Shown here: piece by piece, positions 1-41,055 of the stretch
Position numbering within the stretch: position 1 is the first letter of the stretch
Layout of the letters: each line of letters starts with the position of its first letter
NCBI GenBank assembly: GCA_015487695.1
Contig: WFPF01000035.1
Coordinates: 1-41,055 of the forward strand
DNA length: 41,055 nt
From: Chitinophagales bacterium
GTDB lineage: Bacteria; Bacteroidota; Bacteroidia; Chitinophagales; S012-47
Reading direction: 5' to 3'
Position numbers and translations under genes: made by a program
Notes under the pieces: generated by a model
Database searches by the model: none
Told to the model about the DNA's origin: nothing
What the model saw: the letters and a program-made list of their open reading frames with translations, nothing else

Positions 1-595
1 GCCCGATTTTGATTACCCGCCAGGGCAGGGGATTGCGTGCGGCCTGCCGGAAAAGGCTGTAAGGTTTGCCGCTGCTGCGAATCACCTCAAGGGCACGAAT
101 GATGCGAACCGGATTCTTGCGGTCAACTATGTCGTAATATTCCGGATCACTGCTTTTTAATTCACGGAGCAGCTTCTCAGGTCCGTTTTCTTTCCATTCC
201 CTGTTCAGGCTGTCCCGGATAGCCGGATCGCTGGCCGGCAGCTCGGGAAGCCCTTGGATGAGGGCCTGCAGATAGAGCCCCGATCCGCCAACGGCTATGA
301 GCAGATCATATTTTCCAAACAATTCTTTCAGCAGCTGGCGCGCATCCGCAGCAAAGCGTCCGGCACTGTAGGCCTCATGTATGGAATGACTGGCAATGAA
401 ATGATGGGTGATGCCCCGCATCTCTTCCGGATCGGGGCGGGCCGTTCCGATGCGCATTTCCCGGTAAAATTGCCTCGAATCAAAGGAAATGATCTCCGTG
501 CTGAACCGGGTGGCCAGCTCTGCTGCCAATGAAGTTTTTCCGGATGCTGTGGGACCGGTAATGGCAAGCAATACCTTGTCTTTGCCCGGTTTCAT
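1..595 (-). CDS. miaA: tRNA dimethylallyltransferase MiaA, 3' end cut by window edge
   Basis: MiaA transfers a dimethylallyl group to N6 of A37 in tRNAs that read codons starting with U. The ORF track misses it because the stop lies outside the window; I translated it by hand from the ATG at 593-595. It starts MKPGKDKVLLAI and gives about 198 of the usual ~300 residues. Visible motifs are the P-loop GPTASGKT (residues 14-21), DSRQFY (39-44, matching the family's DSxQxY substrate-binding motif) and GGSGLYLQAL near residue 105. The ATG directly abuts the TAA of the upstream gene (596-598), so the two are almost certainly co-transcribed and may be translationally coupled. The family assignment is secure from the motifs; the C-terminus cannot be judged. 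Confidence 0.95.
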   Translation of the reverse strand, partial: MKPGKDKVLLAITGPTASGKTSLAAELATRFSTEIISFDSRQFYREMRIGTARPDPEEMRGITHHFIASHSIHEAYSAGRFAADARQLLKELFGKYDLLIAVGGSGLYLQALIQGLPELPASDPAIRDSLNREWKENGPEKLLRELKSSDPEYYDIVDRKNPVRIIRALEVIRSSGKPYSLFRQAARNPLPWRVIKIG

Positions 596-1117
596 TTAGC
601 TGATGTCTTCCGAAATATCCAAATCTTTCAGTGCTTCATCCAGATTGTCATCATCAATGAAAGCGCTGATGTCTTCTTCTTCGTCTTCGGTCAGTATCAG
701 CTCATGTTTATATTCATTGAGCGAATGTCCCTGTGCCTTATTCCAATCAGGGTATTCTTTGGCATTGACTTTTTTCCTGTCCACGACCTTCACCGGAACG
801 ATATGAAAGGACCAGGGGCGGAAGGTCGATACTTCATAGAGCAGGTTTTGATACTTGCCGCTATAAAAATCATCGAGGGTAACATCCTCCATCAGCCGGT
901 GTTCTTTGTCGTTGGGAAGGCGGGCCAGAACAAACTTTTCTTTTTTACGCCATTTGTCGGTAGCGGCATGCATACGGGCTTTGCTGGCCTTGTGCATGTG
1001 GAATGCCTGCACGATCGTATGATGTAAATTTTTAAGGTTATGAGTACCCAGGAGCTTTAGTGTCCTCCGAATGGGAAGATTGTCAGCCAGATACACATTG
1101 AGTACATAAACTTTCAT
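596..1117 (-). CDS. plasmid pRiA4b ORF-3-like / IS1096-passenger-like family protein
   Basis: This 173-residue soluble protein resembles the pRiA4b ORF-3-like family, whose biochemical role is unknown. Supporting features are the opening beta strand (MKVYVLNVYL), the segment LKNLHHTIVQAFHMH, and a later TLDDFY....LLYE block followed by an aromatic stretch. The last ~45 residues are very acidic (EDEEEDISAFIDDDN), suggesting a flexible, nucleic-acid-mimicking or protein-binding tail. It sits between cca and miaA on the same strand, and its stop codon touches the miaA start, so a link to tRNA metabolism is possible but is inference. Despite the family name there is no transposase or IS end nearby, so I do not regard it as part of a mobile element. 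Confidence 0.65.
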   Translation of the reverse strand: MKVYVLNVYLADNLPIRRTLKLLGTHNLKNLHHTIVQAFHMHKASKARMHAATDKWRKKEKFVLARLPNDKEHRLMEDVTLDDFYSGKYQNLLYEVSTFRPWSFHIVPVKVVDRKKVNAKEYPDWNKAQGHSLNEYKHELILTEDEEEDISAFIDDDNLDEALKDLDISEDIS

Positions 1118-1191
1118 ACGCTCGTTTTAGTCCGAAAAGAGAATGCCCCGGCCGGAAAACCGGAGTATTTGCGAAATATACTAAGGTAAAT

Positions 1192-2640
1192 TTATTTTCG
1201 TAGGTCTTTTTTCACTTCAAGGCCCAATTCCCTGCCTTTTTTTAGCAAATAGGCATATGCCTCATCGAAATCGTTGGGAATTTTACCATCGAGAATGGCT
1301 TCTTTGAGCTCCTCCTTGATTTCTCCCACGATCCGCGAAGGTTTGAGTCCGAAGGTCTCCATTATCATGTCACCGCTCACCGGAGGCTGCCAGTTGCGCA
1401 GGTGATCTTTTTCTTCCACTTCTTTCAGCTTCCTCCTGACCAGTTCGAAGTTTTTCATGTATTTCTTCACGCGCGAGATATTGGCCGATGTGATATCGGC
1501 CTCACAAAGGGTCATGAGTTCGTCAATATCGTCACCGGCCTCGAAGAGCAGTCTGCGCACCGCTGAATCGGTCACATTTTCCCGGGCCAGGCTGATGGGC
1601 CTGAGATGGAGGAGAACCATCTTCTGCACAAATCTCATTTTCTCGTTAAGTGGCAACTTCAGCCTGCGGAAGATTTGAGGAACCATCTGGGCTCCCAGTG
1701 CATCGTGGCCATGAAAGGTCCAGCCCTCTTTGTCGTTAAATCGCTTGGTGGCCGGCTTGGCTATGTCGTGAAGAATGGCCGCCCAGCGGAGCCAGAGGTT
1801 TCCGCTGCTTGCTGCGGTGTTGTCCAGCACCTTGAGGGTATGAAAAAAGTTGTCTTTATGCCCTTTCCCGCGGATGACATCCACGCCAAAGAGCTGGGCC
1901 ATTTCGGGGAAGATGAGTTCGAGAAGGCCGGTCTCCAGCAGCAGTTTGTAGCCAATGGAGGGCTGCTCGGTCATGATTATTTTATTCAGCTCATCGCTGA
2001 TGCGCTCGCGCGATACAATTTCCATCCGGTGGCGGTTTCTGACAATGGCCGAGAGGGTCACCGGGTCAATGTTGAAATGAAGCTGGGCGGCAAAACGGAT
2101 GGCGCGCAGCATGCGCAGCGGATCGTCAGAGAAGGTAAGATCGGGATCAAGCGGAGTTTTGATTCTTTTGGCCCTGAGATCACGAAGCCCGTTGAAGGGG
2201 TCTATCAGTTCACCGTAGTTTCCGGGGTTGAGGCTGATGGCCAGCGCATTGATGGTAAAATCCCTTCGAAGCTGGTCGTCCCTGAGGCTGCCGTCCTCCA
2301 CAATAGGCTTGCGGCTGTCGCGCTGATACGACTCTTTGCGTGCACCCACAAACTCCACTTCAATGCCGTTTACCCGGAACATGGCTGTTCCAAAGTTCTT
2401 AAATACACTGACTTTCGGCCGGGGGCTGAACTTACTTGCTGCGGCTTCGGCCAGTTTGATTCCACTGCCCACGCAAACCACGTCAATGTCTTTATTTTCC
2501 GTATTTCTGGCTTCTCCGGCCTGCTTCAGCAGCATATCACGCACATAGCCGCCTACCAGATACGTGTCTACACCCAGCTCCTGCGCAGCTTCTGCTATTT
2601 TGGCAATTACTGCATCTTCGTTGTCTTTTCTTTTTGTCAT
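1192..2640 (-). CDS. cca: CCA tRNA nucleotidyltransferase / poly(A) polymerase family with HD domain
   Basis: This enzyme adds or repairs the 3'-CCA of tRNAs; the single tRNA in this window has no encoded CCA. The 482-residue protein has the class II nucleotidyltransferase head: GG at 30-31 followed by xVRDML, then DxD at 51-53 (KDIDVVC), which binds the catalytic metals. The middle carries the RNA-binding part (SDDPLRMLRAIRFAAQL), and an HD phosphohydrolase motif (LHDIAKP) lies around residue 295. Length and domain order fit the HD-containing Cca type. The ATG at 2640 follows the upstream hypothetical gene by 21 bp. A CC-adding or A-adding-only enzyme is possible, since related enzymes split these activities in some phyla. 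Confidence 0.93.
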   Translation of the reverse strand: MTKRKDNEDAVIAKIAEAAQELGVDTYLVGGYVRDMLLKQAGEARNTENKDIDVVCVGSGIKLAEAAASKFSPRPKVSVFKNFGTAMFRVNGIEVEFVGARKESYQRDSRKPIVEDGSLRDDQLRRDFTINALAISLNPGNYGELIDPFNGLRDLRAKRIKTPLDPDLTFSDDPLRMLRAIRFAAQLHFNIDPVTLSAIVRNRHRMEIVSRERISDELNKIIMTEQPSIGYKLLLETGLLELIFPEMAQLFGVDVIRGKGHKDNFFHTLKVLDNTAASSGNLWLRWAAILHDIAKPATKRFNDKEGWTFHGHDALGAQMVPQIFRRLKLPLNEKMRFVQKMVLLHLRPISLARENVTDSAVRRLLFEAGDDIDELMTLCEADITSANISRVKKYMKNFELVRRKLKEVEEKDHLRNWQPPVSGDMIMETFGLKPSRIVGEIKEELKEAILDGKIPNDFDEAYAYLLKKGRELGLEVKKDLRK

Positions 2641-2661
2641 TACAGGAATTCGCTGTACTTC

Positions 2662-3021
2662 TTACTCAATGAAAAGTACGTCATCACCGGGATATTCAAT
2701 TTCTACGAGATGATCCTCTTTCACCGAGCAGATGATCTTCTGATGCGTACCGGGATCACTCAGGTCATCGTCTATCTCGCAGGCAATCAACTTGATATAT
2801 TCGAAATTATGAATATAGTTTCTCAGATTGCCTTCTTCAAGAATATAAATCGAAGTGTTCTTTGGGCCCTGATCGATTACAATGTCCTTGTTGTTTAGCA
2901 ACTGCGTGTAAATATGATTGTCAAAGATGACTTTCAAGAGCTGACAGCGAAACGGAAGAATGAGCCGTTGACCGATATAGAAGCCTTTTTTACCTGATTT
3001 GATTGCATTTTTGATCGTCAT
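2662..3021 (-). CDS. hypothetical protein, 119 residues
   Basis: I do not recognise this family. The product is a small soluble protein with alternating hydrophobic strands and a very acidic C-terminal half (EIDDDLSD...VEIEYPGDDVLF), with no signal peptide or membrane span. The reading frame is credible because it begins after a good -7 element (TATTTTTG on the minus strand at 3062-3069), has an AGAAAAG stretch before its ATG, and ends 21 bp before cca on the same strand. It therefore looks like the first gene of the cca-miaA transcription unit. A long opposite-strand ORF overlaps it but is an antisense shadow. Confidence 0.6.
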   Translation of the reverse strand: MTIKNAIKSGKKGFYIGQRLILPFRCQLLKVIFDNHIYTQLLNNKDIVIDQGPKNTSIYILEEGNLRNYIHNFEYIKLIACEIDDDLSDPGTHQKIICSVKEDHLVEIEYPGDDVLFIE

Positions 3022-3061
3022 CTTTTCTATGTTTTAAGCGTGATTTTAATTCGGGATTTTG

Positions 3062-3069
3062 CAAAAATA
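3062..3069 (-). promoter_or_regulatory. -7 promoter element TATTTTTG for the 2662-3021/cca/miaA unit
   Basis: The minus strand reads TATTTTTG, a perfect match to the Bacteroidota consensus TAnnTTTG, 40 nt before the ATG at 3021 in a divergent intergenic region. I see no clear TTTG -33 partner at the usual spacing. Confidence 0.45.
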
Positions 3070-3187
3070 GTAAAAGCCGTATAGCCTGCGTATTCATAAA
3101 AAAACTACAGGCAAAAGCGCACTGTGGAAAATTGAAAATGAAGGTGTTAGGTGCTCCTTTAATTTTACCCATGCTAATTATTGCGCA

Positions 3188-3934
3188 ATGTACGAACACT
3201 TAAAGCAAAAGGATATTACTACGCTTCTGGAGGAGCACTGTGTGTTTGCGCTGATCTTTCACCTCTGGGGGGTCAATATTTTCAATCATCTCGAAAAGTC
3301 GTTCTGCGAGATCTGTTCGGAAAAAGAGCTGGAAGCCGATAAATTGATCGACAATTATACCAGCCTGACACGCTCACACAAGAAGCGAATCCTAAATCTG
3401 GACAAGATCCCGCTCGAAGTAGTCATCGATTATGTGAAAACCCAGCATGGTGTGATACGCTTTCGCAAGCTGCCCTTTCTGGATACCCTGATCCAAAAGC
3501 TGAAGAACAAAAACCGGCACATGGAGAAGGTAAAAGAATTGTTTCCGGCCTTTCGCAAGGGGCTGGAAGCACACATTGCGCATGAAGAGCGCGAAATGCT
3601 GCCGCACATAGTCTTTTTGATGAACAACGCCATGCAGCGCAACGGATTGTTCGAGGTGTATTCGATCCTGGAGAATGAGTCTATGGAAAAATACACCGAG
3701 ATGCACGAACAGGATGAACGCGATGAGCTGTTTTACCTGCTCGAAGCGGCACGGAAGGCCCACGAAACCATGCCGGAGGATGTGCAGTTTAAAATTCTGG
3801 TCAACGAACTGACCAATTTCAATCATCTGCTGCAGGTACTGGCGCGCATCGAAAATCAGATTCTGCTGCCCAAGGCCAAGAAGCTGGAGATGGCCATTTC
3901 CGAACAATTGCAGCAAATCGCCACTTTAAATTAA
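3188..3934 (+). CDS. RIC/YtfE-like hemerythrin-fold protein with degenerate metal site
   Basis: The 248-residue protein aligns by eye over its whole length with RIC (YtfE/ScdA), the di-iron protein that repairs nitrosylated iron-sulfur clusters. Shared landmarks are PLEVVIDYVKTQHGVIRFRKLP, HIAHEEREMLPHI, an MHEQDE stretch and a final RIENQILLPKAKKLE that matches the family's HxHLENxILFPxA. Two differences stand out. The N-terminal DUF542 region has GVNIFNHL where the family has a GIDFCCGG-type di-cysteine. The His four residues before the final Glu ligand is Leu here (LARIE). Other ligand positions (TQH, HIAHE, MHE) remain. It may bind iron differently, bind one metal, or have become structural. 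No gene on the same strand is tightly linked; the tRNA follows. Confidence 0.6.
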   Translation: MYEHLKQKDITTLLEEHCVFALIFHLWGVNIFNHLEKSFCEICSEKELEADKLIDNYTSLTRSHKKRILNLDKIPLEVVIDYVKTQHGVIRFRKLPFLDTLIQKLKNKNRHMEKVKELFPAFRKGLEAHIAHEEREMLPHIVFLMNNAMQRNGLFEVYSILENESMEKYTEMHEQDERDELFYLLEAARKAHETMPEDVQFKILVNELTNFNHLLQVLARIENQILLPKAKKLEMAISEQLQQIATLN

Positions 3935-3987
3935 GGCGATTCAAATTTCCTCTCCTTCGATTTCTGTTTTTTTAGCGGAAATCGCAT

Positions 3988-3995
3988 TATCTTTG
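3988..3995 (+). promoter_or_regulatory. -7 promoter element TATCTTTG of tRNA-Leu
   Basis: TATCTTTG is a perfect TAnnTTTG match 11 nt before the first base of the tRNA. A T-rich TTTCTG at 3961-3966 lies 21 nt upstream, where a -33 element would be expected. Confidence 0.7.
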
Positions 3996-4006
3996 CAGCC
4001 GCAACT

Positions 4007-4090
4007 GCCCGTGTGGCGGAATTGGTAGACGCGCATGTTTCAGGGACATGTGACCGCAAGGTCGTGGGGGTTCGACTCCCTTCACGGGCA
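4007..4090 (+). tRNA. tRNA-Leu (anticodon CAG)
   Basis: The 84-nt sequence folds as a class II tRNA. The acceptor pairs GCCCGTG (4007-4013) with CACGGGC (4083-4089), with discriminator A at 4090. The D-loop has GGTAGA. The anticodon stem CATGT/ACATG encloses TTCAGGG with anticodon CAG at 4041-4043. The long variable arm is GACC-GCAA-GGTC, and the T-loop is TTCGACT. It reads CTG codons. The 3'-CCA is not encoded (CAG follows the discriminator), so it needs Cca, which is encoded in this window. Confidence 0.97.
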
Positions 4091-4093
4091 CAG

Positions 4094-4124
4094 AAAAAGC
4101 TCTTCGGACAGAAGGGCTTTTTTT
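4094..4124 (+). terminator. rho-independent terminator after tRNA-Leu
   Basis: The arms AAAAAGCTCTTC and GAAGGGCTTTTT pair over 12 positions with one G-T pair around the loop GGACA, followed by more T residues. It starts four bases after the tRNA and defines a monocistronic tRNA transcript. Confidence 0.85.
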
Positions 4125-4150
4125 ATACCCATTTTGAAATTCTAATTTCC

Positions 4151-4158
4151 TAACTTTC
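4151..4158 (+). promoter_or_regulatory. -7-like element TAACTTTC just before the DUF2851 start
   Basis: TAACTTTC matches TAnnTTTG at all but the last base and ends only 4 nt before the ATG at 4163. The gene follows the tRNA terminator, so it needs its own promoter. Transcription from here would give a leaderless or nearly leaderless mRNA. Confidence 0.4.
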
Positions 4159-4162
4159 GGGA

Positions 4163-5452
4163 ATGAAAGAGGATTTCCTGCACTACATATGGAAATTCAA
4201 GAAGCTGGATTTCACCAAATTGTACAACACCGGGGGCGAGAAAATTCATATTCTGAAGTCGGGCCGGCACAATCCCGATGCAGGCCCTGATTTTCTGGAA
4301 GCCCGGCTTCGCATAGGCGGCACCGTCTGGGCCGGCCATGTCGAGATTCATTACCGGGCATCGGACTGGAGAAGGCACCGGCACCATCAGGACAAGGCCT
4401 ATAATAATGTCATTCTTCATGTAGTGTACATAGTCGATGAGCCTACCCTGAACGAAAGCGGCAGGGAAATTCCGGTGCTGGAAATCCGGGAGCACGTGAA
4501 AAGAGCCGTCATCAGACAATATGAACGCCTGAAAAAGGCTCCGTCAAAAATTGCCTGTGCCCCGATGATCGGGGATGTAGCCCCGCATGTACTGGAACCC
4601 TGGCTTTCGCGCCTGCTGGTCGAAAGGCTGGAACGAAAAACCGGTATGCTTCATGATTTTATGCAGAGAAGCAGGGGAAGCTGGGCCGATTCTCTGTACA
4701 TCATGCTGGCACGCTACTTCGGAATGAAAGTCAATGCTTTTCCTTTTGAACGTCTTGCCTTTTCGCTCCCGATGAAGATATTGATGAAGCACCGCCACCA
4801 ATTGCCCGAGCTGGAGGCACTGCTCTTCGGACAGGCAGGCTTGCTTGACGGGTCATTTCGCGATGCCTACCCATGCCGGTTGAAGGAGATTTACGAATAT
4901 TTGAAGAGCAAGTACGGATTGACCGCGCTGAATCCGGAAAACTGGCGTTTTATGCGCATGCGGCCGGCCAACTTTCCCAGCCTCCGCATTGCCCAGCTGG
5001 CGGCTCTCATTCACCGGCACGAGCATCTCCAAAGTGCCGTCATCGAAGCGGATAATTACCGTGAATGCGTGTCTATCTTTGAGGTGACGGCCAGCCAATA
5101 TTGGGACGATCATTACCGTTTTGATAAGAGTTCGAAAAGCCGGAAGAAGAAGCTGGGGAAAAGCATGATCGGGCATTTGATTATGAATGTGCAGATACCG
5201 TACTTGTTTTACTACGGAGCAGAGACAGCCCGGCCGGAGTTACAGGAACGGGCCTTGAAGATTCTGGAAGAGCTGCCACCTGAAAAGAATGCGAAAATCA
5301 ACGAGTGGGAAAAGCTCCTGCCCGATTTCTCCATCGACAGCGCTTCGCAGACCCAGGCACTGCTCACCCTCAGGGAAGTGTATTGCGAGCCGCGCAGGTG
5401 CCTGCAATGTGCAATAGGGCATGAAGTGTTGAAAGGGAACGGAAAGCGATAA
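4163..5452 (+). CDS. DUF2851 family protein
   Basis: The 429-residue soluble protein matches DUF2851, a family common in Bacteroidota with no established function. The diagnostic block lies in the first ~90 residues: GRHNPDAGPDFLEARL, then TVWAGHVEIH, SDW, and AYNNVILHVVY. The rest is mostly helical and basic. A CxxC (RRCLQCAIGHEVL) lies near the C-terminus. The N-terminal arrangement GPD...VEIH, with acidic residues on consecutive strands, recalls PD-(D/E)XK nuclease-like folds, but the usual lysine is His; this is inference only. The ATG lies 4 nt after a -7-like element, and no competing upstream start is apparent. A PspC gene follows after 44 bp. Confidence 0.85.
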   Translation: MKEDFLHYIWKFKKLDFTKLYNTGGEKIHILKSGRHNPDAGPDFLEARLRIGGTVWAGHVEIHYRASDWRRHRHHQDKAYNNVILHVVYIVDEPTLNESGREIPVLEIREHVKRAVIRQYERLKKAPSKIACAPMIGDVAPHVLEPWLSRLLVERLERKTGMLHDFMQRSRGSWADSLYIMLARYFGMKVNAFPFERLAFSLPMKILMKHRHQLPELEALLFGQAGLLDGSFRDAYPCRLKEIYEYLKSKYGLTALNPENWRFMRMRPANFPSLRIAQLAALIHRHEHLQSAVIEADNYRECVSIFEVTASQYWDDHYRFDKSSKSRKKKLGKSMIGHLIMNVQIPYLFYYGAETARPELQERALKILEELPPEKNAKINEWEKLLPDFSIDSASQTQALLTLREVYCEPRRCLQCAIGHEVLKGNGKR

Positions 5453-5496
5453 AATAGGAAATCGGGATTTTTATTAAATTCGGGAAAGCATCAACT

Positions 5497-5718
5497 ATGC
5501 AAAGAATCAGATCCATATTTGAACCAATGGTCTTTGGAGTTTGTGAATACCTGGGCGAGAAAATGCACATTCCCTCGTACCGGATTCGCCTCTTTTTCAT
5601 TTATACTTCCTTTCTCACATTCGGGTCTCCCGTGTTTATTTATCTCGGTATGGCGTTCATCCTGAATATACGGGCTTACATGAACCGCTGTAAGCGCAGC
5701 AGCATTTGGGATTTGTAA
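5497..5718 (+). CDS. small PspC-domain membrane protein
   Basis: The 73-residue protein is a stand-alone PspC (phage shock protein C) domain. The motif runs GVCEYLGEKMHIPSYRIRLFF, then one hydrophobic span (IYTSFLTFGSPVFIYLGMAFIL, about residues 33-56) with the family's SP dipeptide in the membrane. In proteobacteria PspC helps sense envelope stress; in Bacteroidota short PspC proteins are widespread but their role is not settled. A near-consensus TAAATTCG lies 14 nt upstream of the ATG, so it may have its own promoter, although DUF2851 ends only 44 bp before it. Confidence 0.85.
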   Translation: MQRIRSIFEPMVFGVCEYLGEKMHIPSYRIRLFFIYTSFLTFGSPVFIYLGMAFILNIRAYMNRCKRSSIWDL

Positions 5719-5776
5719 GAATCAGCCCGATCGCAATAAAATGGATGTGAAGCCGGTATTAACTGCTCATTAGCCT

Positions 5777-5784
5777 TAAATTTG
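5777..5784 (+). promoter_or_regulatory. -7 promoter element TAAATTTG just before the M23 peptidase start
   Basis: A perfect TAnnTTTG whose last base is 5 nt from the ATG at 5790, suggesting a leaderless or near-leaderless transcript. The GTG at 5784 used by the ORF track overlaps this element and is an unlikely start. Confidence 0.5.
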
Positions 5785-5789
5785 TGTCC

Positions 5790-7049
5790 ATGTACAGGAT
5801 TCTCTTTTTTGTATTCGGTCTTCTGCTTTTATCGGCATGCGGGCAGAATTCCGAAAAATCGGAAGAAGCTCCGGCAGAAGAGAAAGAGATCCTTCCCGAT
5901 GCCATAGCCGACAGTATCTTCGGATTTCCCAAAGACTCATTTATTCTGAATGAAGGCACCATCCGCGAGGGTGAGTTCCTGAGCAATATCCTCACCCGCT
6001 ACGGTGTGAGCTACCTGACCATCGACAAGGTCGCGAGGGCTGCCCGCCCGGTTTTCGATGTACGATATTTGCAGGAGGGAAAACCCTACTATGTGCTTCG
6101 CAACAGCGATTCGGTGGCATGCTGTTTTATTTATCAGCCCAATGCCGTAGAGTATGTGGTCTATGATTTTAGCGACCCCGACTCAGTGCTTGTGTATGAA
6201 GAAGAAAAGGAAGTAGAGCGGGTTGAACGCAAAATTGCCGGGGTGATCAACTCGAGCCTCTATGAAACAATGCAGGACATTGGAGTCAATGCCCTGCTGG
6301 CATTGAAGCTGGCCGACATCTACGCGTGGTCCATCGACTTCTACCGGATTCAGAAAGGCGACCGCTTTAAGGTGATTTTCGAAGAAAAATTTGTGGATGG
6401 CAAGTCCGTAGGCATCGGTGACATCAAGGCGGCTGTCTTTTATCACCGCGATGAGCCTTTTTATGCCTTTTATTTTGATGACAGCACCGCGGCAGGTTAT
6501 TATGATGAAAACGGCATCAGTGTACGCAAGGCATTTCTGAAGTCTCCCGTAAAATTCTCCACCCTGACATCCAGATACAGCCTGAGACGTTATCATCCGA
6601 TATTGAAGCGGGTGAAAGCTCACCTCGGGACAGATTATGCGGCACCCTACGGCACGCCTATTCTCTCTACCGGTGACGGGGTCGTCATTGCCGCATCGTA
6701 TACACGGGGCAACGGCAATTACGTAAAAATCAGACACAACAGCACTTATACCACCCAATACCTGCACATGAAGCGATTTGCCAGGGGCATTCGCCCGGGA
6801 AAGGCCGTGAAACAGGGAGATGTGATCGGATATGTGGGAAGTACGGGGCTTGCCACCGGGCCCCATGTATGCTATCGTTTCTGGAAAAACGGGCGCCAGG
6901 TGGATCCGCTTCGCGAAAAATTTCCTCCCTCGAAACCCCTGCCGGAAGAAAAGAAAGCGGCCTTTGAATCACTAAAGGACAAATACATGAAAGCCCTGGA
7001 TGAGATTAAGTGGCCCGATAATTGGAACAATCAGGTGGCAATAAATTAA
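5790..7049 (+). CDS. M23 family metallopeptidase, predicted lipoprotein, with HxC instead of HxH
   Basis: Predicted peptidoglycan endopeptidase of the LytM type on the envelope side of the inner or outer membrane. I start it at ATG 5790 rather than GTG 5784 because the lipoprotein signal MYRILFFVFGLLLLSAC then begins properly, with Cys in a lipobox. The central ~250 residues precede the catalytic domain and resemble the regulatory, OapA-like part of such enzymes. LytM landmarks are H278xxxD282 (HLGTD), H326 in YLHM, and GPHVCYRFW at 357-365. The HxH motif reads H359-V-C361, so the third zinc ligand is apparently Cys. The rest of the domain looks intact, so it may be an active variant. A secreted beta-propeller-like protein follows after 25 bp. 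Confidence 0.88.
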   Translation: MYRILFFVFGLLLLSACGQNSEKSEEAPAEEKEILPDAIADSIFGFPKDSFILNEGTIREGEFLSNILTRYGVSYLTIDKVARAARPVFDVRYLQEGKPYYVLRNSDSVACCFIYQPNAVEYVVYDFSDPDSVLVYEEEKEVERVERKIAGVINSSLYETMQDIGVNALLALKLADIYAWSIDFYRIQKGDRFKVIFEEKFVDGKSVGIGDIKAAVFYHRDEPFYAFYFDDSTAAGYYDENGISVRKAFLKSPVKFSTLTSRYSLRRYHPILKRVKAHLGTDYAAPYGTPILSTGDGVVIAASYTRGNGNYVKIRHNSTYTTQYLHMKRFARGIRPGKAVKQGDVIGYVGSTGLATGPHVCYRFWKNGRQVDPLREKFPPSKPLPEEKKAAFESLKDKYMKALDEIKWPDNWNNQVAIN

Positions 7050-7074
7050 GCGTTTTTGTCATTAAAGTGATTCT

Positions 7075-8091
7075 ATGCGTTATCTGCTGCTGCTCATTTT
7101 TGCTTTTCTGCTTCATCGCTCAAAAGCGCAGTCATTTGAACTTATCCGAAATGCAGATTCCCCCGATTCCTCATTCTATGACATTTTTCGCCTGAGCAGG
7201 TCCGAGTACTGGCTGGCAGGCGAAAATGGCGTGCTGTACAGGATGAATGCGGGCGGAGCGCTGAAGGCCGTTGCTTATCCCTCATTGGGACTGGATATTT
7301 TGAAAATAGATACCCTCTCGGATGGTCAGTTGGTGCTTGCGGCTGAAAAGGGAACTTTGTATTTCTACAACCGGGAAAAGAGAACATGGCGGGTCGAGCA
7401 GCTGGCCGGATTTGAGGATAAAGTCTTCTATGAAATGGCAAGCGGCCCCGGGAGGGAGTTGTTCATCTGCGGGGGAAGTTCGAAAATAGCTGCGAGCAGG
7501 GCGCGCATGCCCAAAGGATTCATTATACGCTCTGAAGATGGCGGCAGGACATGGGAAACATTGTACTCCAATCCTTTTGCCATGGTTTGGGATGTGGATC
7601 TGGTGGAGGGGAAATTGATAGCAAGCATATACAATCCGCTTTCGCGAAGAAGACTCATTTCACTTCGGGAAGACGGAAAGTGGAAAGCCGAACTGAAGAA
7701 GGGGAGCATGCTCTTTCACCAATACGATGAAGAAAACGCCTTGCTGGCCGGAACACGGCATATTCTCTACAGGCCCGAGGCGGTCGCTGGCCGCGTGGAC
7801 GCGGAAATGCATACAGTGCCCGGAACGGATATGTGCTGGAGTGTCAAACGTTCGGGCCGCTGGGTCGTTTCCCTTGCCTCAGCGGGGATGGTAGAGCTGG
7901 ATGACGGAAGAAGGCGAAAGCGCTTCAAAGTCAGTAATTTTAATCTTTACGAAATGGAAAGAAGCCCGGATGGCGGCTTTTTTATTGTCGGCAGCCATGG
8001 CTTGCTCTTGCGAATGCGACTTGGAGAAAGAAAGATGTTGGCCAACGAGGAAGATTTTGGGAGAAAATGGAAGGACATAAATTCTAATTAA
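7075..8091 (+). CDS. secreted beta-propeller-like (YCF48/BNR-type) protein
   Basis: The 338-residue protein has a signal peptide (MRYLLLLIFAFLLHRSKAQS, cleavage near residue 19). Repeated strand-rich segments end in short turns with G-x-L-Y/I-R-like ends (ENGVLYRMN, EKGTLYFYN, RHILYRPE, SHGLLLRMR), and one contains the BNR-type Asp-box SEDGGRTWETLY. This pattern fits a five- to seven-bladed propeller such as YCF48/photosynthesis-system-II-assembly-like or sialidase-like proteins. There is no T9SS C-terminal domain, so it is probably periplasmic. Substrate is unknown. It is 25 bp after the M23 gene and 3 bp before the next small membrane-protein gene, so the three likely form an operon. Confidence 0.7.
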   Translation: MRYLLLLIFAFLLHRSKAQSFELIRNADSPDSSFYDIFRLSRSEYWLAGENGVLYRMNAGGALKAVAYPSLGLDILKIDTLSDGQLVLAAEKGTLYFYNREKRTWRVEQLAGFEDKVFYEMASGPGRELFICGGSSKIAASRARMPKGFIIRSEDGGRTWETLYSNPFAMVWDVDLVEGKLIASIYNPLSRRRLISLREDGKWKAELKKGSMLFHQYDEENALLAGTRHILYRPEAVAGRVDAEMHTVPGTDMCWSVKRSGRWVVSLASAGMVELDDGRRRKRFKVSNFNLYEMERSPDGGFFIVGSHGLLLRMRLGERKMLANEEDFGRKWKDINSN

Positions 8092-8094
8092 AAG

Positions 8095-8346
8095 ATGAAA
8101 ATTATTTTTTCGATACTGCTTTTTGCAGCGATTGCTTTCGGCATTGCTTATTATATCTTCGCACAGGTCGGAGACGGTCAGTTTATAAGCTTAAAGGCCT
8201 TGTTCATTGACCGCAATGTCGTGGGAGAGTTTATTTTGAAGTTTGGCGGAATCGATCTCGAAGCCATACGGACGAAGATTCTTATTTCTACGGGAGTGGG
8301 TGCGGTGTTGGGTGCCATCGTAGGGGCTTCCTCGCAAAGACGTTAA
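8095..8346 (+). CDS. small two-span membrane protein, hypothetical
   Basis: The 83-residue product has two hydrophobic segments, about residues 2-24 (IIFSILLFAAIAFGIAYYIFA) and 61-78 (ILISTGVGAVLGAIVGA), the second rich in small residues. I do not recognise a family. The ATG comes 3 bp after the stop of the upstream propeller gene, with AAAAG before it, so translation is probably coupled. Its stop codon directly abuts the pyrF stop on the other strand with no spacer. Confidence 0.7.
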   Translation: MKIIFSILLFAAIAFGIAYYIFAQVGDGQFISLKALFIDRNVVGEFILKFGGIDLEAIRTKILISTGVGAVLGAIVGASSQRR

Positions 8347-9165
8347 TCAGATAATTCCTCTTTTGCTGAGAATGGAGGCCATCTCCTCCTGCAATTTCTT
8401 AGCTGCCCGGCCGGCTGCCCCGGCATAGTCGCTGCCGTTCGAAGCATAAATTATCGAACGGGAAGCATTTACAAGCAAGCCTATATCATCCGTCATTGCA
8501 AGCTCACAGACCTTCTGCAGCTTGCCGCCCTGGGCTCCGATACCGGGAACCAGAAAGAAGTGCCGGGGTGCAAGGCTGCGAACCGTACTCAGCTCCTCTT
8601 CGCGTGTGGCACCAACGACAAACATCAGCTTCTCAGCTCCGCCCCATTGCCTTGCTTTTCTGATCAGTGTTTCGTAAAGTTTTCCCTCCGGGCATTCCAG
8701 AAACTGAAAGTCACGGCTGCCGGCATTGCTGGTGAGCGCCAGCAATATGGTCCATTTGCCGGGAAAATCAAGAAAAGGGGAGATGCTGTCATATCCCATA
8801 TAAGGGGCCACGGTGATCGCATCACACTGCAGATGCTCAAAAAAGGCGCTGGCATATTGCCCCGATGTGTTGCCGATGTCTCCGCGTTTGGCATCTGCTA
8901 TCACCAGTTTGTCTTTCGGAATTAACCTGATGCTTTCTTCCAACACCTTCCAGCCTTCCGATCCGAGTGCTTCGTAAAATGCCGTATTGGGTTTGTAGGC
9001 TACGCAATATTCACTTGTGGCCTCAATGATGGCTCGGTTAAATTCAAGCATTCCTTCCGCATTGCGCGGGAGATTGGCGGGTAATCTCCGGAGGTCGGTA
9101 TCCAACCCTACACAGAGAAAGGAGGCCCGGTCTTTGATATTTTGAATAAGCTCCTGGCGACTCAT
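8347..9165 (-). CDS. pyrF: orotidine 5'-phosphate decarboxylase, type 2
   Basis: Catalyses the last step of UMP synthesis, decarboxylating OMP. I place the start at ATG 9165, giving 272 residues that begin MSRQELIQNIKDRASF; the 322-residue ORF runs 50 codons into the neighbouring gene and its extension is low-complexity and Arg/Ser-rich. The family's FLCVGLDTD opening, the catalytic DAKRGDIGNTS motif and a PGIGAQGG phosphate-binding loop are all present. Length and motif type match the long (type 2) class found in Bacteroidota. It starts 23 bp after the SprB-repeat protein on the same strand, so the two may be co-transcribed by proximity rather than function. Confidence 0.95.
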   Translation of the reverse strand: MSRQELIQNIKDRASFLCVGLDTDLRRLPANLPRNAEGMLEFNRAIIEATSEYCVAYKPNTAFYEALGSEGWKVLEESIRLIPKDKLVIADAKRGDIGNTSGQYASAFFEHLQCDAITVAPYMGYDSISPFLDFPGKWTILLALTSNAGSRDFQFLECPEGKLYETLIRKARQWGGAEKLMFVVGATREEELSTVRSLAPRHFFLVPGIGAQGGKLQKVCELAMTDDIGLLVNASRSIIYASNGSDYAGAAGRAAKKLQEEMASILSKRGII

Positions 9166-9188
9166 GCCACAAAAATAGAGTAATTCTT

Positions 9189-12100
9189 TTAGCGTAAAAG
9201 GATTACTTCTCCTTTCACTTCGAAGAGAAATTCGCTGCCCGGATAGTGAAGTACGGCCCGGTACACGTACATGCCGGGCGGAGCCGGGCTGCCGTCCGCA
9301 TAGCGACCGTCCCACGGACTTGTGCTGCCGTAGACGAGTTGCCCCCAGCGATCGTATATGCGGATCTCCGTGATCTCGACCGTGGGATGTACAAAGAAAA
9401 GATCATTGCTTCCATCCTGGTTGGGCGAAAAAGCATTGGGGAGCCCTACCAGAATGTTGGGTTTGATGTTGATCGTAATGGAGTCGCTGGCCATACAGCC
9501 GTCTGCGTTGATAACAGTAAGCGTATAGCTGGTGCTTTGCTTTGGCGAAGCTATTACAAGTGCCGTGAGGCTGTCGGACAATCCACTGCCCGGCTGCCAG
9601 ATATACTGATAATTGCCGGGTGGATTGATATCGGGTGTGATGCTTACTTCGGCTCCCGCATCGATTGTTATATCCGGCCCGAGCTCGACACTGAAAACAT
9701 CGGAACTGAGCAGAACAATGCTCGTATCGGCAGTGCATCCGTTGCTGTCGGTGACGGTGACGGCATAGTTTCCGGCACCCAGGCTGTCCAGGAAGTTGCT
9801 GTCACGGCCATCGCTCCATAGATAGCGGAAAGGCTCACTGCCTCCCTGGACCTCTAGAAGAATACGGCCATCCATTTTGCCCGGACAGCTTTCATCCGTA
9901 GCCTCAACGGAAAGCAAGAGCCGGGTGTCGTAATTTAGGATTACCGTATCCTGATAAGTACATCCGTTCGCATCTCTTATGCTCAGATAATAGTTGCCCG
10001 CGGCAAGCCCGGTGAGGGTGTCCGAGGGCGGGAGGTTTCCCGACCAGCTGATGCTTAACGGGGGGCGGCCTCCGGAGTAGGCGAGGAAGATCTTCCCGTT
10101 GTCTGCACCGGGGCAGGCAGGATCGGTGCTGAAAAAGTCCACACGAATGGTATCGGGATTCCCGATGCTGATGGAAAAGGTGTCGCGGCATTGTTTGCTG
10201 TCACTGATGTACAACTCATAGGTACCGGCCGGCAGTCCGCTTACTGTTTGGGTCTGGTCCTGATTGGGTGTATTCCAGAGGTAACTGTATGGTGGATTGC
10301 CTCCGCTGGGTATCACGGTGACCTCCCCATCGCTCCTTCCCGGACAGGAAACATTCGAAGCAATCACATTGACCTGTATTTCATCAGGTTGTGAGATTTG
10401 AATATTCCGGACAATGGCACAGTTGCCGGCATCGGTGATCGTAAGCGTATAAAATCCCGCTCCCAGTCCCGTGACAATGCTGTCGCTGTCATTGCCGGGT
10501 GTGTTCCACTGAAAGGTGTATGGCTTCTGGCCGCCCCGAACATGCACGGTAACCTGTCCGTCATTTCCGTTGAAGCAGGAAACCGGAATCGTGTCAAAAC
10601 TGATCTGATAATTGGCCGGAGGGTCAATGGTAACCGAGGCTGTCACCTGACAATTGTTTTTATCAAATACCCGGACGATATAGGAACCCGCACGAAGGTT
10701 TACGGCTGTGTCTCCATACTGATTGGGGCTGCTGTTCCAGAAATAAGTGTAAGGAGGCGTGCCGCCTGTCACCAAGGCAATGGCCATGCCGTTATTTCCT
10801 CCTCCGATACAGGTCTCGGGGAAGGCTGTCACCTGGATCAGGAGGCTATCGGGCTCGCTAAGGGTGGCACTGCTTTCAGCCTGGCAGCCGTTGCTGTCGG
10901 TGATCGTAAGGCTATAGGTGCCGGGCCCGAGATCGAAAATGCGGTCGGCATTGCTTCCGCTGCTCCACTGGTAAGTAAATGGGGGCGCATCACCGCTAAC
11001 ATTCGACTGGATGATGCCGTCATTTGCCCCGTGACATGTGATGCTGTCCACCGTAAGCGAGAGGATAATATTGCCGGTATTTTTTATCAGAATGCCGGCC
11101 GTATCCATGCATCCGCTGGCATCACTCACGGTGACGGAATAATAGCCGGCACTTAAAGCGCTGATAGCGGCACTCTTCGAGCCGTTGCTCCAGGTAATGT
11201 CATACGGAGGGTTGCCGTTCAGGATATTGACCTGTGCAGAGCCGTCATTGCTTGAGTTGCAACTTACATCCTGGCCCGAAACCTGAATGCTCAGGGCATT
11301 GGCAGGCTGAGTAATTTCAACGGAGTCGATATTGACGCAGCCTTTTCCATCGGTGACGGTGACACGATACCACCCCGGATCGAGTCCGCTGGCGGTGGCC
11401 GTATTTTGTGGGGGAGTGGTGCTCCACTGATAGCTGAAGGGGCCTGTGGTGTTGCTCACGGTGACCGTCACTTCTCCGCTTTTCTGGCCTTTGCAGGCAG
11501 GGGTAATGTTGCTGAACTGAATCAGAGGCAAGGGATTGACCTTAATGTATGTGGTATCCCGGATTACCGTTCCGCAGGCATCGGTGACACGAAGGGTAGC
11601 AAATGTATCGGCAAAAACAGGAAAAGCGCTTCCATTCGGTGTGCTGACATTGTCTGGGGTCCAGAGGAAGGAATAGGGCGGTACTCCGTAGCTGGATCGT
11701 GAGTTGAAACTGACGGTCTCGCCATAACAGACTTCCACCGAATCGCCCTCAAAAATGAAGGCTTCGAGTGTTCGTGCTTCAATGATGACCTTCCAGTCGC
11801 CCGGAAAAATCTGATGACATTCTACGCCACAAGTGGCACCGGCAGGGCAGGAACAGCTATAGGTTCGCATTTCAAAGGAAACCTGATGATCGGGGCAACT
11901 GAAGGGAGCGCAATTGACATTGTTGAAAAGGTCAATGCCGGCAAAGATGTGATCGAATGCCGTAGAATTGGGGGGAGAATAAAAGCTGTTGAAAGGTACA
12001 TAGCGATTGTTGCAGGGGCCATAGATGCGAAACCCTGCTTTGACAGGATCACAGCTTCCGCTGCATCCGCCATTGATGGTCCTCAGCCGGACGCTGCTCC

Positions 12101-13142
12101 GGGCGGCTACCAGGGTGCTTTTCCCCGGCACGGTAACGGTGAGCACATTGCTGCAGTAATCATTCGGGTCAAAACAGAAGCCCGAAGGCTCAAATCCGAT
12201 GCCGCCCTGGTTGCTGTCGACTGCAGAAACCAACGGGTCAATCCGGACAGGAAATTTCCGTTCGGGTGAACGCAACCAGTCCAGCTCCACGCGCAGGGTC
12301 AGAAGATATTCATTGCTGCCTTCCGCTTTCTCAAAAAGGTATCCGTAGTTATCACTCATCACTTTGCCATCGGCATCGTAAATAAGCGGTGCGGCTATTT
12401 CGATAAGGGCTTCCCCCCGGCTGTCGAATACTGCGAGGCGGCCCTTCCAGAGCGATCCGTCCATGTGCCCGCTTAATGGAGCCAGATACCATCCCTCGGG
12501 GAGCAAGATTTGGTTTTGCCACGAAAGAAAATCAAAGATCCGGGGAATCTCCGATTGATCGATCAGTATGACCGTGGATTTGATTCCTCCTCTTTCTGGC
12601 CGGTATTCCAGCTCCATATCCGATCCCCCAATGGGGGCGTGCATTCCGTTTTCCGTAAATCCGGCATTTGCTGCAAGCGGAGCCAAAACGACAATGCTAT
12701 CGGGCAATCCGGAATAGACTATTCGTGTATTCCGGTTGAATGCGACCCATTGGCCTTTGATCCGAATGCCCGATTCAAGGGTTTTTGTGTGAATGCGCGT
12801 GGGGAAGGGCTGCTGTGGGGCCTCCATGTAGAGGCCCTGGCGGCCGGAACTCAGCCGGGGGTCAATATCCCTCCAGAAACCGTTGCTGTCGAGGTAGTTG
12901 AGTGGCCCGTTGGCTTGCTCTATCAGGATGCGTGATCCTTTGCTGTTATTTATGCGGTAGATCCGTTTTCGGGCCGTTCTTTCAGCAATTATTTCTTCAC
13001 AGTCGGAGCAGGGTGCATCGTCCGGCAGGAGGCCTTCTTCGGGGTGCTTTTTATCCGGTACTAATTCCGCACTTTTTATTGACTGAGCAGGAAGCTGCGA
13101 TTGTGAAAGAATCAGCAGTAAGATGAAGATAGCTCGCAACAT
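9189..13142 (-). CDS. SprB-repeat cell-surface protein with T9SS type B (gliding-type) C-terminal domain
   Basis: The 1317-residue protein is a predicted type IX secretion cargo. A signal peptide (MLRAIFILLLILSQSQLPAQS) leads to a ~450-residue N-terminal region of unknown fold that has a cysteine-rich patch (CSCPAGATCGVEC). Next is one Ig/PKD-like module (about 470-545), then eight SprB repeats (about 545-1150, roughly 76 residues each; typical pattern C-x-G-x-x-D-G, GGxPPYxYxW, AGxYxxTVTDxxGC), one more PKD-like module, and a final CHU_C domain from about residue 1234 (PNAFSPNQDGSND, YDRWGQLVY, WDG, PPGMYVYR). SprB of Flavobacterium johnsoniae is a mobile gliding adhesin, but this protein is much smaller and could equally be a static adhesin. 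No gliding gene lies nearby. Confidence 0.92.
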   Translation of the reverse strand: MLRAIFILLLILSQSQLPAQSIKSAELVPDKKHPEEGLLPDDAPCSDCEEIIAERTARKRIYRINNSKGSRILIEQANGPLNYLDSNGFWRDIDPRLSSGRQGLYMEAPQQPFPTRIHTKTLESGIRIKGQWVAFNRNTRIVYSGLPDSIVVLAPLAANAGFTENGMHAPIGGSDMELEYRPERGGIKSTVILIDQSEIPRIFDFLSWQNQILLPEGWYLAPLSGHMDGSLWKGRLAVFDSRGEALIEIAAPLIYDADGKVMSDNYGYLFEKAEGSNEYLLTLRVELDWLRSPERKFPVRIDPLVSAVDSNQGGIGFEPSGFCFDPNDYCSNVLTVTVPGKSTLVAARSSVRLRTINGGCSGSCDPVKAGFRIYGPCNNRYVPFNSFYSPPNSTAFDHIFAGIDLFNNVNCAPFSCPDHQVSFEMRTYSCSCPAGATCGVECHQIFPGDWKVIIEARTLEAFIFEGDSVEVCYGETVSFNSRSSYGVPPYSFLWTPDNVSTPNGSAFPVFADTFATLRVTDACGTVIRDTTYIKVNPLPLIQFSNITPACKGQKSGEVTVTVSNTTGPFSYQWSTTPPQNTATASGLDPGWYRVTVTDGKGCVNIDSVEITQPANALSIQVSGQDVSCNSSNDGSAQVNILNGNPPYDITWSNGSKSAAISALSAGYYSVTVSDASGCMDTAGILIKNTGNIILSLTVDSITCHGANDGIIQSNVSGDAPPFTYQWSSGSNADRIFDLGPGTYSLTITDSNGCQAESSATLSEPDSLLIQVTAFPETCIGGGNNGMAIALVTGGTPPYTYFWNSSPNQYGDTAVNLRAGSYIVRVFDKNNCQVTASVTIDPPANYQISFDTIPVSCFNGNDGQVTVHVRGGQKPYTFQWNTPGNDSDSIVTGLGAGFYTLTITDAGNCAIVRNIQISQPDEIQVNVIASNVSCPGRSDGEVTVIPSGGNPPYSYLWNTPNQDQTQTVSGLPAGTYELYISDSKQCRDTFSISIGNPDTIRVDFFSTDPACPGADNGKIFLAYSGGRPPLSISWSGNLPPSDTLTGLAAGNYYLSIRDANGCTYQDTVILNYDTRLLLSVEATDESCPGKMDGRILLEVQGGSEPFRYLWSDGRDSNFLDSLGAGNYAVTVTDSNGCTADTSIVLLSSDVFSVELGPDITIDAGAEVSITPDINPPGNYQYIWQPGSGLSDSLTALVIASPKQSTSYTLTVINADGCMASDSITINIKPNILVGLPNAFSPNQDGSNDLFFVHPTVEITEIRIYDRWGQLVYGSTSPWDGRYADGSPAPPGMYVYRAVLHYPGSEFLFEVKGEVILLR

Positions 13143-13199
13143 GAGGCCTGTTTCAGATAGTATTATTTGTATATCGCGAAATTAGTGCGAATGTTGCCT

Positions 13200-13457
13200 T
13201 CAGGAGCCGGCACTATCCACATTAATGGCCTCTACGCGTTGAAGACTGGGCAGCACTTTTCGCAAGGTTTCCTCTACACCCGCCTTCATAGTCATAAAAC
13301 TCATCGGGCAGGCGATGCAGTTTCCGAGCAATCTGACCCGTACGACATGATCGCTTGTCAGTTCCACCAATTCGATGTCACCACCATCTTTCTGGAGGTA
13401 AGGCCGGATGCTTTCCAGTCCCGCTTCGATTTGTTTTATGATTTCGTCTCTGTTCAT
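13200..13457 (-). CDS. NifU-like C-terminal domain protein (iron-sulfur cluster scaffold)
   Basis: The 85-residue protein is a stand-alone NifU C-terminal domain of the kind that holds and transfers [4Fe-4S] clusters. It has LRPYLQKDGGD-type beta start (IRPYLQKDGGDIEL), the C47-x-x-C50 motif in GNCIACPMSF, and the following helix TMKAGVEETLRKVLP. It begins 17 bp after the Mrp gene on the same strand; this pairing fits a role in cluster assembly or transfer. Confidence 0.92.
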   Translation of the reverse strand: MNRDEIIKQIEAGLESIRPYLQKDGGDIELVELTSDHVVRVRLLGNCIACPMSFMTMKAGVEETLRKVLPSLQRVEAINVDSAGS

Positions 13458-13474
13458 AGTATGGGCGGCCAGGA

Positions 13475-14569
13475 TTAATTGCTGACCTCAACGGTTTTTG
13501 TGGCTTCCTGATTGGCATTGCGCAGCGAAACCTGCCGGGCCAGATTTCGCGCAAGATCCTGAAATGCAAGTTCCACCTCTTCGTTTTGCAGTGAGGCAGG
13601 CATGCCCGAGTCTCCGCCCTCGCGAATGCTTTCGACCAGCGGGAGCTCGGCCAGAAGGGGAATATCAAACTGCTCGGCCAGCTTTTCTCCGCCCCCTTTC
13701 CCAAAGAGATGGTATTTTTTGTCTGGCAATTCGGGTGGTGTGAAATAGGACATGTTTTCGACCACTCCGAGTATGGGTACTTTGATCTGGGCCATTTTGA
13801 ACATGGCAACACCTTTGCGCGCATCGGCCATGGCTACTTCCTGGGGGGTGGTCACAATCAGGGCACCCGTGACCGGCATGGTTTGCACCACGGTGAGGTG
13901 TATGTCTCCCGTTCCGGGTGGCAGGTCAAGAATCAGATAATCGAGTTCGCCCCAGTCCACATCCGTAACAAACTGCCGCAGGGCCGAGCTGGCCATGGGA
14001 CCGCGCCATACCACGGCCTGCATCTCGTCAATCAATAGTCCGATGGAAAGCAGTTTGACACCGTAGCGCTCGATGGGAATGATGAGATGTTTGTCACCGG
14101 ATTGTTTCACCTGCGGGCGTTCGCTTTTAATGCCAAACATGGTTGGGAGCGAAGGACCGTAGATATCGGCATCCAGCAGTCCGACCCGGGCTCCGTCCTG
14201 TGCGAGGGCTACGGCCAGGTTGGCTGCTACGGTGGATTTGCCGACACCTCCTTTGCCCGAAGCCACGGCAATGATGTTCTTTACGCCCGGCAGCAGGTTG
14301 AGGTCCTGACGCAGGGTGGTTACGCGGCTCGAAAATTCAACTTCCACTTCGAGGTCGGGCGAAACCCTCTCGTGTAGGGCCTTTATGCAGTCATTTCTCA
14401 ACTGATCTTTCAGGGGGCAGGCCGGGGTGGTAAGCACGATCGTGAATGACAGTTTCTGCCCTTCGATTCGAATGTTTTCAATCATCTTAAGGGTCACAAG
14501 GTCCTGCTTAAAGTCAGGGTCCTCCACATGAGACAATGCCTTTAAAATTTTCTCTTTACTGATACTCAT
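13475..14569 (-). CDS. mrp: Mrp/NBP35 family P-loop ATPase (iron-sulfur carrier), N-terminal MIP18 domain
   Basis: Predicted ATP-dependent [4Fe-4S] carrier. Residues 1-80 are a MIP18/DUF59 domain (VEDPDF...LVTLKMI, TTPACPLKDQL). The deviant Walker A SGKGGVGKS is at 104-112, followed by LLDADIYGPSLPTMFG, DLPPGTGD and VVENMSYF. Most Mrp proteins carry CxxC soon after NMSYF; here it reads TPPELPDKKYHLFGKGGG with no Cys, so the canonical cluster-bridging cysteines are absent. The adjacent NifU protein may supply the cluster. A perfect -7 element (TAACTTTG) lies 19 nt upstream of the ATG, so mrp-nifU is probably one transcription unit. Confidence 0.93.
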   Translation of the reverse strand: MSISKEKILKALSHVEDPDFKQDLVTLKMIENIRIEGQKLSFTIVLTTPACPLKDQLRNDCIKALHERVSPDLEVEVEFSSRVTTLRQDLNLLPGVKNIIAVASGKGGVGKSTVAANLAVALAQDGARVGLLDADIYGPSLPTMFGIKSERPQVKQSGDKHLIIPIERYGVKLLSIGLLIDEMQAVVWRGPMASSALRQFVTDVDWGELDYLILDLPPGTGDIHLTVVQTMPVTGALIVTTPQEVAMADARKGVAMFKMAQIKVPILGVVENMSYFTPPELPDKKYHLFGKGGGEKLAEQFDIPLLAELPLVESIREGGDSGMPASLQNEEVELAFQDLARNLARQVSLRNANQEATKTVEVSN

Positions 14570-14588
14570 CGTTTTCTTTTGATCCCTG

Positions 14589-14596
14589 CAAAGTTA
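14589..14596 (-). promoter_or_regulatory. -7 promoter element TAACTTTG for mrp-nifU
   Basis: The minus strand reads TAACTTTG, a perfect TAnnTTTG, with 19 nt between its G and the mrp ATG. A matching -33 element is not obvious. Confidence 0.55.
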
Positions 14597-14721
14597 CAAT
14601 AAGCAACGGAAGAGCCTGCTTATTGAAAATGCCTGAATGTAATTGAAAAAGGCGGCTAAAAAATTGATTTAATGCCATATCTGTCTTAAATTAACCTATC
14701 GTTAATCAAAATCGTTGTCTT

Positions 14722-14973
14722 ATGGTCATAACATTTGAAGAACTGCGGAAAATCAAGGATCAGCTGCCCGATGGAGCAATCCACCAAATAGCTGAAGAGC
14801 TGAACCTTACTGAGGAAACGGTTAGAAACTATTTTGGTGGATACAATTTCAGAAATGGAGAACCTACGGGAGAACATTTCGAGAAAGGCTACCATGGAGG
14901 TTTTGTAGAGATTGAGGATTCCAAGATTCTGGAGGCCGCCAGACGCATTTTGGATCAGGTGGCCACACACTGA
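14722..14973 (+). CDS. small helix-turn-helix DNA-binding-like protein
   Basis: The 83-residue protein contains a convincing helix-turn-helix: GAIHQIAEELNLTEETVRNYF (about residues 18-38), with the usual A-x-x-L-N-L-turn-T-x-x-T-V pattern. The tail (residues 39-83) is Gly- and acid-rich and ends in a short helix (KILEAARRILDQV). Small proteins of this layout occur across Bacteroidota with unknown targets. It is monocistronic: divergent from mrp, followed by a strong hairpin, and convergent with the EF-G-like gene. It may be a transcription regulator or nucleoid-type protein. Confidence 0.7.
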   Translation: MVITFEELRKIKDQLPDGAIHQIAEELNLTEETVRNYFGGYNFRNGEPTGEHFEKGYHGGFVEIEDSKILEAARRILDQVATH

Positions 14974-14985
14974 TCGAAAGAAATA

Positions 14986-15016
14986 AAAAAGCCATCCTCA
15001 TGCTGGATGGCTTTTT
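14986..15016. terminator. bidirectional terminator between the HTH gene and the EF-G-like gene
   Basis: A perfect 12-bp stem AAAAAGCCATCC/GGATGGCTTTTT with a 7-nt loop (TCATGCT), flanked by an A-run on one side and a T-run on the other. It can terminate transcripts from both convergent genes. Confidence 0.88.
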
Positions 15017-15040
15017 CTTTAAGTGCATCTTTCGCAGCTT

Positions 15041-17167
15041 TTACGCTTCGCTCTCTTCATATTCGGCAATCAATTTATGCTGCACTTCTGCCGGCACCGG
15101 AGCGTATTCCACAAACTTGCGTGTGTGCCGGGCTCTTCCCTGTGAAACAGAACGCAATGCAGAACTGTATTTATAGAGTTCCGAAAGCGGCACGCGAGCC
15201 GTAATTTTCTGATAATGACCTTCGGCATCCATGCCCATGATCAAGGCTCTCCTTGTTTGTAAATCACTCATCACCTCACCCATCACATCTTCAGGCGTGA
15301 GCACCTCTACTTCGTAGATGGGTTCCAGCAATTTTGGATTGGCTTCCCTGAAGGCATTTCTGAAGGCCATCCTTCCTGCCGTTTTGAAAGCGGCATCGTT
15401 GGAGTCAACCGGATGCATCTTTCCGTCATAAATACTGATCTGAACATCGCGGACATAGCTCCCCGTGAGGGGGCCTTCTTCCATTTTCTCCATGACTCCC
15501 TTGAGTATGGAAGGCATAAAACGGTTGTCGATGGCTCCTCCTACGATGCAATTGTAAAAGACCAGCTTTCCGCCCCAGGGCAGGTCGATCTCTTCTTTCC
15601 CGCGGACGGTAAAATCTGAGGGCGGGGGAGTGACACCTTCCTGATACGGTTCGACCCGCATGTGTACTTCGGCAAATTGCCCGGCACCACCTGATTGTTT
15701 TTTATGCCGGTAACTGGTATCCACTTTCTTTTGTATCGTTTCCCGGTAGGGGATCCGGGGCTCTTCAAATTCCACCTGTATGTGATAAAGGTGTTCCATT
15801 TTCCATTTCAGGATATAAAATTGCAGTTCGCCCATTCCGTAGACAATCGTCTGCTTGAGTTCCTGTGACTGCTCTACCCGTATGGTGGGATCTTCATCCT
15901 GAAGGTGATGCAGCGCCTGGGCCAGTTTCTCTTCTTCTCCCTTGCGGGCAGGCTTGATGGCCATTCTGATCTGAGGCTCCGGATATGCAATGGGTTCAAT
16001 CGTCACATTGAAACCCTTGTCGTGCAAGGTGTTGTTGGTATGGGTGTTTTTGAGTTTTACCGTAGCGCCTATGTCTCCGGCATCCATGCTGTCCACCGAT
16101 TCCCGGGTTTTCCCCTGCATCACGAAAAGCTGGTTGATACGTTCCGAGCTTTTGGTCTGGCTGTTTTCAAGGTCTTTGGGAGTCGAAATAATCCCTGACT
16201 GCACTTTGTAAAAGGACATCTCACCCAGGTGGGGCTCACTGATCGTTTTAAAAATAAAAAGGGCTGTCTTGGCATTGGGATCACAAGGCAGCTCTTCTCC
16301 ATTTTTCAGTTTTTCGGGAGGCATCTCGTTGGCACTGGGTGCCACGTTATCGATAAAGCCCATCAGCCGGCCGCTTCCCATGTTCTTCTTAGCCGACAAA
16401 CAGAAAAGCGGGAATATGTCGTGGTTGATCATGGCCGAGCGCAAGCCCTTCCTCATCTCGTCTTCATCGAGCTCTCCTTTTTCGAAATAGAGTTCCATCA
16501 GCCCTTCGTCATTCTCTGCAATGGCTTCTACCAGCTCATTGTGCAGTCTGTCCGCACGCTCCCGCTCACTGTCGGGAATAGGGAGCTTTTCTGGTTTTCC
16601 TCCTTCGGCTGGAAACTTATACATGGTCATCTTTAACAGGTCGATGATCGTGTCAAAATCATTGCCCTGATTGAGAGGATACTGCACCACGGTTACTTTA
16701 TTTCCGAAGCGTTCTTTGGACTGATCCACGGTGAGGTCGAAATCGGCCTTTTCCGTGTCCAACTGGTTTATTGCAATGATGGTAGGTGTCTTGTAGTTTT
16801 CGATGTATTCCCATTGCAACTCGGTGCTTACTTCCACCCCAAACTGAGCATTCAGTACCAGCACGGCAGTATCGGCAACGCGAAGAGCCGAAACCACTTC
16901 TCCAACGAAGTCATCGAGGCCCGGTGTGTCAATGATGTTAATTTTAAATCCACGCCAGTTGGCATGCATTACGGATGAAAAAAGCGAGTTTCCCCGCTCC
17001 TTTTCGATTTCAGTATAGTCGGAAACAGTATTTCCTTCCTCAATACTTCCTCTTCTGTTAATCATTCCCGACTCAAAAAGCATGGTTTCGGCAAGCGTGG
17101 TCTTGCCGCTACCCGAGTGGCCAACCAATGCAATGTTTTTTATATGCTTCAGATCAAATTCTGCCAT
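15041..17167 (-). CDS. elongation factor G-like GTPase (EF-G2-type paralogue)
   Basis: The 708-residue protein has the full EF-G layout: GTPase domain, beta barrel (~residues 300-400), and domains III-V (IPYRETI..., YDGKMHPVDSNDAAFKTAGRMAF, LLEPIYEVEVLTPEDVMGEVMSDLQTRRA). It is not the canonical translocase type. The P-loop is GHSGSGKT (16-23) rather than GHxDAGKT. Switch I has ERGNS (57-61) where EF-G has ERGIT. The base-specificity motif is NQLD (134-137) instead of NKxD. These features match the EF-G-like second paralogue seen in Bacteroidota and others, whose role (recycling, stress translation or none) is not established here. It has its own strong promoter and no neighbours in an operon; the standard fusA is presumably elsewhere. 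Confidence 0.9.
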   Translation of the reverse strand: MAEFDLKHIKNIALVGHSGSGKTTLAETMLFESGMINRRGSIEEGNTVSDYTEIEKERGNSLFSSVMHANWRGFKINIIDTPGLDDFVGEVVSALRVADTAVLVLNAQFGVEVSTELQWEYIENYKTPTIIAINQLDTEKADFDLTVDQSKERFGNKVTVVQYPLNQGNDFDTIIDLLKMTMYKFPAEGGKPEKLPIPDSERERADRLHNELVEAIAENDEGLMELYFEKGELDEDEMRKGLRSAMINHDIFPLFCLSAKKNMGSGRLMGFIDNVAPSANEMPPEKLKNGEELPCDPNAKTALFIFKTISEPHLGEMSFYKVQSGIISTPKDLENSQTKSSERINQLFVMQGKTRESVDSMDAGDIGATVKLKNTHTNNTLHDKGFNVTIEPIAYPEPQIRMAIKPARKGEEEKLAQALHHLQDEDPTIRVEQSQELKQTIVYGMGELQFYILKWKMEHLYHIQVEFEEPRIPYRETIQKKVDTSYRHKKQSGGAGQFAEVHMRVEPYQEGVTPPPSDFTVRGKEEIDLPWGGKLVFYNCIVGGAIDNRFMPSILKGVMEKMEEGPLTGSYVRDVQISIYDGKMHPVDSNDAAFKTAGRMAFRNAFREANPKLLEPIYEVEVLTPEDVMGEVMSDLQTRRALIMGMDAEGHYQKITARVPLSELYKYSSALRSVSQGRARHTRKFVEYAPVPAEVQHKLIAEYEESEA

Positions 17168-17208
17168 GGCACATTGTTTTTATGATGAGTAAAAAATTAA
17201 AAGGATGT

Positions 17209-17240
17209 TAAATATACTTTTTGCAGGGCTGACTGCCAAA
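17209..17240 (-). promoter_or_regulatory. promoter of the EF-G-like gene (TTTG-N20-TATATTTA)
   Basis: On the minus strand TTTG (17237-17240) is followed after 20 nt by TATATTTA (17209-17216), one base off TAnnTTTG. The spacing is typical of Bacteroidota promoters; the leader to the ATG at 17167 would be about 35 nt. Confidence 0.6.
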
Positions 17241-17321
17241 GGATTACCCCTTTGATTGAGGATGATTGATATCACCTTTCTTTTCATAAAAAAATGCAAT
17301 CATTGGCCGGGTATATGGCCA

Positions 17322-18314
17322 CTAATTGTTTCGGAGAGAGGAGGCGATGGTCTCTTCATCCTGATCCATCATGCAGCGGAAATGATTTTTCGGACATTTT
17401 TCGTATCCCAGCTTACTGCATGGGCGGCAGGGCAGGTCCTTCACCTCGAAGCGATATTCCCGACCCGGTCCGTTGCCGAAATACGGAGACATACCAAAGG
17501 CCGGCACCGTATTGCCCCAGGTAAGTGAAATCTGTTTTTGAAGTGCCGCGGCTATGTGCATCATTCCCGTGTCGTTGCTCAGCACTTTGCGCGCATGCTG
17601 CAGGAGCCAGGCCGACTGTTCCAGATTGTACTTTCCGCAGGCATTGAATACTTTGCCCGGACGCGCATCGGCAATGCGTTGTCCCATTTCTTTTTCAGCC
17701 GGCCCACCGATAAGTATCACAGGGCTCTTCAATCGGTCAATGACTGAAAGTAACTTTGTTTCAGGAAACCGCTTAGTTGTATAGGTGGCTGCGATCACTA
17801 CCGCCACATAGTCACTCCGGTGGCTTTCCGGCAGTTCTCTCAGCGAAAGCCGGTCTTCGGACGGAATGAAGAAATCAAGGCCTTTGCCATCGTTTCTGAC
17901 ACCCAGTTTCTTTACGGCCTGGAAGTAGCGATCAACTACATGCTCTGTTTGCAGAGGATGCATTTTGAAATGTATAAGCAGAAACTTCCGGAAATTTTGC
18001 TTTGGAAAGCTTGCCGATCTTTTTAGAAGGGCGGCTTTTATAAGAAGGGTACGTAAGTTTTTGTGCAAATCAACGATGAAGTCGAAATTTTCTCGCCTTA
18101 ACTTCCGAATCAGTGAGGGAAGGGAGTCGCTCAGCAGATGTATTTTGTCGATGTTCGGATTGTTTTTTACAATCGAGGCATAGCGAGACTTTGTGGCGTA
18201 ATGGACTTCGGAGTCGGGGAGCTCCTTTTTCAGACAGCGGACGAGGGCACTGGTCAGCACAATGTCGCCTATGGAACTGAACCGGAGGATCAGTATCTTT
18301 TTGGGGGGTTGCAT
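17322..18314 (-). CDS. glycosyltransferase family 9 (heptosyltransferase-like)
   Basis: Predicted ADP-heptose:LPS heptosyltransferase-type enzyme acting on the LPS or LOS core at the cytoplasmic membrane face. The 330-residue product begins PPKKILILRFSSIGDIVLTSALV, the hallmark of family 9. It continues with a Rossmann-like N-half (VHYATKSRYASIVKNNPNIDKIHLL) and a C-half with LIGGPAEKEMG and the donor-binding LSNDTGMMHIAAAL. A Cys-rich tail (LPCRPCSKLGYEKCPKNHFRCM) is usual in the group. I choose ATG 18314 because the ORF-track TTG at 18323 overlaps a perfect -7 element. The exact sugar transferred cannot be read from sequence. Confidence 0.9.
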   Translation of the reverse strand: MQPPKKILILRFSSIGDIVLTSALVRCLKKELPDSEVHYATKSRYASIVKNNPNIDKIHLLSDSLPSLIRKLRRENFDFIVDLHKNLRTLLIKAALLKRSASFPKQNFRKFLLIHFKMHPLQTEHVVDRYFQAVKKLGVRNDGKGLDFFIPSEDRLSLRELPESHRSDYVAVVIAATYTTKRFPETKLLSVIDRLKSPVILIGGPAEKEMGQRIADARPGKVFNACGKYNLEQSAWLLQHARKVLSNDTGMMHIAAALQKQISLTWGNTVPAFGMSPYFGNGPGREYRFEVKDLPCRPCSKLGYEKCPKNHFRCMMDQDEETIASSLRNN

Positions 18315-18320
18315 AGGCGA

Positions 18321-18354
18321 CAAAGATAATCAGAAGAAAAACGGCCTTGTCAAA
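18321..18354 (-). promoter_or_regulatory. promoter of the family 9 glycosyltransferase (TTTG-N22-TATCTTTG)
   Basis: On the minus strand TTTG (18351-18354) and TATCTTTG (18321-18328) are 22 nt apart, a complete Bacteroidota-type promoter. The -7 element ends 6 nt before the ATG at 18314, so the mRNA is expected to have almost no leader. Confidence 0.65.
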
Positions 18355-18800
18355 TCAATAATGTGGGGTATGTTCGGAAAAGGCGGAAAAAAGCCGCTGC
18401 CGGAAAACTCTACCAAAACCGGCAGCAGCTATTTTTTCACTAACTGTAACAAATATACCCAGCATAAGGGGCTATTGTTTTCCCTTTACGGGTGCTTCCT
18501 TTCAGGTGTAAGAAATATGAAATAAATGAATTGACAGGCTGAGGAAGATTGCAGTTCTCTATTTTGAGTGCCGGTGAAACAGAAATCTATGAGTGTAAGG
18601 TTTCCGGATTTTGCGATTTTTTTTCATGAAGCAGCCGATTATCCCGGAAATCATTCCGTTCACCGATAAAAAATGACCATTTACAGAATTAAATGGCAAT
18701 ATATAATGCATAGCTATAACATAGCATCTACAAAAAGCTAATTTAATTTTTCATTACGTGGGGTATTTTGGAAAAGGTTGTCAACTACTGACAACCTTTT
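18324..18800. other. 477-bp spacer with no supported gene
   Basis: No ORF here has a recognisable product; the 87-residue plus-strand ORF at 18262-18525 runs through the glycosyltransferase promoter and a hairpin and looks spurious. The spacer holds that promoter at one end, the queG terminator at the other, and an internal hairpin with T-runs on both sides at about 18389-18433. Between 18460 and 18760 the sequence is AT-rich and I see no clear structure. Confidence 0.6.
18389..18433. terminator. hairpin with T-runs on both strands, orphan
   Basis: GCTGCCGG (18396-18403) pairs with CCGGCAGC (18419-18426) around a 15-nt loop, with AAAAAAGCC before it and AGCTATTTTTT after it, so it can terminate in either direction. 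No annotated gene ends here; on the minus strand a TATATTTG (18450-18457) sits just upstream. Confidence 0.6.
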
Positions 18801-18801
18801 C
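18771..18801 (-). terminator. terminator of queG, overlapping its stop codon
   Basis: A perfect 12-bp stem GAAAAGGTTGTC/GACAACCTTTTC with a 7-nt loop. It shares its outermost base with the queG TAG (18801-18803). The following T-run is short on the minus strand, but the stem is strong. Confidence 0.65.
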
Positions 18802-19739
18802 TATTTTGCGCTTCTTTGTAAGAACTTCAGATTTCTTTTGAGCCCCTCAAATCCGCTTCTTTTTAATGCGGATTTCCGAAAAAGTCCGTTAAAAACTTCC
18901 CGGCTAATCTCGAACCACTCTTCCGCATTCATCTCAAGCATCTCCTGACTGGCTTTGAAGCGCTCTTCCTTATGGGGGCTTGCAAAGCGGTTCCACGGAC
19001 AGACTTCCTGACAGATATCGCAGCCGAATGCCCAGTTTTCCATCTTACCTTCAAAGCTTTCAGGGATTTCCTTGTCTCGCAGTTCGATGCTAAGGTAGGA
19101 GATACATCTGCGGGCATCTACTTTGTATGGCTCGTATATGGCATCGGTGGGGCAGGCATCCATGCAGCGGGTACAGGTCCCGCAATAGTCTTTCACGGGT
19201 CCGTCCGCCTCGAGTTCCAGGTCGATGATTAACTCGGCCAGAAACGAATAGGAGCCATGTCCTTTGCGCAGGAGCAAACTGTTTTTGCCTATCCACCCGG
19301 CTCCGCTCTTTCGTGCCCAGGCTCTTTCCATCACGGGGGCCGAATCTACAAAGGCCCTTCCCGATATACTTCCGATTTCGCACTCAAGAAAGGCCATGAG
19401 CATCCGTAGTTTGTCTTTAATTACGAAGTGGTAATCCTCTCCATAGGCGTACTTTGCAATTTTAGGGGCCTCGGGGTCTTGTTGTTTTTCTTCGGGGTAG
19501 TAGTTGTAGAGCAGGGTCACTACCGAGCGGGCACCGTCCACCAGCTTCCGCGGATCCAGTCTCTTGTCGAAGTGATTTTCCATATACTTCATCTTGCCAT
19601 GACGCCCCTGGCGAAGCCAGGACTCGAGCCTGGGCGCTTCTTCTTCAAGAAATTCGGCTTTTGAAATCCCGACAAAGTCAAATCCGAGGCGATAAGCCTC
19701 TGCTTTGAGAAGGGCCGCATGGGCAGAAGCCTTATTCAT
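18801..19739 (-). CDS. queG: epoxyqueuosine reductase QueG
   Basis: Performs the last step of queuosine synthesis in tRNA, reducing epoxyqueuosine with a cobalamin and two [4Fe-4S] clusters. The 312-residue protein has the N-terminal LGFDFVGISKAEFLEEEAPRLESWL, RGMKYMxNHFDKRLDP-type region, and two ferredoxin motifs: CGTCTRCMDACPTDAI and CDICQEVCPWN. The central DSAPVMERAWARKSGAGWIGKN block is diagnostic. Length is slightly short of many family members but complete at both ends. It lies 34 bp after a small membrane-protein gene and ends in a hairpin. It adds another tRNA-modification gene to this window besides miaA. Confidence 0.96.
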   Translation of the reverse strand: MNKASAHAALLKAEAYRLGFDFVGISKAEFLEEEAPRLESWLRQGRHGKMKYMENHFDKRLDPRKLVDGARSVVTLLYNYYPEEKQQDPEAPKIAKYAYGEDYHFVIKDKLRMLMAFLECEIGSISGRAFVDSAPVMERAWARKSGAGWIGKNSLLLRKGHGSYSFLAELIIDLELEADGPVKDYCGTCTRCMDACPTDAIYEPYKVDARRCISYLSIELRDKEIPESFEGKMENWAFGCDICQEVCPWNRFASPHKEERFKASQEMLEMNAEEWFEISREVFNGLFRKSALKRSGFEGLKRNLKFLQRSAK

Positions 19740-19773
19740 GACTTATGATTTGAGCAGCAGTGCCGGACAAAGA

Positions 19774-20154
19774 TCAGGCGATGTCGTAACGCCCCGATGC
19801 CCGTTTTCGTTTTACGAAAAGAGAACGAAGGGCATATCCGGTCCATCCCCAGAGCCCCCCCACAAGCCCCCCGGTAAAAGCGGTAAGCAGGATGAGAAGG
19901 GTCGGAGAACCCACTTTAAAGAGTTCGGCAATCTTGATGCTCAGCACACCCCCTGACTGATAGTGAATCATCAGGGCAAGCGTACCCCAAAGAAGAGCGA
20001 TGGAAAGGAAACCCGCAAAGAATGCTCCACGCGCTTTGCCGGAGAAAAATGCTCCAAGAAGAAACGGCATGATTGCAATGCTGTACCAGGGCAATGTCAG
20101 TTGAAGGAAATAACTGGCAATACTGATGATAAACAAGCTTACTATAAATTTCAT
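19774..20154 (-). CDS. small membrane protein, four predicted spans, hypothetical
   Basis: The 126-residue product is nearly all hydrophobic, with spans at roughly residues 3-20, 23-40, 43-64 and 83-108, and ends in a basic tail (LFVKRKRASGRYD). I do not recognise a family. Its ATG overlaps the stop of the penicillin-acylase gene in an ATGA arrangement (20151-20154), so translation is coupled. Whether it serves the acylase is unknown. Confidence 0.75.
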   Translation of the reverse strand: MKFIVSLFIISIASYFLQLTLPWYSIAIMPFLLGAFFSGKARGAFFAGFLSIALLWGTLALMIHYQSGGVLSIKIAELFKVGSPTLLILLTAFTGGLVGGLWGWTGYALRSLFVKRKRASGRYDIA

Positions 20155-22583
20155 TTTGCTTCAATTTTTATCGTTTTAAAAGAAGAAGAATTGCCTTTCG
20201 GAGCTTCCTGCAGGAAGCGGGCTTCGAAGTAGCGTCCTTCGGCCCAGGCTTCTATCTGGTTGCTGTAGTACGGACTGCCCGGATTGCCCGACTGACCGCC
20301 CGGTATCACAATCCAGGCCCGGGTCGGATTTTCAAGGGAAACGATCATGCGCCAGCTGGGGCCATGATTATGAGCCGTAGCATTTACAATGCCGTAGTTG
20401 CCACCAATATGAATGTTTGACACGGAGAATGCTTCGAGGGCTGAAATCCAGTGCTCTACAGTTGTGTTCTTGAATGCAGCCCAGGTAGGGGTCTCACCAT
20501 TCTCGGATTCCAGTTTTTTCACTTCTTCGATTGTTTTTTCGAATGCCATGACAAAGAGGTCGCCCACATTTTCTTTCTTGCTTGTGGAGTCCAGGTCGAA
20601 GAGACGATGCGCAGGATTCTTCTGTGCAAGCAGGATTACTACATACTTCTCGGGCTGTGGCAGCCGGATGTGATTGCTTCGGCCTTTTTCGGCCAGAAGA
20701 TTTGCAAAATGCTTCCAGAAAATCTCAAAATAAACGGGCTCCTGATCATCGGGGCCGTAATAATGATCCCAATATCGCAATGAATTCAAGAGGTCTGTGC
20801 CACGATCGCCCCAGCTTTCTTTTTCCAGCTTGGGCAGAGCCAACTCAAGTATGGCTTCGGCATAAAGGCTCATGTTATCAGTGTGCATGCGCTGGAAGCT
20901 TTCTTTGCTGATGCTGTGCGAATCGGCAGCATAGAGCATATTGTTCACTCTTCTGTTTCTGAAGTATTCAAAATCGCCATTGTAGTAATACGGATAAGTG
21001 GAGTCGGTAGGATGCTGATTGGCCGAGCTGACAAATCCACGCCCGGGATTGACGATGTGCGGGTTGTCTTGCTGAGGGATCATTCCGGACCATTCGTAGC
21101 GCGAGTCCGAGCCATCCATTATGAATTTACCCTGTTCCTTCCAGCGGAGGGGGAATGCACCCTGCTGCCAAATGGCAATGGTATCGTCTTTGGAAGCAAA
21201 AACGAAATTCTGTGCAGGTACTTCAAAATAGGAGATGGCCTTTTTATAGTCGCTGTAATTCTCTGCCCGGTTGAGAAGTAGGAAGGTTTTGATCTCATCA
21301 CCCGGATCAAGGGCTTTCCACTTCATGGCCAGTCCGGTTCGCAGGCTGTCGCGGGTGTAGCCGTAGTTTCGGTCATAGACAACCGGCCCGTAATGGCTGT
21401 ATAAGATGGTATCGTAAAATGAAGGAGCTCCTTTGATCTTGATTTCTTCTACTTCCGTATGGGTCGGGCGGACAGATTCGTCATAGATGTACTCCCTGCG
21501 GCTTTTATCCGTAAATCGCAATTTATACCAATCCTTCACATCGCGTCCGGCATTGGTGACCCCCCATGCAATTTTATCATTGAAACCAAAGACAACCCCC
21601 GGTGTGCCCGGCAGGCTGGCACCGTACACGTTTTGATTCGGGCTGTGCAGTTGCATTTCGAACCAAAAGGCAGGAAGGTGGAGGCCCAGGTGGGGATCGT
21701 TTGCCAGCATGGCCACACCGTCTTTGCTTTTCCAGGGTGCCACGGCCCAGTTGTTCGAACCGTTGTGCGGGTTGGGTTGCATGCTTCGGTTCAGAGCTAT
21801 CAGCTCGGTTGGGATATAATCGGGCGGAGGCGAGAGATGAAAAGTATCCTCCGGGAAAGAGGTACCTGCCGGCACAATCGGATCGAGTGAATCGGGGAAA
21901 TCAGGATATATCTCGCTGAATATTTCACGTCCGTAAAATTTCAGGGCATTGGTCATTTCAAGATCATCGTCTTTACCCACCAGATTGTATGACATCAGGC
22001 GAAGCATGTAAGCGATTTTATCGGCAGACCACGGCTCCGGCTTTGCATCCAGCAGTTTGTATTCTACGGGGTAGTCTTTGTATTCAAGTGATGCAATGTA
22101 GGCATTTACTCCTTCGGTATAAGCATCGATTGCGTCTTTCACCATGGGATCCTTCTGCAATTCCTTCATCGATTCCTTTACGGAGGGTCCGAAGCCGATT
22201 CTTCGAAAGTAGCGGTCGATGCGAAGCGCATCCGGCCCGAGTATCTCGCTGAGCCTTCCACTTGCCACACGCACCATAAAGTCCATTTGAAAGAGCCGCA
22301 TGCTTGCGTGCATATAACCCTCGGCAAAATAGAGGTCATGATCGTTCGAAGCAAAAATATGTGGAACCTTGCGCTCGTCCACATAGATGCTCACTCCCTC
22401 TTTAACCGGAAAATCAAGTTTTTGCAAATCAGGTGTCTGCTCTTCCCATTCGGAATTCTGCCAAAAACCCGAAAAGGGATCCATGAATTTTCCAAAAGCA
22501 GGCATTTTGCCCATCGAGTGATTCAAAACATAAGTAAGTGCCAGGGTGATGAGGAGTAGGAAAAGAATGCCTGCTTTCTTCAT
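20151..22583 (-). CDS. penicillin acylase family protein (Ntn hydrolase)
   Basis: Amidohydrolase of the penicillin G/acyl-homoserine lactone acylase superfamily, 810 residues, exported or membrane-anchored by an N-terminal hydrophobic segment (about residues 4-19). The precursor cleaves itself before the nucleophile: G275-S276 in NGSNNWAVAPWKS is the conserved alpha/beta junction. Other landmarks are YVDERKVPHIFASNDHDLYFAEGYMHA in the alpha chain, MLANDPHL after the nucleophile, GxPGVVFGFNDKIAWGVTN, and a C-terminal HNHGPSWRMIVSL...GGQSGNPGSPYY. In this superfamily the physiological substrate varies (antibiotics, quorum signals, lipopeptides) and cannot be inferred. The next gene overlaps by 4 bp. 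Confidence 0.93.
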   Translation of the reverse strand: MKKAGILFLLLITLALTYVLNHSMGKMPAFGKFMDPFSGFWQNSEWEEQTPDLQKLDFPVKEGVSIYVDERKVPHIFASNDHDLYFAEGYMHASMRLFQMDFMVRVASGRLSEILGPDALRIDRYFRRIGFGPSVKESMKELQKDPMVKDAIDAYTEGVNAYIASLEYKDYPVEYKLLDAKPEPWSADKIAYMLRLMSYNLVGKDDDLEMTNALKFYGREIFSEIYPDFPDSLDPIVPAGTSFPEDTFHLSPPPDYIPTELIALNRSMQPNPHNGSNNWAVAPWKSKDGVAMLANDPHLGLHLPAFWFEMQLHSPNQNVYGASLPGTPGVVFGFNDKIAWGVTNAGRDVKDWYKLRFTDKSRREYIYDESVRPTHTEVEEIKIKGAPSFYDTILYSHYGPVVYDRNYGYTRDSLRTGLAMKWKALDPGDEIKTFLLLNRAENYSDYKKAISYFEVPAQNFVFASKDDTIAIWQQGAFPLRWKEQGKFIMDGSDSRYEWSGMIPQQDNPHIVNPGRGFVSSANQHPTDSTYPYYYNGDFEYFRNRRVNNMLYAADSHSISKESFQRMHTDNMSLYAEAILELALPKLEKESWGDRGTDLLNSLRYWDHYYGPDDQEPVYFEIFWKHFANLLAEKGRSNHIRLPQPEKYVVILLAQKNPAHRLFDLDSTSKKENVGDLFVMAFEKTIEEVKKLESENGETPTWAAFKNTTVEHWISALEAFSVSNIHIGGNYGIVNATAHNHGPSWRMIVSLENPTRAWIVIPGGQSGNPGSPYYSNQIEAWAEGRYFEARFLQEAPKGNSSSFKTIKIEAK

Positions 22584-22771
22584 ATGTTGAATTTTTTGTA
22601 CAATATATCGTGAATTCAGTAAAAAACGGTCTTGCGCTTGGTATCAGGGTATCCTTTAAACATTAAATTTAAAAATAAGTAACTTTCATTGCTTTACTTG
22701 GAGTAAATTGTAGGCATATTGATGAATTAAAGACATTGCACATATTTATGGGGGTATTTATGCGCAAGTAG

Positions 22772-22801
22772 TTGACTTAATATTAAATAAATTTATCTTT
22801 A
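22772..22801 (+). promoter_or_regulatory. promoter of the tandem receiver genes (TTG-N19-TATCTTTA)
   Basis: TTG (22772-22774) and TATCTTTA (22794-22801) are 19 nt apart, one base off TAnnTTTG, 18 nt before the ATG at 22820. Confidence 0.55.
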
Positions 22802-22819
22802 GGCATTAAGCTGTGTTAC

Positions 22820-23242
22820 ATGGGGGAAGAAACAAAGAAACACAATCTGGTGGTCGTGATAGATGATGACGACATCAATAATTTTCTCTGCGAAAAAGTC
22901 ATAAAGTCATCCAACGTAAGTGAAAAGATGCGCTCCTATCTGAACGGGCGCGTGGCAATGGATGATATAGAAAGGGCCATAGCTGAAAATCGTCCGGAAG
23001 ACATTCCTTCTGTCATTTTTCTGGATATCAATATGCCGGTAATGAACGGCTGGGAGTTTCTGGATGAGCTTGATCCCCTTGTAAAGAAGCACCAGCTTCA
23101 GACAAAAGTGGCCATTCTGTCTTCCTCTGTATTCCAAAAAGACAAGGAAAGGGCCGATAAATACCGGGTAGTGGTGGATTATATCTCGAAACCACTATCA
23201 ATAGCTACCGTAAAAGGCTTTTTTGAAAGACTAAGTCAATAA
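22820..23242 (+). CDS. single-domain response regulator (receiver only), first of a tandem pair
   Basis: The 140-residue protein is one receiver domain and nothing else. It has the acidic pocket DDDDIN (15-20), the phospho-acceptor D69 in FLDINMPVMNGWEFLDE, SSS in the T/S position, and KPL near residue 127. Such stand-alone receivers act as phosphate shuttles or as regulators by direct protein contact. The DINMPxMxGWxFL signature is typical of Bacteroidota Rcp1-type receivers. A close relative follows 53 bp later. No histidine kinase is in the window, so partners are unknown. Confidence 0.92.
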   Translation: MGEETKKHNLVVVIDDDDINNFLCEKVIKSSNVSEKMRSYLNGRVAMDDIERAIAENRPEDIPSVIFLDINMPVMNGWEFLDELDPLVKKHQLQTKVAILSSSVFQKDKERADKYRVVVDYISKPLSIATVKGFFERLSQ

Positions 23243-23295
23243 AATTCTCTCCGGTCTTTCCCTCTCCATTTATTATTTAATAGTTTTATGACCAG

Positions 23296-23712
23296 ATGAA
23301 TGGTGAAGCAAAGAATGAAAAAGTAGTCCTTTTTGTGGATGATGATGAGATCAGCAATTTTGTCAGTGTGAAAACGCTGGAAGATGCTCGCATTGCAGAC
23401 CGCATACTTTCGGTAACGGGTGCACGCGAGGCATTGGATTTGATCAAGGAGGGGATCAATGGCAACGGGCCCATTCCGGATCTTATTTTTCTGGATATTA
23501 ATATGCCGATTATGTCGGGGTGGGATTTTCTGGAAGAATACAAGGAGATCAAAGACCAGGTAGGGAAAAAGATTTACATCATCATTCTCACTTCGTCTGT
23601 CTACAAGCACGATAAGGCCAAAGCGGCCACCTACGAAGACGTGGACGATTATACTTTGAAACCCCTCGATATATCCGACTTAATTGTCTTTAAACGGAAG
23701 TACTTAAGCTGA
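23296..23712 (+). CDS. single-domain response regulator, second of a tandem pair
   Basis: The 138-residue receiver is clearly paralogous to the preceding gene: DDDEIS at 15-20, phospho-acceptor D67 in FLDINMPIMSGWDFLEE, TSSVYKHDKAKA, and KPLDISD near the end. The insert between alpha helices (EGINGNGPIPD) matches the same region in its neighbour, pointing to tandem duplication and divergence. It has no output domain. Its 3' end overlaps the methyltransferase gene on the other strand by 9 bp. Confidence 0.92.
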   Translation: MNGEAKNEKVVLFVDDDEISNFVSVKTLEDARIADRILSVTGAREALDLIKEGINGNGPIPDLIFLDINMPIMSGWDFLEEYKEIKDQVGKKIYIIILTSSVYKHDKAKAATYEDVDDYTLKPLDISDLIVFKRKYLS

Positions 23713-24444
23713 TTCGTGGAGCAGGACCAGGAAGTGGCCGTCATTATCTTCAAATACGATCTGCATTTCCCAACCCGTTTTTTTGCAAGCCATGCGCAGA
23801 GGAGGAGGTGCTACATAAAGCCATTTAAATGGAGCGCCTTCAATGTTTCGCCATTGCATGCTGTATTTCACCGTCCCGAAATACTTTTCCTCTTTGTTTT
23901 TATTTACAGCATCCGGAATCTCCACACTCATATCCGTAGAGTCAAAGATCAGGCGACCTCCGGGGCGAATCAGCTTATGGGCATGGTCAAGAAAGTGCTC
24001 CAGCCCTTCTAAATCTTCTGTGAGTCCAATGCCGTTCATCAGCATCAGCAGTGTATCGAAGCGCTGTTCCGTATATTCAAAAATATTTGCACGGATCACC
24101 TTTTTCAGCCCCTGGCGTTTCATTACCTCAATATTCATAGGCGAAATGTCCATGCTTGTTACATCCGCTTCTTCCTCCTGCAGGATCAGCGAGTGGCAGC
24201 CGCTGCCTGCTCCGATGTCGAGAATCTTGCCCCGGCACAAGCTCAGCGCAAAGTTTTCGGCTTCGGGCAGGGCGTCCTGATCGCGAAAGTAAATGGAGAC
24301 GGGTACTTCAAAAGATCCGAAAAGCGATTTATTGACAATCACTTCCTGCCGATGACCGTCCAGATAGGCGAGCAGGGCACAGCCCATAGGTTCCCACGAC
24401 TTTGCCGGTCTTCCACTTCCAACGGGTGAAAATTTCTTGTTCAC
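23704..24444 (-). CDS. class I SAM-dependent methyltransferase
   Basis: The 246-residue protein has the Rossmann-type SAM-binding core: motif I ILDIGAGSGCHSLIL, the acidic end of strand 2 at SMDISPMNIEVM, FDTLLMLMNGIGL for motif IV, and LIRPGGRLIFDSTDM for motif VI. The start is GTG (24442-24444), 18 bp after the S41 protease stop on the same strand; no nearer ATG fits the fold. The substrate is not evident; the layout is that of the broad Methyltransf_25/11 group. It ends inside the receiver gene by a 9-bp convergent overlap. Confidence 0.88.
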   Translation of the reverse strand: MNKKFSPVGSGRPAKSWEPMGCALLAYLDGHRQEVIVNKSLFGSFEVPVSIYFRDQDALPEAENFALSLCRGKILDIGAGSGCHSLILQEEEADVTSMDISPMNIEVMKRQGLKKVIRANIFEYTEQRFDTLLMLMNGIGLTEDLEGLEHFLDHAHKLIRPGGRLIFDSTDMSVEIPDAVNKNKEEKYFGTVKYSMQWRNIEGAPFKWLYVAPPPLRMACKKTGWEMQIVFEDNDGHFLVLLHESA

Positions 24445-24462
24445 TTCTCTTTTTGATAGTGA

Positions 24463-26058
24463 CTATTTTTCAACACGAAGCTCTTTGAAGATTTCTTCAT
24501 TGTCCATTACTTCCAACGCTTTCCGAAAATCGTGACGATAGTCGTTGAATACCTGATAATAAGCATTGACATCCCAGAGATCACGTGCAATCAATGCCTT
24601 TAACTGAGTAGTTAATAGCAATTCCGATTTTTCAATCTGATCATCATTGCGGGCAATGCCTTCCTTTTCGGCAAATTCAATAAAATCAGCCATAATCTTA
24701 TCCATCGGAAAATTCTTTTTAAAGCTGTTTACCTCCGGATAACGGCTTAGTATTTCTTCCCTGTTTTTATTGACATAGGTAAGTGCAAACTTATTCAGGA
24801 TGCCTTTGCGGGTCACATCCCGCAGGTAATCGGAGTTTTGGCTCGTATCAAGCGGAACAAAAATGTCGGGCATAATGCCACCACCTCCGTAGACTACACG
24901 CTTGTTAGGGGTGTAGTATCTCAGCGAATCAGGGAAGTGAAGGCTGTCGGCATGGGTAAGTTCACCGTGTTCAAAACGCCTGAAGGTTTCTTTGTAGTAG
25001 TCTGATTTTTTCCCTTTGTCATAGGGCTTTTGAATGCAGCGGCCGGTAGGTGTAAAGTATTTGGCAATGGTCAGGCGAATCTCGCTGCCGTCCGGAAGCG
25101 TGTACGGTTTCTGTACCAGCCCTTTGCCGAAGCTTCTTCTTCCCACAACCAGGCCGCGGTCCCAGTCCTGAATGGCCCCGGAAACGATTTCACTGGCCGA
25201 TGCCGATCCCTCATCAATCAAGACAATAAGTTTTCCGCTTTCGAAATCACCGCGGGATGAGGCCCGGAGCGGACGCTTGGGTGAGTGCTCACCTTCCGTG
25301 TATACGATCATTTTTCCCCATTCAAGGAATTCATCGGCCAGTTCAAATGCCGTGTACAGATAGCCTCCTCCGTTGCCCGTAAGGTCAAGGATGAGGTTTT
25401 CCATGCCCTGCTCTTTCAGCTCGTGAAGCTTCTGCCTGAATTCCTTGGATGTGGATGCGGCAAAACGATTTACTTTTATGTAGCCTGTTTTTGGTGTGGC
25501 CATATAACTGGCATCGATGCTGTAGAGCGGAATTTTATCGCGCACGATGTCAAAGTAGAGCAGATCGCTCACTCCGTTTCTTTTGATTCCGACATTGACA
25601 ACCGAGCCCGACTTGCCCAGAAGCCTCTCCCTTACTCCGTCATTCGAAATATTTACGCCCGCCACATTCTCCTTGTTGATCTCGATGATCTGATCTCCCG
25701 CCATGATCCCGAGTTTCTCCGAAGGCCCTCCCGAAATGGGACTTACCACGATAATAGTGTCGTTGAGAATATTGAAGTAAATCCCGATGCCTTCAAATTC
25801 GCTGGCAAGCTTCTGATTTTCAGATTTTACCCTCTTTGCAGGAATGTAAACCGAATGCGGGTCCAGTTCTTTCATGATCCCGCTTATAGCATCTTCCACT
25901 ATTTTATCTGCATCCAGATCTTCAACGTATTGTTGAGAAATAATGGCGATGGCGGCATCCATCTTTTTCTGAGCCTTTACCAGCCCAGTGTCAATCTGGG
26001 CCCGGGCGTTGACTGAAAAAAGCAAGGCCAGTATTCCGCTTATTAAGATTCTTTGCAT
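24463..26058 (-). CDS. S41 family C-terminal processing peptidase (CtpA/Tsp-like)
   Basis: Periplasmic serine protease that trims proteins from their C-termini. I start at ATG 26058 because a signal peptide (MQRILISGILALLFSVNARAQ) begins there; the ORF-track start at 26112 is a TTG in an AT-rich leader. The 531-residue mature layout is a PDZ domain (about 65-165: ISGGPSEKLGIMAGDQIIEI), then the protease core with LDLTGNGGGYL, the Ser site DEGSASASEIVSGA and the Lys site RRSFGKGLVQ, followed by a C-terminal helical extension. Both catalytic residues are present. The methyltransferase follows after 18 bp and is probably co-transcribed. Confidence 0.94.
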   Translation of the reverse strand: MQRILISGILALLFSVNARAQIDTGLVKAQKKMDAAIAIISQQYVEDLDADKIVEDAISGIMKELDPHSVYIPAKRVKSENQKLASEFEGIGIYFNILNDTIIVVSPISGGPSEKLGIMAGDQIIEINKENVAGVNISNDGVRERLLGKSGSVVNVGIKRNGVSDLLYFDIVRDKIPLYSIDASYMATPKTGYIKVNRFAASTSKEFRQKLHELKEQGMENLILDLTGNGGGYLYTAFELADEFLEWGKMIVYTEGEHSPKRPLRASSRGDFESGKLIVLIDEGSASASEIVSGAIQDWDRGLVVGRRSFGKGLVQKPYTLPDGSEIRLTIAKYFTPTGRCIQKPYDKGKKSDYYKETFRRFEHGELTHADSLHFPDSLRYYTPNKRVVYGGGGIMPDIFVPLDTSQNSDYLRDVTRKGILNKFALTYVNKNREEILSRYPEVNSFKKNFPMDKIMADFIEFAEKEGIARNDDQIEKSELLLTTQLKALIARDLWDVNAYYQVFNDYRHDFRKALEVMDNEEIFKELRVEK

Positions 26059-26219
26059 GTCTGATTTTAGTTGATAAGAAAGGTGTTGATTCGTATAAAT
26101 GTTAAAATACAAAGGAAATTGCTCCGAATAGGTTCAGCATGTGTTGGCTTTGAGATTTTTAACGTTCAGCTCATCGCATTTGACGAATTTTTGCATTCTC
26201 TGCCCTTTTCCTAAGTGAC

Positions 26220-26227
26220 TACCTTTG
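26220..26227 (+). promoter_or_regulatory. -7 promoter element TACCTTTG for the 5'-nucleotidase gene
   Basis: A perfect TAnnTTTG, 17 nt before the ATG at 26245. A TTTTTG (ending 26193) lies 26 nt upstream, somewhat too far for a standard -33. It disfavours the GTG start at 26215, which would be upstream of the transcript. Confidence 0.5.
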
Positions 26228-26244
26228 CGCTAAAATACAAAGCA

Positions 26245-27792
26245 ATGTTACCAAGAAGAGTGCGTTTTTTCCTCCTTTGCGTTTTTGTTCTTGCCCTTGC
26301 GTCCTGCTCCGGCTCAAAAGGATCGAAGAGCGAGGCAATTGATATTACCGTCATTCAGCTTAATGACGTTTATGAAATTGCTCCCGTAGACGGTGGGCGA
26401 TATGGCGGCATGGCCCGCGTAGCTCATGTGATCAGAGAGGAAAAAGAAAGGAATCCCAATACCCTGGCGGTAGTAGCCGGGGATTTTCTCAGTCCTTCTC
26501 TTCTCGGAACTCTTAAATTAAATGGCAAACGCATCAGCGGTATGCAAATGATAGAGGTTTTTAATGCTGCCGGCATTGATCTCGTCACTTTCGGGAATCA
26601 TGAATTTGATCTCAATCGCGATGCTCTGCAGGAAAGAATCTATGCCTCGGAATTTGAATATACCACGGCCAATGTGTTTCAGAAGGTGGGCAATGATACC
26701 CTTCCGTTTCAGGAAATGAAAAACGGACGCATTGTCAATATTCCTTCTTTTGTAAAGCGAAAGTTCAGCAATGCAGAGGGTCATGTGGCCGAACTCGGGA
26801 TTTTTGGAGTGACACTCCCCTTTACCCGTAAAGACTGGGTTATATATGCTCCGGTAGAGAAGAAAATCAGAGAGATGCTCGATTCCCTGCAATCGGCTGA
26901 TGCCGTGCTTGCAATTACCCACCTTGACTATCATGACGATACAATGTATGCCCGAAAATATCCCCGGATTAATTTGATTATCGGGGGACACGATCATGAG
27001 CATATGTTTTTTGATATTCAGGGGACTCTGGTTGCCAAGGCCGATGCCAATGCCCGGAGCATCTATATTCATCATATACGCATCGATGCCGGGGGCCGGG
27101 TCGATATTCACTCCGAGTTGAAAGTTATCGATGAACACATTGCGGAGGATACGGCTACGCTCAGAGTAGTGAAAAAATGGCTGAAGGTGCAGGATGAAAT
27201 ATTCCGGAAAATGAATGTGGACCCCAACGAAGTGCTGATGACAGCACCCCCCGAAGGGCTGGACGGGCTCGAAGCCACGGTTCGAAATCGTCCGAGCAAC
27301 CTGGCACAATTGATAGCAAGGGCTATGTTGAAAGCGGTTCCCGGAGCCGAAGCAGCTATTCTTAATTCAGGGTCCATCCGTGTGGATGATGTGCTCAGGG
27401 GAGAAATAACCCAGTATGATGTGCTGCGAACACTGCCTTACGGTGGAGCTATTCTGAAGGTGAAAATCAAGGGGGAACTGCTCGAAAAAGTGCTTAATGT
27501 CGGAAGACGGAACCGGGGAAACGGAGGATACCTTCAATGGGCCAATATCAGTGCGGATAGCAGGAGAAACCTTTGGATGATTAAGGGGGAACCCATCGAT
27601 AAAAACCGGGTCTATACCATTGCGATGCCGGCATTCCTGCTTTCGGGAATGGAAAGCAATCTGGGATTCCTGAACAGGGAAAACAAGGATATAATCGAGG
27701 TGGAAGAACCCGGAGAAGAGGAGATACTGAGAAAGGATATTCGCTATGCCGTCATTGCTTATATGAAAGATCTGGCCGCTGCGCAAAAATAA
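26245..27792 (+). CDS. 5'-nucleotidase / metallophosphatase family lipoprotein
   Basis: Predicted envelope nucleotidase of the UshA-like superfamily. I use ATG 26245, giving 515 residues with a lipoprotein signal (RRVRFFLLCVFVLALASC). The N-terminal calcineurin-like phosphoesterase domain shows QLNDVYEI, VVAGDFLSPS, TFGNHEFDLN, THLDYHDD and GGHDHEHM. The C-terminal 5'-nucleotidase domain shows LARAMLKAVPGAEAAILNSGSIRVDD and a DVLRTLPYGGAIL substrate-binding stretch. The first motif reads D-V-Y rather than the D-x-H of UshA, so one metal ligand differs; this form recurs in a bacterial subgroup. It is divergent from the S41 protease and followed by a weak hairpin. Confidence 0.9.
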   Translation: MLPRRVRFFLLCVFVLALASCSGSKGSKSEAIDITVIQLNDVYEIAPVDGGRYGGMARVAHVIREEKERNPNTLAVVAGDFLSPSLLGTLKLNGKRISGMQMIEVFNAAGIDLVTFGNHEFDLNRDALQERIYASEFEYTTANVFQKVGNDTLPFQEMKNGRIVNIPSFVKRKFSNAEGHVAELGIFGVTLPFTRKDWVIYAPVEKKIREMLDSLQSADAVLAITHLDYHDDTMYARKYPRINLIIGGHDHEHMFFDIQGTLVAKADANARSIYIHHIRIDAGGRVDIHSELKVIDEHIAEDTATLRVVKKWLKVQDEIFRKMNVDPNEVLMTAPPEGLDGLEATVRNRPSNLAQLIARAMLKAVPGAEAAILNSGSIRVDDVLRGEITQYDVLRTLPYGGAILKVKIKGELLEKVLNVGRRNRGNGGYLQWANISADSRRNLWMIKGEPIDKNRVYTIAMPAFLLSGMESNLGFLNRENKDIIEVEEPGEEEILRKDIRYAVIAYMKDLAAAQK

Positions 27793-27823
27793 GGACAAGC
27801 GAAAGCAGCACCTGAGCCTTCCG

Positions 27824-27842
27824 GCTTTTTATTTCTCCAAGG
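27824..27842 (+). terminator. weak terminator after the 5'-nucleotidase gene
   Basis: GAGCC-TTCC-GGCTT forms a short stem followed by TTTTTATTT. Only about five pairs, so moderate support at best. Confidence 0.4.
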
Positions 27843-27929
27843 ATTTATAATTTTAAGTGCATCTTTTACGAGGCGGGAGTGTTCCTGTAGCAATCCCGAC
27901 ATGCTTGGGAAAAAGAAAACAGCAAAGAA

Positions 27930-28397
27930 ATGCCCGAACTGTATAAGTTGATATCAGTGCTGCTGATGGCCGGGTTTAAGTATGTGGTGGCTGTGATGAT
28001 GGCACTCGGAATGGGGCTTGGCTTTCTCTGGTCCGTAATCGCATGCACCGTTGGAGGTATGCTGGGCGTGGCTGTATACACCCTGGCCGAGGAATTTCTT
28101 CGAAAACGCATTATGGCTGTTCGCAGGAGAAAAGGAAAAAAAATGTTTCGTGTCAACAGAACTTCCCGCTTAATCATCAGGATCAAGCATCACCACGGCT
28201 TGCTGGGCATTGCGGTTTTAACTCCTGTTTTACTTACCGTCCCGGTGGGAACCATTGCAGGGCTGGCCCTCGGATACCACTGGCGCGAGCTCTTTACCTA
28301 TATGTTCTTCTCCTTTCTGGGATGGTCTCTTTTCTTTTTTGGTATTTATGCACTTACGGGCTGGAACGTCAACGAGTGGTTGACGGGCATTTTTTAA
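27930..28397 (+). CDS. predicted multi-span membrane protein, hypothetical
   Basis: The 155-residue protein has about four hydrophobic spans (roughly 7-30, 33-50, 90-113 and 120-142) separated by a strongly basic loop (EEFLRKRIMAVRRRKGKKMFRV...RIKHHHG). The pairing of a Gly-rich N-terminal hairpin with HHGLLGIAVLTPVLLTVPVG recalls the small multidrug-export/SNARE-associated type of membrane proteins, but the match is loose and I do not assign it. It follows the nucleotidase by 137 bp and ends 4 nt before the convergent YkgJ-type gene. Confidence 0.75.
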   Translation: MPELYKLISVLLMAGFKYVVAVMMALGMGLGFLWSVIACTVGGMLGVAVYTLAEEFLRKRIMAVRRRKGKKMFRVNRTSRLIIRIKHHHGLLGIAVLTPVLLTVPVGTIAGLALGYHWRELFTYMFFSFLGWSLFFFGIYALTGWNVNEWLTGIF

Positions 28398-28401
28398 TGC
28401 A

Positions 28402-28893
28402 CTAGGCATAGTGCTCTTCAAGTTTCTCAAAGATGAGCGCCACAGCGGGGCAGATCAGGCTGTTGCGCTGCACGAGCAGCATATGTTTGTACATCTTTCG
28501 ATGTCGGGTGTGCGGGTAGTCGGCACATGCTTTCGGCCTTACTTCATAGATGGAACAATAATTATCGTCTGCAAGGAAGGGGCAGGGCAAAACCTTCAAT
28601 ACCAAATCCCCGTCTTCGTCTTTTTTCAAGTAGCGCTGCATGAAAAGCACGGCTTTCATGCCCAGGTGCCTGGCTATTCGGTCGATATCCCGGTCTGTAA
28701 ATTTCGGCCCGGTAGTCTTGCAGCAGTTGGCACATTGCAAACAGTCGGTGCATGCAAACGCAGCTTCATCCCGGTCGTTGATGAAACGGTCCAGGTCGCT
28801 GGGCTTTTTCTTCTTCAAGCGCTGTGCAAGCTTCTTGTTTGCAGCCTCGTTTTGACGGGCCTTCTCCAAGCGTTTGCGGTATTCCCCGGTCAT
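28402..28893 (-). CDS. YkgJ-type Cys-cluster (CxxCxxCxxCC) protein
   Basis: Putative iron- or zinc-binding protein of the YkgJ/Fe-S oxidoreductase-like family. I start at ATG 28893 (163 residues) because the 26-codon extension in the ORF track overlaps the end of the M1 peptidase gene and carries no domain. A basic, helical head (residues 1-45) leads to ACTDCLQCANCCKTTG, then PCPFLADDNYCSIYEVRPKACADYP, which is the family's usual spacing of the remaining ligands. The function is unknown. It is 31 bp downstream of the M1 aminopeptidase gene on the same strand and likely co-transcribed. Confidence 0.88.
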   Translation of the reverse strand: MTGEYRKRLEKARQNEAANKKLAQRLKKKKPSDLDRFINDRDEAAFACTDCLQCANCCKTTGPKFTDRDIDRIARHLGMKAVLFMQRYLKKDEDGDLVLKVLPCPFLADDNYCSIYEVRPKACADYPHTRHRKMYKHMLLVQRNSLICPAVALIFEKLEEHYA

Positions 28894-28924
28894 TGCTGCA
28901 TTTCTTAGCGTGGCCCCCGGCCCT

Positions 28925-30835
28925 TTAGTTATTCTGACCTTCAGAGGGCTTCCAATCCAAAATTTCGTCAATGGTTTCGTAGCTCACCGAGTGGTAATTC
29001 GGCCGGGCATCCTTATATATTTCACGGGCCATCTTCAGTCCTTCCGGTGTCTTGGCAAGCTCTTCATAAAGCGGTTTGAGAAATTTTCTGCGGCCCACCT
29101 GAATGAGGAAGGCTTTCAGACGCGGATAGGCTGCTTCGTATTGATGCTCAATGGCCAGCTGAAACCATTCTGCCAGAATTTCCGAATTGCCGCTGTCGGT
29201 AAAGTGAAATGCCTCGTCCAGTTCACTCATTTGCGTTTTGCTGAGGTCTTCGGGCATTTTGCGCAGGAAGTGAAGCCACTCGTGTGTGGTCCATTTATCG
29301 GTAGGCAAGTCCTGAGCCGGGGTGCCTCCGAGCCAGGCTTTGATACTTTCTTCTACTTTTTCAAAGCGGTCGGTTTTAACTACCGGATGATCTTCGGGCA
29401 GCCCGGGCTGGTAAATCCAAGCATCGGCATTGATGCGCCTGGCCAGCATCGAATCACCTTTAATGAGGTGTTCATTGAGATATTCCAGAAATGCTTCGGT
29501 GGTCATTGATTTGAAAGCATTGTCACTGAAGTAGTTCTTAAGAAAATTGTCGAAAGTCTCGCGCCCTGTGATCCGCTCGATATGCAGCAAAAAAAGTGAC
29601 CCTTTGTCATAGGCTATATTGGTCATTCCGTCATCCGGGTTCCTTCCTTCCAAATCCAGTTTTAGCTTGGTATCATTCCACAATCCTTCTTCTTTCAGGT
29701 CTTTCAGGTCTGTTTGCAGGTCCTGATAACTGAGTGCCCAGAGCATTTTGGCATAATCGGCCCCGTACACTTTTTCCATAATTCGTTTCTCGAAGTAGGT
29801 TGTGAAGCCTTCGTTGAGCCAAAAGTCATTCCAGGTGGCATTTGTTACCAGATTTCCGCTCCACGAGTGCGCCATCTCATGAGCAATGAGCGAGGTAAGC
29901 GAGCGGTCACCGGCCAGGATGGTGGGGGTAGCAAAGGTCAGTCGCGGGTTTTCCATTCCTCCGAAAGGAAAGCTCGGGGGCAGCACGATTACATCATAAC
30001 GATCCCAACGGTAGGGTCCGTATAGTTCTTCGGCCGCATGTAGCATCTCATCCATATCTTCAAACTCCCAGTGGGCCGCATCAATGATGGATTTCTCGGC
30101 ATACACTCCGGTTCGCTCATCAATGGGCCTGAACACCACGTCTCCGATCACCAACGCCATGAGATAGGCCGGAATGGGCTGATTCATTTCATAGTCGTAT
30201 TCTCCCGATTCGTTCTTTTCCTGAGGATTGGAAGCACTCATGAGGCTGAGCATTTCCGAAGGAACCTTTACGTGGGCATCGTAGGTAAAACGAATGCCGG
30301 GACTGTCCTGTATGGGTATCCACGTACGCGCCAGGATGGCCTGCGATTGTGTGAAAAGGTAGGGATGCTTTTTGTCGGCTGTTTGTTGTGGTGTGAGCCA
30401 CTGCACGGCCGCTGCTTCGGGCTTGCTTTTGTAGTAAATATTTACATACTGTGTTTCCGGAGTGATAGATACCCTGAGGGCTTGCCCCAGAAACTCTTTC
30501 TCTTCTCCCAGTTCAAAGCTCGTCTCTTTTTCTTCCTTTCCTCTTGTTACTTTATGAATGATCAAATCGCGCGTGTCGAAGAGTATCCGGTCCGTACCGC
30601 TTTTATTGTCAATGGTATAGCGGGCTACACCTTCAATGCTTTTATTTTCAAAATCAACAACAGCATCCCAGCTCAGATGGGTAATTACGGCTTCTGAGGG
30701 AATGGCAAAGGAGTGGGGGTCATGAAAGAGATTTTTCATTGGACTGTTTTTTTGCGGTTGCTTGTTTTCAGAAGTGTTGCAGGAGACCAGTACGAGGATG
30801 AATGTGGCAAAACAGAGGACGGAATTTTTAAACAT
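28925..30835 (-). CDS. M1 family aminopeptidase (leukotriene A4 hydrolase-like), lipoprotein
   Basis: Zinc aminopeptidase of 636 residues with a lipoprotein signal (MFKNSVLCFATFILVLVSC), so it acts in the periplasm or at the outer membrane. The M1 core has the GGMENP substrate loop, HEMAHSWSGN plus NEGFTTYFE for the zinc site (HExxH-x18-E), and the downstream YDKGSLFLLHIE. The C-terminal third is helical like the LTA4H C domain (DDGMTNIAYDKG..., FTDSGNSEILAEWFQLAIEHQYEAAYPRLKAFL). A perfect -7 element lies 24 nt before the ATG. It probably digests exported peptides; epoxide hydrolase activity is not implied. Confidence 0.95.
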   Translation of the reverse strand: MFKNSVLCFATFILVLVSCNTSENKQPQKNSPMKNLFHDPHSFAIPSEAVITHLSWDAVVDFENKSIEGVARYTIDNKSGTDRILFDTRDLIIHKVTRGKEEKETSFELGEEKEFLGQALRVSITPETQYVNIYYKSKPEAAAVQWLTPQQTADKKHPYLFTQSQAILARTWIPIQDSPGIRFTYDAHVKVPSEMLSLMSASNPQEKNESGEYDYEMNQPIPAYLMALVIGDVVFRPIDERTGVYAEKSIIDAAHWEFEDMDEMLHAAEELYGPYRWDRYDVIVLPPSFPFGGMENPRLTFATPTILAGDRSLTSLIAHEMAHSWSGNLVTNATWNDFWLNEGFTTYFEKRIMEKVYGADYAKMLWALSYQDLQTDLKDLKEEGLWNDTKLKLDLEGRNPDDGMTNIAYDKGSLFLLHIERITGRETFDNFLKNYFSDNAFKSMTTEAFLEYLNEHLIKGDSMLARRINADAWIYQPGLPEDHPVVKTDRFEKVEESIKAWLGGTPAQDLPTDKWTTHEWLHFLRKMPEDLSKTQMSELDEAFHFTDSGNSEILAEWFQLAIEHQYEAAYPRLKAFLIQVGRRKFLKPLYEELAKTPEGLKMAREIYKDARPNYHSVSYETIDEILDWKPSEGQNN

Positions 30836-30859
30836 TTAATGACGGATTATTATTTGCCA

Positions 30860-30867
30860 CAAATATA
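30860..30867 (-). promoter_or_regulatory. -7 promoter element TATATTTG for the M1 peptidase gene
   Basis: On the minus strand a perfect TAnnTTTG, 24 nt before the ATG at 30835. No clear -33 element. Confidence 0.5.
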
Positions 30868-30880
30868 AAGGAAGCCCTTC

Positions 30881-31477
30881 TTAGTTCTGCTTCTTTGTAT
30901 TCTGTCTGCGCGAAATCATGATCTGGTTAAAGATGAATGTGCCGACTGACCCGGCCACCAGCATCCAGAGGATGGCCTGACGCGGAATGCCGGAAATAAT
31001 CAGTGCTATTACGAAGTTTATAAAAACCAGCCCGACCATCCAGTAACGCGGGTTGCGATAGAGAATGCCAAAGATGGAAAGCAAGAGCAGTTTGGGAAAA
31101 AGTCCGTTGAAATCGTATAAGCCTGTGGCTTCCATCGAATACCGGAGTTGAGACGCATCATAAAACTGATAGGAGCGGGGGACAGCAAAAATGCGACTTT
31201 TCTTAAGTACTAGAGTCATTCCCGGTCGGAGATGCGGGTACAGGTCAAGTGGAAAGTTAAACGTTTTTGAGCGTGTATGCACGATCAGACCCATGTCGCT
31301 GTCAAGGCCTGATTCGGTGTTGAATTCCAGAGATATGATCTCATAGCTTTCCGCGTTTCCGGGCATGTAAAAATCCAGCGTGGCCAGCAAGCCCGTAAGA
31401 AAGGTGATCCAGGCCATGCTTTTGATGAGCAGATAGGCGCTGCGGTAGTCTTTCAGCCGGAAGGGCTTGTTTCTCAT
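30881..31477 (-). CDS. hypothetical membrane protein
   Basis: The 198-residue protein, started at ATG 31477, has one N-terminal span (about 17-38), a ~75-residue strand-rich soluble domain (SLEFNTESGLDSDMGLIVHT...KSRIFAVPRSYQFYD), and three closely packed C-terminal spans (about 125-185) ending in a basic tail. I do not recognise a family. The longer ORF begins inside the upstream Hpt gene and is unlikely. It starts 14 bp after the Hpt stop, so the two are probably co-transcribed, which hints at a signalling or sensing role, though that is inference. Confidence 0.75.
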   Translation of the reverse strand: MRNKPFRLKDYRSAYLLIKSMAWITFLTGLLATLDFYMPGNAESYEIISLEFNTESGLDSDMGLIVHTRSKTFNFPLDLYPHLRPGMTLVLKKSRIFAVPRSYQFYDASQLRYSMEATGLYDFNGLFPKLLLLSIFGILYRNPRYWMVGLVFINFVIALIISGIPRQAILWMLVAGSVGTFIFNQIMISRRQNTKKQN

Positions 31478-31491
31478 TTTTGCCCGGCCCT

Positions 31492-31839
31492 TCACTTTAT
31501 TCCTCTTTTCTTCTCGCAATACTGATGGATATCCTCCTTTGCAGCCTCCCAAAGGGCTGCTATTTCCCTTACATTATCAGAAAAAACATGAAGGTTTTTG
31601 CCCTGCCTGGCCTCTTTGTCAATGGCATTCAACTGCTGAATGACAGAATCGAGAGAGAGCATTGCCATTGAGGATTTGAGGTTGTGAATGAGTCTGTGGC
31701 ACTGACCGGAATTGTTCTGCAAAACGGAGATCTCCAGTTCTTCAATCTTCAAATCAATGTCGGGGATCATGCTGCGCAGCAATTCTACGATAAACTCTTC
31801 ATCTTCGCCAAAATTGATTCTCAAATAGTTGAAATTCAT
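31492..31839 (-). CDS. histidine phosphotransfer (Hpt) domain protein
   Basis: The 115-residue protein is a stand-alone Hpt domain used in multistep phosphorelays. The phosphorylatable residue is H52 in HNLKSSMAML, matching the family's HxLKGS pattern, preceded by the helix FIVELLRSMIPDIDLKIEELE. I choose ATG 31839: the upstream extension in the ORF track is hydrophobic, crosses a perfect -7 element and enters the divergent gene region. Its partner kinase and receiver are not adjacent; candidates in the window are the two single-domain receivers at 22820-23712. Confidence 0.85.
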   Translation of the reverse strand: MNFNYLRINFGEDEEFIVELLRSMIPDIDLKIEELEISVLQNNSGQCHRLIHNLKSSMAMLSLDSVIQQLNAIDKEARQGKNLHVFSDNVREIAALWEAAKEDIHQYCEKKRGIK

Positions 31840-31866
31840 ATCCCTGAATGCTTGATCCTCCGCTAT

Positions 31867-31874
31867 CAAAATTA
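31867..31874 (-). promoter_or_regulatory. -7 promoter element TAATTTTG for the hpt gene
   Basis: A perfect TAnnTTTG on the minus strand, 27 nt before the ATG at 31839. It supports the shorter Hpt start. Confidence 0.5.
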
Positions 31875-31957
31875 GGCAAAGCAGTTGAATGAACTTTGAA
31901 TACCTGACCCGCGTTAAATTGCCGATTTTTACACTCAAGAAGAAGCGCTCTTTCAGT

Positions 31958-32734
31958 ATGCAGAAAATTACAGACGAAGAACACGGATTTGAGCTTATGC
32001 TTGCCGATGATGTGAAGTACAGGCATTTGCAAATTGGTTATGTATTTGGCCATCCCGGGCTGAAGGGGCTCATGATGATGCTCTATCATCACAACCACTC
32101 CTTGGAAGAAATGAAAACCGAAATGTATGCCGGTTTTTTTGACGATTCAGGTTACAATATTCAGGTTGACGGAAAACTGAAGGACCTGAGTGAAGACAAG
32201 GTGATGGCAAACTACAAGGGCAAGGCCGAAGGTAACCCGGCACGGGGTTTTGGCATTGGAGTTTTGTCGCCTTTCGGAGGCGGTGTACTTGCCGCAGCTA
32301 TTTCCACTCCTGAAAATTTTTCGGATTTGCATATGGACTTTGTGGAAGACCTGGTGCAAAGCCTCGACTTTTTCGAACCGGTTAAAGAAGACGGCTGCGG
32401 AGAGTGGACCGCTTACCTCCGGGGCAAAATGCTGATCAGACAAAGTGTACCCGGCAGAGACAAGCCTGTTGCTTTTCGCTTTTCGGAGCTTGACAGTTTT
32501 GAAGCAGAATTTGGCGAAGTCAGTGAGAAGCACAAACTGCGCACATTCGAATCGGGGAAAGCCAATCTGAAGGGTCAGTGGGAAGTGAATGAAGTGATGG
32601 AGCAGTTCCTCCTTCGACTGATCTTTTTTGATGGAAGTGAGGCACAATTTACACTGCGTATGCAGGACATGAATACGATTCTGCTAAATGATGAGCCCTG
32701 GAACGTGGTCGAATCGGAAAAGAAAGAAATCTAA
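31958..32734 (+). CDS. hypothetical protein, two-part
   Basis: I do not recognise a family. With ATG 31958 the product has 258 residues; an in-frame ATG at 31889 would add 23 residues but would run across the divergent hpt promoter. The first ~135 residues look like an alpha/beta domain with a Gly-rich centre (GFGIGVLSPFGGGVLAAAIS) and end DFVEDLVQSLDFFEP. A second domain of ~110 residues is mostly strands (WTAYLRGKMLIRQ..., FTLRMQDMNTILLND), with LRGKML suggesting a beta-barrel or lipocalin-like fold. There is no signal peptide or membrane span. It is divergent from hpt and convergent, with a 1-nt gap, with the next gene. Confidence 0.7.
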   Translation: MQKITDEEHGFELMLADDVKYRHLQIGYVFGHPGLKGLMMMLYHHNHSLEEMKTEMYAGFFDDSGYNIQVDGKLKDLSEDKVMANYKGKAEGNPARGFGIGVLSPFGGGVLAAAISTPENFSDLHMDFVEDLVQSLDFFEPVKEDGCGEWTAYLRGKMLIRQSVPGRDKPVAFRFSELDSFEAEFGEVSEKHKLRTFESGKANLKGQWEVNEVMEQFLLRLIFFDGSEAQFTLRMQDMNTILLNDEPWNVVESEKKEI

Positions 32735-32735
32735 G

Positions 32736-33107
32736 TCAGACAGCAACCCTTCTCACGATCTTGTAGATGTCATTGGGGTTTTCGCAAAGCACGGCTTTCT
32801 TGCCTTGCAGGGCAATCGGTGCCCGCAGCATTTCGGGGTGGTTTACAAGTATAAACAACCAGTCCTGATCACTGAAAGTGCGGCCCCGGATATAGCGCTG
32901 ATACCGGGGGTGGGCTTTGTTCAAAATTTGCTTGGGGGGCATGCCCAAAGCATCTAAAATCTGACGCCACCTGGTGGGTGTCATTTTCTCGGTTCTCAGG
33001 TCGATCTCATGCACATAATCGGTGAGCCCAAGGGCGGTTGCACGTGTTTTTTTTGCTACCGAAGAGCTGGGGTCAAGAAACAGGGTGATGGAGTTGTGCA
33101 GGTTCAT
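32736..33107 (-). CDS. ArsC/Spx-like protein lacking the catalytic cysteine
   Basis: The 123-residue product follows the ArsC/Spx (thioredoxin-like) fold: an N-terminal strand and loop (LFLDPSSSVAKKTRATAL), YVHEIDLRTEKMT, WRQILDALGM, LFILVNHPEMLRAPIALQGKKAVLCENPNDIYKIV. The final LRAPI block is diagnostic. The active-site position that carries Cys in ArsC (NPxCxxSRKxL) reads DPSSSVAKKTRA, with Ser and no Cys, so arsenate reduction is unlikely. It may be a regulator or a structural relative. I start at ATG 33107; the TTG two codons earlier is less likely. Confidence 0.78.
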   Translation of the reverse strand: MNLHNSITLFLDPSSSVAKKTRATALGLTDYVHEIDLRTEKMTPTRWRQILDALGMPPKQILNKAHPRYQRYIRGRTFSDQDWLFILVNHPEMLRAPIALQGKKAVLCENPNDIYKIVRRVAV

Positions 33108-33230
33108 AAGCAAGCTATTTTTTGTATGCCTATTTAATATAGCGAAATATACCTTAAGAACAAAATCTATATTTAACTTGGTCGTGTATAAGTCAAACGA
33201 TTTTTGACATTGGCAGGTTGAATATCCCGA

Positions 33231-33977
33231 ATGAAATCAAAGAAGAAAAGCGAAATAATAAGGGATTTGAAAGCCCCCCTGATCATGATAGCCATCATGT
33301 GGCTTGTGCAGTTGATCCAGTATTTTGGCCATGTAGAGCTGACTTTTCTGGGGCTGTATCCACGCACGCTCAGCGGTTTGACGGGCATTCTCTTTGCCCC
33401 CTTTATTCATGCCGGCTTCTTTCACCTGATTAACAATACTTTGCCTTTTCTGATAACGGCTTTTGCGATTAAGAGCGCATACCCAGGCATTGCTCGCAGA
33501 GTATTTGTACTGATTTATCTCCTCACAGGCATATGGGTATGGGTGGCTGCTCGTCCGGCTTACCATATCGGAGCCAGTGGCATTGTCTATGGCATGATAA
33601 GTTTTCTCTTGCTGATGGGGCTCCTGCGCAGGGAAAAGCGGAGCATAGCACTTGCGCTGATGGTTGTTTTCCTTTATGGAAGTTTTATCTGGGGGCTTTT
33701 CCCGATTGATCCGGCCATCTCGTGGGAATCGCATATGCTGGGTGCTGTGGCCGGTGTTTTCGCTGCTTACCGATACTGGAAAGTGGACTGGCAGAGAAAA
33801 GTGCCCGAAGAGCCCACACCCGAGGAGCTTGAAAAGATGCCTTACTGGAAGTATGAAGTGGAAGGTCCCCTGAAGGACGAATACAGGCAGGTTCCCTTCA
33901 AGGCGCCTCCTTCCATCCCGATACGATACATTTATAAACCTTCGGCAGAAAAAAAGCTTAAGGACGAAGAATCATAA
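33231..33977 (+). CDS. rhomboid family intramembrane serine protease
   Basis: Intramembrane protease of 248 residues with about six spans. The catalytic dyad is visible: S116 in GASGIVYG and H168 in ESHMLGAVAG. The conserved region HAGFFHLINNTLPFL lies in the second span. The C-terminal ~65 residues are soluble and rich in Pro and charged residues (EEPTPEELEKMP), unlike the short tail of many rhomboids. Substrates cannot be predicted. Its 3' end overlaps the T9SS cargo gene on the other strand by 20 bp. Confidence 0.93.
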   Translation: MKSKKKSEIIRDLKAPLIMIAIMWLVQLIQYFGHVELTFLGLYPRTLSGLTGILFAPFIHAGFFHLINNTLPFLITAFAIKSAYPGIARRVFVLIYLLTGIWVWVAARPAYHIGASGIVYGMISFLLLMGLLRREKRSIALALMVVFLYGSFIWGLFPIDPAISWESHMLGAVAGVFAAYRYWKVDWQRKVPEEPTPEELEKMPYWKYEVEGPLKDEYRQVPFKAPPSIPIRYIYKPSAEKKLKDEES

Positions 33978-35046
33978 TCTTTTGCGTAAATGTCTGTCGC
34001 GAGTCAGTAATGTGAAGCAGGAAAATGCCGGGTTTCAGGTACTCCGGAATCTGAAGAAGGTGCTTTTCATTTCCGTCAATCCTGGTGCGAAGAACTTCTG
34101 CCCCGTTAATTCCTATTATTCTTAGCTCAAGGGCACCATTCTGCCCGGGGGGCTCAATGTGGAGCGATGCACCGGGATGAAGTATGCCGGGATAGATTTT
34201 CCAGTCAGCCTCCTCATTGCCCGATTTGATCCCGGTAGTTGTATTTGTTTTTCGGTACTTGTCTTTGAAGCGGATCAGCGTGGGCACCTCATTGTTCATG
34301 ATAAGCTGTGTGTTGATCTGCAAAACCGGAACTCCTTCATTCTTTGCCAGCCATTTGTATTCAACCGACTCACTGGAGATTACCTGGTTGATCCCGCTGA
34401 AACTGATCGAATCGACCCGATGAATCTCTGAACATACCCGTAGGGTCTGGAAAGTATCCAGCGGAGTAATGAGCGTACCGCTTCCGTCCACATGGTTGTA
34501 GCGTGTCAGCCGGGTGTATATACCTCCGATGCCCGGAATGATAGTCGCAAATTCGGTATACGAGCTGTCGCGCTTGTCCATCAGCAGTGGGAATTCGTAG
34601 ATCACATCGGGATTGTCAAATAAAACCGGAATGGGAATGCCCTGAATCATGTATCCCTGACCCACCATCGAATACCGGTCCGCAGATTTCATGTAGAAAT
34701 TGTACCCCGGTGAGGTAGGGAAGGAGTCGTTGATTATCGAAGGGAGTACAGGAAGGGCCTTCTCCGCTAAATTCGACTTCCCAAAAAAGAAAAAGAGAAA
34801 ATTAGCGGGCACTTCATTAAAAGCGATGAATGTATCGATCAGTTGAGACGAGGCCTCCAGATCACTGAAGTCCCATTGGTAGCTGCTGCCCGTGGCATTG
34901 GGGTCGAATAAGATGAGGCTGTTGCTTGTCGACACTCTGAAGGTATCACCTGCCGAAGGCATATCTGAGGGGACGATGCTAAGTTGTGCAAAAGATGAAA
35001 AAGACAAGAAAAGAATTGCGATGAGGTACGAATAAGATGACTTCAT
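33958..35046 (-). CDS. secreted protein with T9SS type A C-terminal sorting domain
   Basis: Predicted type IX secretion cargo of 362 residues. I use ATG 35046, which gives a signal peptide (MKSSYSYLIAILFLSFSSFAQ); the 75-residue ORF-track extension reads through the neighbouring membrane-protein gene. The body is beta-rich without a recognised enzyme domain. The last ~80 residues form the Por-type sorting domain: IYPGILHPGASLHIEPP, LRIIGINGAEVL, LKPGIFLLHI, then FTQKIMILRP at the very end. The start overlaps the stop of the membrane protein gene in ATGA fashion, so it is the third gene of the clpS unit. Confidence 0.85.
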   Translation of the reverse strand: MKSSYSYLIAILFLSFSSFAQLSIVPSDMPSAGDTFRVSTSNSLILFDPNATGSSYQWDFSDLEASSQLIDTFIAFNEVPANFLFFFFGKSNLAEKALPVLPSIINDSFPTSPGYNFYMKSADRYSMVGQGYMIQGIPIPVLFDNPDVIYEFPLLMDKRDSSYTEFATIIPGIGGIYTRLTRYNHVDGSGTLITPLDTFQTLRVCSEIHRVDSISFSGINQVISSESVEYKWLAKNEGVPVLQINTQLIMNNEVPTLIRFKDKYRKTNTTTGIKSGNEEADWKIYPGILHPGASLHIEPPGQNGALELRIIGINGAEVLRTRIDGNEKHLLQIPEYLKPGIFLLHITDSRQTFTQKIMILRP

Positions 35047-35480
35047 TGATATTTTGGATTGTTGTCTGCTGATTTTATGAGTCTGAGTAAAAAACGGAAT
35101 ACAGCCACCAAAAATAGAGTGAGAAAATAGAAAATGAAAGTGGCGATAAAAAGAAGTTGAAAAGTAGGCAATGTGCCGATGCCGTGCAATGCCCAGATAT
35201 TGGTCAAAACAATGCTGGCCGGAAAAAGGACGGCATAGCCGCCAAGCGACTGGAGCACATATTTTTTCCATTGTTTTTTAAACATTCCGAGAATGGGATT
35301 GGCCACGGTAAAAAAGAGCAAAAAAGTGGCGGCAAGATACCATTCACTGTCATTTTCAGTCTGATTGGCGGCCACAATAGCAGTAGAAATGAGAATGAGG
35401 ACCAATGCGGCAAAAGCCTGTGAGAAAGGGTGAAAATTTCTCTTTCCGAGAAGAGTTAACTGTTTGTCGCTTGTTTCCAT
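35043..35480 (-). CDS. hypothetical membrane protein, four spans
   Basis: The 145-residue protein has spans at roughly 18-38, 46-66, 75-95 and 105-130, with short loops and a polar tail (LIKSADNNPKYQ). I recognise no family. It lies 6 bp after clpS and overlaps the start of the T9SS cargo gene by 4 bp, so it is translated as part of that operon. A role in cargo export is possible but only by position. Confidence 0.75.
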   Translation of the reverse strand: METSDKQLTLLGKRNFHPFSQAFAALVLILISTAIVAANQTENDSEWYLAATFLLFFTVANPILGMFKKQWKKYVLQSLGGYAVLFPASIVLTNIWALHGIGTLPTFQLLFIATFIFYFLTLFLVAVFRFLLRLIKSADNNPKYQ

Positions 35481-35486
35481 AAGTGC

Positions 35487-35774
35487 CTAAAGCTCTTCAA
35501 TGGTAGCATTTATTCCTCTGTCAACCAGGGCTATACGCATCGGATTCATATCCTCATGGCTGCCTTTTTTTACGGCATACTTCCCTTTGAAATGAATGAT
35601 CATGGCACACTGCTCCGCTTGTTCGTAGCTATGACCGCAAATCTCCATCAATGATTGGATGACCCAATCAAATGTATTCACGTCATCATTGTGCACAACA
35701 AGTTGCACGGGCAATTCAAATTGCTCGAGCGGGTCCTGCTCAGGAGCCGGATTTGATTTGGTAGAAGGAGTCAT
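35487..35774 (-). CDS. clpS: ATP-dependent Clp protease adaptor ClpS
   Basis: ClpS delivers N-degron proteins to ClpAP. The 95-residue protein has the conserved core: LVVHNDDVNTFDWVIQSLMEICGHSYEQAEQCAMIIHFKGKYAV, with the N-end-rule pocket residues (NDD, the helix 1 Met and the H of IIHFKG) present. The ~25-residue Pro/acid-rich N-terminal extension is normal for the family. It is first in an operon with a membrane protein and a T9SS cargo gene. A short inverted repeat (GGTAC-N5-GTACC at 35784-35798) lies just upstream, next to a TATTTTTA -7-like element. Confidence 0.93.
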   Translation of the reverse strand: MTPSTKSNPAPEQDPLEQFELPVQLVVHNDDVNTFDWVIQSLMEICGHSYEQAEQCAMIIHFKGKYAVKKGSHEDMNPMRIALVDRGINATIEEL

Positions 35775-35824
35775 TTGCGAATGGGTACTTTCCGTACCTT
35801 AAAAATAGAGTTGAATGACCGGGT

Positions 35825-36388
35825 TTACAAGTCATTCTTGTTTTCTTCATCATTAAAGCTTGTGTAGGCCTGCCACATCAAGCCCGAAAACTGTGTAAGG
35901 TTTTCACGTTGTGCTATTCCCGGCATATTGTCAATGCGCTTTATTACTGAATGGACGGCACTGTAATATCTGGGGCTTTCCGACCAGATTTTATGCATGA
36001 GTGCGATGTACTCTTCCTCAGTTCCTCCGGCCCAGTTGTGCTCTTGCCAGAGTTTAATGTCTTTCACACAGTCCTGCCATGTAGCATATACGCTATAGCC
36101 TTTAAAGCTCCCTACACGTGTGCTTTCGCGGGCATACGGAATACGCATGCCAATAAAATTGTTGGTGCGCCTGAAGAGGTAGCTGTCAAAATTCCAGCCC
36201 GATTCAACAATTGCCTGAGCAAGGACCACACGCCAGTGTGCTACGTCCTGCCTGATCAATTCATCGGCCAGGTTTTCTATCGTCATCTTTTTATCATCAT
36301 TCCGGGGCAGCCATTCCTGTGCAAGGCCATTTGTGGCACTAAGCCCGAGAAAGAAAAGAAAGAAAAGTGACAAAAATGATTTTTTCAT
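35825..36388 (-). CDS. exported glucosaminidase (FlgJ/mannosyl-glycoprotein endo-beta-N-acetylglucosaminidase type)
   Basis: Peptidoglycan hydrolase of 187 residues with a signal peptide (MKKSFLSLFFLFFLGLSATNGLAQ). The glucosaminidase core shows QAIVESGWNFDSYLFRRTNNFIGMR, where the Glu of the VESG motif is the catalytic acid, then GYSVYATWQDCVKDIKLWQEH and a C-terminal SPRYYSAV. There is no separate wall-binding domain, so it is probably periplasmic. It sits alone between clpS (50 bp) and the LytTR regulator (173 bp), on the same strand; regulation by that regulator is possible but unproven. Confidence 0.88.
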   Translation of the reverse strand: MKKSFLSLFFLFFLGLSATNGLAQEWLPRNDDKKMTIENLADELIRQDVAHWRVVLAQAIVESGWNFDSYLFRRTNNFIGMRIPYARESTRVGSFKGYSVYATWQDCVKDIKLWQEHNWAGGTEEEYIALMHKIWSESPRYYSAVHSVIKRIDNMPGIAQRENLTQFSGLMWQAYTSFNDEENKNDL

Positions 36389-36561
36389 GGTTCTGATTTT
36401 TTGAATTCAACTTTTGTAAGAGGAATTCTGAGCCTTTGAACTCTATCTGAGCATAAAAGTTTCAAATCAATTCAAAAAAAATCTTAATAAGCAAGAGGAA
36501 AGTGTGAATATTATTGCCTGAATGTCAGCCAAAAAGAGTTGAATGGCGGTAGCTCTGCATT

Positions 36562-37254
36562 TTAATGGAGGCCGAGCCTTTTGCGCAGGGCACTGCGATA
36601 GCCGCGGCCTATGGGTACCAATTTGTTGTTGGTGAGCAGTATATCGTCCTGTTTTATCTTGTTGATGTATTCAAGGTTGATAATAAATGATTTCTGTACC
36701 CGCATAAAGCGCGCATCATTCAACTGGTCCAAAATGTCCCGTAGTCTTTTTATGGTCATTACCACCATATTGGTCGTGTGAATCTTCAGGTTTCCGTTTC
36801 CTGTGGCCTCTATCATGACAATGTCTGAGATCAGCAGTTTTTGATAATCGGTAGGACCGGTTTTGATAAAAATGTAGGAGTTGCTTTGTTCCTCCCTCTT
36901 GTCGATGCGGGCAGTCGCTTTTTCCAAGGCCTGTAATATGCCTTCCATATGCAGCGGCTTGGTAAGGAAATGGAGCGGATCGAACTCAAAACTGTCTATA
37001 GCATATTCGGGATAGGCAGAGATAAAAATTACAAGTGGTTTTTGTTTTATTGAACGCAGAAACTCGAATCCACCGATTCCGGGCATTTCGACATCGGAGA
37101 TGATCAGGTCGATTCCCTCTTTGCTCAAAAGGGGAATCGCCTGCAAGGGGTCGGTATAAAGCCCTTTTAACTCAAAACGGGGGTCTTTCTCCAGAAACTC
37201 CGTGAGAAGGCTTACCTGTTCAGGCTGGTCATCAAGTATTATCGTTCTAATCAT
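36562..37254 (-). CDS. LytTR family response regulator
   Basis: Transcription regulator of 230 residues. The receiver domain (1-118) has DD at 8-9, phospho-acceptor D54 in LIISDVEMPGIGG, SAYPEYAIDSF and LTKPL. The LytTR DNA-binding domain covers about 130-230 (FIKTGPTDYQKLLISDIVMIEATGN, FMRVQKSFIINLEYINKI). The usual partner histidine kinase (LytS-type) is not adjacent, unlike many such pairs, so it may be encoded elsewhere. It is divergent from the YqaA-type gene across a spacer with two plus-strand terminators. Confidence 0.94.
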   Translation of the reverse strand: MIRTIILDDQPEQVSLLTEFLEKDPRFELKGLYTDPLQAIPLLSKEGIDLIISDVEMPGIGGFEFLRSIKQKPLVIFISAYPEYAIDSFEFDPLHFLTKPLHMEGILQALEKATARIDKREEQSNSYIFIKTGPTDYQKLLISDIVMIEATGNGNLKIHTTNMVVMTIKRLRDILDQLNDARFMRVQKSFIINLEYINKIKQDDILLTNNKLVPIGRGYRSALRKRLGLH

Positions 37255-37394
37255 GCACTTTATGTATAAAAATCAGCACTTTAACGGTCAATATGTGCAG
37301 CTTAGGTAACTTTTACAAAAATCACTTGCAATCCCTTTTTTTAACAAGCTATTTTTAAATCAGATTTTCCCCCAACTCCTTACACAAAGGGGTG

Positions 37395-37436
37395 GAAACC
37401 CGGCATAACCCCCTTATGTTCGGGTTTCTTTTTTTT
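37395..37436 (+). terminator. strong orphan terminator 1
   Basis: GAAACCCG and CGGGTTTC pair, with inner CATAA/TTATG continuing the stem, and the 3' arm runs into eight T residues. No plus-strand gene is annotated upstream. Confidence 0.8.
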
Positions 37437-37534
37437 AACATCTTTTTAACGGTAGTCCCCTATGAGATGTAAACTTAGGAATAATTTCTCAACGTTGTAC
37501 ACATACATTTCAATAATTGTTGGGTATTGAATGC

Positions 37535-37562
37535 ACCCCGGTATGTGGATGCCGGGGTTTTT
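37535..37562 (+). terminator. orphan terminator 2
   Basis: ACCCCGG pairs with CCGGGGT around a 10-nt loop, followed by a T-run. It lies 100 bp after the first one and ends just before the yqaA promoter. Confidence 0.7.
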
Positions 37563-37588
37563 GCGTAAATATTGCCGTACACAAACTG

Positions 37589-37596
37589 TAGATTTG
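37589..37596 (+). promoter_or_regulatory. -7 promoter element TAGATTTG just before yqaA-type start
   Basis: A perfect TAnnTTTG ending 5 nt before the ATG at 37602; the transcript would be leaderless or nearly so. The TTG start at 37572 in the ORF track lies upstream of it and is rejected. Confidence 0.5.
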
Positions 37597-37601
37597 CGCG
37601 A

Positions 37602-38057
37602 ATGGAATGGCTTATTGACTACGGCTACTGGGGCTTGCTGCTTGCATCTTTTCTGGCTGCTACCATCATACCATTCAGTTCCGATGTGCTTCTGGCAAGC
37701 ATGCTTTTCGGAGACTTTGACCCGCTTAAACTCTGGGTGTTTGCCACTATCGGCAATTGGGCGGGTGGCATGGTAAGCTACTACATGGGGCACTTTGGAA
37801 AGTGGGAATGGATAGAAAAATATATGAGAGTGAGCCATGAGAAGGTGCTGAAATATCAGAGCTATGCAGAAAAATACGGATTCTGGTATGCACTTATCAC
37901 CTGGTTGCCCGGCATAGGTGATCCCATAGCCATTGCGTTGGGTTTTGCGCGTACGCGCGTGGTCCCTACCATGATCCTCATGCTCATTGGCAAGGGCGGG
38001 CGCTATGCCGTCATCATTTGGATGGTACAAAGTGGCCGTGACTGGTTCCTTCATTGA
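37602..38057 (+). CDS. yqaA: YqaA family (DedA/SNARE-associated-like) membrane protein
   Basis: The 151-residue inner-membrane protein belongs to the YqaA branch of the DedA/SNARE-associated superfamily, implicated in lipid carrier or phospholipid handling. Landmarks are the N-terminal SFLAATIIPFSSDVLLASML, ATIGNWAGGMVSYYMGHFGKW, and the re-entrant motif TWLPGIGDPIAIALGFARTRV. Three or four spans are visible. Its 3' end overlaps the convergent TPR gene by 7 bp. Confidence 0.9.
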   Translation: MEWLIDYGYWGLLLASFLAATIIPFSSDVLLASMLFGDFDPLKLWVFATIGNWAGGMVSYYMGHFGKWEWIEKYMRVSHEKVLKYQSYAEKYGFWYALITWLPGIGDPIAIALGFARTRVVPTMILMLIGKGGRYAVIIWMVQSGRDWFLH

Positions 38058-38902
38058 TTGGCCCGGGTAATGAGCTCCAGCAGGGCATGATAAATCTCCG
38101 ACTCATGCTCCCGTATCCGTTCATTGGCCAGTTCCCCGGCATTGCTCAGGCCGCCCGAGTAGTAGCGATAAAACCATGGGAAAACAGACACCATGGCATC
38201 GAGGTAGGAGAGGCGAATCATTGTATTAAATGTCAACCATGCCAGGCCGCCTGTCAGCAGCAGCGAATTGAGGCCTTCTTTGATATGGCCCGAGTAAAGT
38301 TGTCCGCTCCCCGGCACTACGATGCTCATGATTTTGGCAGCTTTGGGATTGAGGCGGTGATATTTTTCATTGCGTTGAAAGAGTACGTCTATTTGCTTTT
38401 TTGAGCTGCTGTCAGCAGGCGGAATGCATCCATGGAAATAAGACCGCGCAAGTTCGAAGTTCTTAATCCCGAAATAACTGCTTGCGAGATAGAGATTAAG
38501 ACGAAGACTGTCTGAGTGACTGATCGGAGTGATGCTGAATAAATCACTCAAAGCCTGCATAAACCTGCCCTCAAGCAGTTTTAAGGCTGCTTTTTTAAAA
38601 AGAATCTCATTGGCAAGGCTGTCGCTCCTCGCATTGTCATAGGCCAAATCATAGAACATCAGAGCTTTCCCGCTTTCCTTTACATGGCTGTAGCACTCGG
38701 CCAAAGCCAGAAAACTTTTGTCACGATATGGGCCGTCACTGAAAAACAAAACACGCTGAAACAATGAAATGGCGAGCTCATATTGGCCCATCCGGGTTTC
38801 CGTTTGTGCCAATTGAAAGGTCTGATCCAGACTTTGCCCCTTCAATCCGGTCAGGAAGATCTCAGAAATGAGAAGAAATACGATGTAATACTTCTTTTTC
38901 AA
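38051..38902 (-). CDS. TPR-like protein with C-terminal PGSGxxY membrane module, copy 2
   Basis: The 283-residue protein starts at TTG 38902 (no upstream ATG fits), giving a signal peptide (MKKKYYIVFLLISEIFLTGLKGQ). Residues 25-175 hold helical repeats of TPR type (MGQYELAISLFQRVLFFSDG, LALAECYSHVKESGKALMFYDLAYD). From about 195 a module IVVPGSGQLYSGHIKEGLNSLLLTGG begins, with one or two spans and a polar end. The upstream gene has the same layout and motif, so they are paralogues. They overlap by 41 bp. Both probably sit in the envelope, facing the periplasm. A scaffold or assembly role is inference; no enzymatic motif is visible. Confidence 0.75.
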   Translation of the reverse strand: MKKKYYIVFLLISEIFLTGLKGQSLDQTFQLAQTETRMGQYELAISLFQRVLFFSDGPYRDKSFLALAECYSHVKESGKALMFYDLAYDNARSDSLANEILFKKAALKLLEGRFMQALSDLFSITPISHSDSLRLNLYLASSYFGIKNFELARSYFHGCIPPADSSSKKQIDVLFQRNEKYHRLNPKAAKIMSIVVPGSGQLYSGHIKEGLNSLLLTGGLAWLTFNTMIRLSYLDAMVSVFPWFYRYYSGGLSNAGELANERIREHESEIYHALLELITRANQ

Positions 38903-39707
38903 ATCGTTGAATGTTTTTAATGTTTTTAAGCCGTGCCGACTGATAGGACCCGTAAATATTTCCCAGATAAAAACCGAAGCTCAGTCCGCTGTAAATCCAC
39001 GCGAGAGCACTGCCGCTTCCTTCTTTGACAAATGCCCGATAGGCTCCGAAACCGGTAGATCCGATAATCATTATGCTGATGAGTCCGTCTTTCCAGTCTC
39101 CCGTGTAGATTCGGCCGCTGCCCGGCAAAACAGCCGACATGCCGGCCGCCAGCAAAGGGCTCTTCCGTTTGAGACTCCTTCCTGTTTCAATTTCCCGTGT
39201 GAAAAACTGAAGTTCCGACACCGGTATGCGATGCAAATCGTCTTTTAAAAGCATCTCGGCTTTGTCAAATTGCCTTTGCAGTATAAATGAATTCAGGCGC
39301 AGCATCTCAATTTCATTGCTGTCCAGCCCAATGTTTGGGCGCGCGATGAACTCATTCAGGTCGGGAAACTGCTTTTTCAGCAGGAGAATGCGGCCATATT
39401 CGAGTTCCAGCTCCGGTGGAAACGTGTCCAGTTCCTGCAACCACGCATGCCCCTTTAAATAGGCGCTCTGAAGATCGGGAAGAGAACGGTAGCTTTTCAG
39501 AAGCTTTGCGCGGCTTGCATAGTCATCGGGTTTCATGAATACTATTCGCTCATACTCGGCAATAGCCATTTCGTATTGTTGTGTACGAAACAGATAATCC
39601 GCAAAACGCAATGAGTGGGAGTAGTCAAACAGGTTCTCATTCTGTCCACGCAGCTGCCCGGACGACAAAAGGAGAAAGAAAAGAAAATACTTAATGAATC
39701 GGATCAT
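38862..39707 (-). CDS. TPR-like protein with C-terminal PGSGxxY membrane module, copy 1
   Basis: The 281-residue protein (ATG 39707; the TTG at 39731 is less likely) has a signal peptide (MIRFIKYFLFFLLLSSGQLRGQ), TPR-like helices over residues ~30-170 (LFRTQQYEMAIAEYERIVFMKPDD), and the module AVLPGSGRIYTGDWKDGLISIMIIGS, followed by spans and YGSYQSARLKN. The pattern hhPGSGxxY[ST]GxxK[DE]GLxS is shared with the next gene. It overlaps the YidD-like gene upstream by 17 bp and the second copy downstream by 41 bp, a sign of tight translational coupling. Similar modules appear in other Bacteroidota envelope proteins, but a function has not been assigned here. Confidence 0.75.
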   Translation of the reverse strand: MIRFIKYFLFFLLLSSGQLRGQNENLFDYSHSLRFADYLFRTQQYEMAIAEYERIVFMKPDDYASRAKLLKSYRSLPDLQSAYLKGHAWLQELDTFPPELELEYGRILLLKKQFPDLNEFIARPNIGLDSNEIEMLRLNSFILQRQFDKAEMLLKDDLHRIPVSELQFFTREIETGRSLKRKSPLLAAGMSAVLPGSGRIYTGDWKDGLISIMIIGSTGFGAYRAFVKEGSGSALAWIYSGLSFGFYLGNIYGSYQSARLKNIKNIQRFEKEVLHRISSHF

Positions 39708-40092
39708 AAAACTTGCCGGTTTCCGGATCAATCGAATATTTCTCAGGGCTAAGCCCGTTGCAGCGTGTGAGCCGGTCGAAAGTGAGCACCATGCCTTTCA
39801 GAACGCCTTTTTCCTTCACCGCTTCCATGCCATACACCGAGCAGGAAGGGGTGAATGTACATTGCTGCCCGTCTTGTGAAGAAATGAACGATTTGTAAAA
39901 AAGGAACAACCCCGAGAACAGCAATTGAAATTCGTTGCGCGAGTCGGTTTCTTCTACCCAGTGGCTATGCGCTTCTTCCCTGAAAACATTCTTTAATATA
40001 TGCAGGTCTGAAGATAGCTGCCCGTATAGGTTGGCATAATAGCTACTTCCCGCCCACAGGATAATTGTACATAAAATCGTTTTCATTTTCAT
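39691..40092 (-). CDS. yidD: YidD family protein with signal peptide (exported variant)
   Basis: YidD of E. coli is a small membrane-associated protein that helps YidC insert membrane proteins. Here the conserved core lies in the last ~90 residues: LFYKSFISSQDGQQCTFTPSCSVYGMEAVKEKG and LTFDRLTRCNG, including the three family cysteines. Unlike the ~85-residue standard, it has an N-terminal extension of ~45 residues starting with a likely signal peptide (MKMKTILCTIILWAGSSYYANLYGQ), so the core should end up outside the cytoplasm. Starts at 40104, 40092 or 40086 are all possible; I chose 40092. The start lies inside the 3' end of the LolA-like gene, and the stop overlaps the next gene by 17 bp. 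Confidence 0.85.
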   Translation of the reverse strand: MKMKTILCTIILWAGSSYYANLYGQLSSDLHILKNVFREEAHSHWVEETDSRNEFQLLFSGLFLFYKSFISSQDGQQCTFTPSCSVYGMEAVKEKGVLKGMVLTFDRLTRCNGLSPEKYSIDPETGKFYDPIH

Positions 40093-40738
40093 TAATTCGT
40101 ACATTCTTAAATGTAGTAATCTTTTTGTGTGTTTGGCCGGATGGGAGGAAATTAAATATGATCATTTCAGTTGGCACCTCCAGTCCGAGGACATTGACAT
40201 ATTTTCTGAAAAACTGTTTGCTCAGGATTTCGCCCTCTTTGCTTTTAATAACCACGCCATACAATTGCCCTTTTTTGATAGAAATAAGAACCGTTCCGAA
40301 GATTGTTTTTAATTCTTCAACAGGCACATATGTACTGATTACCTGATCGTCAACTTTCTCCACATTGCTGAGCACGTAGCCTGAACCCGGATCATTGAGG
40401 CCGAAATTTTTCGTCTTTCGCTCCAATAGCTGATAAAAGACACTGTTTTCCGCAAGGGGAGGAATTGATTTAATTTCTTCCACTACTCCGTCCCTTAATT
40501 TATAGAGCAAAGTATCCTGCATGACGATGACGGAGGGTTCCGGAAATTGAACCTCATAGACCAGTTTCTTGACATATTTGTCGAAATAAACCTTGCCCGT
40601 GATGAGCTGGCTGGCCTCATCATCCAGTTTCTCCTTGATGACAAAGTCAGCCGTAAAACGATAATAATCTTGTGCTGACAGGCTGCCCGGGAAGAGCAGA
40701 AGATACAGAAACAAGGATAGGGAAAACATTTTTTTCAT
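40043..40738 (-). CDS. periplasmic LolA-like protein
   Basis: The 231-residue protein begins with a signal peptide (MKKMFSLSLFLYLLLFPGSLSAQ) at ATG 40738, directly preceded by AAAGGAG; the ORF-track extension of 41 codons crosses a terminator hairpin. The mature part is a string of beta strands (TADFVIKEKLDDEASQLITGKVYFDKYVKKLVYEV, QDTLLYKLRDG, VLISIKKGQLYGVVIKS) resembling the LolA/LolB half-barrel that carries lipoproteins; the match is by pattern only. It is the first gene of the overlapping operon with YidD and two PGSG proteins and follows a strong terminator. Confidence 0.7.
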   Translation of the reverse strand: MKKMFSLSLFLYLLLFPGSLSAQDYYRFTADFVIKEKLDDEASQLITGKVYFDKYVKKLVYEVQFPEPSVIVMQDTLLYKLRDGVVEEIKSIPPLAENSVFYQLLERKTKNFGLNDPGSGYVLSNVEKVDDQVISTYVPVEELKTIFGTVLISIKKGQLYGVVIKSKEGEILSKQFFRKYVNVLGLEVPTEMIIFNFLPSGQTHKKITTFKNVRINENENDFMYNYPVGGK

Positions 40739-40770
40739 CTCCTTTGCTAAATGCTCTTTTTGCTGAATTA

Positions 40771-40803
40771 AAAAAATCCATCTGTAAAGCAGATGGATTT
40801 TTT
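40771..40803. terminator. bidirectional-type terminator upstream of the LolA-like gene
   Basis: A perfect 14-bp stem AAAAAATCCATCTG/CAGATGGATTTTTT with loop TAAAG. It lies between the truncated membrane-protein gene (stop at 40824) and the LolA-like ATG, so on the minus strand it terminates the former and isolates the operon. Confidence 0.85.
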
Positions 40804-40823
40804 TATTGATCCTTAGATCAACT

Positions 40824-41055
40824 TTAATAGATACTAAGTATCCATACATAATAAACCACATAAGTAACCGTGTAGAGAGCCGCAGAGGCTACACAGCCCC
40901 AAAGTGCTTTTTTGGTTTCATCCCGGTCTTCCGTTATTAGGTAAACAAGACCAATGCCAACAAAGCCCAGGCAAAATCCCCAAACAAAGGAAGGAATTCC
41001 CAGGGGAGGCTCAAAATAGAAGCCCAGTATACCATTGCTCAGATCATTTTGAAGG
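40824..41055 (-). CDS. membrane protein, 5' end cut by window edge
   Basis: An open frame, missing from the ORF track because its start lies outside, runs on the minus strand to TAA at 40824-40826. I translated 76 residues. They contain two hydrophobic spans, one around PSFVWGFCLGFVGIGLVYLI and one around ALWGCVASAALYTVTYVVYYV, separated by a charged loop TEDRDETKKA and ending WILSIY. The pattern fits small Bacteroidota membrane proteins of the form 'span-loop-span', but I assign no family. A terminator follows at once. Confidence 0.75.
   Translation of the reverse strand, partial: LQNDLSNGILGFYFEPPLGIPSFVWGFCLGFVGIGLVYLITEDRDETKKALWGCVASAALYTVTYVVYYVWILSIY

Follow-up and report, generated by a model that had tools for sequence, protein, structure and literature searches.

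YidD is, to our knowledge, nearly universal in bacteria, and its mode of action is poorly understood. In Escherichia coli, it is an insertion factor found near YidC and SecYEG, as described in two papers that cite Yu et al. 2011 (PMC8082313 and PMC3573977). Flavobacterium johnsoniae encodes several copies of LolA, among which LolA2 belongs to the flexirubin pigment operon, together with LolB2; the paper reporting them makes no mention of YidD (PMC11885536). Searches of the open-licence literature on YidD, DUF5683, and TM2 proteins in Bacteroidota yielded no account of a cassette with an exported YidD, and the locus analyzed here looks like the under-described system for which the original prediction named it as a candidate.

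The window (contig C35, i.e., the whole stretch of 41,055 nucleotides that was analyzed) belongs to a 2.77-Mb genome in 137 contigs. Its nearest public relative, and the only match in a contig scan with g2, is the Chitinophagales metagenome-assembled genome contig JALSIH010000144. The cassette consists of four genes on the minus strand. The first of these, g1 (positions 40043 to 40738), codes for an exported protein of 231 amino acids, a putative LolA-like carrier. It is followed by g2 (39691 to 40092), which encodes an exported YidD paralogue of 133 amino acids with a signal peptide and the core 'YKSFISSQDGQQCTFTPSCSVYGMEAVKEKGVLKGMVLTFDRLTRCN', and by g3 (38862 to 39707), which encodes an exported TPR protein of 281 amino acids that ends in a glycine-rich C-terminal module (PGSGRIYTG...GNIYGS). 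The last gene, g4 (38051 to 38902), starts with TTG and encodes a g3 paralogue of 283 amino acids, whose C-terminal module ends in RYYSGGLSNA. The overlaps, when re-derived, amount to 50 nt for g1/g2, 17 nt for g2/g3, and 41 nt for g3/g4, which bears out the predicted arrangement; an overlap of about 41 to 53 nt between g1 and g2 recurs among relatives in several GTDB families (designated here by codes such as f3, f12, f13, f16, f36, f54, and f65). Signal peptides had been proposed for all four products, and each of these indeed starts with a hydrophobic core, behind which lies an A/G/S-Q site. By simple hydropathy, the same core is found in 22/23 relatives of g1, 44/44 of g2, 35/38 of g3, and 34/36 of g4. 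A lipobox is almost absent among these relatives, and an Rfam search gave no match.

The membership of g2 in the YidD sequence family is certain. It matches PF01809 with an E value of 2.4e-19 (69.3 bits against a cut-off of 27) and TIGR00278 with an E value of 4.7e-17 (61.6 bits against a cut-off of 40), all search E values being per genome. A canonical YidD has no signal peptide, is strongly basic, and is encoded beside rnpA. The g2 group, however, has a signal-peptide-like N terminus in all 44 copies and a near-neutral core, and the neighbors of g2 are g1 and g3. The ordinary YidD of the same genome is encoded on another contig (C21), next to a frame that by eye resembles RnpA, and all 26 of the 199 Chitinophagales genomes that have an exported YidD also keep an ordinary one. 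In a phylogenetic tree, 60 exported cores fall on one side of a branch and 30 ordinary ones on the other, with an SH-aLRT value of 88, which is not decisive in an alignment of only 80 columns. The basic charge of ordinary YidD is lost in the exported group (mean net core charge, +0.8 in exported versus +7.2 in ordinary copies). The exported copies also have the motif [x]DR[x] (58/60 versus 0/30), and the first cysteine is rarely followed by a basic residue among them (1/60 versus 28/30). The first two cysteines, in a C-x5-C arrangement, are invariant in 44 exported copies. A third one is present in the window copy and in all Chitinophagales and is absent in f36, f54, and f65 (13/13 copies in f36 and 10/10 in f54). 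The f36 and f54 copies that lack it have an even number of cysteines, which would fit an exported protein that forms disulfides. Judged by motif only, a cleavage-type site A/G/S-[QN] is found in 37 of the 44 exported copies. These features support, without proving, a location of the exported YidD copies outside the cytoplasm. A PDB sequence search with YidD found no relative, and in a scan of viral contigs by close alignment, YidD matches were confined to the core domain.

The conservation of the cassette was followed in 61 loci from 17 GTDB families in at least two classes of the phylum. Several of the search profiles were built from cassette members, in which presence is by construction; the informative results are absence elsewhere and adjacency, which was not used by the searches. 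The g3 gene directly follows the exported YidD gene in all 61 loci, and g4 is found in 54. Of the seven loci without it, L059, L065, and L122 are cut by contig ends, and L118, L194, L195, and L196 seem to have a single TPR gene. In contrast to g3, g1 is present in 24 loci and missing from 37; the phylum-wide search for it is too weak to map its distribution. The order g1-g2-g3-g4 is found in genomes from many families of Chitinophagales, at 19 to 43% identity, and a g2-g3-g4 set without g1 is common in f36 and f54, two families of another class. Thus, the universal core is an exported YidD with one or two TPR proteins, and g1 is optional. A full-length g3 occurs in 44 of the 396 genomes sampled across the phylum. 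Sampling was reciprocal: every locus selected through YidD contained g3, and an exported YidD accompanied each full-length g3 match that was fetched. Within the order, YidD matches form two sets, ordinary ones at about 43 to 60 bits and long exported-type ones at 76 bits or more, and two lower-scoring f16 copies (L121 and L122) are cassettes too. L119 and L120, at one point listed as YidD loci without a TPR partner, were dropped as ordinary YidD copies in mis-chosen frames. In L118 (positions 4599 to 5801), the exported YidD and the g3-type TPR protein are encoded as one chain of 400 residues, a classic sign of proteins acting together. A gene order confined to close relatives, which would have refuted the original prediction, is not what is seen, as the order extends to other classes of the phylum. 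The adjacency, the overlapping genes, and the fusion support the view that the set behaves as one unit.

Profile comparison identifies g3 and g4 as clear paralogues (99.9% probability, E value of 9e-34). The original prediction described both as TPR proteins with a PGSG module. This combination of TPRs and a C-terminal module recurs in relatives, but its assignment to known families stays below the Pfam cut-offs. The TPR matches of g3 and g4 are sub-threshold, and the C-terminal modules score 14.3 bits (g3) and 17.0 bits (g4) against the cut-off of 26.7 for DUF5683 and TM2. Among relatives, sub-threshold matches to DUF5683 are found in 19/38 and to TM2 in 11/38. The module has moderate hydropathy and may or may not span a membrane. 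A structure model of g3, built from an alignment of two sequences, has a pLDDT of 35.5. The type III secretion chaperone and other names attracted by the TPR region of g4 all score far below cut-off and were rejected.

To the right of g1, at positions 40824 to 41054 of the minus strand, lies the 3' part of a fifth gene, gene0, whose frame (41054-40824) is open at the right edge of the window and continues past the contig. Its product is a small exported protein whose C terminus is a two-helix hairpin ('PPLGIPSFVWGFCLGFVGIGLVYLITEDRDETKKALWGCVASAA...'). The original prediction had overlooked this gene. In the sister genome, the homologue is complete and encodes a small protein that has a signal peptide and a C-terminal hydrophobic hairpin, and the family is complete in L013 and 14 other genomes. 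Of the 199 genomes of the order, 15 have it, and each of these 15 also has the cassette. This co-occurrence has a simple hypergeometric P value of about 3e-19 when set against the 19 genomes whose exported YidD is strongest and of 1e-20 against a set of 17 genomes, values that ignore relatedness and are confounded by shared ancestry. Among the 61 loci, gene0 is never found without g1. Some genomes (L014 and L016) have several diverged copies of it beside the cassette. In two further families (L073 and L105), g4 is followed by a convergent gene for a secreted TM2-domain protein, and two gene0-like neighbors have true TM2 domains. A profile comparison of gene0 with g3 and g4 detected no homology.

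The terminator that was thought to isolate the four genes is a strong terminator-like hairpin (positions 40770 to 40804, minus strand) with a 15-bp stem and a T run, but it sits between g1 and gene0, where it may act as a brake on transcription (an attenuator). Because an A run pairs with its T run, it was overlooked by an automatic scan. The sister genome has the same hairpin, in which the loop differs and the stem is longer by one pair. It has the features of an intrinsic terminator, namely, a GC-containing hairpin, a T run, and a conserved place. Just 31 nt separate it from the ATG of g1; a separate promoter would hardly fit between them, so that g1 to g4 are probably read through from gene0. 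By strict criteria, 9 of 16 loci have a hairpin with a T run at the gene0/g1 boundary, and the same operons, 40.7 kb in all, contain no other such hairpin; four more loci (L054, L055, L057, and L103) have weaker hairpins at this boundary. In f3, f12, and f13, the hairpin is located inside the g1 frame, in the codons for the end of the signal peptide and the 'GQxFFR' motif that follows it. There, all 13 pairs are kept in seven different sequences, with six pairs changed on both sides, and synonymous recoding matches the fold energy in only 0 to 2 of 2000 trials in each of the seven genes. The hairpin is intergenic in the window, L057, and L065 and intragenic in other lineages, always at the same boundary. 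This varying placement at a constant boundary suggests that the proportion of gene0 to the machinery is under selection.

Taken as a whole, the cassette might be an extracytoplasmic membrane-handling set built around the exported YidD, with gene0 as its main client where it is present, a tentative reading that we hold with somewhat less than even confidence. Under this scheme, g2 would be secreted, and its amphipathic YidD core would attach it to a membrane surface that faces the periplasm, that of either the inner or the outer membrane. The g3 and g4 products, as putative membrane-associated TPR proteins, would form a scaffold that holds g2, and g1, as a LolA-like carrier, might shuttle hydrophobic cargo. 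In the Chitinophagales clade that has it, the small exported two-helix protein gene0 would be the most likely main client. The brake after gene0 would let part of the transcripts pass into g1 to g4, keeping the client in excess over its machinery. Since most lineages with g2-g3-g4, such as f36 and f54, lack g1 and an adjacent gene0, gene0 cannot be the sole client. In lineages without it, the cassette must have a different client or purpose; this is the chief weakness of the client model.

A different role might be suggested by g1. The original prediction called it LolA-like, which is plausible from weak profile similarity and is not proved, as g1 stays below every family cut-off. A Pfam search with the window g1 gave no match, not reaching the cut-off of the LolA clan. 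Eight of its 23 relatives match LolA_like (best E value, 0.014) and three match DUF4292 (best E value, 0.00083), all weakly. An hhalign comparison with the LolA of Bacteroidota gives a probability of 62%, compared with 4 to 7% for controls without a shared fold, and a PDB search finds a weak match to the LolA-superfamily protein 3buu (E value, 0.86). The AF2 model of g1, from an alignment of two sequences, has a pLDDT of 36.6. If g1 were a true LolA-type carrier, g3, g4, and the exported YidD could form its loading platform at the inner membrane, with gene0 as an accessory subunit. Such a lipid or lipoprotein route would draw on this weak relationship and on the precedent of dedicated LolA paralogues, such as LolA2 of F. 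johnsoniae (PMC11885536). It is unlikely, given that the YidD-TPR core persists in the 37 loci that lack g1, that no LolB-like partner is seen adjoining g1 (nor any LolB-like or LolCDE partner beside the cassette, in a view limited to the neighborhood), and that a brake after gene0 is more in keeping with an abundant product than with an accessory subunit.

The properties of gene0 itself might point to antagonism, with its copies acting as pore-forming or bacteriocin-like weapons and g1 to g4 delivering them or protecting the producer. The protein is small and exported, has a hydrophobic hairpin, and is at times encoded in several diverged copies. The terminator-like brake behind its gene also recalls peptide systems, whose structural genes often precede one. 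However, gene0 has no match among toxin families, no dedicated exporter or immunity gene is seen, lineages that lack gene0 keep a near-constant core, and the gene0 hairpins look like the TM2-type domains found in ordinary membrane proteins, all of which makes this role quite improbable. Genes for LemA and TPM proteins, found just after g4 in L073 (Chitinophagales) and in several loci of other classes, raise the similarly improbable option of a membrane quality-control or stress module, akin in function to these genes; most Chitinophagales loci, however, have no LemA or TPM neighbors, and chance or shared ancestry may explain the association. That the cassette is a leftover YidD duplicate in an ordinary operon whose genes share no particular role, as its parts from common families and its absence from most genomes of the order (present in 26/199) could suggest, is highly improbable in view of the gene fusion, the covarying hairpin pairs, and a gene order kept across classes at about 20 to 30% identity, with invariant cysteines and motifs and no decay.

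The membrane-handling set around an exported YidD is the favored reading. In its most specific form, the cassette would be a new, extracytoplasmic version of the system by which YidD assists insertion: supported by two TPR scaffolds, the exported YidD would act from the periplasmic side to insert small exported hairpin proteins or to deliver them, and a terminator in the signal-peptide codons of the carrier would set their ratio to the machinery. This full version is possible, if rather doubtful. If true, it would represent a new route of envelope biogenesis in a large phylum. An exported YidD with fixed partners is a natural experiment on a YidD core that lacks contact with the cytoplasmic insertase. 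The cassette also supplies a defined client candidate in gene0 and a measurable regulatory prediction, which make its function directly testable.

Among described systems, the closest is YidD (PF01809 and TIGR00278), the cytoplasmic insertion efficiency factor, with which g2 shares the Y...IS, C-x5-C-S, G..KG, and R..RC motifs. In contrast to canonical YidD, g2 has a signal peptide, the DR signature, and a near-neutral core instead of one of about +7; it lacks the GYDPVP ending and the rnpA neighbor and sits with TPR proteins. Like the LolA proteins, including LolA1 to LolA3 of F. johnsoniae, g1 is exported and of similar size, with weak profile similarity. Unlike them, it falls short of the family cut-offs, is co-inherited with the YidD and TPR genes and gene0, and has no adjoining LolB. 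The C termini of g3 and g4 share the PGxGxxYxG...G pattern with DUF5683 and TM2 proteins, to which they add an exported N-terminal TPR domain and unique endings (GNIYGS and RFYxGGxxNA). Finally, there are known operons with a terminator-like brake between the gene for an abundant product and those for its machinery. The cassette likewise appears to have a strong gene, a hairpin with a T run, and then the putative handling genes; it differs from such operons in f3, f12, and f13, where the hairpin lies within the reading frame of g1.

Gene0, the fifth gene before g1, is a partial gene at the contig end (window 40824-41054, minus strand) that encodes a small exported two-helix protein and is restricted to genomes with the cassette. 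The original prediction did not include it. Diverged gene0-like copies lie side by side in loci L014 (3-368, 442-1068, and 1601-2032) and L016 (5079-5546 and 5686-6123), and one of these copies contains a TM2-like hairpin.

In L118, the exported YidD and the TPR/C-terminal module protein form a single 400-aa protein (4599-5801, plus strand), directly preceded by a gene for a short PEGA-like lipoprotein (4154-4624). Short lipoproteins also adjoin the cassette in L103 (956-1324) and L196 (5665-6153), both with a confirmed PEGA domain. All three, from three different families, share a C(A/S)T(I/V) start and cluster as one family.

Beyond g4, the window encodes a convergent VTT-domain (DedA-type) protein (37572-38057, plus strand), whose gene overlaps the g4 end by 7 nt, followed by a LytTR response regulator (36562-37254, minus strand). 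The secreted proteins convergent with g4 in L014 (4753-5583), L015 (9940-10866), and L016 (1322-2362) belong to one protein family shared across three GTDB families; its L014 member has no Pfam match. LemA and then TPM genes directly follow g4 in L073, L106, L113, L117, L209, and L210, one a Chitinophagales locus and the remainder from other classes.

Judged by eye, cassette neighbors are conserved yet differ from family to family (L017, L019, and L054-L055 intervals), f16 having an epimerase-like gene together with genes for secreted proteins of envelope type, and f12 having glycosyltransferase-like genes. The protein at L199:4133-5278, whose neighbor resembles a signal peptidase gene by eye, opens with a PGLGHFYCG module resembling the g3 and g4 C termini.
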